From Loxodes magnus (Eukaryota; Ciliophora; Karyorelictea; Loxodida; Loxodidae): 64,000 nucleotides of DNA. Position 1 is the stretch's first letter; the number at the start of each line of letters is the position of its first letter. Below the pieces are notes generated by a model. That model worked only from the letters and a program-made list of their open reading frames with translations. It made no database searches and had not been told where the DNA came from. Positions 1 to 64,000 of the stretch are shown here, one piece after another. The position numbers were made by a program, and so were the translations under genes. The DNA lies in contig CAMPDV010000097.1 in the NCBI GenBank assembly GCA_946699065.1, forward strand, positions 434,001 through 498,000, in the 5' to 3' direction.

Positions 1-943
1 TCAATAAAGTCAAGGAATTGGCTGCTGCTTATTATATTTAAGGTTGATTCTTTGCTAAATTCAAGATATGTAAAAGATGTTGTTAGTTCTTTTCTGATTT
101 TAGTTGTTATAATTCAAACAAGTTTTCAGTTCTGTCATTTATTATCATTATGCTTAAGGGATTCTTTAATATATACGAAAAATCTATTTACTAATTTTAC
201 ATCTCATTAAATATTTTCCATAATATTTGAATATCGATTTTCTTGCTTTATTATAAATTTTACTTTAGTTTTTACTACTATTGTTCATATTCCCTTTATA
301 TCTTGAAATTTAACTCATCTAACTTATCTTTCATTTGAATATTTTTTTGTTTAAGCATTTACTAGCTAACTCTACATTTGTTAGACCTAGATCACTAATT
401 GTTTTATACAAACTTAGTAATGATCTATTTTCTTTTAACTTTAGTTTCTTGCTTTTAATTTATTGTTTTCCTCGAAAACATTTACTCGAAACTCAAAAGA
501 TTTTTTGCTTCAGTTTATGACTTTAGAATTTCACTTTAGAATTTCTCATTTAAATAATCCAAGTTCCGAATGTCAACATTACTGTCTCCTACTTTTAATT
601 TATTTTAAACATCTGCTAACTTAATTCTCTCTTGATTATATTTAGTAAATTTTATAATTCTTTTTAAATGCAATAAACATTGGTCATATGCTAATTTTCT
701 AAATCTTATATAACCTTATTCACTACATGCAGCTTGGCTCTTTTTAAACTTTACAAATGAGAATTTATCTCATTTTCATGAGTTTATAATTATTGTATTT
801 TACTTTCTAATAAGTTTTATTTTATATTATTTAAAACCTTTTCATCACTTTTCAGTTATGCAGGAAATATTTTAGTAGATTTATTAAAATTTATCATTGA
901 GCGTTAGATTTACTTCTACTATTAATATTATCTTTGCACACAT
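1..943 (-). CDS. coiled-coil protein, 3' part cut by window edge
   Basis: Unnamed protein reading from ATG at 943 to beyond base 1, with TAA/TAG as Gln. Exon 1 (943-486) encodes a charged, Lys/Glu/Asn-rich sequence containing LADVQNKLKVGDS and SEILKSQTEAKN. A 34-nt GT..AG intron (485-452) restores the frame into LSLYKTISDLGLTNVELASK. One further base seems missing in the T-run 342-348, after which the reading KDKLDELNFKIQREYEQQQ continues without stop to HILNLAKNQPQIQQAAANSLTLL. That last segment matches the linker (AAAN-(S/A)-(L/I)-T-(L/I)-L) that in ciliate NACHT/kinase-WD40 proteins precedes pentapeptide and WD40 repeats, so such repeats probably lie outside the window. The pseudogene at 5801 has the same linker. 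Function otherwise unknown. The start is the first ATG in the open frame; an earlier one cannot be excluded. Confidence 0.55.
452..485 (-). other. 34-nt intron
   Basis: Begins GTAAAT and ends AAAAG on the minus strand. Removing it joins two good coding frames of the left-end gene in phase (LLSF-DKKLKLKENRS). AT-rich like the 23-nt intron of the RING-array gene. Confidence 0.5.
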
Positions 944-2504
944 TCGTAACACATCAAATGACTACAAGGAAGGATCAATGGAGTTTTAATTTAAATATCA
1001 AATTCACTTTTACAATCTTAACATTTGCTTATTTCAGATATCTTAAAAGTTTTTTATAATTTACTAAAAATACTGAACTTAATAGACTAGACTAAACTCT
1101 TAAGCTTAGAAATAAAACATTTAAACACTTAAACATCATATAATTAAAATTTATTTTTTATTAATAAAAAATAAATTAAAAATAAAATAAAAATGAACCT
1201 TAAAATTTTAATATTTTAATTTTCATAATATCAAAAGAATAAAAACAATTAAAACGAAATTAAAAATAAAATAAGCAAAATTTAAAAATAAATAATTTAT
1301 TATTAAAATATTAAAATATTATTTAAAAACAAAAAAATTAAATTTAAGTAAAAAAATTAAAAAAAATTTAGCATTGACAGAATAATAACAAATTAAATCC
1401 ATAGAATAAAAAAAAACAATTTAGTACGAACTTAATAATTAAATTAAAAAAAATAACTTCGTTTAATGAAAATAAAAAAATTGTCAATCTGTTATTTATT
1501 GATGTATTTTAATCTAATAATGAGAGTTTTAACTTATAATCATATAATAGCCTTATGATGAAAAAATTAATAAATAGTTTATACATTATCTTATAAATAC
1601 TAATATAAAAAAATACGTAAAAAAAAAATATAAATTTTCGCTGCACAATATAAATTCAGTTTAAAAAAGAAAATTTAAAAATAAATTAAATAAAACTTAA
1701 CTGAATTAAAATAATTAAAAATTAAAAAAATTAACTTATTATAAAATATATAAACTTAAACAAGATGATCGAGCCGATTATCGTAATTATACATCGAAAA
1801 AAATAGATAAACTTTACTTAAATATCTTGATAATTAAAATGAAATAATTATAAAATTTTATTGTTTATCAATAAAAAAAAAAACTAATAAAAAAAAATGG
1901 AAATAAAAAAATATTAAACTTTGATTTTTAAATAAGCAAATATTTAATTACAATTCTAATATAAAAAATTGAAAATAAATTTTACAAATAACAATAATTA
2001 CAAATAATATTTTATCGTTAAAAAATTATAAAAACGTAATTAAAAATAATAAAGTAAAATCAAAGTTAAATAAAAAAGGAAACAATTTTATAATTTCTAA
2101 AAAACAAATAATTAAAAAAAAAGTTTTCAAGACTTTTTATAAAATTGAAGCAATTATTATAATAAAATGATTTCTAAGAAATAAAAGAACTAAGGATAGA
2201 ACAATTAAACAGGAAAATTCTCTAAAAATAAAAAAGCGAAATAATAGCAATGAGTGAAAGCGAGAAATATGATTGCTATGACAAACACCACTTGGAAATC
2301 CAGAACGAAAAAAACTTCCGATACAAACTCAAATAGAAATATAATCTAAGTCATTAAAAGAGTTTATGTTCAAAAATAGATACCTCACTGCTAAAGTAGA
2401 AAAATTAATAACGACTTTGCTTGAGAAACAATATTAATCATCATAAGAAAAATAAAAATAAATTGTAACAAAGAATTTTTTAATTTTAATTAAAAAAAAC
2501 TAAG
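944..2504. other. AT-rich stretch without recognisable gene
   Basis: Extremely A-rich on the plus strand with long A-runs and almost no G or C. No frame shows first-position G enrichment or a motif. Holds the likely upstream region of the left-end gene; nothing else seen. Confidence 0.5.
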
Positions 2505-2543
2505 ATTATAGAGCGCGTAGCACTACGACAGCGCGCAGCTCTT
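2505..2543 (-). repeat. shared 3' tail of SINE-like elements, copy 1
   Basis: About 39 bases beginning ATTATAGAGCGCGTAGCAC and ending GCGCGCAGCTCTTT. The same tail, with scattered changes, occurs at 4455-4490, 4928-4970 and (other strand) 9909-9950. It can form a small hairpin (GCGC/GTGC type stem). Here it borders a different, hairpin-rich body rather than the body of the two full copies. Confidence 0.55.
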
Positions 2544-2584
2544 TAATTAAAGTTCTTTAAAGTTAAAAAAAAAGTATTACATTA

Positions 2585-2830
2585 CACTCTTCCCTGTGTT
2601 AACATCCCTTGAAAATTCTTGTCTCCTATAGGGCCAGTGTCGGAGTGTTCCCCTAAATAGACCTTATTCTCAGGCATCGTTCAACATATCGTTACTCGAT
2701 GCCTCAGTCTTGACATCCTTGGCTTCTGCCAAGATTCTTGTTCAGGTCTTCACACAAGGTACTTCCTGGTACCAGAATTTCTATCAATCACAGATGAAGG
2801 ATTTCTCCTCTTTATTTAAAATCAATTATT
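2585..2830. ncRNA. GC-rich, hairpin-rich island; structured RNA or second SINE body
   Basis: Stands out as an island of normal GC in very AT-rich DNA. It contains a 7-bp stem (GGCATCG at 2673 with CGATGCC ending 2703), a perfect 6-bp stem with a 4-base loop (2718-2733, CTTGGC/GCCAAG) and the palindrome CTGGTACCAG (2766-2775). The tail motif at 2505 lies on its left side. No convincing protein frame. It could be a noncoding RNA gene or a SINE family that shares its tail with the 4.4 and 9.5 kb copies. Confidence 0.4.
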
Positions 2831-3099
2831 TAATAATAAATTCAGGTAGCGCCATTTTTGTTTTAATAGAATCAATCAGATCCTATGGAAATAGAAAATG
2901 AAACCTCAAATTAAAATAAACAGTAAACATTAATTTAAAATAACTAGTAAATTTAAATTAAATAAGAGCTACATGAATAATAGTCTAAAAGAAGAATAAA
3001 CTGTTACGTTTGCAATAAATAAAACCAATGAAAATACTGTTACTAACTAAGCGAAATTTAAAGTAAGAATAAATAAGATATTTAAAAAAAAACTATTTA

Positions 3100-3790
3100 G
3101 GGGGATATATCCAACATAAAGCATAAAAATTTATAGCTAAAAAATTCTTTAATTCAAATCTTAATCATTGGAGAAATAATTAGGAACGCTACCTACAAGG
3201 CGAAAACTATTCAGAATATTAAAGGATAGTGCACTAATGAAGTGCTATACAGCCTAACTAAGCCTAGTAAGAATTCAAGACATACTAGTGGAGACAAGCT
3301 GATAGAATAGGTCAGATAGCTGATTACTAAGGCTTTAACAAAGCTTTTTAACTTTTTTAAAACTTTTTATTTAAAAAACACAAATAAAAATAGAAATAGA
3401 AATTCACATCGTTTATTTCAGAAATTAAATCCTATGTACCTGTAAACTTTACGGATCCAAAAAAAGAAATATTTATTACTTGGTAATTATTTAGAAAATA
3501 GACTTCTCATATATTACAATATAAATATTGAAGATATTTAAATCGAATATGGATAATGTAATTATGGATAATAGCATGCTCTATTTTCAATGAAAGTTGT
3601 AATTCCGTTATGCTTGACTAAAAACTAAATTAGATAACTTAAAGAAAAAACTCGGTCCTGTAGATTGAAGATTCTAAAAAGTTATGATAGTATACGATGC
3701 TATGTAAATAAGTATCCATTATACATATGAGATCTATTTATCACTGAAATAACTCGAGTAAATGCACCCGAATCCAGTAAAAATTAAATA
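3100..3790 (+). CDS. unidentified coding-like block
   Basis: One frame stays open except for a single TGA over some 220 codons (frame through GCG at 3200 and CTT at 3479). It has plausible composition, with segments such as NEVLYSLTKPSKNSRHTSGD, ILKSYDSIRCYVNKYPLYI and LFITEITRVNAPESSKN, and first-position G enrichment. No domain recognised. It may be a relic of a larger gene or of a mobile element. No start or stop could be fixed. Confidence 0.27.
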
Positions 3791-4360
3791 AAATAATAAT
3801 TTTATAAAAAAATAATTTAGATAAGAATTAAAATTACTGGACTGATTATTTTGTTTATACGAGAAGTCATTAAATCAACTCATCTATATCAACTCCACTA
3901 ACGTCTCTATTTACCTGTTAAATTATTTGAAAGTCAATAACAGCTGTCTGTTTATTTATATATTTATAGACAATTAGTATCCTATTCGAGATATTAAGCC
4001 TACTTAGTATTACAAAATCATTTTCAGTAAAGGAGTATAGACATAATAAATATTGATAGTAAGCTAAAAAGCACTTATATATTGAGAAAAGGAAAATAAA
4101 TTATGATTGAAATTGAATATTATAAAAATATGGTATAAAATGTTTTTTAAAACTTCTACGACTAAATATATTCTAAATAAAAATTATTAAATAAAAAAAT
4201 TAATTAAGAAATCTTTAATTATAATAATACAAAATGCAATAACTGTATTTTTTAATTAAATGCTTAAATTTATCTAAAAACCAAAGTTGATTAAAATAGT
4301 AAAATTCGAACTCTTAAAAAAATACGCTAAAAATTAATATAAATAAAAAAAAAGCAATCA

Positions 4361-4425
4361 ATAAATGAATAAATGAATAAATAAATAAATTAATTAATTA
4401 AAAAAATAAATTAATTAAAAAATAA
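4361..4425. repeat. AATA/AATTA low-complexity microsatellite
   Basis: Runs of AATG/AATA and TTAATTAA units just left of the minus-oriented SINE copy, plausibly grown from an A-rich insertion site or element tail. Confidence 0.6.
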
Positions 4426-4436
4426 AATAAATAAAT

Positions 4437-4851
4437 TAAACAAATAAAATTATTATAGAACGTGTAGCACCTCATTTGCGTGCAGCTCTTTCAATATTAA
4501 TATTTAATATTAAGAAAAATGTTCTCTTGCTTCTTGTAAAAACTCTTGAAGTCCAATGAGTCATGTCAGCTTCTCCAAATGGGGAATCTTCTTATTAAAA
4601 ATTATTCTAAATCTTGAGTCAAATGCTTCAGTCTTCTTGAATAAGATCCAAATAAGAGATAGTTATTAAGTCGGTAATAAGAAGGCCTGTTAGTCAAACT
4701 TTCATACTGCTAGAGAAAACCCTCGGGGTAAGCTAGGTATGTCTCAACGGAGTTTATCCATTCTTCCCTGTAGTGGCCTCTAGTGTGAGATTACTCACAA
4801 TGCAGTATACACTGCACCAGATTACCTACTAGTTTGGCTGACGACGCCGAC
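4437..4851 (-). mobile_element. SINE-like element, full copy in minus orientation
   Basis: About 415 bases nearly identical (roughly 94%) in inverted orientation to 9549-9968. Read on the minus strand, the head at 4851 begins GTCGGCGTCGTCAGCC. It continues with a D-arm/A-box-like segment (CTAGTAGGTAATCTGG) and, some 30 bases on, a T-arm/B-box-like inverted pair (GTGAG..CTCACAC), as in tRNA-derived SINEs. The other end is the shared tail GAGGTGCTACACG...TATAAT followed by A/T-rich DNA. No long reading frame with coding character. A plain non-autonomous retroelement is the best reading; a structured RNA gene family is the alternative. Confidence 0.6.
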
Positions 4852-4927
4852 ATATATTTTATATATAATTATATAATAAAAAAAATGTAAATATATTATG
4901 TCAATTAAAAATAAATAAAAAAAACTT

Positions 4928-4970
4928 GGATTATAGAATGTGAAGCACCTCAAAGGTGTGCAGCTCTTTA
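4928..4970 (-). mobile_element. SINE-like element, 3' tail only
   Basis: Only the shared tail is present (ATTATAGAATGTGAAGCACC through GTGTGCAGCTCTTT), in the same orientation as the full copy 75 bases away. A tail-only copy is what 5' truncation during LINE-driven insertion leaves. Confidence 0.5.
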
Positions 4971-5089
4971 TAATAAATTTATAAATTTACTATAAATTTG
5001 TTTTCATAATTTTTGTTCTTTAGTAAAATACAATAAAATTTTTTTTGCATATTTTAAGTATAAAATAACTATTATTAATATAAGATTAT

Positions 5090-5368
5090 ATGAAAGAAGG
5101 TAGAATAAGTACTGCAGTAGGATTTATTAGTAAGAAATAAGGGATTTAAAAATAAGAAAAATCTAAAAATAATTTATTGAAATTTATAAGCAAAGATCTT
5201 TAAAAGAAAGCTACCAGTAGAAACTATGGAACTTAGAATAGTGAAGAAAAATATCTTCTATGATGAAGAATAACCACCTAACTTTTAGGATGACCTATCC
5301 ACCTGGATATTGTAGCATCAAAATCCTCTTTTCTATGCTTGGAATTGATTTAAAAGATAAGAGGTTGA
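5090..5368 (+). CDS. possible small ORF of 92 codons
   Basis: ATG at 5090, open under the ciliate code to TGA at 5366, with TAA/TAG as Gln and three internal TGA. Starts MKEGRISTAVGFISKK; the C-terminal part reads LLGWPIHLDIVASKSS. No family recognised. Openness in this code is weak evidence; kept because composition is less monotonous than in its flanks. It may be a relic. Confidence 0.2.
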
Positions 5369-5800
5369 AATACCCTTTAAATATTTTTAAATTTAAATTA
5401 ATATATAAATTCATTAAAGAAATTATTTAATCTTAACATTTAAATTTTCTAGAATATTGATTTACTTCAAATAATCTTATTAATTTTTACAATAAGATAT
5501 AAACTTATTTTATTTTTGTTTTTTATTTTACTTTTTTATATATTATATCCTATAGCTAGTTTAGACAATCTTATTTAATTAATTCTTATTATATATTTTA
5601 AAATTATAATATTAAAAATAATTTAAATTATGTATAGTTAAAAAGTTTGTAAAAGTAATAATATAGAATATTATTAGTTATATTTAGTTTTTAAATATAA
5701 CTACTTTAATTAAAAATAAAAAGTAACTTCTAAAAGCAATAATGAATCTATTTGTTTTTAATTTTTAATTTTATTAAAAGCTTTTACTTTAACATTTGAA

Positions 5801-7350
5801 ATGAAGATTAATATCGATCAAAATTTCATTATAGATAGTTAGAATTTATAAAAGGTTGCAATAATTGAAAGTGGAAATTTTGGCGCAGTGTTTAAAGGGA
5901 AATGATAAGAAAATACTAAAGTGACTATAAAGGAATTAATAAATTAAAATGTAGAAAATAATATAGTTAATGAATTTTTATTAGAGCTTAGAATATGAAA
6001 AAACTTCGACATCCTAATGTACTTTTGTTATATGAAGTCTGCAATTCTCCATCAATTTTATTATGGTGTTTATTTAATAATCGTTGAATAAATTTTTGCA
6101 TAGTAGACAAAATATCGAGTGGGAGTTAAGGTAATTGATAAGTTTATAGATAGTAAAGGGATTAGAACATATTCATGAATTTAATATATACATAGAGGCT
6201 TAAAAAGTAATAATATATTGCTGGATGCTAATTATAATACCAAAATTTCATATTTTGGATTATCGAAAATAAAAAATAAATCCAAATATTTAAATAAGAC
6301 TTAATAAGTTGGAACAACGCGTTGAATGGCTACATAGTTACTAATACTTAGACCTAATTACACAAGTAATCAGATATATATGCTTTAGGAATGATATTTT
6401 GGAAAATAACAACAAGAATTATTCAATTTTAAAATGTGAATGATTAGGTTGTTATATACTAAGTTATTAATGAAGAGAGAGTAAATACCTTAAGAATATC
6501 CTGATTAGTTTGCATAAATAATAAGAGGATGTTGGAAATAAAAATCTTAAAGTAGATTAGGTTTAGCGTCTATAAAGTACAATTTAAATTAATTGCTTTA
6601 AACGCCATAAGACTAAGTAAATACTGTTACTAATCCAGAAATTATACTCATAAAATAGTTAAAAAATATCATAATTTTTATAGTAATTTAAGGAGCAGAG
6701 ATGAATATTGAATGGATAAAATAAAGCATAATGAACAAAAAAATTTTAATAGAATAAACGGACATTCTATAATAGTTAGAGAGTGAGAGAAAATAAATTA
6801 GAGTAAAAATTATTAGAAGTTATTAAAATATCTAAATGGAGTGATAAGATCATGTAATCATCGGGAAATGCAATAACAATGTTGAATTATTTAGATTATA
6901 ATTTTATAGACTTAGATATGAGAGGAATAAAAATTTAAGGAGCTAATTTAAGAGAATCCTTTTTTGAGGGATGTAATTTCAGAAATTCAAATCTATAAAA
7001 TATTAATTTGATAAATGTTATTATTTGAAAATGCAATTTTGATAAGACAAGTATAAAAAATAAATCAAATATTTAATAAGAGTAAATTAATTTGTTGCAG
7101 GGACATTCGAAATCTGTATACTCTGTTGCCTTTTCCCCTAATCAGAAATGAATCATATCGGGAAGTCATGTTAAGATGATAAAATTATGAGATTTTACAA
7201 CCGGTTAGTGTAAGAGTACTTTGAAGGGATATACGAGTTATGTAAACTCTGTAGTGATATCAAATGATCACAAATGATCGTTACTGGTAGTGCTGATAGA
7301 ATGTTAAGAAAATTTTATAATTGGCATCTTAAAGATAGTAAGTAAGTTAA
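5801..7350 (+). pseudogene. protein kinase - pentapeptide - WD40 fusion, decayed
   Basis: Starts MKINIDQNF at 5801. Kinase landmarks in order: glycine loop SGNFGAVFKG, VTIKEL lysine, MKKLRHPNVLLLYEVC, GLEHIHEFN, then HRGLKSNNILLD (catalytic Asp of HRD replaced by Gly), KISYFGLSK (DFG Asp replaced by Tyr), VGTTRWMA, SDIYALGMIFW and YPDQFAQIIRGCW. After it come the linker SSGNAITMLNYLDYNFIDLD and MRGIKIQGANL, pentapeptide-like repeats (GANLRESFFEGCNFRNSNL) and one WD40 repeat (GHSKSVYSVAFSPNQKWI, then IKLWDF), fading in a second. The pieces lie in different frames: at least six single-base shifts, the first between ELR and MKKLRHPN near 5995. Two catalytic aspartates are lost, so this is a dead copy of a host signalling gene, truncated before the rest of a WD40 propeller. 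Confidence 0.75.
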
Positions 7351-7610
7351 AAATTTAATTTATTAATAAAGATATATGAATGAAAAGATTAATATGTATA
7401 AAGGAAAATAATTATAACAACATAAGAGGAAGTGAAGAGAACAGTGTTAGGAAGTAATTTCGCAGTATTTTGAGTTTATTCCTAACAAAATAAACTAAAA
7501 ATTTGATTGACTTAAAAATTATACATAAAAATAAAAAAGTAGTAATAAAGATAATTTTAAACTTAAAAAATAAAGAAAAATAAAAAGCATTAAATGATTA
7601 TGTTTTAAAA

Positions 7611-7910
7611 GTTATTAAAAGTTATTAAAAGTTATTAAAAGTTATTGAAAGTTATTAAAAGTTATTAAAAGTTATTAAAAGTTATTAAAAGTTATTAAAA
7701 GTTATTAAAAGTTATTAAAAGTTATTAAAAGTTATTAAAAGTTATTAAAAGTTATTAAAAGTTATTAAAAGTTATTAAAAGTTATTAAAAGTTATTAAAA
7801 GTTATTAAAAGTTATTAAAAGTTATTAAAAGTTATTAAAAGTTATTAAAAGTTATTAAAAGTTATTAAAAGTTATTAAAAGTTATTAAAAGTTATTAAAA
7901 GTTATTAAAA
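7611..7910. repeat. tandem array, 30 x 10 bp (GTTATTAAAA)
   Basis: Exactly thirty 10-bp units, 29 identical and one with a single change (GTTATTGAAA, 7651-7660). The unit places an A4 tract every 10 bp, near the helical repeat, so intrinsically curved DNA is expected. In the ciliate code it has no stop in any frame apart from the one variant unit, and all frames give the same cyclic decapeptide VIKSYQKLLK. It lies 260 bases after the decayed kinase-WD40 gene. No flanking gene clearly includes it. Confidence 0.97.
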
Positions 7911-8718
7911 AAGTTAAGATAATTTGAATAAAATAAAATGATAATTATTTTTAATATATTACAGATATTTTAGTTTATATTTAATGTTAAAACAATTTTA
8001 AGGGAATTTAATTTAATTTTATGTAGATAATGTTTTGTAGAAATGTCAGATAGTTTTAAATTTAAAAAAAATAAGAAAAAATCAATATAATTTTTAAAGA
8101 TTGATTATGCTTTAAAAAATGATTGGAGATAAGATGTTATATGGAGTTAGAATTTAGTAATAAATTGCACAATAATCAATCGAGTGATAGTAGATTTAAT
8201 ATTCTTTTAAAAATAAAATAATCAAAAATAAATTAAATAATAATATAATCTACTAAAACTATGATTTTGAGTTTAATGTAATTAAGTTTAATTAAAATAA
8301 TAAGAAAGTAAAAACTTAAATTAAACAAATAATTTGGTATGATTTAAAAATTAAAATATATTATTTTAAGATAATAGATAAATAAATATAGTTTTTGCTA
8401 AAATTTTTAAAGGAAAATTAAATTTTGTAAAATATGTAAGTGAATAAGCAAGGGAAAGTGAAAAGAGAAAATGTAAAAAAATAAAAAATATGTTTTGCTC
8501 AGTGTTTTGATCTTTAAGATATTTGGAGTACTGAATAAAGTTTTAAAAAAGAATATTTAAAAAAAAAGAAGGAAATAAGGTAAAGATAAAAAGAATAAAA
8601 TGATAGGAATATTGGATAAAATTTTAAAAGGAAAAAGTACTTTTAGAAGGTACATAAATCATTTTTTTAATATAAAGAAAGTAAAAATAAAATTATTTTA
8701 AAAAAAATAAAAAGAAAA

Positions 8719-9490
8719 ATGGAACTGGAAATTCGTCTCTCAAGAAACTAATCTAAAAATGCTAGGAGATACGCGACGAAAGAAATACGGAAATCGAAAA
8801 TAGCAAGAAAAATCTAACTCATCTTCACGTGGTAAAGTAATGGTTGGACTGATCGATAATAAAGAATCAAAATAGAAAGTTCCTTTAGATTCTAATAGCA
8901 GCTTGATAAAATATAATATTTAGTCTCACGTTATGAAGAAACCATTTTCAATCAAAGTGAAAAAATATGTGAGCTTATGAATAACATTGAAGATTAAAAT
9001 AATTAATTACTCATTCTTAGAAAATAAATAATTCAAAATAACTTGCTGGCAGAAGAACAGCTGTGAATATAGTCTCAACAAAATTTCAAATAAATTAAAA
9101 AAATGGAAATAGAAATAAATAATATTAAACGCGTAAAAAAGAAGAACTTGAAGAATAAAACTTATTAAAAAGAATAGAAAAGCTTGTGAGCAAAATATCC
9201 GACTAAAAAACATCTTATTATGAAAGTAAAAAGTGCTTATATTGTTAATCAAGTTAACATTTAATAAAACGCTGCTGAAGCTGAAAAACATTGAATTAAT
9301 AAGTACAAGAAAGAACGTGAAATACAAATAAACAAACTTTAAATAACAAAACAAGGTGTATACAAATAAAAAATTCCGATACGCTCATTTGAATATTCAT
9401 AGTGGTAACCACCCACGGTAAAAAAAGGTTGTGGTATACGACCACGTTAAAAAATTGTACAGCATGTACTTGGTTGAAAGTACAGGGAAA
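8719..9490 (+). CDS. coiled-coil ORF, family 2, copy 1 (probably decayed)
   Basis: ATG at 8719. Lys/Glu/Gln/Asn-rich sequence with a predicted coiled coil around KICELMNNIEDQNNQLLILR. In a neighbouring frame the segment NSSSRGKVMVGLIDNKES is visible. A diverged relative at 16.3-17.1 kb has NSSSEGKIMIGAVEKN, then IRNLMNYIEDQNNKLLIIR at the same spacing, and both end in a basic SG..PRQK-type tail. Two copies in 8 kb suggest a repeated, perhaps mobile, ORF. No enzyme domain, and no clear start-to-stop frame. Function unknown. Confidence 0.4.
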
Positions 9491-9548
9491 ACTAACTCTC
9501 AATTTACATTTAGTTTATAGCAATAATTATTATAAATATAAAATGTAT

Positions 9549-9968
9549 GTCGGCCGCGTCAGAAAAAATTAGTAGGTAATCTGGTGCAGTGTATACTTCA
9601 TTGTGAGTAATCTCGCACTAGAAGCCACCACGGGGAAGAGTGGATAAACTCCGTTGAGACATACCTAGCTTACCTCGAGGGTTTTCTCTAGCAGTATGAA
9701 AGTTTTACTATCGGGCCTTCTTATTACCGACTTAATAACTATCTCTTATTTGGATCTTATTCAAGAAGACTGAAGCATTTGACTCAAGATTTAAGAATAA
9801 TTTTTAATAAGAAGATTCCCCATTTGGAGAAGCTGACATGACTCATTGGACTTCAAGAGTTTTTACAAGAAGCAAGAGAACATTTTTCTTAATATTAAAT
9901 ATTAATATTGAAAGTGCTGCACGCCAATGAGGTGCTACACGTTCTATAATAATTTTTATTTGTTTATT
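9549..9968 (+). mobile_element. SINE-like element, full copy in plus orientation
   Basis: Inverted partner of 4437-4851, about 94% identical, running from head GTCGGCCGCGTCAG to tail GAGGTGCTACACGTTCTATA and A/T-rich end. The A-box-like TTAGTAGGTAATCTGG lies at 9568 and the T-arm-like pair GTGAG/CTCGCAC follows about 30 bases later. It sits just downstream of the coiled-coil ORF at 8719. The reading frame shown by its opposite strand in the standard code is incidental. Confidence 0.62.
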
Positions 9969-10329
9969 TACTAAAAAAATATAATGAATTGAAAAATAGG
10001 GAGAAAACAAAAAATTCGTAATAAGAAAGAATATAAAAAGAAATAAAAAATAAAAAATAAAATAAATTTTGAAAATAAGATATTGAGAGAAATAAAAGCA
10101 TAAACAGAGAAGATAAATAAATTTCACTTTGAGATTTAGAGAAAAAAAGCCTTTTAGATAAAACAAAACTTGCAGAAAATTTAAGTATTTAAATTAAAAG
10201 GTTTTAAGATTAAATTGAATTGAATTAATTTACGTGATTTCATCTTTATTTGGCTAACCAAAAATCAAAAGTTTAAAGTTAAATAAAAGAGACTTCAAAT
10301 TTACTTGAATCTTGTTTATCATACGTTCT

Positions 10330-10719
10330 AAGGATTTTTAATCTATTTTTTCTGAGAGTTTCTGATAGATCGATTCACATTCTTATCTTATTAAATTCTT
10401 TAATTGCATGCTATATGTTTGGAGCTTCTTTGTTTAGCTGGAGTATTTTTTCCTGTATAGTTTGCCGTCTTGATTACAATAGATCCTGAAAATATTTTCC
10501 CATTAGTTTTCTACTATTTTCTTTTATTTTATTAGAATTGGAAGCAGCTTCTAATTTTGTGCCCCGGTCGCTTACAGTATAAACATCTAATTATTATATC
10601 CTGATAATTCCTAGCTATTTATTTTCAATTTTTTTTTCTTATGAGTTAATCATCAGTTGTTCAATTTTTCTTTCGAGTTCTTGTACAGTTCTTAAAAGTT
10701 TAAACTTTTCTAATGGCAT
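10330..10719 (-). mobile_element. Gag/ORF1-like remnant with CCHC zinc knuckle
   Basis: From ATG at 10719 the minus strand encodes a short coiled coil (LRTVQELERKIEQLM). It is followed at 10585-10544 by a canonical CCHC zinc knuckle, C-LY-C-KRPG-H-KIRS-C, and then a basic, Gln-rich tail. CX2CX4HX4C knuckles of this kind are typical of retroelement nucleocapsid or ORF1 proteins, but also occur in host RNA-binding proteins. No reverse transcriptase, integrase or terminal repeats were found nearby. The copy looks broken, with at least one disruption. Treated as a fossil; LINE ORF1 versus LTR-type Gag cannot be decided here. Confidence 0.5.
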
Positions 10720-10739
10720 GATTTAGAGTTCTTAAAGTA

Positions 10740-13230
10740 TTTTTTATTAATCGTAGCTTGACTAAGATGATTCCTTTTGAGAATAGATTTTATGCAAGTA
10801 ATTTTCATTTTATAATAAAATGATATTTTGATTAGTATGAGCATTTAAAATTTGAAAAGAGAATAATAAATTTTAAAGATTCAAAAATTAAAATAATTTT
10901 TTTGTTTATGCTATGCCTTTTAAATTATTGGAAATTTTTGGACCAGATTAAATTTCAAAAAATTTTGATATCAGAAGAAGAGTAAAAGATAGAAATAAGA
11001 ATTAAGTGCAGAAAACCAGATATTAAAATAGAATATATGTTTCAAAACGGTGGGCTGGAAAAAATTGAGATCACATTCATTTTTAGTGCATATATAACAA
11101 AAAAAAATTTAATAACTTAAAAAAGGAAGAATATTAAAAGTTAGATTTAAATGCAAAAATCATAGTTATTGAAGATTTAAAATCTTAACTAAAGTTTTAG
11201 ACATAAAAATTTCATTGAAATTATTTAAAAAAGTATAAAATTAATGTATTTTTTCTTGTTTTTTTGCTATATTTTACATGAAAAATTTTTTTTTTAATAA
11301 AAATAGAAAATTTAAATATAAACTTATTAAAATTTAAAAAACTGAAATATGTAAAAAAATCTCGTTTAGCATACAAGTATATGAAACTTTCTCTAAGTTT
11401 TTTTAATCAAAATTAGTAAATCAGCCTTGTGCTATTTAATGTTTTTAATTAATTTGTATAATATACAAAAATCTTAGTTATTTTATTATTAAATATAGAT
11501 AAAGTTACAAATTTCATAAAAAGATACTTTTAAAAGATAATCAAATTAAATATAAAGAAATACTAAAAGAAAAAAAAAACTATTATAAAAAAGTTAATTA
11601 AAAAATTTCAAATAAATAGATGAAAGATATAAATATATAAAATAGCACAAAATTTAGCTTGAATATTAAATGTTTATTCATCCATAACTATAAACTTAAT
11701 AAGATTAATTCTTTATAGTCGAAAAGACACTGTTTATATTATTAATAGAATATATTAAAAATTTTATTTTAATTTTTTAGTTATTCTTATAACATAAATT
11801 TATTGTATTAAGTCTAAATTATTATAGTGCTAATCTAAGCAATCTAATAACTTTTATTTCTAAGTTTAAACATTAAAATAAAACATAAAAGTTTTAATTG
11901 AATTCTAGAACCTTAAAGAAAATAGTTTATAACAAAATAAATATAGAAATTATTTTAAAAATCATAGAAGAGTTTTCTAATATTACTAGAAAGCATCAAT
12001 TTTTTCAATGACAAGAAAAAAGACATGAACATATCATTGTTAATTAAAATTTAGAAATTATTCTGAATATGCTAAATCTCATTGTCTTGTCTTAATAAAG
12101 GTAATGAAATCTCTAAGATTTTAATTTCTTATTTTGATGAAAAATTAATTTTAAATCATATGATATAAACCAAACATATGAGTTTATGACATTGTAATCG
12201 AATAATTTTAAATACATCCAATTTTCTTTGCTAGCAATAATTAATTATTTTAAAATTTAAAATTTTTTTAAAGTAAGATATTATTTCTATTATCTTTAAT
12301 TAAGATTAAGTCTGATAATTAGTCTTTGAAAACTTATCTGTGAGTTTTAAAAAAAATCATCTTATTCTAAAGTTTTATAAACACGTTTTGCATATATTAC
12401 ACAGTTAGAAAGAATAATTTTAGAAATTCTTTAAGTTGAGTAAAAGATTTTTACAAAGTTATCAATTGCTTAAATCCGTTTATTAAACTAGCCTAAAAAA
12501 TTAAATTTTTTAAATATTATATCATAAAAAATAATTAAATAACGATTTTATGATTAAAATAAGCAAAGTTAAAATTAATAAAAAATATAAAATATATTAG
12601 TTTAGAAAAAACTCTAAAAGTCACTAAATAAAAATTTTAATTAATAAACCGAACAAAAAATTTGTAATCAATGAAAACCTGAAATATAATTATAAAAGAC
12701 TCATTAGAAATATGTAAATATTAAAATATTAAAAATATAAATAAAGTCTTAAAACAAAAAAATGGTTAATATTTATAAATTATATTAGAAAAATTAGATT
12801 CACATTATTTTAAAAAAAATAGAAAAAAGAATCTGAAATATAAAAAAAATATAAAATAAAAGTTAAATAAAAAAATTAAAATTAAATTAAAAGCAATAAA
12901 AAGTAACAATAAAAATATAGTTCATAATTCATCTTTACATAAATTATAATCTTTAAAATTATATTTCCTTCTACTTTAACATTCAAATTTTATTTTATTA
13001 CTTCAGGATAAAAATTTACTTATCTTATTCATTAAATTTTTTCATTTCATTTTAGTACTAAAAAAGTCAATATCTTTAAATTTTTAAAAGGAGTTTTAAT
13101 TCTAATTTTTATTTAGTTAAAATACTAGAAAAGACCAAAAACTCAAATTTTTTTCACTATGAAGATAAGTTAATTAAAAAAAATCAAACAAGATTTATAT
13201 TCTTTTATATGTTAAAAAAATATATTAAGT
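10740..13230. other. AT-rich stretch without recognisable gene
   Basis: Roughly 2.5 kb of A/T-rich DNA with short homopolymers. Frames are open only because TAA/TAG are sense. No motif, RNA gene or repeat recognised. Confidence 0.45.
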
Positions 13231-13239
13231 TAAATGGTC

Positions 13240-13517
13240 TCTTTTTTCAATTTTCAATGGAGGTATTAAGAGCTGTGTTACCTTTTCTGTTCTGAATTTT
13301 TATCTCAGTTCTTATTTGTCTTTTGATGGAAGGGATCCGCTTTATTTTAATTTGTAAGAGTTATTATTTTTATAAGTTCTTCTAATCTATTAGATAGTTC
13401 TGGTTATTTTTATTAAGAAGAGTGTTAAATTGAAGAAGACGTGGTAAGAATATGTGCTTCTGGTTTTCTCTCCTGTTCTGAGGAGGTGGTAAAAAAACCC
13501 TTCTTGAAGCTAGCCAT
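13240..13517 (-). mobile_element. coiled-coil ORF family 1, N-terminal fragment, copy C
   Basis: From ATG at 13517 (minus) it reads MASFKKGFFTTSSEQERKPE, then a Ser/Gln-rich stretch and LSNRLEELIKI. This matches the start of the second ORF of copy B at 54677 (aligned protein FFIPFKKERKPESTLSHSS) and of copy A at 14641 (MLGFRTKFFTAPKKQKLTTS). It faces copy A head to head, 84 bases apart. Only the first ~90 codons are present. Repeated family of unknown nature. Confidence 0.4.
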
Positions 13518-13601
13518 TTTATATTATTAACGAAATACATTTAAACTATTTTATATGCTTATAAATATTATTTTATTTTATTATATTAATAAAATTTAAC
13601 A

Positions 13602-15540
13602 ATGGCACCTAAGAAATAGACCTCTTTCAACTCATTTAAAAAACAAGAATAATAATCTAATCTAACTGAATAAGAGCCGCAATAAATCTAAGAAATATAA
13701 TCGAAGGAGGCTTACATATAATCGGTACAGCAAAGAGTATCAAATATCTAATACGAATTAAAATTACAAAGATAAAGGATAGAAAAACTAGAAGATAAGC
13801 TAGAAAAATTGATTGAATAATTAGATCTATAATTCCCCTCTATAGAAGAATCACTAAGTAAAATCTAATTGTAAATAGTAATTAAATTGGAATAAATTGA
13901 TAAATAATTTAACGAAGTCCCTCAAATATTCCAATTTCATTTTTCTAAATTTGAATATCAAATAAAGTAACTTAAAGAAAAATAAGAATAATAACAAGTA
14001 ATAATCTAAAAATAATTTGATTAGTAACCAAGTATCCCAATGGAAATCTAGTCGGAATTCTAATAAAAAGAAACATAGTAGATTTAATTCTATCGGAGAA
14101 AATACGGTGCTACATATGTTAAAGGAACCACTGCTGGAGAAATTGTTGAAAGAAATTAGAAATTGAAAGAACTAATAAGAATAAACTCCTTGAAGAACTA
14201 TTTCGCTTTTGACCAACAAGGACAAGATAAATTTACAGAAAGAAATTCTAAAATTCAAAAGCTAACGACTATAATAACGGGAGAAAGAACCTGAAGGACA
14301 ATTGGATTTCAGGAAGGAGACAAGGACGACGAACTAGTGAAGTCCTACAACATCCTTTAGTTTAGGAGAGAGCAGGAGAAAATAGAAGATATCTGTAAAG
14401 CTCTCCCTAAGAACTATAAACTTAAATTATTATTTTTCTATATTTCACTATCTTAGTTTGAATGTCACATAGCCATAACGCTAAGTTCAAAAAAGGGTAT
14501 TGTTTGAAGTATCTAGATTAATAATGAATATAAAAAATATAAGGAATATTTTAACTTATTCTTAAGATTAAAATAAGCATAGAAAATAGTATATTTATAA
14601 ATCTAGATAGTTATAAAATATAATGCTTAGCAGATATAAGATGTTAGGATTCAGAACAAAATTTTTCACAGCTCCAAAAAAATAGAAGCTAACAACATCC
14701 TAGAGAAGTTAGAATAAGGAAAAAAATTACCAAAAAGGTAGTCTATCAAGATGAATATTCCACTTCTAATGAAATGCCTATGAATTAGGTTAAAAATACA
14801 ATGCGCTCGGAAGTCTCGAATCTCACCCCATAATAGTAAATAAGCTATTATTAGCTGATTAAAGTGGTAATGGACTTCAGGAGAGATAAAAAATTTGAAG
14901 GAAGAAAAGAAGAGATTGATGGAAAAACTTTAAATAGCAGAGAAAATAGAATCGTGACTTATGACCTAAGAAAGAGACCTTAACGTCTTTAGAAATATTT
15001 CATAAGATCAGAACAACCAATCATAGAACTATAAATAGAGACAGAAAGAATTGAGCGTCAAGATAAAAAAATAGATAAAAATTAACAAAAAATGCAGAGT
15101 TAAATGTAACCAAGAGAATAAGGGAATGAACCAATAAATATCGAAGGAGAAAAAATCAAGATTTAAATCTAAACGAGAAACGAAAAGATACTACTACGGC
15201 AACATCCAAACGCATCTATGGAAAAGATGCTAAAAATTTTACAACTTTAAATAAGATTACTGAAACTACTAGAAGAAATTGGAGAACAAAAAAAGAGGCA
15301 ATTTCAGATATAATTAAAAAGAGAAAGATTATATTTAATTAAATCGAAAAATATACAAGAAAAAATACCAAGTAATATCTAGGCGAAGAATACCTCAAGA
15401 ACCATATACATAGCAAGAAAAAGAGATGTAAAGACTTTTAAATTTTTATATTTAGTCTAGAGCAATCTGAGATTGGCGGGAAAGAGGTTGAAATATCTTC
15501 AAGAACGCCAAAAATTTAATTTTGTATTTGTATATGTATA
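13602..15540 (+). mobile_element. coiled-coil ORF family 1, copy A (two ORFs)
   Basis: First ORF from ATG 13602: MAPKKQTSFNSFKKQEQQ, a coiled coil (LKLQRQRIEKLEDKLEKLIEQL), and a folded-looking part with RKYGATYVKGTTAGEIVERN and FQEGDKDDELVKSYNIL. Second ORF from about 14641 (MLGFRTKFFTAPKK), containing LIKVVMDF, LKEEKKRLMEKLQIAEKIE and LMTQERDLNVFRNISQ. The second ORF is clearly related to copy B at 54.7-55.6 kb (LIKVVLNF, LMQYLNLAEGIEQELMTWER). Similarity extends to the C-terminus (SNLRLAGKRLKYLQE versus SNPVIAHEEVKFLKD). No enzyme motif. Copy number favours a mobile or expanded family; the copy is probably broken. Confidence 0.45.
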
Positions 15541-16329
15541 TGTAAAAAATATAATGAGTATAGAAAATATAGGTGTTTAAATAAGCATTAAATAGGCTTT
15601 ACCAAAATTATAAACCTTATTGAATAAATTTAAAAATTATTTATATTAAATTTTTTATTATAGATAATAGCAAGGAAAATATATTTAAAAGCTTATTTAA
15701 GGTAAGTTTTCAAATATTTTTTAAACAATAATAAAATATATACAGTGCTTTATTAAGCTTTTATTTTTAAATATTATTTAATCAAAAATTTTTATGCCTT
15801 TAAATAATCAAATACTTAACTTGCTATCTCATAACAGAATCACTCAATCATTAATCTTGCTGCTAATTATAATTAAGATTATTTTTATTTTTTTAGGAAT
15901 ATTCTTATTCAATATATTATAAAAGTTATTTTATAACTTAAAACCACAATATATTACTTTTTTCCATTTTATCTCAGTTAAAATTTTAAATATTTTATAA
16001 TTCTTTAAATACACAAAATAGTTTAAAGAAAAACTATTTACAAAGATCCGTCTTAAAAATCTTAAACTTCCATCGAATATTTAAAATTATTAAAAAATAG
16101 CCTACATTTAGAATGAAGAATATTAATTTATTTTCTATAACTATTTGTTATAATTTTAATTTTTTAATTAATTTGAAGGAAAGATTTAGTAATTATAGAT
16201 GACTAAATTATTAAAATTTAATGTAGAGAGTCATTGTTTATATGCAATTTGGTTAATAAATAATTCTCTATTATTTAAATTATTTATATCTATCTTAATA
16301 AAAGGATATACAAATTTTAAATGTACAAG

Positions 16330-17085
16330 ATATAAAAAGAAGGAATAATTTATTCGCCTTTCCAAAGAATAAATTATAAATACAAAAAAAGTGGCAAATC
16401 AATTATAGAAATAACAACAACTAGAAGAGAAATTAAATTCTTCATCAGAAGGTAAAATTATGATCGGCGCAGTCGAGAAAAATCCAGTTGAGATTGGAAA
16501 TAAATATGAACTATTTTTATAAGCCGACTAAATGAAATAAAATCTAAGAGTATCTAGAAATAATTTACAAACAGGAGAAAAAATAAGAAATTTAATGAAT
16601 TACATAGAAGATTAAAACAATAAGCTATTAATAATTAGATGTCAGTTAATCTAGAATAATTAATCAAGGAATTGCATCATACTTTTAGTCTTAAATTAAT
16701 CTTAAATAAGCCAAGAAATGATTAATGAAAAAGATTGTAATTAAGCAAATTCTTAGAAAAATAAAAAGATAAAAAGATTGACTCAATTTTAATGAAAAAA
16801 ATTAATTAACTTAAAAATTATTTAAGAAAAAACCTTAGAAAAGACAAATCTTCTTAGTTTTGCGAGTCAAACTGACACTTATTAAGATATTATGTTGGTT
16901 GGAAATAAATCTTAATAAAAGAAAAATTAAGAACATGAATAATCCTTAATAGACTCTGAATTACTGAAACCGGAATATAAAAGAGAAAAATATTTGCAGG
17001 AACTAAGAAGACTTTTAGTGGTTATCTCTCACGTAAAAAGCTCTTTCGTAGTATTAATCCACGTTAAAAAAATGGCAAGAAGAAA
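16330..17085 (+). CDS. coiled-coil ORF, family 2, copy 2 (probably decayed)
   Basis: Relative of the ORF at 8719. It reads QQLEEKLNSSSEGKIMIGAV, then GEKIRNLMNYIEDQNNKLLI, a Lys-rich middle, and a basic end with SGYLSRKKLFRSINPRQK. The two copies share order and spacing but are diverged, so the duplication is old. No start codon is convincing, and the frame is interrupted relative to copy 1. Function unknown. Confidence 0.38.
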
Positions 17086-18415
17086 TTGACTAAAATCCGT
17101 TAATTAAAGACTTTTTAACCTTTAGTTAATTATTATTATTTACAAGATAAAAATTAACTAATTTATCTTAACTTTTATAATAATTTACTTTAATTAATTT
17201 CTATATAAATGAAAGAATTTATACATTTAGTCTTCTAAACATTAATTATATTATTTCAACTATACTTAAGCTAAATTCTGTCAATAGAGAAAAAATAAAA
17301 AGTGTCTATAGCAATAAAATAAGTATTAATTCTATAATTAATAAAAGGCTACATAGCTAAGTATTATTTTAAACTTGTCTTTATTCTAGCATTCTTCTAT
17401 TAATAACAACTTTTTTACTTATTCATTCTAGTTTGAGGTACTTGTTTATTTAACTATAAATACCCTTGTAGATTAATTAATTTTTGTTATATCCCTAATA
17501 TTCAATTTTAGAGAACTTAGATCTTAAGATTAAAGCTTAAATAATTATTATTAAAATGAGGCCTATTAAATAACAAAAAATTGAAAAGAGAGACACTTTC
17601 CTTCTGTATAAGATAATACTAAAGATTTAATGGACTTCTTTACTAGAATATAATAGAGATATATTAAACTGCATAATTATGATAAATCATCTTTATAAGA
17701 ATTCTAAATTTATCTTTAAACTTTTATAAAGCAAGGGAATCTTAATTTAAAGTATAGTTATAAACAATAATTTATAGTTGAATTATTTTTCTAAAATAAG
17801 TTTTTAATTGAAATCTAAAGTTAAATTCGTTTATATCATAGATCATTTGATTTAAATAAAGCTAATAATTAACTTATTAAGGATTATAAAATTTTTTATT
17901 ATAAACACTATTTGATGAATCAGTCTAAGGAATATTAAAGATATCTAAATAAAGAAAATATTATTACACTAGTTAAATATTTTTTTAATGCGTTGAGAGA
18001 ATCAAGGGGTTAAGCAAACCAAATTTTTTTAAAGGGAACATTTAATAAATTATCTAAGTTATTCTAATTAAGTAATTATAGTTACAATAAAGATGCTTAA
18101 TTCTTAAGTTTGCAATACAAATATGGTTTAACTAAGTTTTAAAAATAACTTGAAAAGTATTATTAGTAGTATGATATATTATGAAAAATTTGAAATAGTT
18201 AATATTAAACGTTTGATAAGAAAAGAAAAAATAATATTTAGTTATTTATGTATCAATGAATAAAACTTGATTTTTTTACTTTAGCAATAATTGATTTATA
18301 CTGATTTTTATTGCTTAATCTTCCTTTAAGGAACTTTTAATTTAATTTAAAGGATAATCATAATCAAAGGGTTATCATTTAGTTATATTTAAGCTTATTT
18401 TCAGATTAAAATAAA
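17086..18415. other. AT-rich upstream region of the kelch gene
   Basis: No motif-bearing frame seen. The last 40 bases before the kelch ATG are A/T-only apart from a few bases, as expected for a short ciliate 5' leader. Part of it could encode more of the preceding decayed ORF. Confidence 0.35.
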
Positions 18416-21400
18416 ATGAAATTTCTTTTAATTATCTTCTTTCTAGCTATTTCTCTTGCTTAATGAAGATAATTTCCAGATACTCTGACTCCGCCCTCGA
18501 GACGATATTATGCTTATGGAGCTTTAAGTTAAAAATAAGATATCTTTTTAATTTCAATGGGAAGAGCAGATGGAACTGTGATTTTTGATGACACTTGAAT
18601 GCTTAATATGACCAAAAAGAAATGAAGCTTCTTACCTTTATCAAATGATCTTAGTCCTGAACCTAGATATGGCGGATGCTCCTTCTTTATTGAAAATAAA
18701 AAGGCTATGCTTATTTTTGGAGGATAATCAATTTATGGACCTTCTAACGATTTATGGACATTTGAGTTAAAAACCAACGAATGGTAGAAAGTAATAGTTT
18801 CTGAAGATAAACCTGATCCTAGATATCGAGCAGGCTGCGATATTGTTTTTCAAGAAAACGGAGACTTTTTAATGTATGTTTTTGGAGGAATGGGATTTGA
18901 CGGAGAATTAAATGATGTCTGAGTTTTTAGTCATAAATCGTCAAGTTGAACTTAAATTGAAACTACAGGAACCATTCCTATAAAATAACGTAATCCCAAT
19001 GTCGTAATTGATAATAACGAACTGATAGTAAGAAATATTGGTTTTTATTAAGACTTCGATATGTATATTCTTAATTTGACTAGTGCAGTTTGGAGAAAAT
19101 AGAAAGTAAACCCTCATCCTACTTGGTAATATCTAACTGATACTTGCCATTTTAAAGACCAGAAAAAAACATACTTAACATCTGGATGATCTGATTAAGA
19201 CATAAATGACGATGTAAGAGAGTTATGAGAACTAGACTGGTCTGATCATGATAATCTAACTTGAAGGCTGTTAGAAGTAGAAAACTGGCCCGGTTTCGAA
19301 AGAGATTCTCATTTAACAATCTGCCATAAAAACTAAATTTGAATGACAACAGGATGAACATATGCAGGATTAAAAAATGATATAGTAGTTTTAGACTTAA
19401 TTTAGCCTAAGTTAAAATGGGAAATTATTTCTGATGATTTCGATTCTCCTGAACCTTCATCCTTTCATAGTATGAATATCATATCAGGAAACGCATATGT
19501 GTTTGGAGGAATAAATTCTAAAAGTCAATTACTAAATAGAATCTGAAAATTAGACTTAGAAAAGTGAAATTGGCAAATGTTACAGGTATTTGGAGAATTA
19601 CCTGAAGAAAGATATGGACACGTCGCTGCAGTACATGGAAATTTTTTGATGATCTGGGGAGGCTAAGGATAATAAAAGATTCTTAATGACTTATATAAAT
19701 TTAATAGTAATAGTAAAACTTGGGAATATGTTCAATAAAAGAATGCTCCTACACCTAGAAGATTCGCATGTGGAGCAATGACTGGAAAATATTTTTACTT
19801 ATATGGAGGCGCAACAATATCAGGAGTTACAAATGAACTATGATAACTAGATCTAGGATCAAATGAATGATCGCTAATAAACAAGGATTAAAAATATCCT
19901 AGCAAGCTTGTTTATTGTAATATGTATTCGTTTTAAAATAACTTGTACATTTTATTGGGGTAAGATGCATTAGATTAACATAACAATAACATCTATATTT
20001 GAGATATGACAAAGCAAAAGTTTATGTCGGAGATACATTTATGAAGAGGAGAAGGAAAATCTGCATATGGCGCTGTTGATTAACATTTAGCCTATTATGC
20101 CGGAGAATATTGGGGAGCTTACCCAAGCGATGATTTATATTCCGTAGACCTAAATAAAGGAACATTCAATAAAATAAAAAATCCATAAAACGAAACATGA
20201 CCTCCTCTTGTTTATGGTCATGCTATGGGCTATTATAAAAGAATGATTTTGCTCTTTGGTGGAGTTTATGTGAGAGGATTGATGAGTATTGAAAAAAGGT
20301 CAATTAATCAATTTTGAATATATGACATCTATAAAAAGTGTAAAAGAAACGACACATTATGTGAATGGTCTTGCAGTTATGGAACTTATGATGATGGAAC
20401 TGGAGAATGTAAGCTTTGTCCTAGAGGTACATATACTAACCAAAGTAACTTTTGCAAGAAATGCCCGAAGGGAATGGAATAACCTAATTTAGGAGCTTCT
20501 TCTTAAAGATAATGCTAACCTTGTCCAAATGGCTTTTATAGCGATGAGGAAGGAACTGAGCTTTGCAAATAATGTCCAAATGGTCTTTAATGCTCAATAG
20601 GTTCGACAAGTCCTGTTTTGATTTAGCAGTAATAAATTGAATATTCTGAGTAACCTAAAAACTATGAAAATAAGCAAGATGATGTGACTAACTATAGCTT
20701 CCAAATTAATATATCAGTTACTATTGCGATTTTTATACTGGCTCTTATATTTTTATCAAAGAGCTGAATTTAAGATAAACTAAAAACGATAGATTTATTC
20801 GAAAAAAACCACAACTATGAACTTAACTAATTCATGAAGCTTATGAAAACTTCCATAGGAGGGCTTTTTTCTTCTTTCTTTATAGTCTTAGCCTTAGCCT
20901 TGATTTTAAATAATCTCCTTAATTTTATTTTTGATAATATTATTGAGAGCAAGGCACTTATCCCTTACCTAATTATGAAAGAGACTTATCCACATATATA
21001 AGCAGATTTAAGATTTATTTTCAAGTTTTCCTCTTACTAAGGAATGTGCTAATCGAAAGAAAGTTAAAAAGAAGAATACACTGAATGCAATCAAGAAATT
21101 GACTATATAACAGGAGGTTTTTCGAAGAATCTAAATTCAAATTTTTGGTAACCAATTTAATGTAAAAAAATAAAAGAAGATTGCTACGTAAAAATTTAAT
21201 GTCAATCTTGTGAAGTAGCAGGACCTTCGTATATCCAACTAAGCCTTAAAGAAGAAAAGTCTTATTCTTCGTCTATTTAGTTTAACGTAACTTCTACTTC
21301 TTCCATTCCAAATGAAGTATCGAGTATAGATATTTCTATCAATCCTGATCCTTAAATGATATTTAGAGGTCCAGAACCATCAATTTTAGAAGTTTTAATA

Positions 21401-22180
21401 ATACCTTCTGCCTTCGAAACTAACGATCCAGAGTAGTCAAAGTATGATGGCTAAACAGGTTACCATGTAATGAACTCAGGATATTACTATAAAGGAACTT
21501 AATTTTCTAGCACTGAAATGTAGTTTAGTTCTAATTTATATGCTAGAATCAACCTTAAGCCTAGTGAAAGCTCTCTTTTAACCAAATAAACTCTTAAAAC
21601 TTCCGCTTTTACTCTAATTACCGCTGTTCTAGGATCAGTTTTTGGACTTATGGGAGTAATAGGAAAAGTAATGAGCTTCATAGAAAAATACCAAAACGAG
21701 AGAGAAAAAAAGAGGGAAAAAGTGTTTGATACGGCTAAAAATTGGAACTTTATGAGATAGACAAAATATTTAAGAGAGTAACAAAATATAAATCCTTTAA
21801 AAATAAAGTAGAAAGCTAAAAAATTTTCAGTTAGAAAAGCAATAAAAAGGCTTCATGAAAGAAGATCATCGCATCAAGTAGTTCCATCATTTGGAATAGA
21901 AGATATGTATGAAGAATGTTCTGATTCAATTTCTCCTTTATAGTAGCATCTTGATCTTTTAAAGTAGTAGTAGCAATAGTAGCAGAAAAGCAAAATATAG
22001 AATTAGAATGCCTCGACGGAGTACCTGAATTCAATAAAGTCTTAAGGTTAAAATTTAACTTTTCCTGGTAATTCTATATTATGGGGAGAAAATATTAGTT
22101 AACAACATAATTTTAATGTAAAAGCTAATATAAATGAAGACTCGGAAATGAAAAGCTTAATTTGTGAAAACATTGAATGA
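18416..22180 (+). CDS. kelch-repeat / GCC2-GCC3 multipass membrane receptor-like protein
   Basis: 1254 codons from ATG 18416, uninterrupted, no intron needed. Residues 1-16 are a signal peptide (MKFLLIIFFLAISLAQ). Residues ~20-620 hold kelch repeats with the expected aromatic, GG and Trp pattern (LIFGGQSIYGPSNDLWTF, MYVFGGMGFDGELNDVW, AYVFGGINSKSQLLNRIW, FYLYGGATISGVTNELW), so an extracellular beta-propeller. Residues ~640-735 are Cys-rich (CSYGTYDDGTGECKLCPRGT, CKKCPKGMEQP, CQPCPNGFYSDEEGTELCKQC), matching GCC2/GCC3 domains of ciliate surface proteins. Hydrophobic helices lie at ~764-784, 814-839 and 1064-1086, followed by a basic, Gln-rich tail. TGA encodes Trp 19 times, the last at codon 784; none follows until TGA 22178, taken as the stop. 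The frame then stays open to TGA 23180, so a longer protein is possible. Likely cell-surface binding or sensing; ligand unknown. Confidence 0.92.
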
Positions 22181-25100
22181 GACTAGAATTATTATAACTA
22201 GTAAATAACTAAAATTTAAATAAATCAAATTATTAAATCTAAATCAGTTTAAGTTTTAATTTATATATCAGGCAGCTTGTAAGCTAAAATTCTAAATTAA
22301 ATGTGTATACTTCATTTTTAGGTTTAGTCTAAAATTCCTTGCCATTCAGCTTCTTCTTTTTAATTATCAAGCAAAATATTAAAGCAGTATAAGTAATTAC
22401 ACTATCAATAGTATTAAGCATACCACATATCTCTTAATCGTAGACACTAAATAAAAGCATGTTTTAAGTTTGCAATTTTTAGCTTTGGAAACTTGTAATT
22501 AATTGGGAAACTCCCTTTACCTTATATCATTATAGTTCCTCATAGAAGAGTTTATTATTCTTTTTCATTAAATAATAAAATCTTGCTTTTATCAGTTACT
22601 ACTTTAGAGTTATCTAATTAAAATAAATTTAATGGAATACTTAGGGTTAGCTATAAAAGCTTCATATTGTTAAATAAAAATTCTCATTTAAAATAAATTA
22701 TGAATGCATATACCAATAGAAATAATAATTAAAACCTTACTCAAAATTAACGATATTTTATTAATAAAGGATCAGAGAGAAATATACCAAAAGCTAGGAA
22801 TAGTTAAAAAATAGACTAGTAGCTTGATATTAATGATCTTAATACGACTATTTTATTTTAAATTTCAGACTTAAAAAAATTAAATCCTTATTGGTTACTA
22901 AGCTAAGGAGATTAGTAATCATAAGGTTATTATTTCTTTCCAAAAAATTTTTAAATATTTTTTATTTCTTTAAATCTAAGCTTAGAAAGATAAAAGATGC
23001 TAAAGGCTTCGAAGAAGTAAACATAAAATAAATTGAAGAATAGTGTATATTTTATTATTCCTAAAATGATTCTAAATTAAAACTTTAAAAATTTGCTATT
23101 CAACTTTCAATAAATAAACATTTTAGTTTATTAATTTAGTTTAGCGAACTTTTATCATTAATTCACTAACTTAAGGAGTTGAAATTTTACCACATTTTGA
23201 TTTACTAGTAAACTTAGATTTAGTGAATTAAAGCTTGAATGATAGAGTTATTTTGATATAATACTTTCTTTTTTTCTATTATATCTTTAAATATTGGATG
23301 AAAATTAGAAAGGAAATACATATATGAGAAGATATTTATTATGCTAGTTTTTAAATTTATTAAATCTACTTAAGTGATAAATTCTATACCAAGACCACTA
23401 AAAACATTTAGAATATATTTATTCAAGGTCAAAAATATTATAAAAGCTCTAATCCAATATTTCTAAACTTTAAGTTTTATTTAAAGCAATAAACAAAAAA
23501 ATAGGCTGCTTAGAATGACTATGTTTAATATTATCTTCTATGTTGATTTTTTTAATAGATCTAACATCAAGAAACAATCTAAAAATAGTAATTTCATAAT
23601 CTAAAGCTATTTAATTTTTATTTATTTGCATAATTCCTCATTCATTACTTAGATTTTAGCTTTGTCTTTAAAAATTTGCTTAGTATCTGTTTCTAGTTTA
23701 ATTTATAAATAATACAAAACTTTATGCATTTAACTAACTTTATATTTATCTCAAATTTAAAACTAAAATGATGTGGTATTTTATTTGATGACTATATCAA
23801 TAAAATTTAATTAATCTTTAATAGAATCTAGGAGGCTTCAGAATTGATGCTTTTAAGCCTTAAAGTCTTGCTAGTTATCTTTTATTTATTTATCTTTTGA
23901 TATTTAGATTTTATAAATTAGATTTTAAGTGCAATGATATAGTAAAAAAAAGTTAGATACATTAATTCAATTTTATTTTACTTTATACTTATGATATCAG
24001 TCAAATATACAAATGATTAGAGAAATAAATAAGCTAAAGTAAATTAGTTAAGATAATTAAAAAGAAAAGCTGTTGTAAAATACAATAGTAACAAGAGATA
24101 AAACACTATAAAGTGCTCCTTGCCTTTGATTATCAGATTTTTCCTTTTATTTTTATGTTTTTATGTCTGTAAAATTAGATTTCATTTACTATAAGGCTTA
24201 CAATTATTTCTAATGCTAAGAGATTTTAAATATATTGCTTATTATATTTTCACTCTGATCGTTTGATGTAGCATTTATACTTTACTTTAAACTTTTGACT
24301 TAGCAAAATAAAATAGGATAATTATGTTTATTTACTATAATTTTCTATATGATAGATAATTTTTCAATATAGCTTGTAAAGCTTTAATATTTGAAGTGAA
24401 TATAAATAATAATAGTAACTAATTAAGTATAGCTAGGCTTCTAATTTCTAAGTTATACTTACTCTATAGTTAGAAATTATATAGCTATAGAAATATTATT
24501 ATTAATTTATTGCTAATTCAAACTCCACTCCAAACTTAAAATCCCTAAATATCACAGTTTATTATTTATCTTTAGTAAATGCTCACTATAACTAATTTCT
24601 AAGTTAAAGAAACATTAATTAATACAGCTTTATAGCTAAATTTTACTAATCTGAAGCTTTATTTTAATTATATAAAGCTTTATGAAATAATTAACTAATA
24701 AGCATTTGCTTTAATATGATCATTCTAATTATCCATATTAGGTACTTCTCTTTTAAAATGTATATTTGATGCTCTATGAGTTCAACATTTATCATATTGA
24801 TTGATGTTTAAAGATCACTTAGTTTTATAATTATAAGCTAGCTTCTTTTATTCTCTTATAGATTGAAAGTATCTAAGCTATTCAATTTTATTTAGTCTTA
24901 TTGATTAGATAAGTTAATAAGTAATCGATTGATGCTATTTTTTAATTGATAAAAGGATCTTATAAGAGGTATTTTATTTTTATCTTTAATATAATAATAG
25001 CTTGTTCATATACTACACTATAAGCTATTATATTTAATAATTATACAAACAAACTAATAAAATTTAGATTTTTATACCTAAAAACAAAAAATTAGAAACA

Positions 25101-25250
25101 TTTCAACTTGAAGTTCCAAAATAAATTCTGGATATAGTTTTATGAAAAACTGTATAAATATTAATAAAAGAGCAAGTTAAAGAAAGTATACTTACAGATT
25201 TAGTTTAATTAAAAAACACTAACTTTATAAATAATAAATATAAGATCTTA
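22181..25250. other. 3' flank of kelch gene, no confirmed gene
   Basis: The kelch frame remains free of TGA to 23180 but loses the composition of the receptor. Beyond that the DNA is A/T-rich, with scattered open stretches in the plus strand and no recognisable motif. Confidence 0.35.
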
Positions 25251-26700
25251 ATCCCTAACTATAAACATTCGCTTCTATTCATTATAATTCTAATAAATCA
25301 GGACAATACTGCACAAGACTTTAATCCTAAGTCTATTTTCATGGAATGCGCTATTGATGTGGAAATAGAAGCAGAATCCTTATATATGTATTACTAAAAC
25401 CCAAGTATAAGAAGTTGATATGGAAAAAAGTAATATTATAAAGAAATGATAGGAATTTAAGCTAAGCAAATGGTTTAAAGAATATAAAGATAACTTTTAG
25501 AATATTTCTTGTATGCAAAGAAGGGTTTTTGAGGAATAGATTTGTAATCTTCAGTAGCATAAACTAGCTAACCTATATGGAGATAAAGATTGTTTTTATA
25601 GGATTTTAAAAAGCCCATCATAATGAAAAATATTAGTGAATAACTTAAATCATCAAAGTAAAAATATAGCGAAATAGTTGCCAATATCAATTTTAAAACT
25701 TTATAGATTATAATATAAAACTTAGGAATAATTAACGTTACAAATATATTGACAAAGCCATCATTTATTTTTTACAAGCCTCTCAAAAAATTCAATAAAT
25801 AAAATAAAAAACTAAGTAAAGAAATAAAATAGACGGATTGCATTCTCTTTACTAACTTTTGATATATAAATGAATTTAAAGTCTTAGAATCTTATTAATT
25901 CAATTATAGCTAACTGGTTTTAAACTTATTCACAAAGTGTTAGAGTAGATTTATTAGACTTTTTATAATTTAATTAAATCCTTTTAATTCATAAATATAT
26001 GCAAGTTATAAAAAAGTAATAAGTTTGAGACAAATCTATTAGATACTTTACTTATTTATAAGAATGAGAACTAACTTGCTTCTAGAAGTAAATAATTTTA
26101 TTTAAATAGCTAGATTATCATCTAATACCCTTTGAGAAAAGCTTTTCTGTAATTAAAGAAATTTAACTTCAACTTTTAGAAATTAGAATTAAATTGGGTT
26201 AGTTATAACTAAATGAAATATAGAGCTATATAATTTAAAACTCCTAAATTATTTTAATTCACTAAGGATGGATAATTTTCTTTATCATATAAGATCAGTA
26301 TACTAATAGCTTAACCATCTTCAGAGTGGAATCAAAACAATTAAGAGACAAAAGAAAGAATGTGATAATATAGCTATGATACTATTAATCAGTTCTTTAA
26401 GTATTTCTTCAGATATGCCATATTCTTTAACTTTCGTTATTTTAAGTTTACTCAATTAGTTCTCCTATAGTTATAGGCTTATCTTTAATAATAGCTTGTT
26501 AAATAGTATAAGCAGAGCTTGAATAAAAGCATTTGATAAATGTAAGATTTAATTTTAAGATTAAAGAAAGAGTATTAATAAAATAGGCCTATTTAGTAGA
26601 TTCTAACTTAAAAGTAAAAATAAAGAAGTTTATTATATATTATTAATTATATCTAACTACTCTAATCAATAAAATTAAGATACTACTAGCTTATTATTTA
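25250..26700 (+). CDS. unidentified coding-like block before tRNA-Ser
   Basis: In the frame through TCC at 25252, G is concentrated at first codon positions in the stretch around 25390-25620 (TQVQEVDMEKSNIIKKWQEF, RRVFEEQICNLQQHKLANLY). Later segments are hydrophobic (SPIVIGLSLIIACQIVQAEL). This suggests a membrane-anchored protein, possibly in several exons, but no family is recognised and neither end can be fixed. It is followed by the tRNA gene at 26748. Confidence 0.3.
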
Positions 26701-26747
26701 ATATATGAATAAAGCTATTTAAATATGCTTTATAATATATATAATAA

Positions 26748-26829
26748 GACACTTTGGCCGAGTGGTTAAGGCGATGGCCTGCTAAGCCATTGGGAATTTC
26801 CCGCGTGAGTTCAAACCTCACAGGTGTCG
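26748..26829 (+). tRNA. tRNA-Ser(GCT), copy 1
   Basis: Complete 82-nt class II tRNA. The acceptor stem GACACTT pairs with AGGTGTC, with discriminator G. D-arm GGCCGAGTGGTTAAGGC, anticodon loop CTGCTAA in stem ATGGC/GCCAT giving anticodon GCT (Ser AGC/AGT), long variable arm TGGGAATTTCCC, and T-arm GTGAG-TTCAAAC-CTCAC (B box). CCA is not encoded. A T5 run follows directly as a Pol III terminator. Identical in sequence to the minus-strand copy at 36420. Confidence 0.98.
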
Positions 26830-27384
26830 CTTTTTACTTATTTTATTTTAATTTATAAATATAAAATTTAATTTATGAAAAATAGATTAATTAATTAAAA
26901 TAACTATTTAACTTTCAGCTTAATTGAAATTTTAATTATATAAAATCTCTGTTCCTACATTTTCTATCTTTGCATAGTATTTTTTTATTTCTCTTCTTTT
27001 TATATTCTGAGTTAAGAATTCGTTTTTCCTCCTTGGTTTTCCCATTTCTGATGGTAAGAATTCCGTCATTCTTTACTTCAATTCTAACAGTTAATATTTT
27101 CCCAAATATTCATTTTTATCTATTTCTATTAAGAAAATTCCTTTACAAATTTCAATTATTTTTGCAAATTAATGATTTTTTTCTTGTTCCTCAATTTCTA
27201 TGGGAGTTCCTTATAAAGTCTTCTGCAAATTTTATTCTACTAATTGGGATCTTTAATCTATCTTTACTTAATTTTTCTCATCTTAATCTCTCATTATTCA
27301 AATATCATTCTCTAATCCTTCCATTCGTTCCTATACCCAGGCTTTAGTAATTCGATCTACTATAAACCTCATCATCACCCTCAT
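26818..27384 (-). CDS. unidentified ORF, 188 codons, 3' end inside tRNA-Ser
   Basis: From ATG 27384 (minus) the ciliate-code frame is rich in first-position G and reads like protein: MRVMMRFIVDRITKAWVQER, then NLQKTLQGTPIEIEEQEKN, IIEICKGIFLIEIDKNEYLG and MTEFLPSEMGKPRRKNEFLT. It uses one TGA as Trp. The first later in-frame TGA (26820-26818) falls 12 bases inside the antisense of the tRNA gene. Either the real end is earlier, or the tRNA-bearing segment cut off the gene. No family recognised. Confidence 0.42.
26830..26836 (+). terminator. Pol III T-run terminator
   Basis: CTTTTT directly after the tRNA discriminator base. Confidence 0.75.
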
Positions 27385-28379
27385 GCTTTATCTAATCCTG
27401 ATTTACTTAAACTATTTCTTCTTTTAATTAGTTAAGCATAAAAAATAGATAGTTAGGCATTAATTAATCTTTTAATTCTTATTCCTAAAATTATATTAAG
27501 CCTTATCTCAGCCAAAAGCCAAAATAAATAGTTTAATTTTAAATTAAAAGTGATAAATTATTCTAAATTAAGTCTATGAACTTCCAATTCAGAATGCTTA
27601 ATTTAATTATTGCTAGAAATAAGTGCCTAAATATATTTTCTGAATCGTTTTTTTAAAAATTGACTTGATTTCATATAAATTAAATTCAAATTAGAAAGCA
27701 CTTATGATTAAGATATTTTCAATGTCATCAATTAATTTTAAATCTTAAGAGCGAATAAAATTAAATTAGTATGCAATGAATTTGGTTTCCTAAAAAGAAA
27801 GATATTTTGATGTTAGATGAAGTTTGATAAATCCAGAAGAAAATAAAGTTAGCATTATCAAAGCTAGATGGTTGCTTTCCTTAAGCTAAAGGCAATTAAT
27901 AATCTAAGTTGATATAATTATGAATAAAGGATAAAATATAAGATGCTTTAGATAATATTTCTCAAATAAACCAAGGAAATTTAGCTATAAAATAATTATT
28001 TAATAAAGTTATTCTGGCTAACTTTACTATCAAAGTATCGGCTTTATTTTCTCTATTTTAAAATACAAAATAATATAATCTAGTCATATGAGTTATACAT
28101 CTATTACTACCTCCTCAATAGATGTGTAGCAAAAGGTTAAAAATAAAAATATGAATTAGACAGATTGTTGAGTTATACAGTTATTATAAATATCCTATTT
28201 CCTCACTTAGTACTAAAAGTATAAAAATCATAATTATACTTCCACAAAATTATATATTATTAATTTTAAAGCATCTAGATTCTTTTTTTTATTAATTTTT
28301 TAATGAACCTCATTTTTCGATTTATAGCTTAAATATTTATAGATAATTATAAAAGCAAAATATTCATATAAAAATCTTT

Positions 28380-29260
28380 AAGATAGCACAATCCTTAGTA
28401 TGATATATTACACCCAGGAAGTTAGATATTATAGCAATAAAGATATTTCGTCTAAAAATCTTGACTGGATTTATAATATTTATTCAAAGACTAAATATTA
28501 AAAAAAAGAAGCCAAATGATTAGATTAAAGAATATGAATGAAATGTAAATATTTTTATATAAATGATTTACTCGTTGATGTAATAAAAATTGCGTATTCG
28601 TACTTAAAAAGGTAACTTTAAATCATTTCTTTCTCTTTTACTATAATTGATGATTTTCTAATATAGCGTCTAACAAAGATAACTAGGAATTTCCCTTTAA
28701 GCTTATATATTTATCCCTTATACTTAAGCATCATTTTTTATTTAGTTTAAGCTAAAAATTATTTTCATTTACATTGAAATTTATCTTGTAATTTTTCTCA
28801 GAAGCGATAAGCTATCCGTTAAATTTAATGTTTAATAGTTACAATTTAAATATGGAATAAAATCTGGCAACATGATTAGACAGGAAAATAGACCTGAAGA
28901 ATAGCTATTTTATCAGTTTTCTTCCTGTAAGATAGCTTTTATGTCCATACTTGCTACAGGAAAATATTCTTATAAGGATATTTGGAAAAAGGAAGACTTA
29001 CTGCATATAAGGCATGTAAGAAACAAGTTGATATTGCTAGCTTTGAGAGAGATCCCTATCTCCAATTTAAGTAGAGTGTGCTTATAAGATCCATTTAAAG
29101 ATATGTCAAAGATAAATGAAATACTTAAAGTTATCATGACATTTATAACAAAATTATGCCTTTTGAAGCTTTCAAAGGTAAAGATAAATAAATAGTCATA
29201 TTAAGTATTTTGGACTAACTAAGAATATTAAATAATATCTTAAGTTCTAGGTTTTTTAAT
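28380..29260 (+). CDS. unidentified membrane-protein-like coding block
   Basis: A single frame (through GAT at 28874) keeps protein-like composition for nearly 300 codons. It reads EVRYYSNKDISSKNLDWIYN, hydrophobic NFPLSLYIYPLYLSIIFYLV, then GYLEKGRLTAYKACKKQVDI, ASFERDPYLQFKQSVLI and IMPFEAFKGKDKQIVIL. First-position G is high in its second half. It may be the C-terminal, membrane-spanning half of a large ciliate surface protein, but this is inference. A second frame over 28872-29921 is also open to TGA and is less convincing. Confidence 0.33.
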
Positions 29261-31859
29261 TATAAATCTAAATAGCTAAACAACTCAATTCTTTTGGCCT
29301 GATGCAGATCAAAAGAGTAGGGTATATTTAATCACTAAAAATATAAGTGATATGAAAAAGAACGAGCATAATATGTCATGACATATACTTTAAGATTTTC
29401 GATAATATTCTACAGTTACATTGGAAATATTTGAATACTAAAATGTAAAATTAATTATTTCAAATAAGAAACTCTTAGCAAGAACAACCCGTAAAATAAA
29501 GTTTAGAGAAGCTAACAAATTTTATTACAAACGTTCAGGAAAAGCTAATAAAAATAGAAAATCAATTTTAGGCTTAAGGAATAAATTTAAATCTAAGATA
29601 CTAATCTAAGCAAATAAATCAGTAATAGGAAAATAGTAAATTTAAAATTATTCTTTAGTCATGAAGATGTTATATAACAATATTTTGAGTAAGCTATCTA
29701 TTATAGAAAGGAGAGACATCATATATTGCGATCAAGTTGAATTATTAAACCTTAAAATATTAATAAAGAAAGGAATTAGGTTATTAAATGAACGTATAGT
29801 AAATAAAATGATAGATATACTAAACAACCTTAGAAAAAATATAATATTGCGCAAACATAAAAAGACTAAGAAATATTATTTGAAAGCAAGAGTGGGATGC
29901 AAGTATCTTAGGAACGTTTGATGAAGAAATAATGATGAAAGACTTAAGAATACTTAATATATTAAGCATTTATTAAATCAACTTATATATGTATTAAAAG
30001 TTTCATTTAACCGTTAATGATCTATACGGTCTGCTTTTCATATTTTAAATTTTTTAGTATATGGATGAGGTAGATAAATAAATTGTTTATTTCAGATTAT
30101 ATTCATTAACTAAAACCTAAAAAAAGCTTCTTGCTAAGTATATAAAATAACGTTTAATTAAAAAAAATTTTAAGAGTCAATCTTGGGAGCAATTCTTTCT
30201 TATGGAAAGATAAAGTATTGAAAAAAGTTTTCATATCCTGTACTTGGAAATTCTAATTTAATTTAACTTTAAGTAAAAAATACGATGATGAAAGTTAGTT
30301 ATTTTAGATTTTGCAAGGTAACTTTCATTAATAATGATTATATGAGAAATTATTAAAATTTCTTCTTTAACTTAAAGCTAAGGAGATTAAATATAGATAT
30401 GTTTCCTTTAGAATCAGACTAAATTAATTTAAAAATTACGAAAATATTGCCTTTTTACTCACTAACTCTCAAAATTTTTTCCTAAGATGTCTATTGCTTA
30501 AAGTTTGCTAAATCCTACGAAATTTTTTACTATACGTAATAACTTATTCCTGTTAAATTGTGCTTGTAACTCAAATATTTTTGGCATAAACTTATTTGAG
30601 TATAAATAGTTGTGTAAGTTAATTATATACTTAATAAACTATAGCATTTATCTAAATCTTCAACTAAAATTCATAGAGATATCCAATTGTATCCGTCTTT
30701 ATTAACTCATTAAGTATTCAGAGCAAATTATTTACTTCCTTATAAAATTACTAAGCCCCAAAGGACAAACCCCATATTTGCTATTGCTTGCTTAAAATTA
30801 CAAATTATATAATTGTAAAAGTTTCTCTGTGAATGGCATCTCTTTGAGGTGTCTTATTTAATCTAAGATTTTTAGTTAGTTTAATTTTTAATCATAGGCT
30901 TCTTTTTAAAATCCTTCTTTATTAATAGCCAAGAAGAGAATATAATTTCTAAACTTTTTTCTTAGATTTATTTTCAAATGAAAGAATTCAACTAAAACTT
31001 AAATTAAAAGCTTGCTTATTTATAATAAAATGAGGATTAAGAGTCATCATTTACCCCTTAAAGTTTTATATTCCCTTTCTTTTACTTAATAACTTTCTAA
31101 GCTTATTCAGTATTGGAATCCAATTTAACTAAATGATGATTTAATTTTCATCTATTACTACTTTGAAGCGTCGCTAATTTTTTATTCTCTTTATGACAAA
31201 TACAATATTTCATAACAGTGCTAGGGAAAAGCTAATTATTATTTCCTTAGTACCATAAATAGAATACATACCAAATCTGAGCAATTTGAAGCAACCTATT
31301 TCCTTTTTTCCTTAACTTCCTCTGTTAGAGATAAGATTTAAAAGTTAAAATATTAATCTTTTATCTATTCGTTAGATTGACTCAAGTTATTAATACAAAC
31401 TAGATTTTTTCCTTTGAAGATGATAATCTAATAAACCTTACAGAGTAGCAACTGTACAGTTATCATCTTATAATAGTTCTATCTATAGACTTTATTAATT
31501 ATAGAACCTATAAATTCTTTCCTTTAAATTGAAAGTATTTTAGTAATTATGAAGAAGCTTAGTACACAACAGTTAATTAGAGGATCTAGATAGCTTATTT
31601 TCAATAAAATTAGAATTTATTAGATTTCACTTCCAATTATTATGCTTAGAAATTTTAAAGTTGAAGGAAAGATAAAAGATGCTTCATTAAGGATGCATTT
31701 GATATTATAGTCTAAGAATTTGAGATTAAATCAATTTAATTTCTTATTTGACAGGTGATTTAGTATTAAGGTGTATTTTAGATTTAAATTTGGAACTATA
31801 ATACTTAGGCTTGTGTAAGATAAGAATTAAAATAAAATGCTTAAAACGAGATTATAATT

Positions 31860-34000
31860 TGCTCAGTTAATGAAAGATTTGTAGCTTACCACTAGTATCT
31901 GGAGATAGAAAGTGTGATAGAACTAAAAGTGGAGTTTTTAGTTGCTACTATGCTTTTGATAATTAAGAATCTTTTGGATTTTTTAAATGCATGCTGATAA
32001 AAATTTTTCTTAAGATAAATAAATTCTATAAAGGACTTGAAGCTTAGTTCGAATCTTTCTGGTATATATTATTTCCTGCCAGCTGAATCATTATTTTTCT
32101 ATAGTTTCTTCATCTCTCTCATAATGAATAAAGCGTAATTTTATATCTACTAAATAACTTTTTATATCTGCTTAATATATCTTCATAAGACTCTCAAGAT
32201 CAATTTAAAATTAGGATTTATTCAAACTTAGTAATTTAAAATCTAATTTAATAGGTTATTTAAGAAAAATCAGAGAAAGAAGTAAGATAGCTAGGATGAC
32301 AGATTAAGCAAGTACAGTAATAAAGATTCACTACAACTAATGACTGTTATCTCCTTTCCTCCAGTAACTTGATTAATATAAACAGAGTATTCTAATCACA
32401 ATTTAGCTTGTAAAACCTAAATTAAAAGTTATCTCATTATATATCATAATAATTTAAAAGGAAGCTTATTAAAGTATAAAATTAGAGGATCATTATCTAT
32501 TCTAGGAAAATCTAAGAATTGGTATTTAATTAGAATTGCGATTTACTAAGAATTAGCGATAATTATTGCAAGAATTTGGAATTCTATAGTTCAACGAAAA
32601 AAGTTGGATTTAGAGAGTAGAAAGAAAAATTGATGGTAAAATAGTTAAAATAACTCTAAAAATATAAAGGATATTAACTTTAGCCCTATCTAATGACTAT
32701 CAAATTGCTTATTAATAAAAGATAATTATAGCCAATCTACTATTAAGGAAAGCTATTATTTTTTGCTTAAAAATCTCTATAATTTTGATATTAAATAACT
32801 ACTATTATTTCCTAAGATAAGTATATATAAAAGAAGAACAAGAGAGTATGCTTAACAATTTAATTTATGAAAGGGTAGCTAAGAAATAGATCTATCGCAA
32901 AAAGAAGAAGGTAGCTTAAAGACTAAACGATTCAGATTTAAGCTTCAGTTCTTAAGCGAAGCAAGTTTTTATAAGATTTTATATTTTTAAAGCTTATTTA
33001 ATAGATTATTTCTCAAATCAGGTATTATTGCAATTGGTACATTAGTAGATAGAAGCTAAAGATATTAATTAATAATTTCTTAGAGAATAAAGAATTTATT
33101 TTTAAAATGAGATAATCATAAAACTGGCTTAAGGGAATTATTTAAAAGTTTAGATTGCTTTTTCTTTGAAGAAGCGGCCAAAATCTAGGCAAATGGGCAA
33201 AGCAATCAATTTTATTATTTTATAATCGTGATCAATAAGCAAAGTAATTATATATCCATCAAGAAATTTTCATATGTAATGCAGATTATGCTGACAATTC
33301 AAACTGAATTGTGTTTTCTATCCAGTTAATTGAAATAAAAGAGTAAATACATGAATGATTAAAGATATCTCATAACTAAAGAGCTTTTTCACTAACTTAA
33401 ATGTAAATTTTAAAGATTTAGAGGAAAGAAAAATACATTAACTAGATAAATATCGAAGGGATGAATTAGGTAAATAGATATATAACCATAATATTTACTC
33501 GAGGAAATGAGAAACTAAAAAATAATAAATTTTATATTTAAAAATCCTCTGGAAAAGAGAAAAATAAGTATAGAACTTAATAAAAATCTTAGGAAGAAGT
33601 TTATAAGATTAAAATTCAACAATAAGCATAGATAATTTATAAAAAATTAGACTTTAATATAAAAAGCTAGAAAGGCTAAAAGAATACTTTTAGGAATATA
33701 ATCGAAATTTAAGTTAATAAATAAATAAATTTTTTCAAGTTAATAAGAAAATATAGATTTGATATCCCTAAAAACTAAATAAACAAACTTAATTTCTTAT
33801 TTAATCTTTAGAGAAATGAAGTTAAAACCTCTAAATTTATTAGACGAGAACAATTTGCAGATATAAGAAGTTATAAGTAGAAAATTCATGACTAAAATAG
33901 TTTTTTAATATGAGAATTTTAACTTAAAGTTGTAATGTATTGACTATATTTAAATGTCTTGAAAAGAGATATTCACACAAATTTAAAGGGATTATAGTTA
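31860..34000 (+). CDS. unidentified coding-like block, Cys-containing then hydrophobic
   Basis: Best part is 31.87-32.30 kb: CSLPLVSGDRKCDRTKSGVF, CYYAFDNQESFGFFKCM, GLEAQFESFWYILFPASW (last residue is TGA as Trp) and IIIFLQFLHLSHNEQSV, which resembles the junction of a Cys-rich ectodomain with a membrane helix. The same frame continues with few TGA to about 34.0 kb in Lys/Gln-rich sequence of lower coding character. It may be related in type to the kelch receptor's membrane half; no alignment could be shown by eye. Confidence 0.3.
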
Positions 34001-36419
34001 GTCTTTATTATATGTACTTTCATAAATTTCTTGTGCTGCTCTAATATCAACTTATTATGATAAATTATTTCTTATTCCATAGTACTCAGTATTTAGGTCC
34101 TAAGTTACTAAACCATTCATCTTCATTATAACCAAAACACTTTATTAATTAGTCTAATAGCAGCATTCATTATTTACAACTTACCCCCTCTATTTATTTT
34201 CTATTTCCTACTATTTCATTCCATTGAAGCATTTATATATAAGAACTTCAATAAAGAAAAAAAGGGTAGATTAACTTATCCAAAAGTAAAATAAAATAAT
34301 AATTATAGATATTTCAAAGCCTTAATAATAAAGAGGCTATATATATTTCTAATAAAAGGCTAAATATATCTCTAGTCAATTAAAACTGATTTAAAGGAAA
34401 TCAGTTTAGAGAACTTTTATCGATAATAATAATTTTAAATCCTTTTATTAATTTTAGCTATCACTTTTTATTTTCCTTTATTTTCCTCATAAAAAAGAGA
34501 AGATAGTAAAATTTAAGAAGATGCAACTATACTAAATTATAAGGTTAACTTGATTAGTTGTAGAGCTAAACAGAAGAAGATATTTCAAAGATCTAGGAAT
34601 AAACCTTATTGGTAAAGCTATAAGATTGGAAATTACAACAAGCTTTTATCTTTTAAATTTGGAAAGAACGGTATCTCTTATATCTAAATAAAGAGATAAA
34701 TATTTAAAATCAGAAGATAAAAGAAAAAGAACCAAAAGTTATAGATATATAAAATGATTCAAAGAAAACTATCTGGAAATAGATAAAGGTTTCATACCCT
34801 AATAAAAATAAATTTATATTCATTTAGTAATTTTTCTAGAGTTACTACAAGATTATCTTCAAAAACAAAGATAAATTATAAAATCCAATTTCTCAAATAA
34901 AAAATATATAACTAAATAAATAGCACTAAGAAAATTAACTGAGGATAAGATACCAGTTCTCAATTCTAATTCGTTTAAGGATAATATTTCAAAAGAAATA
35001 GCTAGAAATTTCCAAAGAATCAGTGCTGCTTTTGTATTATATTTTAAATTTAAAATAGTGGAAAAGAAAATTAGAATATAAAAGATTATAAAAGCTAAAA
35101 ATCTAAATTAGCATTCTTTGATTTTTTCAAAGTTAAGATAAAAAGCTATTATTTAAAATTATTCCATAGCTATAAACTAAAAACGTTAGATATAAAGAAA
35201 AGAATAAAAAAGCTTAAAATTTTAAAACTTACACAAGTTGAAAACAAAAAAGCGCTTCCCATTTAAATCAAATTATAAAACTAATATTTAAAATTATTTT
35301 ACGAGCTATCAAATTTTTAATTGAAAAAGACAACTCTAAAAAAGTATTTTTACTCCAAAAATTATTAAAATTTTCTTAAATTATAAAAATAGCAGTTATG
35401 CTAAGTTAAAAAGTTAAAAATCAATATAATCAGGCTACTAAAAATGATTATAAAACTATAATATTTTAGAATTGCTACAAATCCACTACTAATAATTAAA
35501 ACATTTAGAAGCACATTTAGTAACTTTTATTATAATAAGGTTATTAATCTACAATTTATATCAAAAGGTTTAGAAAAAAATTGCAAGAGATTTTCAGTTT
35601 ATAGAGCATGATTAGTCTTTAATGATATCTCTTTGAAAAGTTAGAGTTATATTTCAAGATTAAAAGTTAAAACTTTTGGTTCTTGAATATTCTTAAAACA
35701 TAAAAGCAAACGTTATCATATCTAGCAATTTTAAAAGAAATAAATTTAAAAGGCTTAACTTCAAGTCCTTATATTTAAATACATAGCTGATGAAAAAGTT
35801 ATCTTCATTAAAACTTTGCTACATCTAAATTTATTGAGTTTTGAAATATAAGTAAAGAAGTATTTATATATGTAATCATAAAGCATTTATTTTAACTAAC
35901 TACATCTAATATTTATTTGAATGCATATTATATCGAGTAACTAGGTGTATAATAAAAATTATAATTCGAGCTTTGTAATTATCAATCCTTTAATTTAAAT
36001 CTTAAAAATTTAGCTGATAACTCCTTAATCTTCTTTAATCATTCTTATATAATTAAATTATGGTTAGTTTTTAAATAATTACCTATAAATCTTTTATCTT
36101 AATTAATTATAGCTTTAATTAGACTCTTTTGTGTGCTTTTTTCTGAATTTTAGACGTTTGATTTTACCTTTTAATACTTTAACTTCTTTTATCTATTGGT
36201 TTGAATAGACTTAAGATGCTAAATCTATATCTTTTAGATCTACAGCAAAGTATTATAAATGTTATGATTCGCCTTCTAATTTAGTTTTAAGTTATTTTAA
36301 GATATTTTAGCTTGCTTAGATGCTGCTAATTGAATTGTTTTATAAGATAGGAGTGGGAGTAAAATAAATAATAGAGAGTAAATATAAATATTGTCATTAA
36401 TTATCTACTATAATAAAAG
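34000..36419. other. AT-rich stretch without recognisable gene
   Basis: No motif, RNA gene or repeat seen until the second tRNA. Open frames here are expected by chance under the code. Confidence 0.4.
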
Positions 36420-36501
36420 CGACACCTGTGAGGTTTGAACTCACGCGGGAAATTCCCAATGGCTTAGCAGGCCATCGCCTTAACCACTCGGCCAAAGTGT
36501 C
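36420..36501 (-). tRNA. tRNA-Ser(GCT), copy 2
   Basis: Base-for-base identical to 26748-26829 but on the opposite strand, 9.6 kb away. About 34 bases of 5' flank are also shared (GCTATTTAAATATGCTTTAT and following), while the 3' flanks differ after the terminator (CTTTTATT). Same structure, anticodon and internal promoter boxes; probably functional. Confidence 0.98.
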
Positions 36502-37935
36502 TTACTATATATATTATAAAGCATATTTAAATAGCAACTCTAACTTAAATAACCTAAGTATATTTGTTTCATAAAGAGCTTAAATAAGCTTCTCTATTCA
36601 AACAGTGAGTTACTTATCCATTTAAATATCTTCTAGAACTATATAGATATAGAAAGTTAGAAGTATGCACTCTTTAAGGAAAATGTTTATCTAACTCTTC
36701 AATTAAACTAACTAAATTGTATACAAGTCTTAATCGTTTTAAAGTCATATACTTTAATTACATCTCCTTACTTATACAATCATGTTAGGGGATTATAATT
36801 TCAATAAAGGTAGTAATTATAACTTGAATATGCAGGCTATGAGAACAAAATTTTAATCCTATCCAGATAAATAAAGTATATAATGAAATTACCTTAAAAG
36901 TAATCAAATATATAAACTCATATAAATATCTATGATACCTATATCCTCTTAATTAAATAGACCCTATTATTCAAATTTAAAAGTTAAGAATTTAGCTTTA
37001 AATTAAGATTTATTTAAGCATTCTGAATGCTTGATTTTAGTTTAAGTATTCTTTTTAAATGCTTTAAGCTAGCTAAATTGGGTTAAAAAATTTATAAATT
37101 TGATGGCAAAATTATTGATCAATGAGCTCAATAGGTAAATGAATTTAGTATGCAGAGTTAATAGTTCTGCATTTAGTTAGCTATATATTAAAGCTTTCCT
37201 AACTTAAAGATCTATAGATCTACGCGTCGATAATCAAAGTATGTATCAAAAGCTCTCAAGTTTTAGATTGTAAGATATATTTAATTATTTAGATAACTAA
37301 AGGAAAAATATGGAAGAAGTAGATCAAGTCAAAATTACCTTTCAAATTAACAAACTTTGGAAAGCTAAATTTAGCAAAACTGGCAAATGCTTGCTAATTA
37401 ATTAATCCTCGTATAAAATTTTCAATCTACTTCAGTTTCAAAAAATATCACGTTGCTTTATTCTCATCCAGGCTAATATAGCAATTTAAGATATATAAAA
37501 CAAAAAATTAGCTTTAGAATGAAGATAGTCAAGAAAGATATATTAACTAAGAAAAAGAAATTAAAGTCTAAGTAAATAAAAGAATTGCTTATATCATAAT
37601 ATTTTAGTCTCTTACACGAATAAATATGGTCTATTGTTATATCTTAAGATAACAAAAGGAAATTAAAATTAAGTTTAACAGAATTGATAGAAAATTATTA
37701 GGGGCTTTGTTTACAAAATAAGGTATATAGAGATATAAATAGCTATAGCAAGTAGATTAAAACATCAGTTTTGAAATTAACCTTAAATCAAATTAGTGGT
37801 TTTTGTAATTAAAGCCAATAAAAATATCTTTACAATTGAATAAAAGAATTATGGATAAGTTAAATATAGATAAATTGGCTCTAAAAGTTTATCTAGTTCT
37901 AGTTCTATATTTAAAAACCTATTAAGGATTTAATT

Positions 37936-39400
37936 GTTTATTCCCCAGTGAATTGAATTTATACTTATAGAGGAATTAAGGAATTTAATGCTCGAACTCA
38001 ATAGTACTTTGTAAACAAAGAAAAAGGAGAAGCGGAAAATCGAGATGAAATAAATGATATGGAATGATTTAAAAAGAAAAGCCACGCGTTATATACTTTT
38101 AATTTATTATATAGCTTCAAATAAAACTTCTAAAAAGGTTAATAATTTCAGTCCTGATTTATTGGGTATTTAACCAGATATATTTATTATTACAAAGATA
38201 TATAACCAATTAAATTACTTATCTATATTAAAGCCCTGATTCAGATAGTTTACTTTGTTTTGATAATATTTCCTTTATTATTAACCAATATTTAGGTTTC
38301 TTTTTGTTTATTATGGCTCTTTGCTTTATATTTTTATTATTCTGATTTATTTTAATCTTATATTATAAAATAGTTACACCTCATACGTGGCCATATGATT
38401 AAGATATCTTTGTCTTGGTTTATGAAAAATTAAAGGATTTAAATTTAAAAAATAGTGCTTTTGGATTATTTTTTTTGGTTATGCAGACTAAAATATTTGA
38501 CCTTGGTAATTTTCTTTTCAGATTTATAAAGTGAAGAAGTTAAGACGTTTACGTATAGAATCTTGATTAAGTTATTTTATTGTTAATAATTGCAGTCAAA
38601 AGCAGATTAGAAAGGAGAGTAAATATATTAACGCAATTCGAAATTTTGAACGGCTTTCATTGGTGGATCTGATGCTTTTGGACTGTTTAACTGCATTATT
38701 ATTCTCATAATTACTAGGATTTAATAGATTAATTTACCGAGACTCTATTATTAATTTTAATTATAGTCTCAAAAAGTCTAATAACTAAGATAGGACACAA
38801 ATGCTCTAAGAAAACTTGCACTATACAAAATTGTTGTCATTTATCAAGATTTTTATTTTGCTTTTTCAAAATATCTTAAATATTTGGCTATCAGTTTCGA
38901 AGCCACTTTAAGAATTCAAATATCCATATATATCTCTAATAACTTCAAGGCTTAATTTTATATCCTGAAAAATTAAAACAAAGCAGAAACTCCAAAATTC
39001 AACGAGGGCCATCCAGGGTATCTTAAGCATAGTTACTCCTATCTATTAAGAGGGCTAGTGATATAAATATGTGGGCTGAATAATATTACCATCTAGATTA
39101 TTGATGGATTTAATCTTCAAATATACCATTTTGTTTATCCTTTAGCTAGAAACAACTAGGTGGTAAAAATGTTTCAGATATTAGAGAAATAGTTAATTAA
39201 AAAATTAACTTAATTACATTAATTTAAGTATTTGACTTAATAATCTAATTAAGATTTTAAAAGCACTTAAAAATAATGGGGTTATTTTATTGAAAATTTA
39301 GTGGATTCTAACTCCTCCAATTGTATTATGCCTCTATATTCTAATGATTTTCATGAAATTAGAGATTAATTTGAGTAAAATTTGATTTTTTAACTAAGAA
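37936..39400 (+). CDS. multipass membrane protein-like coding block
   Basis: In the frame through GTT 37936 there are nearly 490 codons with TGA only at a few Trp positions. Soluble start: GIKEFNARTQQYF, VNKEKGEAENRDEINDMEWF. Hydrophobic spans: LLIYIKALIQIVYFVLIIFP, FCLLWLFALYFYYS, LDYFFWLCRLKYLTLVIFF. Then FWTAFIGGSDAFGLFN, CIIILIIT and NEGHPGYLKHSYSYLLRGLV. First-position G is strong in the first 60 codons. The frame has no TGA until 39985, which would overlap the zinc-protein gene on the other strand, so the true end is probably near 39.4 kb or hidden by a splice or shift. Family not recognised. Confidence 0.38.
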
Positions 39401-39441
39401 TTTACAAGAGAAAGAAATTATAGAAAAAAGAACTATTCTTC

Positions 39442-39813
39442 TCAGCTTTTTTGTCTGATGTTATGATTGTAGAAAGTAAAATAACACTGTCTGCAAAGAC
39501 CTCTTGCATATAACTTGCTTTTTAAATGTGCACATCTACGCTTTAACTCTCCATGCTGTTCAGAATAACATTTTCTACAATATTTAGTATTTTCGTAAGT
39601 CCTCCTGGGACAATTCCTACACTTAGTCATTCTTTTCCTTTTCTGTGGCAAAAGCTTCAGCAAATTTAAGGGTAGGTCTATATTGATGCTTGCATTCTTC
39701 ATAGGCAAACTTGGTAATTCTTTATTGAAAGGCCACTAGGGATCGAAATCAAGCTGCTTCATATCTTTCAACAAGCTAGGCATTCCTTTAAAAACAAAGC
39801 CAACGACATCCAT
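39442..39813 (-). CDS. small double zinc-binding protein, 123 aa
   Basis: ATG 39813 to TGA 39444-39442, with one TAG read as Gln (DPQWP). Acidic/hydrophobic N-terminus, basic hinge (LLPQKRKRMTK), then two zinc sites: C65-x2-C68-x10-C79-x2-C82 and C94-x-H96-x10-C107-x2-C110. The second has the LYARGLCRQCYFTFYN signature seen in small protist and plant zinc proteins (CxH...YARGLCxxCY). Likely nucleic-acid or protein binding in nucleus or cytosol; no catalytic residues. The next upstream ATG would not add conserved sequence. It is a clean example of TGA used as stop in this genome, and converges on the membrane-protein block to its left. Confidence 0.8.
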
Positions 39814-40049
39814 TTTAATTTTACAGCCCAAAATTTCTTTAAAAATGATTATAAATTAATTTAAACTACTAGCAATACTCACTTTCTGTTAAATTTATAC
39901 ATAAAGAAAGTAAAATTTTAAATTAAATTATACAATACAGCTGTTCAAAGTATAAATCCATTTTTCTAAGGCTAGGCTAGCAATTGATACATTAATATAA
40001 GCCTTAGTTTTATTTGATATTATGATTATTTGTTGACTTTCTTTTGGAA

Positions 40050-40520
40050 ATTATTTTATTCTTACTTTCTTCTTTAAGATATATACCCTTTGCTTTAAAG
40101 GTCTTTTGGCATTTAGTTTATTAAGCAATATAAATAATTAAAGGGTTTAGAACTGTTTTAGACTCTTCTTTTTTTAAAGTCTCACTATTTTATTTCCGCT
40201 TTCTTGATTTTGTGGTATTAACTTGCTTCCTATAAATTGCCTTGACTCTTTGCTTATTTCCTCAGTTCGTCTTACAACGTAAGAACCCACACTTATTTAG
40301 TTATTTCAGTTACTGCTTAAGAAAATTTCATTATTAGCTTATTAATCTATTCACAATTACTTTGTCTTTTAATATAGCCAGGCAATCTTATTCCAGTGTC
40401 CTAGGTTTCTAAAATTTTTCTGCTTCTTAATTATTAAGTATTTAGCTTATTAACCTTCCTTTAACCTCTTAAGCTGTTTACTTTCTCTTTTTTTATCATT
40501 ATTAGATATAGCTAGTTATA
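40050..40520 (-). CDS. possible Lys-rich protein segment
   Basis: Minus strand reads HWNKIAWLYQKTKQLQID, KAIYRKQVNTTKSRKRKQ, ETLKKEESKTVLNPLIIYIA and TFKAKGIYLKEESKNK. Basic and probably nuclear if real. The plus strand is T-rich, consistent with minus-strand coding. No domain, start or stop fixed. Confidence 0.25.
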
Positions 40521-42139
40521 TAAAATTAACTAATAAATCTCCACCATTGAAATAAATAAGAAAATAGCATGACACAGAAGCAGAAATAACTCTTATAAGC
40601 AATTACTAAAAATTATATATTTCAGTCAGCAAGTTTAAAGTCCGAAACTCAAATAAATCTCCAAGAGGACAAGTTAGTCCCTTAAATAATCTCAAAAAGG
40701 TAGCATGTCTAGGTTGATTTCTAAATAGCAAGCTAGTCACTTACATGAGCAAATTAAGGTATTCGAAGCAAATAAAATTCAAACATTTTATAAATTTTAA
40801 TTTTCACCCAAAGGTATTTAACTAAAATAGCCCAAACTAGCTATTATGCTATCATAATAAGTCTTTATAGATGATTAATAAATATTAGTTGCTATACTTA
40901 AATATTATCATCTATACCCTAATGTATATTTTAGATTTATTAGAGAAAAACTCAGTAATTATAAAGTCTATTTTCTAGTTTAGCAATATTGAAGAAAATG
41001 CTATATTTTCTTATCTAGTTATAGCTTTATTAGTTGCTTATACTTAAAGATGAAAACTCTTATAAGTCTTAACTTTAAAAATATCTCTCAATTGTTTTTA
41101 TCAGACAATCAGTTGGGATTTTATCCAACTCTGGCTTTAAATATTCATATAATCACCTATCTTATTAAGGAGTTATAGGATTATTATCTATAGAATAATC
41201 CACTTTTGATAACACCTGGTTACCCTGTAATTATATCGCTCTATTAAATAATCTTAAGATACTCAAATCCATATACTTATTTCTTTTATAACCTAGTGAA
41301 CATAACTTGTCTAATTAAACTTAAGATTATATCTTAATGGATATATCAATACACATAATATTTACTTATATCATATTAATTTGCTGTCATACCTTTTTAA
41401 TTTGATAAAGGCTAATTTCTTAAAAGAGCTATTTGTTGGATAATATTTATTTTGTATTTTTATTTGTGAAAACTGGATTTTTATAGTCTGATATTTTAAG
41501 TATTTTCTTAGGGAAAATATTCAACTTTTACTTGCACTTCTTAAACATTTTGAGATGCTAAATTTACATTTAAGTTTGTAGATTTAAAAAGGAAAAAAGA
41601 ACAAAAGGTGATATGAACTTGAATGGTTTGAGTTATATTTAATAAATAGGATTCTTATACTTTATATGTCATGAAGCTAGAAGAGCTAATAGACTAAAAA
41701 AGCTGAAGCTTTCTATCTAATTTATCATTTCATTATACTTCCCTAAGATATTTCAATCAACTCTCCAGACTTTTTACTGATATCTTAATTTATTTATCCA
41801 TGCTATATTCAATATTAGACAGCTAGCAAATCTAAAATATACCTTTCTTATAAGTGAAAGCTATTTTAAATAGACTGTAAAAGGAATAATTTAGCCTAGC
41901 AAATATAGGTTATCATATATAGGGGATTTTCACTAACTAATATAATAAGATTAAGTTCTATATAGTTTAGAGTGAAGCTAGTTTTATAGGGTTTTAGCTT
42001 ATAATGATTAATTTTAGTTAGCTATCTTAAATATTTATTTATAGCTTTTTAAATCTTAAGAAATCGAACCTTTAACTGTAAACTATTAGTCATTTTGCTT
42101 TTACATAAATACCCCAGTTTATTTAATAGTGATGCCATT

Positions 42140-42245
42140 GAGAACTTAAAGAAGGAAGGAGGAAAAGGTATATAAAAAATAAAGGAGTAGGAGGGATATA
42201 AAAGTAGGTAAAAGAAATATAGGAAGATTAAGGAGAATAAAGGGA
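42140..42245 (+). repeat. purine-rich low-complexity tract
   Basis: Almost C-free run of GGA/AAGG-type sequence (GGAAGGAGGAAAAGG, GGAGTAGGAGGG) immediately upstream of the coding-like block at 42317. May be a leader or spacer. Confidence 0.5.
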
Positions 42246-42316
42246 TTTGATATCTAAAAATTTTAGACTCCTTTAAGTTATTCTATTAAAAGGAAATAGT
42301 CTTCAAATATTAATTT

Positions 42317-43650
42317 ATGAAGCCTAAATGGAAAAAAGTTAATTTGAACATTTCGAAAAAGAAATATATTTAAATTGTTGGTGTGAAACGTAAAGTGTTT
42401 CGTGATAAACCAATAAGGTAGGATAAATCGAAGGTTCGGTTGTTCTAGTCTGCAGGTAATATTAAGATAGCGTGTTTTTCTGAAAATTTAAAAGGGGATC
42501 GGAGAGAAATAAAATTTAGGCTTTAATCCATTTTAGTTTATATTAGCAATAAATAGTAAATTAAATTAAGTTTAGGATGATTATAAACTTTAAATTCTAA
42601 CGTAATTTAGATTTAAGAAAGCAGGGATTGAAGGAGCTTAAATTTCAATTTATCTCGGTTATCTTATAAAAAACCTAAAGCATTTAATCAATTTTGTACA
42701 AGTAATACTCGGCTTATTCCACCATGAGAGACAAAATTTTCTTTAAGGTTGGTAAATAAATTTCTAAATCGGAGCTTAACCAAAAAATTAATTCTAGTAT
42801 ATTGTTTAACTAGCAAGCACAAATAAATAAAGTTGAAAAGATAAAATTTCATTTAATTTTTGAGATAGAACCTATAAAATATCAAATAGACAGCTATATC
42901 TAGGCATTATAATAATTATATACTTAAAATATTAGTAAACTCTAACCAGAGTACAAAGTATATTTTAATGAGATGAATTGGAGAAATTAAAAACTTATAT
43001 AATCTTATAAATGTTAACTAGAAAGTCAGATATAAGAAAAATACGTGTATTGGCATTATATTCTTAGGAGTATCATACGTGTATATAAGACGAATGTATC
43101 AACTGATATATAATTAAATTGAAAAAGGTTAAATTTATATAAATTCCTAGCCAAGAGTCATTCAATTTGTTACTGAGTATAAACTTTGAATCGTAGATCT
43201 GTTAATTTGGTTTAAGATTAATATTATAAGCAAATAAGTCTAAAATTATGAGTAAATAGTTCAGTATTGCAGATTTAGTTCTTTTAATGTGAGTATGAGC
43301 AAAATTCATATTTTCTAGATTTGGTTTTTGGCAAACATCGTAAAATTAATTTGTAAATTTCTAATTATGTAAAGAAAAGAAAAGTGAAAGAGTAAGGAAA
43401 AAATGTTCTCAATAAGATAAAAAGCTGTGCTTTGTTATAAATTATCTGGTATTACTAAAAACTGCTCATTTAGCTTTTATTATTTAAATGAGAATGAAAA
43501 ACTCAAAGAAGAATTAAAAATTTTAAAGATAGAAGCTAATATTCAAACGTTAAATATACCCTTAATATATTTAAGAAAGTATTTATCTGATATTAAAAAT
43601 AAATTTGGAGATAATAAAATTCAATCGTGAGGTTTTAAATGGAAGCCTAA
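42317..43650 (+). CDS. unidentified coding block, first half
   Basis: ATG 42317: MKPKWKKVNLNISKKKYIQI, VGVKRKVFRDKPIRQDKSKV, NIKIACFSENLKGDRREIKF. The same frame stays usable to 43630, where it reads NENEKLKEELKILKIEANIQ and YLRKYLSDIKNKFGDNKIQS, ending at a TGA (43627-43629) or reading through as Trp. First-position G is high at both ends and weaker in the middle. Basic N-terminus and a C-terminal coiled coil. Family not recognised. Confidence 0.38.
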
Positions 43651-44289
43651 TTTTATAATCATAAAGAAAAGCTAATGAGAGAGTTAGGTATAAGAATTAT
43701 TTTTTATTTTTCAATGATAGGATATTTCGCTTTTAAGAGCTGAAATTTTTACTTCATAAAAGGAATTTTAAATTAAAAGCTTTTAACTATAAATAGATTT
43801 AAAAAAGCTATAAAAGTAACTATCTCAAATAAAATTCTAAGGTAGTTTTTTTATTTAAAGCCTTTCCTAAAGAAAAAAGCAGAAATTGCTATTTTTTATT
43901 TATAGGCAGATTTAGTTTTAGTGTATTAATGATTATTATATAGCATCAATTGATCTTAAGAAATGATATCTACAATGCTTAATAAACAATAAACTAGATA
44001 TATCATAAATATTAATTTAATTGGAGATCATTCTCGGGAATTTAAAATTTATTTTCCAGAATTTCTCTATTTGCAGATAACCCAAGTTCTTATTTTTTTC
44101 CCAATTAGTCATAACTTTGAATGTAAGAAATAAAAATTTTGAGAAAGACAAAATAAAATATTGGAATGAAAATAAGAAAAGTTGAAAATTTTAGATTTGA
44201 GATGTATAAAACTACCAGGTAAAAAACAATAATGAGTATCTCTTTATATCTAAATTCAAAAAATATATCAAATAGAGAAAAATAAGAAG

Positions 44290-45520
44290 TTTAATTTATT
44301 AAAATTTAGAGATTAATAGTTTCTATCTAAGCTGAACAAAGACATTTAAATGTCTATAATATATTTTCAAGTTTATTAGCTCAAAGAAAGCAAGCTAAAG
44401 TTTAAAGGTATCCTAAAATAATAAAGTTTATATATCTTTATTTAATTGAAATTAAAGCTTAAGCATATCATGTAGAGAGATAATTTTCTAAATAAGAAAA
44501 ATTAAAAGACTCAGATGTAATTTTTATTTTAAGTTGACTGTCTTTAAGTGAAATTGCAAATAACAATTCTAATCTAAAGTAGAATTAAGCTAAACTAGTT
44601 AAAAAATTGAAAGACTGAAGTGCTAGGAAATGTTAAAACAATTAGTTACTAGAAATATAATTAAAAAGGTATATGATTGATAATTTTCCTTTCTATCAAT
44701 TTATTCTATAAAAAGGAAATAAAAAACTAAAAGAAACAAATAAATTTATAGCATTTGATACTTATTATTCAATTAATATTTAAGATGTTTAGCCTTACAA
44801 TAAAAAACTCAAAATTGAGATTTTGTTAAAGGCCTTGGATATAAAACTTACTTATAAATAACTAAAAATGCTTATAATAGAATTAAATTAGATTAGATTC
44901 ATAATTGTGGAAAAAATTGTTGAAAAAGATATAAAAATTTTTATTAATTAAAGAGCTAATAAAAAACTCTAATTTTTAATAGTTGTATAAATTGACCCAA
45001 AAAGATAATAAATAAATTGAAATAAGTTTAGATATTTAATATATGATTGGAATGGAAATCACGTCTAAAATAAATTATTAGATCTATAATTTAATTAACT
45101 AGAACATAATCAATAAAAGGATAATTGATAGAAGTAAAGCATAGCAAAAAATTAAATTAGGAGTATTTTATTTTTAAGAAAGAACTAGCAAGGCTATTTT
45201 AAATTTAATTTATGAGGGATGTATAAAGAATTTATTTTCGTTTAGCTATAGAAATGAATTTTTTTAATATCTATGCATGAAAATGTAAAATCCTATAAAA
45301 ATTTTTAAAAGTTCAGGAAAGAGCATGAATCTATATAAAGATATTAAAAGCTTTAACCTTTTATTTAAAATAAAACTTTACACTAGCAATTTATCTAAGT
45401 TCTATTTTTAATTAGATATGGTAAATGAAAAACATTGTTATTCTAAGAAAAGAGTAATTTAAACTTAATCCTATATCCTATTCTTTAAAATTAATAAAGT
45501 TTAACTATTAAAATAAGTAA
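44290..45520 (+). CDS. unidentified coding block, possible continuation
   Basis: Frame through TTA 44313 shows about twice the first-position G of either other frame over 44.68-45.09 kb. It reads IAFDTYYSINIQDVQPYNKK, LKIEILLKALDIKLTYKQLK, IRFIIVEKIVEKDIKIFIN and FRYLIYDWNGNHVQNKLLDL. It may be the next exon(s) of the gene starting at 42317. No domain recognised. Confidence 0.36.
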
Positions 45521-45559
45521 TGCTAGAAGAAAATTTTAGTTTAGAGATGTTAATAAAAA

Positions 45560-45850
45560 GTTTGTTTAAAAAAAGGAGAATGTTTTTTATTCAACTCTGT
45601 TTCTATTACCGAATTTCTCTTAATAGCATTTCAAAATTTTTCTCATGCCTTTCGTCTTAAATCTTTAAGAGTTGTTATTTTCCTCGCGATATAAACGAAT
45701 TTTATTTTCTCATTTTTGATTCTCGCTAAAAGAATTTGCATAATTTAAATAATTTTTAGGATGCATTTTCTTTACTTGTAGATATCCAGGGTTTTTTAGC
45801 TCAACTTTATGCTTTATATTTAGCACTATTATTAGCACCGTAATTTCTAA
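45560..45850 (-). CDS. possible coding segment, minus strand
   Basis: Minus strand reads IKHKVELKNPGYLQVKKMHP, KNYLNYANSFSENQKWENKI, RLYREENNNSQRFKTKGM and KILKCYQEKFGNRNRVEQ. Good composition over about 95 codons, with no family. Convergent with the plus-strand block on its left. Confidence 0.28.
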
Positions 45851-48800
45851 AATATTTTATATTCTCTTTTCTTTTTAAAAAAGATGTTCTATATTTTAAT
45901 ATTATCTCTAATAATTAAACTAAGCATACTTTAATCCTATTAGATTATCTATCTTAGTTATAATTATTTAATTTGTCTCCATTGCTCTCTTTTGTCTACT
46001 TCGTATTCTAAAAGCATATATCATCTTTCCTGCTAGATTAAGATGCTTTCATACATTTTATTTCATAGCTTGACTTGAAAATTCTATGAACTTATTATGA
46101 CTTTGATTTATGTTTTCTTGTTACTACTTTTTATTTATAAATTAGATATAGTTACTTCTTTTTTACTTAGCTTATTATTTTTTTTCCTTATTATTAACAA
46201 CTTCACTTTGATCACTTTATTCACTTTTTATTGCTTGCTTTATTTTTGTTTTTTTTCATTTTACTTAACCGATCTATTGAGCTCGCTTCTAATGGGAGTT
46301 AATAAAGAGGTTTAAATTTGTTGATTTCTGGTCATTAATAAGATCATTTGAAATTTTAAATCAGGCTAGTCTAGAACTTTCCCTATAAAATACGAATAGC
46401 ACTTCAAATTCCACATAAAGAAACGCTAGTTGCCTTTCGTTCTGTATACGACTATTATCTTTTTTTTACAATAGCACTGAACTACTAATAACATTTTTAT
46501 AAATGTCAAATGCTCTGAAATATATAGTGAACTTATGATGAATTCCAATGTAATATATAATAATTCATTTAAACAAGAAAATATAACTAACTAAGCTATT
46601 TTGTATGCATATTACGAGATATCATCCTGTTTAGTTGTTGCGATTTTATTTTTAAATTGGATTATTTCATAATTTTTTTCCAGTTGGACTTTAAATTTTA
46701 TTCTTAGATTTAAGCAAAGACAACAAGGTAAAAAAGGAAAAATGGCAAAAAAATATAAAAGGAATCGTAAAGAAAATTCTTAACCATAAATTAGAAAGAT
46801 TTTACATTTAAATTAGTTAAAATTCAAACTAGTAAACTATTAAGGCTAAAGTGTTTTGATGAGTATTGGAACATAAAATTTAATTATAAAAAAATAGGAA
46901 AAAAGAAAAAATTTTGAAAATAAATTAAATTATTAAATTATTAGTGACTACAAGTTGCCTTTTTTTCGGTTAGCTTTTCATATTGGAGAGCAACTATAGA
47001 CATCGTTTGCTTTTAGATTTTTTTTTTTTTAAATCTTTCACTTTATAAAAAGATGTAATTTAAACTTTTCTAATCTTAAGCATTTTGGATATCTCTCTCT
47101 TCTCTCTCTTCTCTATCATCCTCTATGATTTATAATCTCATTAATTTACTTTTGCTTTAATTAAATGTAAGTATTATAGCCGCTATTCTACTTTCTCAAA
47201 AATAAGTATCAGTCAAATTTTCAATCTTCAAAAATACCTTTATGATTATAAAATGAAATTGATAGTTTAAAGCTGAAATAGGTATTGAGAAACAGATCAA
47301 TAGAGAAAAAATAAATCTAGAGTAGATTTTTAGTTACCATTAGTAAATTCTTATGCTGTTCTCAATTTAGCCTTCATTTAATATATCTCATATTTTAAAC
47401 AAAACTTAACTAATTTAAAAACATTAGATGTTCTAACTTTGGCTTAGCTTTTAAATAAAAATAATCTGAAACTTCTATTTTGCAAGACGAAATTTAAAAA
47501 CTTTTATCTTTAATTTAAATTTTTTTTCATTGTTATTTAATTAAAAAGTTAGTTAAGGATATTTTAAAAGGATGTTCATTTAGAAGTTTATGAAAAGAGA
47601 TAAAATAAATGCTTGAAAATTATAGACAAAGCTTATTTAATAAAACCTAATTCTTTCCATTGAAATATAAACTAAGATTATCTGATATTATTTTATGAAA
47701 CTTGATCTATTCAACTATAGGCATAAACAGCCTAATCTGCTACTAATTATCAACGCTTTCTTAGTTATATCAAACATTATAGAGTAATTAAGATTTATAT
47801 TCCTTGCTTTGCAATCATAGTTAGAAAAATTAAATTGAAGAGCTTATTAATTTATTAGATTGGCTATTACATTACGCTTTTGCTTTAACTTATTAAATAT
47901 TATTTTAAAGCTTTAAGCTATTTTCTTAAATTTAAAATGTGTTTTGGTTTTTTAAAAGCATAAAAAGATAAATTCCTCTTTAACTAAGTTCAAATACAAT
48001 CATTAAGATAATAATAAAAAGAGTAACTCCGGAACTATGTAAGATATGAGAGAAAGATGCTGATTTCTAGATTTGTCCAAAGTCTAAAATTTTCTTATAT
48101 TGTAGTATAGTCGCTTTTATATAAATGATGCTTGATGATTATTGGCGAAGTCTCTAACAAAAGTTAATGAACTAAGCAAATTTTAAAATTATTAATACTT
48201 TTTTCAAAATCTGGAATAAAGCTTACTTATATACAATTAATGAAAAATAAAGATTATATGATTTCTAAATTTGAAAGTATTTAAAAGGCACTATAAAAAC
48301 TAGTAATTTTAAGGAAGAAAGAAAAATAAAGTTAGAAATAAATGATAAAAAATAGTAAAGAATCTTCAGCAAAATTAGTTGTTTAAGGAACGAGATATAT
48401 AGGAAGAATCAGATTATATTCAGTAAAGATTTTAAGTTGCAAATTATTAATTAAAAAGAGAACAAACAAAATGAAAGGTAAACGAAATGGAAGGTAATCA
48501 AAACCGATTAAAGAGATTTAGGAATTAGATGTAAGTAAAAATGTTTATCGATGTTCACAGAATGACATAAGATTGATTAGAAGTTTAAAAAGCTTAATTT
48601 CTGACTTGCTTGATATTACATTTTTTATATCTATTTTTAAATTTGCATATTAAAGGGAAAATATTTAAAGAGAAAAAGCTTTAATTTTTTCAAATTTTAG
48701 GCTAAATAAAAGAAATCAAAAGGATTAAATTCTTAATTAAAAAAAGGAAACCCAAAAATATTATTAAATTTAGCCCTGTCCTTAAATTTTTAAAATTTTA

Positions 48801-51640
48801 AGAGCATTTATAAAGAATAAAAGCATTAAGCCTTTATATATCAGTTATAGAATTTAAAAAATTTAATAGATATAAAAATATTTGAGTATCTTTGGTTCTA
48901 ACGCTATTGATTTAACTTAATATGAATTTAAATGATTAAGCTTAAATATAAAAATAATATTAATTTAGTTTTTTAGTTGATTGTAAAATAAATAAATATT
49001 TAGTTTTAAATATCTTCATCATTCTCACAAAAAAGGATTTTTAAGATCATCATTTAATATTAGATAATTGGATGTATAAATCAATTACTTCCAGATTCAA
49101 ATAAAGAATAGCATTTTCATATCGTATATGAATCTATTTCATACTATCTTTATTCTTCATTTTAGTTAAACGAGGTTAAAAATTAAAAGAGATCTAGAGA
49201 AATATTTAAATCATCTTTCTATTTTGGTAGCCTAAAGGCATATTGTTAACTAGTAATTTTCTTATATAATTATAAATAAAATTTTTAATGCTTTTAGATT
49301 AAATAAAAAAAGCTAAATTTTAAAATAAAAAAAAGCATAAAATTTTAGAGTCAAATATGTTTAATGATTTTTTAAAGTAGTTAGGATTCAAACTTAATTT
49401 AAGAAATAAAAAATCAAATATCTTAAGAGATATTTGATAAAAAATATATTTACAGTTAAATTAAATTTCTTAATTAAAATTTAAACTTATCATTAAATTT
49501 ATGCATTTCAAAGATTTTAAGCATATATCTTAAAACTTATATGACTTTTGAAACTTTTAGAGTACTTTTGTGATTTCTCTAATAAAGATTAAGCTGATAA
49601 AAGTTTTTACTATTGAAAGAATATTTTTCTTCATTAGTCAACAAATTCTCTTTTCTTTTAATTTCTTTAATTTAGAAAGATAATTTTTTTCCTCTATTTT
49701 TAAAGTTTTTTATTTCTTATTCATTTATTCCTTACACATGACCTATCTTAAATGAAATTATATTAATGAAAATATTTTTTATGTAGAATGATACTCTTAA
49801 TTATGTATTGCTGCTTTATCTTTGTAATCTACAAGGAATCCTTTAATAATTTAATTATTTATGCTTAAAAAATTATCTGTTTTGGTAGAAAATTACACAA
49901 ATTCCATTTGTCGGAATGTTAAATATAACTTAATAATTTCTGAATTTTAAATTAAACTTAAAAATCATAAAGAGGATTTAGCACCTTCTTTTCTCATTTT
50001 TACTTGATCATTTAATTATTCTTATTTAATTTTAGTTCAGAAATTAGATAAAATATGTGAATTTTAGATTCTTCAACAAAATTAAAAGTTCTAATTGATA
50101 AATATCCTATTATTATCATTAAAATTTAATAAATATATATAATTACAAGCTCCTTTTTACTCTTGTTGTATCTTCCTCTGTTTTGCTTCTACTTCTTATG
50201 GAATACTAAAAGTAGATTATTGTTTGTTTTATTCTATAATTTCTACTCATTTTATTACAATATAATATTTAAATCTGCCTTCAAGATTTAAGCAGCAAAG
50301 CAGTTAAAATTCTTTTAATTCTTTAGCAATGAAATTTAATATTTGGATTCATTTTGTTGCTCCAGTTCTTGAGATTTCATGCAATGCCTATATAAAGTTT
50401 ATTGGATCTAAAATGCAATATTTATTCAAATTTATAGGCTTTTTATTCCTATAATTTTTAAAGGAGTTGCTCGATTTCTACTTTTAAATCTATGTTCCTA
50501 TTGAATTCTAAAAAGAAAATTCGGTAAAGTAAATATCATGTTTCCAATAAACTTTTTTCTTCTTAAATTTTTGCCTTTTAGTTTTTAAGTGGATTCAAAT
50601 GAATTTTTTTATGTTTCATAATGCTTCAAGATAGTTTTTTCAGCTCATAAATCTTGATTAATGTGTTGCTTTCGCATAATATCATTTTTCTTTTTCAGCA
50701 TTCTCTTTTTTCTTTTTTATTATTTTGCTTAGATATTTCAAATCGATATCGCAAGTTTATTTTTCGATTTATTGAACTGAAGTTAGTTTAAAATACTTCT
50801 TAGTTAGTTTTATACTAATTCTATGATTTTTTCTTCGGTTTTGAAATTTTGTTCTGATTATATTTATTTTATATCTAATGAAATAGTTAGGCAGTTTAAA
50901 AAATACGAACTGGACTTTATTAACTGCTTAAAGTATTAATCTGAGTCTTGATATATTTATTTTTTCTTTCTTTTTAAATGTTAAACTGAAAATTGACTTG
51001 AGACTATATAAACTTCGTATAAATATCTTTTGAATATATTTTTTCTTTTATAATATCAATTTTGAATTAAATTTTTGGGTTCATATATTATTTTATTAAT
51101 ACAATAGCTTGCTTGTATCTTAAAACCTTAACCTAATAAAATATGAAAATATAAACATTTAATATATAAGTAGATTACTTCTATAAATTAAAGCTATTTA
51201 TTAGAGATTTTTAATACTTAAATTTATGATATTTTATCTAACTAAGAAAAATAATTAAAAATAATAGTTCGAAATGTAACATGATATATGAGTATTAGCT
51301 TAATAGAATGACTCGATTGTATTTTACTTTTTACTAGATTGAATTTATTTGATTTTTAATAATCTTTTTTTTGTTCTTAAAACTTCTATATATAGGCTTT
51401 AAACAATGACAACAGTTTGAATTAATTTTTTGATAAAATTTAAATTCGAATTTATAAAAATTAGTGTTGTATTTCTTCAGCATTGTATCTATTCATAATT
51501 TATGCGCTTGAAAATATTACTAATATCAATTTTAATTAATTGACTTTGTGAAAGAATTTTCTTTTTTGCTTTTTTCAGTCTTACTTTTTTTAATTAAATT
51601 TAAAGATTATTTTTCATAAAATTTGTATAAATAAATTAAC
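45850..51640. other. long AT-rich region without recognisable gene
   Basis: No motif-bearing frame, tRNA or repeat family member was recognised in nearly 6 kb. Short hydrophobic open frames on the plus strand are T-rich chance products. Confidence 0.35.
47092..47116. repeat. CT-rich microsatellite
   Basis: TCTCTCTCTTCTCTCTCTTC-type run in otherwise AT-only surroundings. Confidence 0.8.
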
Positions 51641-51644
51641 GTGG

Positions 51645-52146
51645 TGCACCACTATTAGGATCATTATGATTAAAAAAGAAGCCAACCTTTATTATTATTA
51701 TCTTCTAGTAAAACTTCTAGTTTCACTTGGTCACTTTGGTCATATTTTCTTCTTTTCTCAGTTTTTTAAATTTAAATTGATTACCTTCTTTCTCTAAATT
51801 CTTGTGATTTTTTCCGAAGGCTGGAGTTAGAAGGAATTATAAATCGTTCCGATACTTGTGCTAAATACCACAGTCTAATTAAATTCTTCTAAATAAAAAT
51901 TGTATCTGATCTCATTCCTGTTTTTATGTTTTTTTCAATTAACGACGACCAATTTAACTATGTTTTAAAACAGGGACCTAGGTGTCCCTGAACAGCTTCT
52001 CATACCGCTAGAGAGAATTCTCAAATAAGTAAAGTTTATTACACAAAGGGTACATCCTTTCTTATCCGTGGCGGTATCTATAAAAAGTGTATTTTTAATT
52101 GAGTCTACACTGCAAAGGATTACCTACTCAGCAAATCAGGGCACAT
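51645..52146 (-). mobile_element. diverged SINE-like element
   Basis: Same layout as the 4.4 and 9.5 kb copies, read on the minus strand. Head near 52144 (GTGCCCTGATTTGCTGAG), with a good A-box (TTGCTGAGTAGG) and GTAATCCTTTGCAGTGTAGAC aligning to GTAATCTGGTGCAGTGTATAC. The shared CTCTAGCGGTATGA block is near 52000 and a weak tail (TGGTGCACCACGTT) at the 51650 end. Identity is far lower, so it is either an older copy or a sister family. The B-box-like part is not convincing. Confidence 0.42.
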
Positions 52147-53584
52147 TTTTAATTTTTAAATTAAATAAAATTTTTATGTATATGATCAGTGAATTTAGCT
52201 TAAAAATCTCTTGCTCGAAGTATGCAAAAAAATAAATTTACTCTTAGCATTAATTGAATAAATAAAGGAAAAATTATTGAAAAAAATCTAAATGTGTAAT
52301 AATATTTAGTTTAATCTCTCCTTCATTTACAAGAAGTATATTTACTAAAAAAAATTAGGCTAAGTTTATTCTTATTTCTTTTTAAGAAATTTTCTCTTTA
52401 AAATTTTAAAAGTAAAATAAAAATTACAATGTGCTTCTATTTTTTATTTTTACTTTAAGTTTAATTTCAGAGTTTTTCCTATTTTTTAAATGAGGATGAA
52501 AGAAATTGTTTTTTCTAAAAGAAAAAAAGAAAAAAATTTTAAATTAAGTAATTGGTAACTTTTGTCAATTATAAGTCAGTCTAAAAAGAATACCGAAAAA
52601 TTTAATTTTTAAATATATGGTCTTAATATAATTTTTACATTTATTGCTATTAAATTCAATATATTTTTCTTTTTAATAAAGCTAATAATTCAGATACTAA
52701 ACATTTTTTCAATTCTTTATTTCATTTACTTCATCCTTAAATTTTATAAATATTTTAGAATGATTCTGTAAACATTTAAAACAAAAATAACCACATTAAG
52801 ATATTTTCACTTAATTATTTTTGTTTATCAGTTCCTTTTTTTTGATTTTTAATCAGAATTAGAATAATTTTTCCTTAATTACAACAAAAATCTATGCTTT
52901 ACTTTTTTAAACTTTTTTTTCATTAATAAATAATTAAAAAATTCTCAAATTTGATTTAACTACTGCATATATCTCTATTACTTTTCCATATTCCTTTATG
53001 TTTTATTATTTCCAGATTGGATTTTTTTATTTCGTGACTAAATTAAAAAAAATTTAATTATAAAAATAAAATTATTAGCCAATTTTTGGGTAAACATATC
53101 AAATATTTAGAATAGTTCTTCGACTGATCGATTTGAATCTCAGTTACAAAGAAGTTGCGTTCGAGAATAAAAATTTTTGAAAAAAGTTGCTTTTTAATTG
53201 ATGAAATATTAGTGTGAGATTCCTTGCCATTTTAAAATTATATTTATAAATTTTGCATTTCTGAAAGCAATACTTGGAGGAGAGTGAGTTTCATGAAATA
53301 CTTTAAAAAATAAATGGATTTTTGTATAGAATCAAATCGAATATGATAATAATTTCAAGAAAGAGTTTTTTTATATAAATTTGAATTACTTGCTTTTCAT
53401 TATGATTCTGAAGTTCTTGAAGCTTTACTAAAAACGAAATTAGAAAGTTTTGGCTTTCTTCAATCAATAATTTTTTTAATTAATTAGTAATTAAAAAAAT
53501 AATTTATCAATCTTAATCAAGTTTTACAACTTACTAATATTTACAATATCGATTAACAGATTGAATGCCATCGAATCAAGATAA

Positions 53585-55577
53585 ATGACTGCAGGGAATT
53601 AAGATAGCATATCAATAATAGAACAGTATAAAAATATGTATCAGAATAATATGACAAAATGAAAAAATTCTCAGCAAGAAGGATGATTACAATCTTTTAG
53701 AGAGAATAAGAGAAATAATGACGTATATTGGGCAATTTAATTAGAAACAACATATTTAATGAAATGATTTGTTCAAAAATAAAGCAATTAAAAGAAAAAA
53801 GATGCGACTTTGATCCTAATTCAACTTAGCTTAGGAGATTTAAATGATAACTGAAGTAACAAAGACTGATAATTCGACTAATAAAGTAACCCATAAGTCA
53901 GAAATTTAAAAAGACGAAATAACAAAAAGATTGTAAAAAGTATTGAATTTTATTCTTAAAAAATTAAAACAGAAATATAAGATAAAAAGATGATGATATA
54001 TCAATTCTTTGCAAAATCTAATAAAACTTTTTAATTGTTTAAAAACTATTAAAAGAAAAATAAATAAAAAACACTTTGTCTAAATAGCAATAGAGTCTAT
54101 AAAAAATATTGTAGAAAGAAGAAACCTTAGTTAATGGAAGAAGATTGACGACTATCATATAAAAAATGGCGCGATATTCAAATCTCGATTAAAAAATTGA
54201 AGCTGGAACTGGCAGAAAACCTATAGGAAGAAAAATTTATTAAAATTCTAAATGAAAATTTAAAATAAAGCATGATGCATATTATTCGATTTTTATATTT
54301 AATAGATTCGATATAAATCCTATTTGAGGTGCTTAAATTGAATAAATATCAACTCATAATCCAATATTCAATATTTTCTTTAAAGTTAATTATGTTTTTG
54401 AAGTAAAGTTCTTTTTCCAATAAATTGATCAAAAAAATTGTAATAATTTAAATTAAAAACTAAATAATTATATAAAAGTTAAAAGGGTTTGTTCTTTTAG
54501 AATATTATCTATTCCATAATCACATAAAAAAATGTTTTCAGTTAAATTTTTTATATTTAACACTCTAGCTTGTATTTTGTGCAAGTTGCAGTTTAAAAAA
54601 TTGAGAACGTGTTTGATAATTTTTTAAAGTATTTCCGAAATTTATTTGAAAATAAATTAAATATCTCCTAAAATATATGGATGCTTCAAATCAAGTTTTT
54701 TTATCCCCTTCAAGAAGGAGAGGAAACCAGAATCCACCCTCAGTCATTCTTCTTTTACTTAATCCTAATCTTTTTCTTAATAATCCGGAAAATAGGCTCA
54801 AGAAGAACTGAAGCGATCTAAGAATATCACTCATGCAATCATCCCAACGATCAGGAGAAGCTCAGAAAGCAGATGAAATCTGCTTTGCACGAGAAGGTCT
54901 CAGAGTTCAATCCTTCTGGCCATATAAGCTTGGAACAGCTCATCAAAGTGGTACTAAACTTCCAAGAAGAGATCAAGAAGCAAAAGAAGAACAATTAGAA
55001 GCTAATGCAATACCTTAACCTAGCGGAAGGAATAGAATAAGAACTTATGACCTGGGAAAGAGAGCTAAGTGCCTTTTGGAACATATTACAAAATCGGAAT
55101 AGTTAATCCTAAAATTAGCTTCAGAAGTAGACTGAATTGGAAACAGACTTGAAAAATAGAAAAAAAGCCTCAACGATAAATAGAGTAAAGTTAGCTAAGA
55201 AATGATCCAATCATTGAAGAGGAAGATACAAGAAAATCTAAAAGAATTCAGAAAAGATATTATTTTTATAATTCTGGAGAACATTTATGAAGGAGATGCA
55301 AGAAATTCCTAAGATTCAAGAACCAATTCTAGATAAAGCAAAGAAAACAGTAAGCGCAACAAAGGAAAGAGAACCTACTTTATCAGAAAAGAATCAGAGA
55401 AAGATTATATATGAATGAGCTGGAAATATCTACAGGATGAAATCAGAAAGAATGAAAGATAAAACTGAAGATGAAAAGATCAATTGAGAGAGAGAAAAGA
55501 AAACATAAAAACCTTTTTTTTAATTCCACAGCAATCCGGTAATCGCACATGAAGAGGTAAAATTCCTCAAAGATTGA
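53585..55577 (+). mobile_element. coiled-coil ORF family 1, copy B (two ORFs)
   Basis: First ORF from ATG 53585: MTAGNQDSISIIEQYKNMYQ, KWKNSQQEGWLQSFRENKRN, TLILIQLSLGDLNDNW, EEDWRLSYKKWRDIQISIKK. Strong coding character, with TGA as Trp. It does not resemble the first ORF of copy A. Second ORF from about 54677: a Ser/Gln-rich start (KKERKPESTLSHSSFTQSQS), then HISLEQLIKVVLNFQEEIKK, LMQYLNLAEGIEQELMTWER, coiled coil, and C-terminus SNPVIAHEEVKFLKD at TGA 55575. This ORF is related to copies A and C. It is probably broken and of unknown family; no enzyme motif seen. Confidence 0.5.
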
Positions 55578-55921
55578 CAAATTTAATTTAAATCATTAAT
55601 CATAAAATATCTCATTTTATAAAAAAATGAGAAAATTTTTTCTGGCATAAGTTATTAAAATAACATATTCATATAGTATAGCTTAAAAAATGTTAAACCA
55701 ATAAATTAAAAAATTTTATATGCTTATAAATGAAAACTAGAAATAAAAGGGAAATTTTCTAAGTTTTTAGTTACTTGTGCTTAAATTTTTTTTTATTTTT
55801 CGTTTTTATAAACTTTATAAGAATGTTTTTTTAAGTTTGATAAATAATCTTTAATCAATTTCATATTTTTTATTTTAACGATTTAAAAAAGAAAAAATAA
55901 TCTTTAGTTGATGAGTTTTTG

Positions 55922-58900
55922 TCACTTATGTTTCAAAATTTCAACAATTTCTTTTGCTTCTATAAAACTTTCACAATCATTTAATAAACATTTTGCATAT
56001 CCTTCATCCCTTCTTATTTATCCAAAATTTTATTAAGATCTTTTAATATGAATCTTCAAACACTTATAACAAAACTAATGCCCACATTGTAACTCTAACA
56101 TCTCTTCTTTTTGAAAAATTTTGACTTCATTTTGACTTTATTTATAAGAAAGGCAAGAGTTAGTTTAATTGCAAAGATAACCTTCTTTTGTCTTTTTTTT
56201 TAGATTTTTTTTTTTTTAATTTTCCCCCTATTTATTTTAGATTTTTTTCCCATCAAGGCAATAATTTAGAGGTTCTTATTTATTTTACTAATACATTTCA
56301 TTCTCTATCATCACTCTCCCTTTTTATTTATTCATATCTTATTATTATGCAAATTGAAAATTTTAATTTTATAACTAATGTTTTTATTCCTCTAACTCAA
56401 ATTCCTTCTCTAAATTATCTACTCATTCTTAATATACTTCATCTGGAAGAATTTCTTAAAAGTCAAAATTATTCGGTGCCTTACATAATGGACACTTTAA
56501 AAATTCATCTAACTATAGTATATTTACCTTTTACTTTCTTTTTATATTTTCTATCATTTTGACTATACACGCTTTGCAGTATTAATGATCACAAAGAAAC
56601 TAAAATGCTTCTATATTTCCATACTTATTAAGGCAATTTGAGGAGTCGCATTATGATTTTATTTTCTGTTAAATGTTTATATTTTTTTATTAATCTTCTT
56701 CTTAAAATCATTTTTATAAAGTCAGCGATCCTACTAGAAATTCTATTAATTCAATATTTAACTAAACACTACACTTTAAAGGACACTTTATTTCTTAAGT
56801 AATTAAATCGTTTAAAACCATATTGTTTGCTTTCTTTTGTTGAATTAAATGATTTTTTAAGCATTCTCTACAAATAATATGTCTGCATTTAAGCTATATA
56901 TTTCACTATTCTTTTGCATTATATATGCAATTATTATTTTAACATATTCCCATTTCTTTGTTTACAAATACCCTATTTTTTATCATTTGATCACTATTTA
57001 TTTTTGAAATAAGTTTATTTTCTTCTATTTCTTCATTATTAAATCACTCTTAATATTCTTATTTTTATTTTTCGGCTTTATTCAATTCAATCTCCTAATG
57101 TTATATTTCTTTTTATCTTTAATTTGCTTAAATCTAATACATTTCATACAGTTCTTCTCCTATTGTTTTTCTTATTTCTTCATTTGAAATATAATAAGTA
57201 CAATCTTATTTAGCACACCTCACTTTTTTTTCATCATTTACGCTTATCATCTTTTCTTCAGTTATAAAGCTTATTCTATTATAGAGACAATTTTTACAGA
57301 AATGGTGATTGCATTTTAAAATAATAATATCTTCTTTTGGAAATTCCTTAGAACATTCTAAACATCCATAATAAATTGTAACTTTTTATTAATTAGGCTT
57401 TTATTATAATTTTTATTAATTTTATTCTTCTTAAGGATTTATATTTAGAACGTTTTATATATATCTATCGTTAGCTTTTTTTTAAACTTGATCAAATTCC
57501 TCTTTCACTAAAACTTGTTAAACTTCTTCGTTGGATATTCCATGAAGACAGGTATATTAAGGACATTTAACTGCCTTTTATTAGCAATAGTTATAAACTT
57601 TTAGTTTGTTTGTGAGCTTAGATAGTTATAGAAGCATTTCTTACAATATTAATGATTACATTTTAGAGTTACTATCTAGTCTTTTGTGAAATAATTTAAA
57701 CATTCTTTCATCTCACATCTTACTTTTTAATCAATTTATTTAACATTCGCTTGATGATTCTTTTATTTTTGAAGGTTTTAATTTTCTTGATTACTAAGAT
57801 TTTTATTAACAGAGGATAATTTTTCTTAGTGATATTATTACAGTTGATTATTTTAAACTTAAAAAGCAAGATTTTCTTAGTTTTTATTCATTTAAGAGAG
57901 CTTTTACTTTTATTAGAGTTATAATAATTCTTGCTATTACAGCTGCTCTTTTTTCCATTAAATCTACATTTTGATTTGATGTATTTATTATTCCTATTCA
58001 TTTAGTTTCTGTTAGTTTTATTATATTTATTAGAAGGATTGATTGTTTAACTATTTATATTTAACAACTTCTTAGCATATTTTTTCTTTATTCAATTGAA
58101 TATTTTAGCTTTTGTATTGAATTTCGTTTATTTGCTGGTTAAGATTATTGTTTTAGTTTGTTAGATTCTAAATGTTTTAAAGCAGGCAATTTTCTTACTG
58201 TTATGCTTAGTTCCGAGCTCAGTTAAGTTGTTAAATTTCGTTATTAACTTAGCTAATATAAGAACTAGCTTATCTTTTGATTTCTTCTAAGTTAAGCTAG
58301 TGATTATAATCAAGCTCGTTTTCAAAGCTTAATCCAAATTTTTATTTTAGATCACTTAACTATTATTAAATCTAAGGCTCCGATACTTAGTTAAATGGTA
58401 CGTGTTGTTGAGTTATTTGATTTTCATTCTTTTCTTTTATTGGAGAAGTTCTTTCCTACAAATTATTCTAGATAATTTTATTTTCTTCACTTTCCTCGTT
58501 TTATTTTTCAAAATCATTTTGCTATTCTTTCAAAACTTTTAGCAGTGAGTTATCTTATATTTATTAATTGTAAGATTAATAAAGTTAAAGCAAGCCATCT
58601 TTTATTTCTGGAATCTTATTTTATGCTATTTACCCTTTCTCTGGTTTTTTAAATTCTATCTCATATTTTTTTAATTTTTCCTATTAGATAATTCTTTCTA
58701 GCAAGACAATTTTATTTTCCAATTCTTCTTTTTATTAGTTCTGAAGTATAATCTGTTACTCATAATTTTATTATAGTTCCAGAATTTCCTTTATAATAAA
58801 AATAAACTTACACTATCTTATTTCTATTATTTTATTTCTAATTATTAAATCTGTTTTTAAAAATTCTAGCAATTTACGCAGAAAGTTGTTTTTTCGCATC

Positions 58901-59576
58901 CTTTAATTTTGTCAATAAATGATTATATATTTTCTTAACCAAATGCTATATTTAATTCTAGCTATATATCTTATTTTGCGAAATTAGATGTTATGCTTTT
59001 CAGAGAGCTGCTAAGTTTTTAGATTTCAAACATATTTAATTACAATAAACTACTCTAATCTTAATTTTAAAATTTCTAAATAAGTACAAAATCATTGTTC
59101 AACTTGTTTATCATATCTCACTTAGGCCTTCAGCTTTATTCTGATATTTAGCACAATTTCATTTTCTTAGCAAGAGAAGTTTTAAGGAATTAGTTGAAAG
59201 CATTTTCGATTGATAATGTAAACTCTTTAAAAGACTGGATAAATTAGACTTTAAAACTAGTAAAATTTCTAAAAGTAGATTAGATTTTGCTTTTAAGTTG
59301 AGAGTAAGTAATCATATTCAACTATATTTCTTCCATTAATTAGGATTTCTTTGCTTTAATATTCTGAATCTTTTCATAATCGATTCTCTCTCAAATTTCA
59401 TTTCTTTCCATTACCAAACTTTTATTATCAAGTGGACAGATAATTACTCCTTTCTTTACTATAGAATCATCTATGCACTATTAACAGACAGTATGATCGC
59501 ATTTGGACCGAATAGGAACGCGAGCTTTTTCATCTAAAGGATATTGGCAAAGAACGCACTTAAACTCTTGATCCAT
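55922..59576 (-). CDS. RING-array protein: N-terminal RING, Q-rich coiled coil, five more RING modules
   Basis: ATG 59576 to TGA 55924-55922, about 1210 residues. N-terminal RING C7-x2-C10, C26-x-H28-x2-C31-x2-C34, C47-P-L-D50 (Asp as last ligand). Then about 550 residues of Gln/Asn-rich coiled coil. Then five RING modules with long third loops, at about 613, 731, 866, 970 and 1125: LKCNHQYCKKC...KCPQYTC, CLEC/LKCNHHFCKNC...RCAKQDC, CQNNNC/LKCRHIICREC...KCPLKC, CDSSNC/FLCDHQYCKAC...KCPLCK, CNQTNSC/LQCGHQFCYKC...KCLLNDC. They resemble RING1 of RBR ligases, without IBR or RING2. Predicted E3 ubiquitin ligase or scaffold. One 23-nt intron (58811-58789). One base appears missing in the A-run at 57579-57576; restoring it aligns modules 1 and 2 residue for residue. 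Confidence 0.85.
57984..58412 (-). repeat. inverted duplication, left arm (inside RING-array gene)
   Basis: 429 bases matching 63572-64000 in opposite orientation, without gaps and with four mismatches (99%). Encodes residues from about 381 of the RING-array protein. The right limit of similarity is at 58412; the other limit is cut by the window end. Confidence 0.97.
58789..58811 (-). other. 23-nt intron
   Basis: GTAAGT...TATAAAG on the minus strand. Removing it joins KQQKQDS to EILELQQNYEQQ in phase and connects the RING exon with the coiled-coil exon. It has the best splice consensus in the window. Confidence 0.8.
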
Positions 59577-62500
59577 TTTGAATTAAAAGTTATAAAATAA
59601 CTCTAAGTTTATTTCATAATTTTAGAGGTTTAATTACCAGTTACATACATTATCTTATAATTTAACTTCAAATAAAATTGAATTTAGTAATTCAAAAATT
59701 AAGAAAAAAATATATCTATGTCTGTATGAAATGAGCTTTGAGTAGTCATTTCCTCATATCTAAGGATAGGAGTTAGCTTTTTAAGTTTATCTTAAGGAGA
59801 TAAATTGATATTTTATAGCTGCTCAACTGAAATTAAAGGTTTCTTTATTTAGTTAATCTTAAAACTTTTAAGTTAAGCTGATCTGATTTAATAGCTTTAA
59901 AGTTATTTACTTCAATGAAAGCAGGTATTTTGTCTAAAATATTTTTATTTATCTAAAATTTCTAAGTAAAAGGGTTATTTTCTAGCTTTGAATATACAAG
60001 TTAAAAAAAGGAAAGAAAATAAAGTTTCTTTTGTAATAAATTTATTAAAGAAAGCTCCTTAAATAACTAAGATTTGATAGATTTGATTTAAATTTTATTA
60101 ATTATGATACCTTTAAGTTTAATAATTAAAATCATTTTTATTTTAAACTCAATAAGGACTTTTAATCATTTGCTATATACTAAGGTTGTTTAATCTTTAA
60201 AAGTACTAAAGAAATTTAATTTATCATGATTAATATACAAGAAAATAAAAAAACCAGAAATTATATAATTATAAGCAGTCTATTAAATAGATGGGTATTA
60301 AAAACTAAATTTTATCTTGCTTAAAATGAAAGACATTTCTAAGTTTTCTTGTAGGAGATCTATAATCGTTTCTAATCTAATTCTTTATACCGAAATATAA
60401 TCTTAAGAGTAATCTCCAACAAAATAAAGAAGTTTTGATTTTATATTTTTCAGATTGAAATAAGATTATTATCTTTATGCATGATTTCTTGCTTAAATTA
60501 TTTTTTAATGATTTTGGCTTAAATAATTGAATATTTCATTAGAATAATTTTAGCTTGATATCATAGTTAGTTTTTTCTTTAAAAATAATAATGAGTAAAG
60601 ATTCAAATTTATACTTGGAAGAATTAAATGTCTAGCATTAAACCAATAATAAGTTACATGACTTTAATATTTAAGGTTAGTTTTTCTTCAAAGTCTTTTT
60701 ATACTTTTACAAAATTCTTTTATTCTACATTTTCTTATGATTCTATCTTTCAACTTATTTGAGTTAAGACTTTATTTATTAATTTAATTTATAAAGATAA
60801 GGTTTGTGCATTTATTTTTAAGATGATAAGTATCTTTAATTATCTTTAATTTTGGCTGTTCTTCTTAGCTTTTAAAGAATTTAAATTTCTTAAGCTTTTT
60901 AAATTTATTATTTATAAAAGTTACTTTCAAGCTTTTATTTCCTTAGTTTACATAAGTAATTTAAACATACTAGAAAAGATAGATAATTGTATTTAAGCAG
61001 GCTATATATTTATTAGTTTATTAATAAACTAATTACCTCGTAGTAAGAAATTAATAGCAGAACGAAATTTTTTTTTATCTTAAGGAATTTAATCATTCGC
61101 TATATCATTATTTAGCTTAGCTTTGAAATACCTACTAGAAATCTTTCTAGTGCATTCTAATTTCTACTTGTGATCCTATAACTTTCTTTTAACTTTTGCT
61201 ATACTGTTGTTGCTGTTTATTTTTCATTATGCTTTTGTTGTAAATTTTAAATCTGGATAATTGAGTCTTTTTAAAAAATAGTGTCTTACCCTTTTAAATA
61301 TAAAATCAAGGGATATATGATTCTTTGAAAATTAAGCACTAAATTTAAATTAATACCTAAGGTATTTAGTTATAGTATAATTCTAGATAATTAATCCTAA
61401 AAAGGAAATTAGAAAGCTTTAAGCTGAGAGATTTAAACATTGGATTGATAGAATACTCTTAAATTGATTTACATTAACAAAATTATATCCTCTTCTTAAA
61501 ATTTGCTATTGCTTTCTTCATTTATCTTGCTTGAATCTATTTTTCTATAAATTTCTTATCCTTTTAATCCAAAATTTAAATGTCTGTGCTAATGAACCAC
61601 ATAAGATTTAATAATTGAATCGAATTTTCATTGTAAAAAGTACATCAAATGCTTGATTTTAGTCCCATATAGAAAATCTGATTTCCTTGAATACACTTTT
61701 ATGGTCAATTTTTTGAGCTATCAAATTTAAATTTTATATTTCTTTTTTCTTAAATCATTTTTATACTTAATAAGCATCTAAAACAAAATTGCTTTGTAAA
61801 ATAATTCCAAATTTATCTAAGTATTTTAATATCTATCTAGATAGTTAAATTATAGAAAGCATGCTGAAATTTTTAATTATTTCACTTAAGAAAGCAATTC
61901 AAATAACTACCACTTTGATTGCTTTCCTTTTGTGCTTTTTTTAAAGACAAAGAAACTAGCCTTTTAAAATTCTTTCATTTTACTTCTAGATCTATTAAAA
62001 GATATGCAAAACATACTGAAATGCTGATAGAGTTTTTTTCATTTTTGTTAATTTTATTTATCTTGTTACTATCTTAAGACTCTTTTACTCTTCTTAACTA
62101 TCACTATAAGTTTACTTCTATATCTAAAATTAAAAATTTTAGGGATAATAGAATAATAAAAATATGATACTTGTTAAATTTCTCAGTTTATTTCTCCTTA
62201 AATTTCTATAAATAAACATTAAATTTATCAGTTGAAATGCTTTCGACAAATTCAAATTTTTCATTAACTTTACTAAGAAATAATTTATTTCAAAATTAAT
62301 CTCCTTAAGAGATATAAATTTAAAAAAAGGATTACATCTTTCTTAAATTTAGCTTCAAATTATGTATTATTAATGAAAGCTTTCAGATGGTTCTTTTGAT
62401 ATACCTTTATATAATAATTATTAGTTACTAGTACTTTAAAAATGAATGATAATGTATCTTTTGGGAAATGTTTTTTCGATATATTAAGAATTTTTTATTT

Positions 62501-63522
62501 TCCTGCTTAAGCTTTTCACAGTTTACTTTATAACCTTAGTTTCTAATTCTATTTTATGTAAACATTTTCCTCTGGTTTGCTTAAAATTAAGCATATATAA
62601 AGAGAGAAAATTTGTTTAATATTTTACGAAGTTTTATTCATCTTGAAGAAGTTTTATTATACTCTACTCTATTCTCAGTGATTTTCTGTAGGAGACAATC
62701 TTTCAAAAGATAGGTCGAATTTGCTTATTTTAAACTTTTAAATGGAAAAATTAAATTTTTTATATGCTATATTAGTAAGCTTATGTCACCTTAAATTCAA
62801 ATCAACCTGGAAGTCTTATTACCTCCTCTTGGTTTATTCCTCCACTTTAACGGGTTACTTCTCACCAATTTCTTCTCAAATTTATTTTCCATTTTCTTGT
62901 TGTTTGTCTCCTTTTTTATCGAATTATATCATCTAACTTTAGAATTGAATTAAGTATAAACAGACTTTTATATTTTCATTCAACTTTAACCATTTTTAAG
63001 TCGGATAAAAACCAAAAAATAATTTAAGTATTTGAAATAAAAGCAAGCAAAAGCTATTTAACCTAATGACTTCACAAATAACTTTAATTTTTCTTGTATA
63101 TTATAAAGTTTATTCAGCATAACTCTGAGTAGCATCTAGTTAATGTTAATTTAAAGATTTTTTATACAAAGTCTAAATGTAAGACTTATATAGTTCATTT
63201 TCCTTTCTTAATTTGGAAATTAAATAGATATAAGAGACAAATTCCTCTGCTTATCTTTAGAGTATTTATCCTTCTATCTCCTACATTGTTAATTCTTTCA
63301 TTTTAAATCTCCTATAGACTTATCATCAACTCGGTTTTTAAAAATGTTAATATTTAAGTATTAGCTCTAGAAAAGAGTTAGCACAAAGGATGGAAACAGA
63401 AGTAGTCTAAAGAGTTATAGCAGAAGTGAAATATAAGGATATTATAATCTTCATTTTTAATATAAACTTAACTAAAAGTCCTTTATAAGCACTCTTATAA
63501 CCATAATTTTATAAATATTAGC
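59577..63522. other. AT-rich spacer between the inverted duplicates
   Basis: About 3.9 kb without a recognised gene. Contains the presumed upstream regions of the two divergently transcribed paralogues. Open T-rich frames are not supported. Confidence 0.4.
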
Positions 63523-64000
63523 ATGGATACTTTAAATCCTAATTACAACTTATAAAACCCTAGTTATATAGCTCAACAACAAGTGCCATTTAACTAAGTA
63601 TCGGAGCCTTAGATTTAATAATAGTTAAGTGATCTAAAATAAAAATTTGGATTAAGCTTTGAAAACGAGCTTGATTATAATCGCTAGCTTAACTTAGAAG
63701 AAATCAAAAGATAAGCTAGTTCTTATATTAGCTAAGTTAATAACGAAATTTAACAACTTAACTGAGCTCGGAACTAAGCATAACAGTAAGAAAATTGCCT
63801 CCTTTAAAACATTTAGAATCTAACAAACTAAAACAATAATCTTAACCAGCAAATAAACGAAATTCAATACAAAAGCTAAAATATTCAATTGAATAAAGAA
63901 AAAATATGCTAAGAAGTTGTTAAATATAAATAGTTAAACAATCAATCCTTCTAATAAATATAATAAAACTAACAGAAACTAAATGAATAGGAATAATAAA
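63523..64000 (+). CDS. shortened paralogue of RING-array protein, 5' part
   Basis: ATG 63523: MDTLNPNYNLQNPSYIAQQ, then VPFNQVSEPQIQQQLSDLKQ, FENELDYNRQLNLEEIKRQ and a Gln/Asn-rich coiled coil to the window end. From 63572 on it is 99% identical to the coiled-coil region of the minus-strand gene. The first ~16 residues are new, and the N-terminal RING and first 380 residues of the long form are absent. RING modules presumably follow outside the window. It is read in the same frame as the parent with no lesion seen, so it may be expressed as an alternative form. Confidence 0.72.
63572..64000 (+). repeat. inverted duplication, right arm
   Basis: Partner of 57984-58412; similarity is still running at the last base of the window. 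Confidence 0.97.

Follow-up and report, generated by a model that had tools for sequence, protein, structure and literature searches.

Tryptophan columns and conserved gene ends place a kelch gene of Loxodes magnus under the ambiguous karyorelict genetic code

Introduction

Karyorelict ciliates, Loxodes among them, are assigned NCBI translation table 27, in which, according to passages of the genome paper (PMC11441545), UGA is the sole stop codon and is also read as Trp if it lies far enough from the poly(A) tail. In other passages of that paper, the published value of UAA and UAG in Loxodes magnus is Gln, the macronuclear assembly of this species measures 706 Mbp, and coding UGA and UAA, but not UAG, are depleted in the ~20 codons before the stop. 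The code that we discuss here is already known, having been published for L. magnus. For Condylostoma and Parduczia, a model has been proposed in which nearness to the poly(A) tail acts through PABP and eRF3 (PMC4967479, in the part cited here).

Two components of the decoding machinery have also been described in part. Swart and colleagues identified a tRNA-Trp(CCA) with a 4-bp anticodon stem in Loxodes, as recounted in a section of PMC13092985; an eLife critique said to report the Loxodes tRNA is cited there and in a section of PMC12005148. The release factor eRF1 of Loxodes striatus is printed in PMC4695839 with the motifs RAQNIKS and FLCENTF and with Ala, and a passage of the same paper, citing other work, states that UGA-only specificity of Loxodes eRF1 needs both motifs together. 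A passage of PMC12153298 ties a change of Ser70 to Gly to UGA readthrough in Blastocrithidia.

We analysed a window of 64,000 nucleotides of L. magnus DNA (contig CAMPDV010000097.1, positions 434,001 to 498,000 of the forward strand). A reading made from the letters of this window alone (the sequence-only reading) had proposed that a kelch gene uses all three standard stop codons as sense codons under the ambiguous karyorelict code 27, with TGA also terminating. We find this assignment supported by Trp columns in paralogs and in dyneins and by TGA at conserved gene ends, and consider it almost certain that the kelch gene follows table 27, as published for L. magnus.

Results

A kelch gene with internal TGA, TAA and TAG codons

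The kelch frame spans 1255 codons, including a terminal TGA. Its features are given below, with the codons found at each column in an alignment of the window's gene and its paralogs (each gene being one row).

18416..22180, plus strand: kelch gene, one frame with 19 sense TGA and 66 TAA or TAG codons, ending in TGA
18464..18466, plus strand: first sense TGA, codon 17; TGA in 34 of the 34 rows that have the column
18920..18922, plus strand: sense TGA, codon 169 (NDVW); 20 TGA and 15 TGG in 35 rows
19340..19342, plus strand: sense TGA, codon 309; 17 TGA and 18 TGG in 35 rows
19841..19843, plus strand: sense TGA, codon 476 (NELW); 32 TGA and 3 TGG in 35 rows
19868..19870, plus strand: sense TGA, codon 485 (NEW); 33 TGA and 2 TGG in 35 rows
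20765..20767, plus strand: codon 784, the last TGA before the terminal one; conservation of the column is poor (8 TGA, 13 GAG, others), giving weak evidence for Trp
22178..22180, plus strand: terminal TGA of the kelch gene; of the 15 rows extending to this column, 14 have TGA

An exact recount gave 19 internal TGA, 48 TAA and 18 TAG codons, alongside 15 TGG, 17 CAA and 4 CAG, with a twentieth TGA as the end; the earlier count of 19 internal TGA, with TAA and TAG throughout, was thus correct, and its three examples (NDVW at codon 169, NELW at 476 and NEW at 485) are all encoded by TGA. Similar motifs elsewhere in the gene, NDLW at codon 114 and TNEW at codon 123, carry TGG. Translated with table 27, the protein has strong matches to kelch-repeat models (best E 7.1e-90) and further matches to ephrin-receptor-like repeats in a Cys-rich region. 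Its layout comprises a signal-like N-terminus, a kelch beta-propeller, the Cys-rich ephrin-receptor-like region and membrane-spanning stretches, the signal and the membrane stretches having been judged by eye.

The GC content of the window is low (0.18-0.31), and the number of TGA codons in the kelch frame is near chance: 25.8 would be expected from the mononucleotide composition, and counts in the other five frames range from 7 to 57. We dropped the raw count of in-frame stops as evidence, since the kelch numbers are about those of random expectation. What stands above chance in this gene is the placement of TGA and its exchange with TGG, not its number.

TGA and TGG exchange at the same columns of kelch paralogs

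A search of the genome (705,730,643 bases in 7,843 contigs) with the kelch protein yielded 36 places, these being the 36 scored of 999 candidates; 12 of them, the window's own included, lie on contig C97. We used 35 genes (34 paralogs and that of the window), leaving out a match on C3121, and aligned their proteins after replacing every TAA, TAG and TGA codon by X, which keeps the alignment from favouring Trp. This alignment of Trp columns, a check that the sequence-only reading had named, revealed a mixture of TGA and TGG among the paralogs. Codon 61, for example, is TGA in 30 rows and TGG in 5, and codon 386, a TGG in the window's gene, reads TGA in 20 of the 35. Across 25 Trp columns (15 TGA and 10 TGG in the window's gene), 827 of 875 cells hold TGA or TGG (610 and 217, respectively); each column had to contain 25 or more cells of TGA or TGG, with 5 or more of TGA, a choice that favours a high share.

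Because of that choice, a count of changes is the fairer test, and because the paralogs share descent, some being near copies, we counted changes by parsimony; the midpoint-rooted tree for this count came from 774 other columns. Of the 125 TGA changes in the reading frame, counted over 59 columns that had 30 or more rows, 73 were exchanges with TGG; the corresponding numbers, from columns with all 35 rows, were 24 of 219 for frame +1 and 15 of 462 for frame +2. In columns away from Trp, pairwise differences at codon positions 1, 2 and 3 were 0.305, 0.213 and 0.433, and the gene is under purifying selection.

These data bear on two alternatives. The kelch frame could have decayed, with TGA, TAA and TAG acting as normal stops: a decayed copy would indeed look like a frame with many standard stops, the number of in-frame TGA is close to random expectation, and 2 of the 34 paralogs (L024 and L026) have a frame change. 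Nevertheless, all 35 members keep their match within a single frame, across 1,148 to 1,262 aligned positions per member, substitutions show codon periodicity, and in-frame TAA and TAG occur in both eRF1 genes of the genome, as does in-frame TGA in several dyneins. The exchange of TGA with TGG occurs mainly in frame, which makes decay extremely unlikely.

The TGA positions could instead be spliced out within very short introns, and passages of PMC11441545 report that Loxodes introns average 19 bp and are mostly 25 bp or shorter in the species. Against this, for codons lying no more than 6 from a Trp column, differences between paralogs at positions 1, 2 and 3 are 0.320, 0.217 and 0.446, close to the 0.305, 0.213 and 0.433 seen elsewhere, and gaps occur in only 5 of 325 columns near Trp columns. 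Introns would neither keep a codon pattern nor be replaced in place by TGG, and we give splicing virtually no credence. Reading of TGA as a sense codon within one continuous frame is the interpretation that we retain.

For three kelch codons with TGA (529, 543 and 784), relatives do not show Trp in the column, 543 and 784 being variable and 529 mostly Tyr or Phe; TGA at these codons is not evidence for Trp.

TGA faces Trp in dyneins of other organisms

Kelch proteins in the PDB offered a weak outside check on the Trp columns, with masked TGA columns 377 and 384 showing no clear alignment to Trp; we therefore turned to dyneins. A search for the dynein heavy chain C-terminal domain gave 46 matches in the genome. 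When the tails of four of the TGA-bearing loci were masked and compared with solved dyneins, TGA (as X) faced Trp in 13 of 22 cells, Phe in 4, Gln in 3 and Val in 2, where the 22 cells, counted by eye, represent 9 TGA codons in the 2 or 3 alignments printed for each. The nine non-Trp cells come from 4 of the 9 codons: five at 'WNWDG-' (two codons), two at 'NIPYE-' and two of three at 'GAIG-'. Trp in dyneins of other organisms thus joins the TGA/TGG mixture of the kelch paralogs, and together they indicate that UGA is read as Trp inside genes.

Selenocysteine and cysteine are the other sense values to be weighed, and TGA is a selenocysteine codon in many eukaryotes. In Euplotes, it specifies Cys (a passage of PMC4695839). 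Among 65 kelch columns with TGA, TGA shares the column with TGC in 2, with TGT in none and with TGG in 32. Moreover, Cys occupies no cell of the masked dynein columns, and a UCA tRNA was not found by pattern. A value of selenocysteine or cysteine is hence exceedingly improbable, and Trp remains the preferred value.

TGA stands at conserved gene ends

In 19 dynein tails, the first TGA after the conserved last Trp lies at 14 codons in 16 cases, at 13 in two and at 20 in one. In 18 of these 19 tails, the TGA thus falls 13 or 14 codons after the Trp, the place at which the aligned solved dyneins end. The ends were sought as TGA, so that the identity of the end codon is given by construction, whereas its place is not. 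The set consists of 19 of the 46 matches, namely the first 6 and 13 picked for reaching the end of the profile, some of them without the upstream part.

Most kelch matches among L013-L026 end within 3 codons of the terminal TGA; those of L019, L023 and L024 continue 12 to 19 codons past it, and that of L026 stops earlier. GC content drops from 0.283 to 0.193 across the kelch terminal TGA, and the two eRF1 genes carry TGA at the end position of known eRF1s. The dynein counts and most kelch counts sought the stop as TGA and hence do not exclude other stops. Taken with the places of these ends, the data argue that UGA also ends genes. Both Trp insertion and ending at TGA are thus drawn from conservation.

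The sequence-only reading had cited two further genes of the window as ending in TGA, and the letters TGA are indeed present at both places:

39442..39444, minus strand: proposed terminal TGA of a putative zinc gene; TGA letters present
55922..55924, minus strand: proposed terminal TGA of a RING gene; common to an 84% paralog, TAA in a 40% paralog

The RING gene yields only weak RING matches, under the Pfam cut-offs. The TGA that it shares with the 84% paralog says little, because the bases after the TGA are also alike in that paralog. The 40% paralog, which lies at C97:504666-505418, has TAA in the end column and its next in-frame TGA 43 codons further on, and may be decayed or extended. The putative zinc gene had no Pfam match up to E 0.1 (152 codons tested), and its TGA is no evidence either way. 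Codon-usage scoring of the whole window picked up the kelch gene, a segment at 54677-55567 (plus strand) and a short segment at 2585-2800 (minus strand); the RING and zinc genes were not picked up.

Sense TAA and TGA before gene ends

The published avoidance of certain codons before stops is seen here in part, and unevenly. In the last 20 codons of the 19 dyneins, TAA accounts for 0 of 19 Gln-type codons, compared with 122 of 269 upstream, and TAG for 10 of 19, seven of those ten falling in one homologous column; TGA accounts for 0 of 19 Trp codons, compared with 16 of 88 upstream (P = 0.07).

For kelch genes, we counted 32 of the 35, dropping L024, L026 and L044 for a frame change or another tail. 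Stops were set by alignment in 14 genes and taken in the rest as the first TGA near or past the end of the alignment. Among Gln-type codons, the last 20 positions of the 32 genes hold 6 TAA in 48, compared with 1550 in 2722 elsewhere, and 19 TAG in 48, compared with 536 in 2722. TGA makes up 0 of 640 codons there versus 698 of 39,138, a result that is partly by construction. In the 14 genes with an alignment-fixed stop, TAA shows no depletion (3 of 6 versus 680 of 1193, P = 1.0), and three of these tails have TAA immediately before TGA; TGA is again absent (0 of 280 versus 309 of 17,196, P = 0.011), with just one TGG in the tail. The kelch paralogs are related, some being near copies, so that Fisher values overstate the evidence. 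We do not rely on the TAA depletion in the 32 kelch genes, since it is absent from the 14 best-fixed ones.

These counts, with the gene ends above, are those that bear on a Condylostoma-type code (table 28), under which UAA and UAG would also end genes here. The lack of TAA in the last 20 dynein codons (0 of 19) looks as if TAA were partly seen as a stop, and in one RING paralog the proposed terminal TGA of its relatives is replaced by TAA. Against this, TGA stands at the conserved end of dynein and kelch tails; TAA is not depleted in the 14 alignment-fixed kelch tails, and directly precedes TGA in three of them; the TAA-bearing RING paralog may be decayed or extended; and UGA is named as the only stop in the cited part of the genome paper (PMC11441545), with UGA-only eRF1 motifs described in a section of PMC4695839. 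We regard table 28 as very unlikely for this genome.

As for the avoidance of UAA before gene ends, one idea is that eRF1 may retain a weak, leftover recognition of UAA. In an extended form of this idea, eRF1 would read codons near transcript ends in a graded manner (UGA fully, UAA weakly and UAG not at all), with UAA as a latent second stop truly used by a few genes and the order set by Ala55, Ala70 and Phe125. We consider this extended form unlikely. The published UAA avoidance, the TAA-free dynein tails and the RING paralog whose end column holds TAA instead of TGA would fit it; it is opposed by the 14 kelch tails, in which TAA is not avoided, and by the UGA-only tests cited for Loxodes eRF1 motifs. 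The recount in the 14 alignment-fixed kelch genes led us to lower the odds both of latent UAA termination and of table 28. Table 27, in which UGA is published as the only stop, is the reading that we carry forward.

tRNAs and release factor

A tRNA-Trp pattern allowing at most 2 mismatches gave 228 matches in the genome; among the 100 listed, 99 are copies of a single CCA form and one has GCA. ARAGORN called tRNA-Trp(CCA) in the four loci examined. In this tRNA, the first pair of the anticodon stem is non-standard (A opposite C), leaving 4 pairs; anticodon and stem together indicate a predicted 4-bp-stem tRNA-Trp(CCA). A tRNA-Trp(UCA), whose gene (TCA) the sequence-only reading had suggested looking for, had 0 matches in the genome by pattern search, as distinct from a full tRNA scan; the CCA version of the same pattern matches known genes, nine times in L047. 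A looser UCA half-pattern had one match, which neither ARAGORN nor Rfam accepted as a tRNA.

For the other two codons, a UUA/CUA tRNA pattern with at most 1 mismatch gave 496 matches, of which all 100 listed are UUA, and the CUA form had 2 exact matches; examples of tRNA(UUA) and tRNA(CUA) were accepted by both ARAGORN and Rfam. In the kelch family, TAA and TAG swap with each other and with CAA and CAG, and TAA often also swaps with AAA and GAA, both in and out of frame. These tRNAs probably carry Gln.

Two eRF1 genes lie on contig C196, each of 437 codons including the stop. Relative to human eRF1, TASNIKS is replaced by RAQNIKS and YLCDNKF by FLCENTF, Glu55 and Ser70 are both Ala, and Phe stands at human position 125; these changes are already known. 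Both copies have 4 TGG codons and no sense TGA. We considered self-regulation of eRF1 through sense TGA and set the idea aside, four Trp codons being too few. A further eRF1_1 match, L009, was also set aside as probably a Pelota-like protein, in which NIKS was not found.

Discussion

Our analysis suggests how one codon could serve both purposes in L. magnus. Inside genes, Trp would be inserted at UGA by the 4-bp-stem tRNA-Trp(CCA). From the literature, an eRF1 altered in its codon-reading domain would lose the contest with sense-reading tRNAs except near the 3' end of the mRNA, where poly(A)-binding proteins and the tail itself would help the release factor to act on UGA. In line with the model for Condylostoma and Parduczia, PABP and eRF3 would make ending more likely close to the poly(A) tail.

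Genetic codes in which no codon is reserved for termination show that what a codon means can vary with where it stands in the transcript. Gene models of L. magnus need table 27 together with the true TGA end, as proteins are otherwise cut short or run on. The expanded kelch family, with TGA and TGG freely mixed at Trp columns, is a handy test bed for peptides or ribosome profiles.

Among described systems, table 27 as set out in passages of PMC11441545 is the closest: UGA is Trp inside genes and also the stop, frames are open through UAA and UAG, and GC content is low after the stop. We see no true difference from that partial account, the published depletion of UGA and UAA being visible here partly, in the few families tested. 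Parduczia sp. is likewise a karyorelict in which all three codons are sense, and UGA stands at those of its gene ends that the authors inspected (PMC4967479, in the part cited). UGA usage is given there as 0.12%, compared here with 698 of 39,138 codons upstream of the last 20, a count from one W-rich kelch family and not a genome average.

Condylostoma magnum (table 28), as described in sections of PMC4967479, also uses all three stops as sense codons, with ending set by nearness to the transcript end, and a section of PMC13092985 reports for it a 4-bp-stem tRNA-Trp(CCA) and no tRNA-Trp(UCA), none of the latter being found here by pattern. The two differ in that all three codons can terminate in Condylostoma, whereas at conserved ends of Loxodes genes we see only UGA, bar one doubtful RING paralog. 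Blastocrithidia, in the account available in part from PMC12153298, resembles Loxodes in having all stops as sense codons, a 4-bp-stem tRNA-Trp(CCA) and an eRF1 changed at human position 70. According to the same passages, it reads UAR as Glu, stops at UAA and has Gly at position 70, whereas Loxodes has Gln as the published value of UAR, UGA as the stop and Ala at position 70.

Kelch gene family

The kelch gene of the window belongs to a large family, with 36 scored matches among 999 candidates in a protein search of the Loxodes magnus genome. The same search placed 12 kelch matches on contig C97 alone, on both strands and with the window's own gene included. The main text of the genome paper (PMC11441545) contains none of the terms kelch, gene family or receptor. 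In two of the paralogs, L024 and L026, the frame of likeness shifts near the 3' end, and in L026 a KRGKKRKKEE-type repeat lies where it does so.

C97:57724-456240, both strands: kelch family loci L012-L026, partly outside and partly inside the window, from protein matches

eRF1 and tRNA genes

Both eRF1 genes use TGG at 4/4 Trp codons and have zero sense TGA, despite containing 20 (L010) and 21 (L011) TAA/TAG codons. Past the stop, L010 has extra in-frame TGA at +3 and +5 codons, and L011 has one, at +3 codons.

L010:1456-2766 and L011:1456-2766: eRF1 genes

Among the matches listed, tRNA-Trp(CCA) genes form long tandem arrays at C67:482321-491201 and C148:155462-169182, whose repeat units measure roughly 187 and 241 bases and are identical in the matched part. 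The two tRNA-Ser(GCT) genes of the window have the same Rfam score and lie on opposite strands.

26748-26830, + strand: tRNA-Ser(GCT), Rfam
36419-36501, - strand: tRNA-Ser(GCT), Rfam

Surroundings of the RING gene

The RING paralog L076 (G000:C97:504666-505418) has TAA in the column of its relatives' proposed terminal TGA, and the next in-frame TGA follows 43 codons later; the gene may end at this UAA, or the paralog may be extended or decayed. On the strand opposite to the window's RING gene, and adjoining it, is a coding-like segment with zero Pfam matches up to E 0.1.

54677-55567, + strand: 297-codon segment whose codon usage looks coding, with 6 TGA and 2 TGG

Repeats in the window

Alongside a tandem array, the window holds long inverted repeats with arms spaced about 5 kb apart, one pair of which reaches the window edge.

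7495-7934 and on: tandem array, repeat unit 10 bases; a 150-base stretch of it registers in 36 copies
4432-4835 and 9566-9970: inverted repeat pair, 239/180 bases, 93-96%
57984-58416 and 63568-64000: inverted repeat pair, 433 bases, 99%; reaches the edge

The long inverted repeats are possibly the ends of mobile elements or of duplicated genes.
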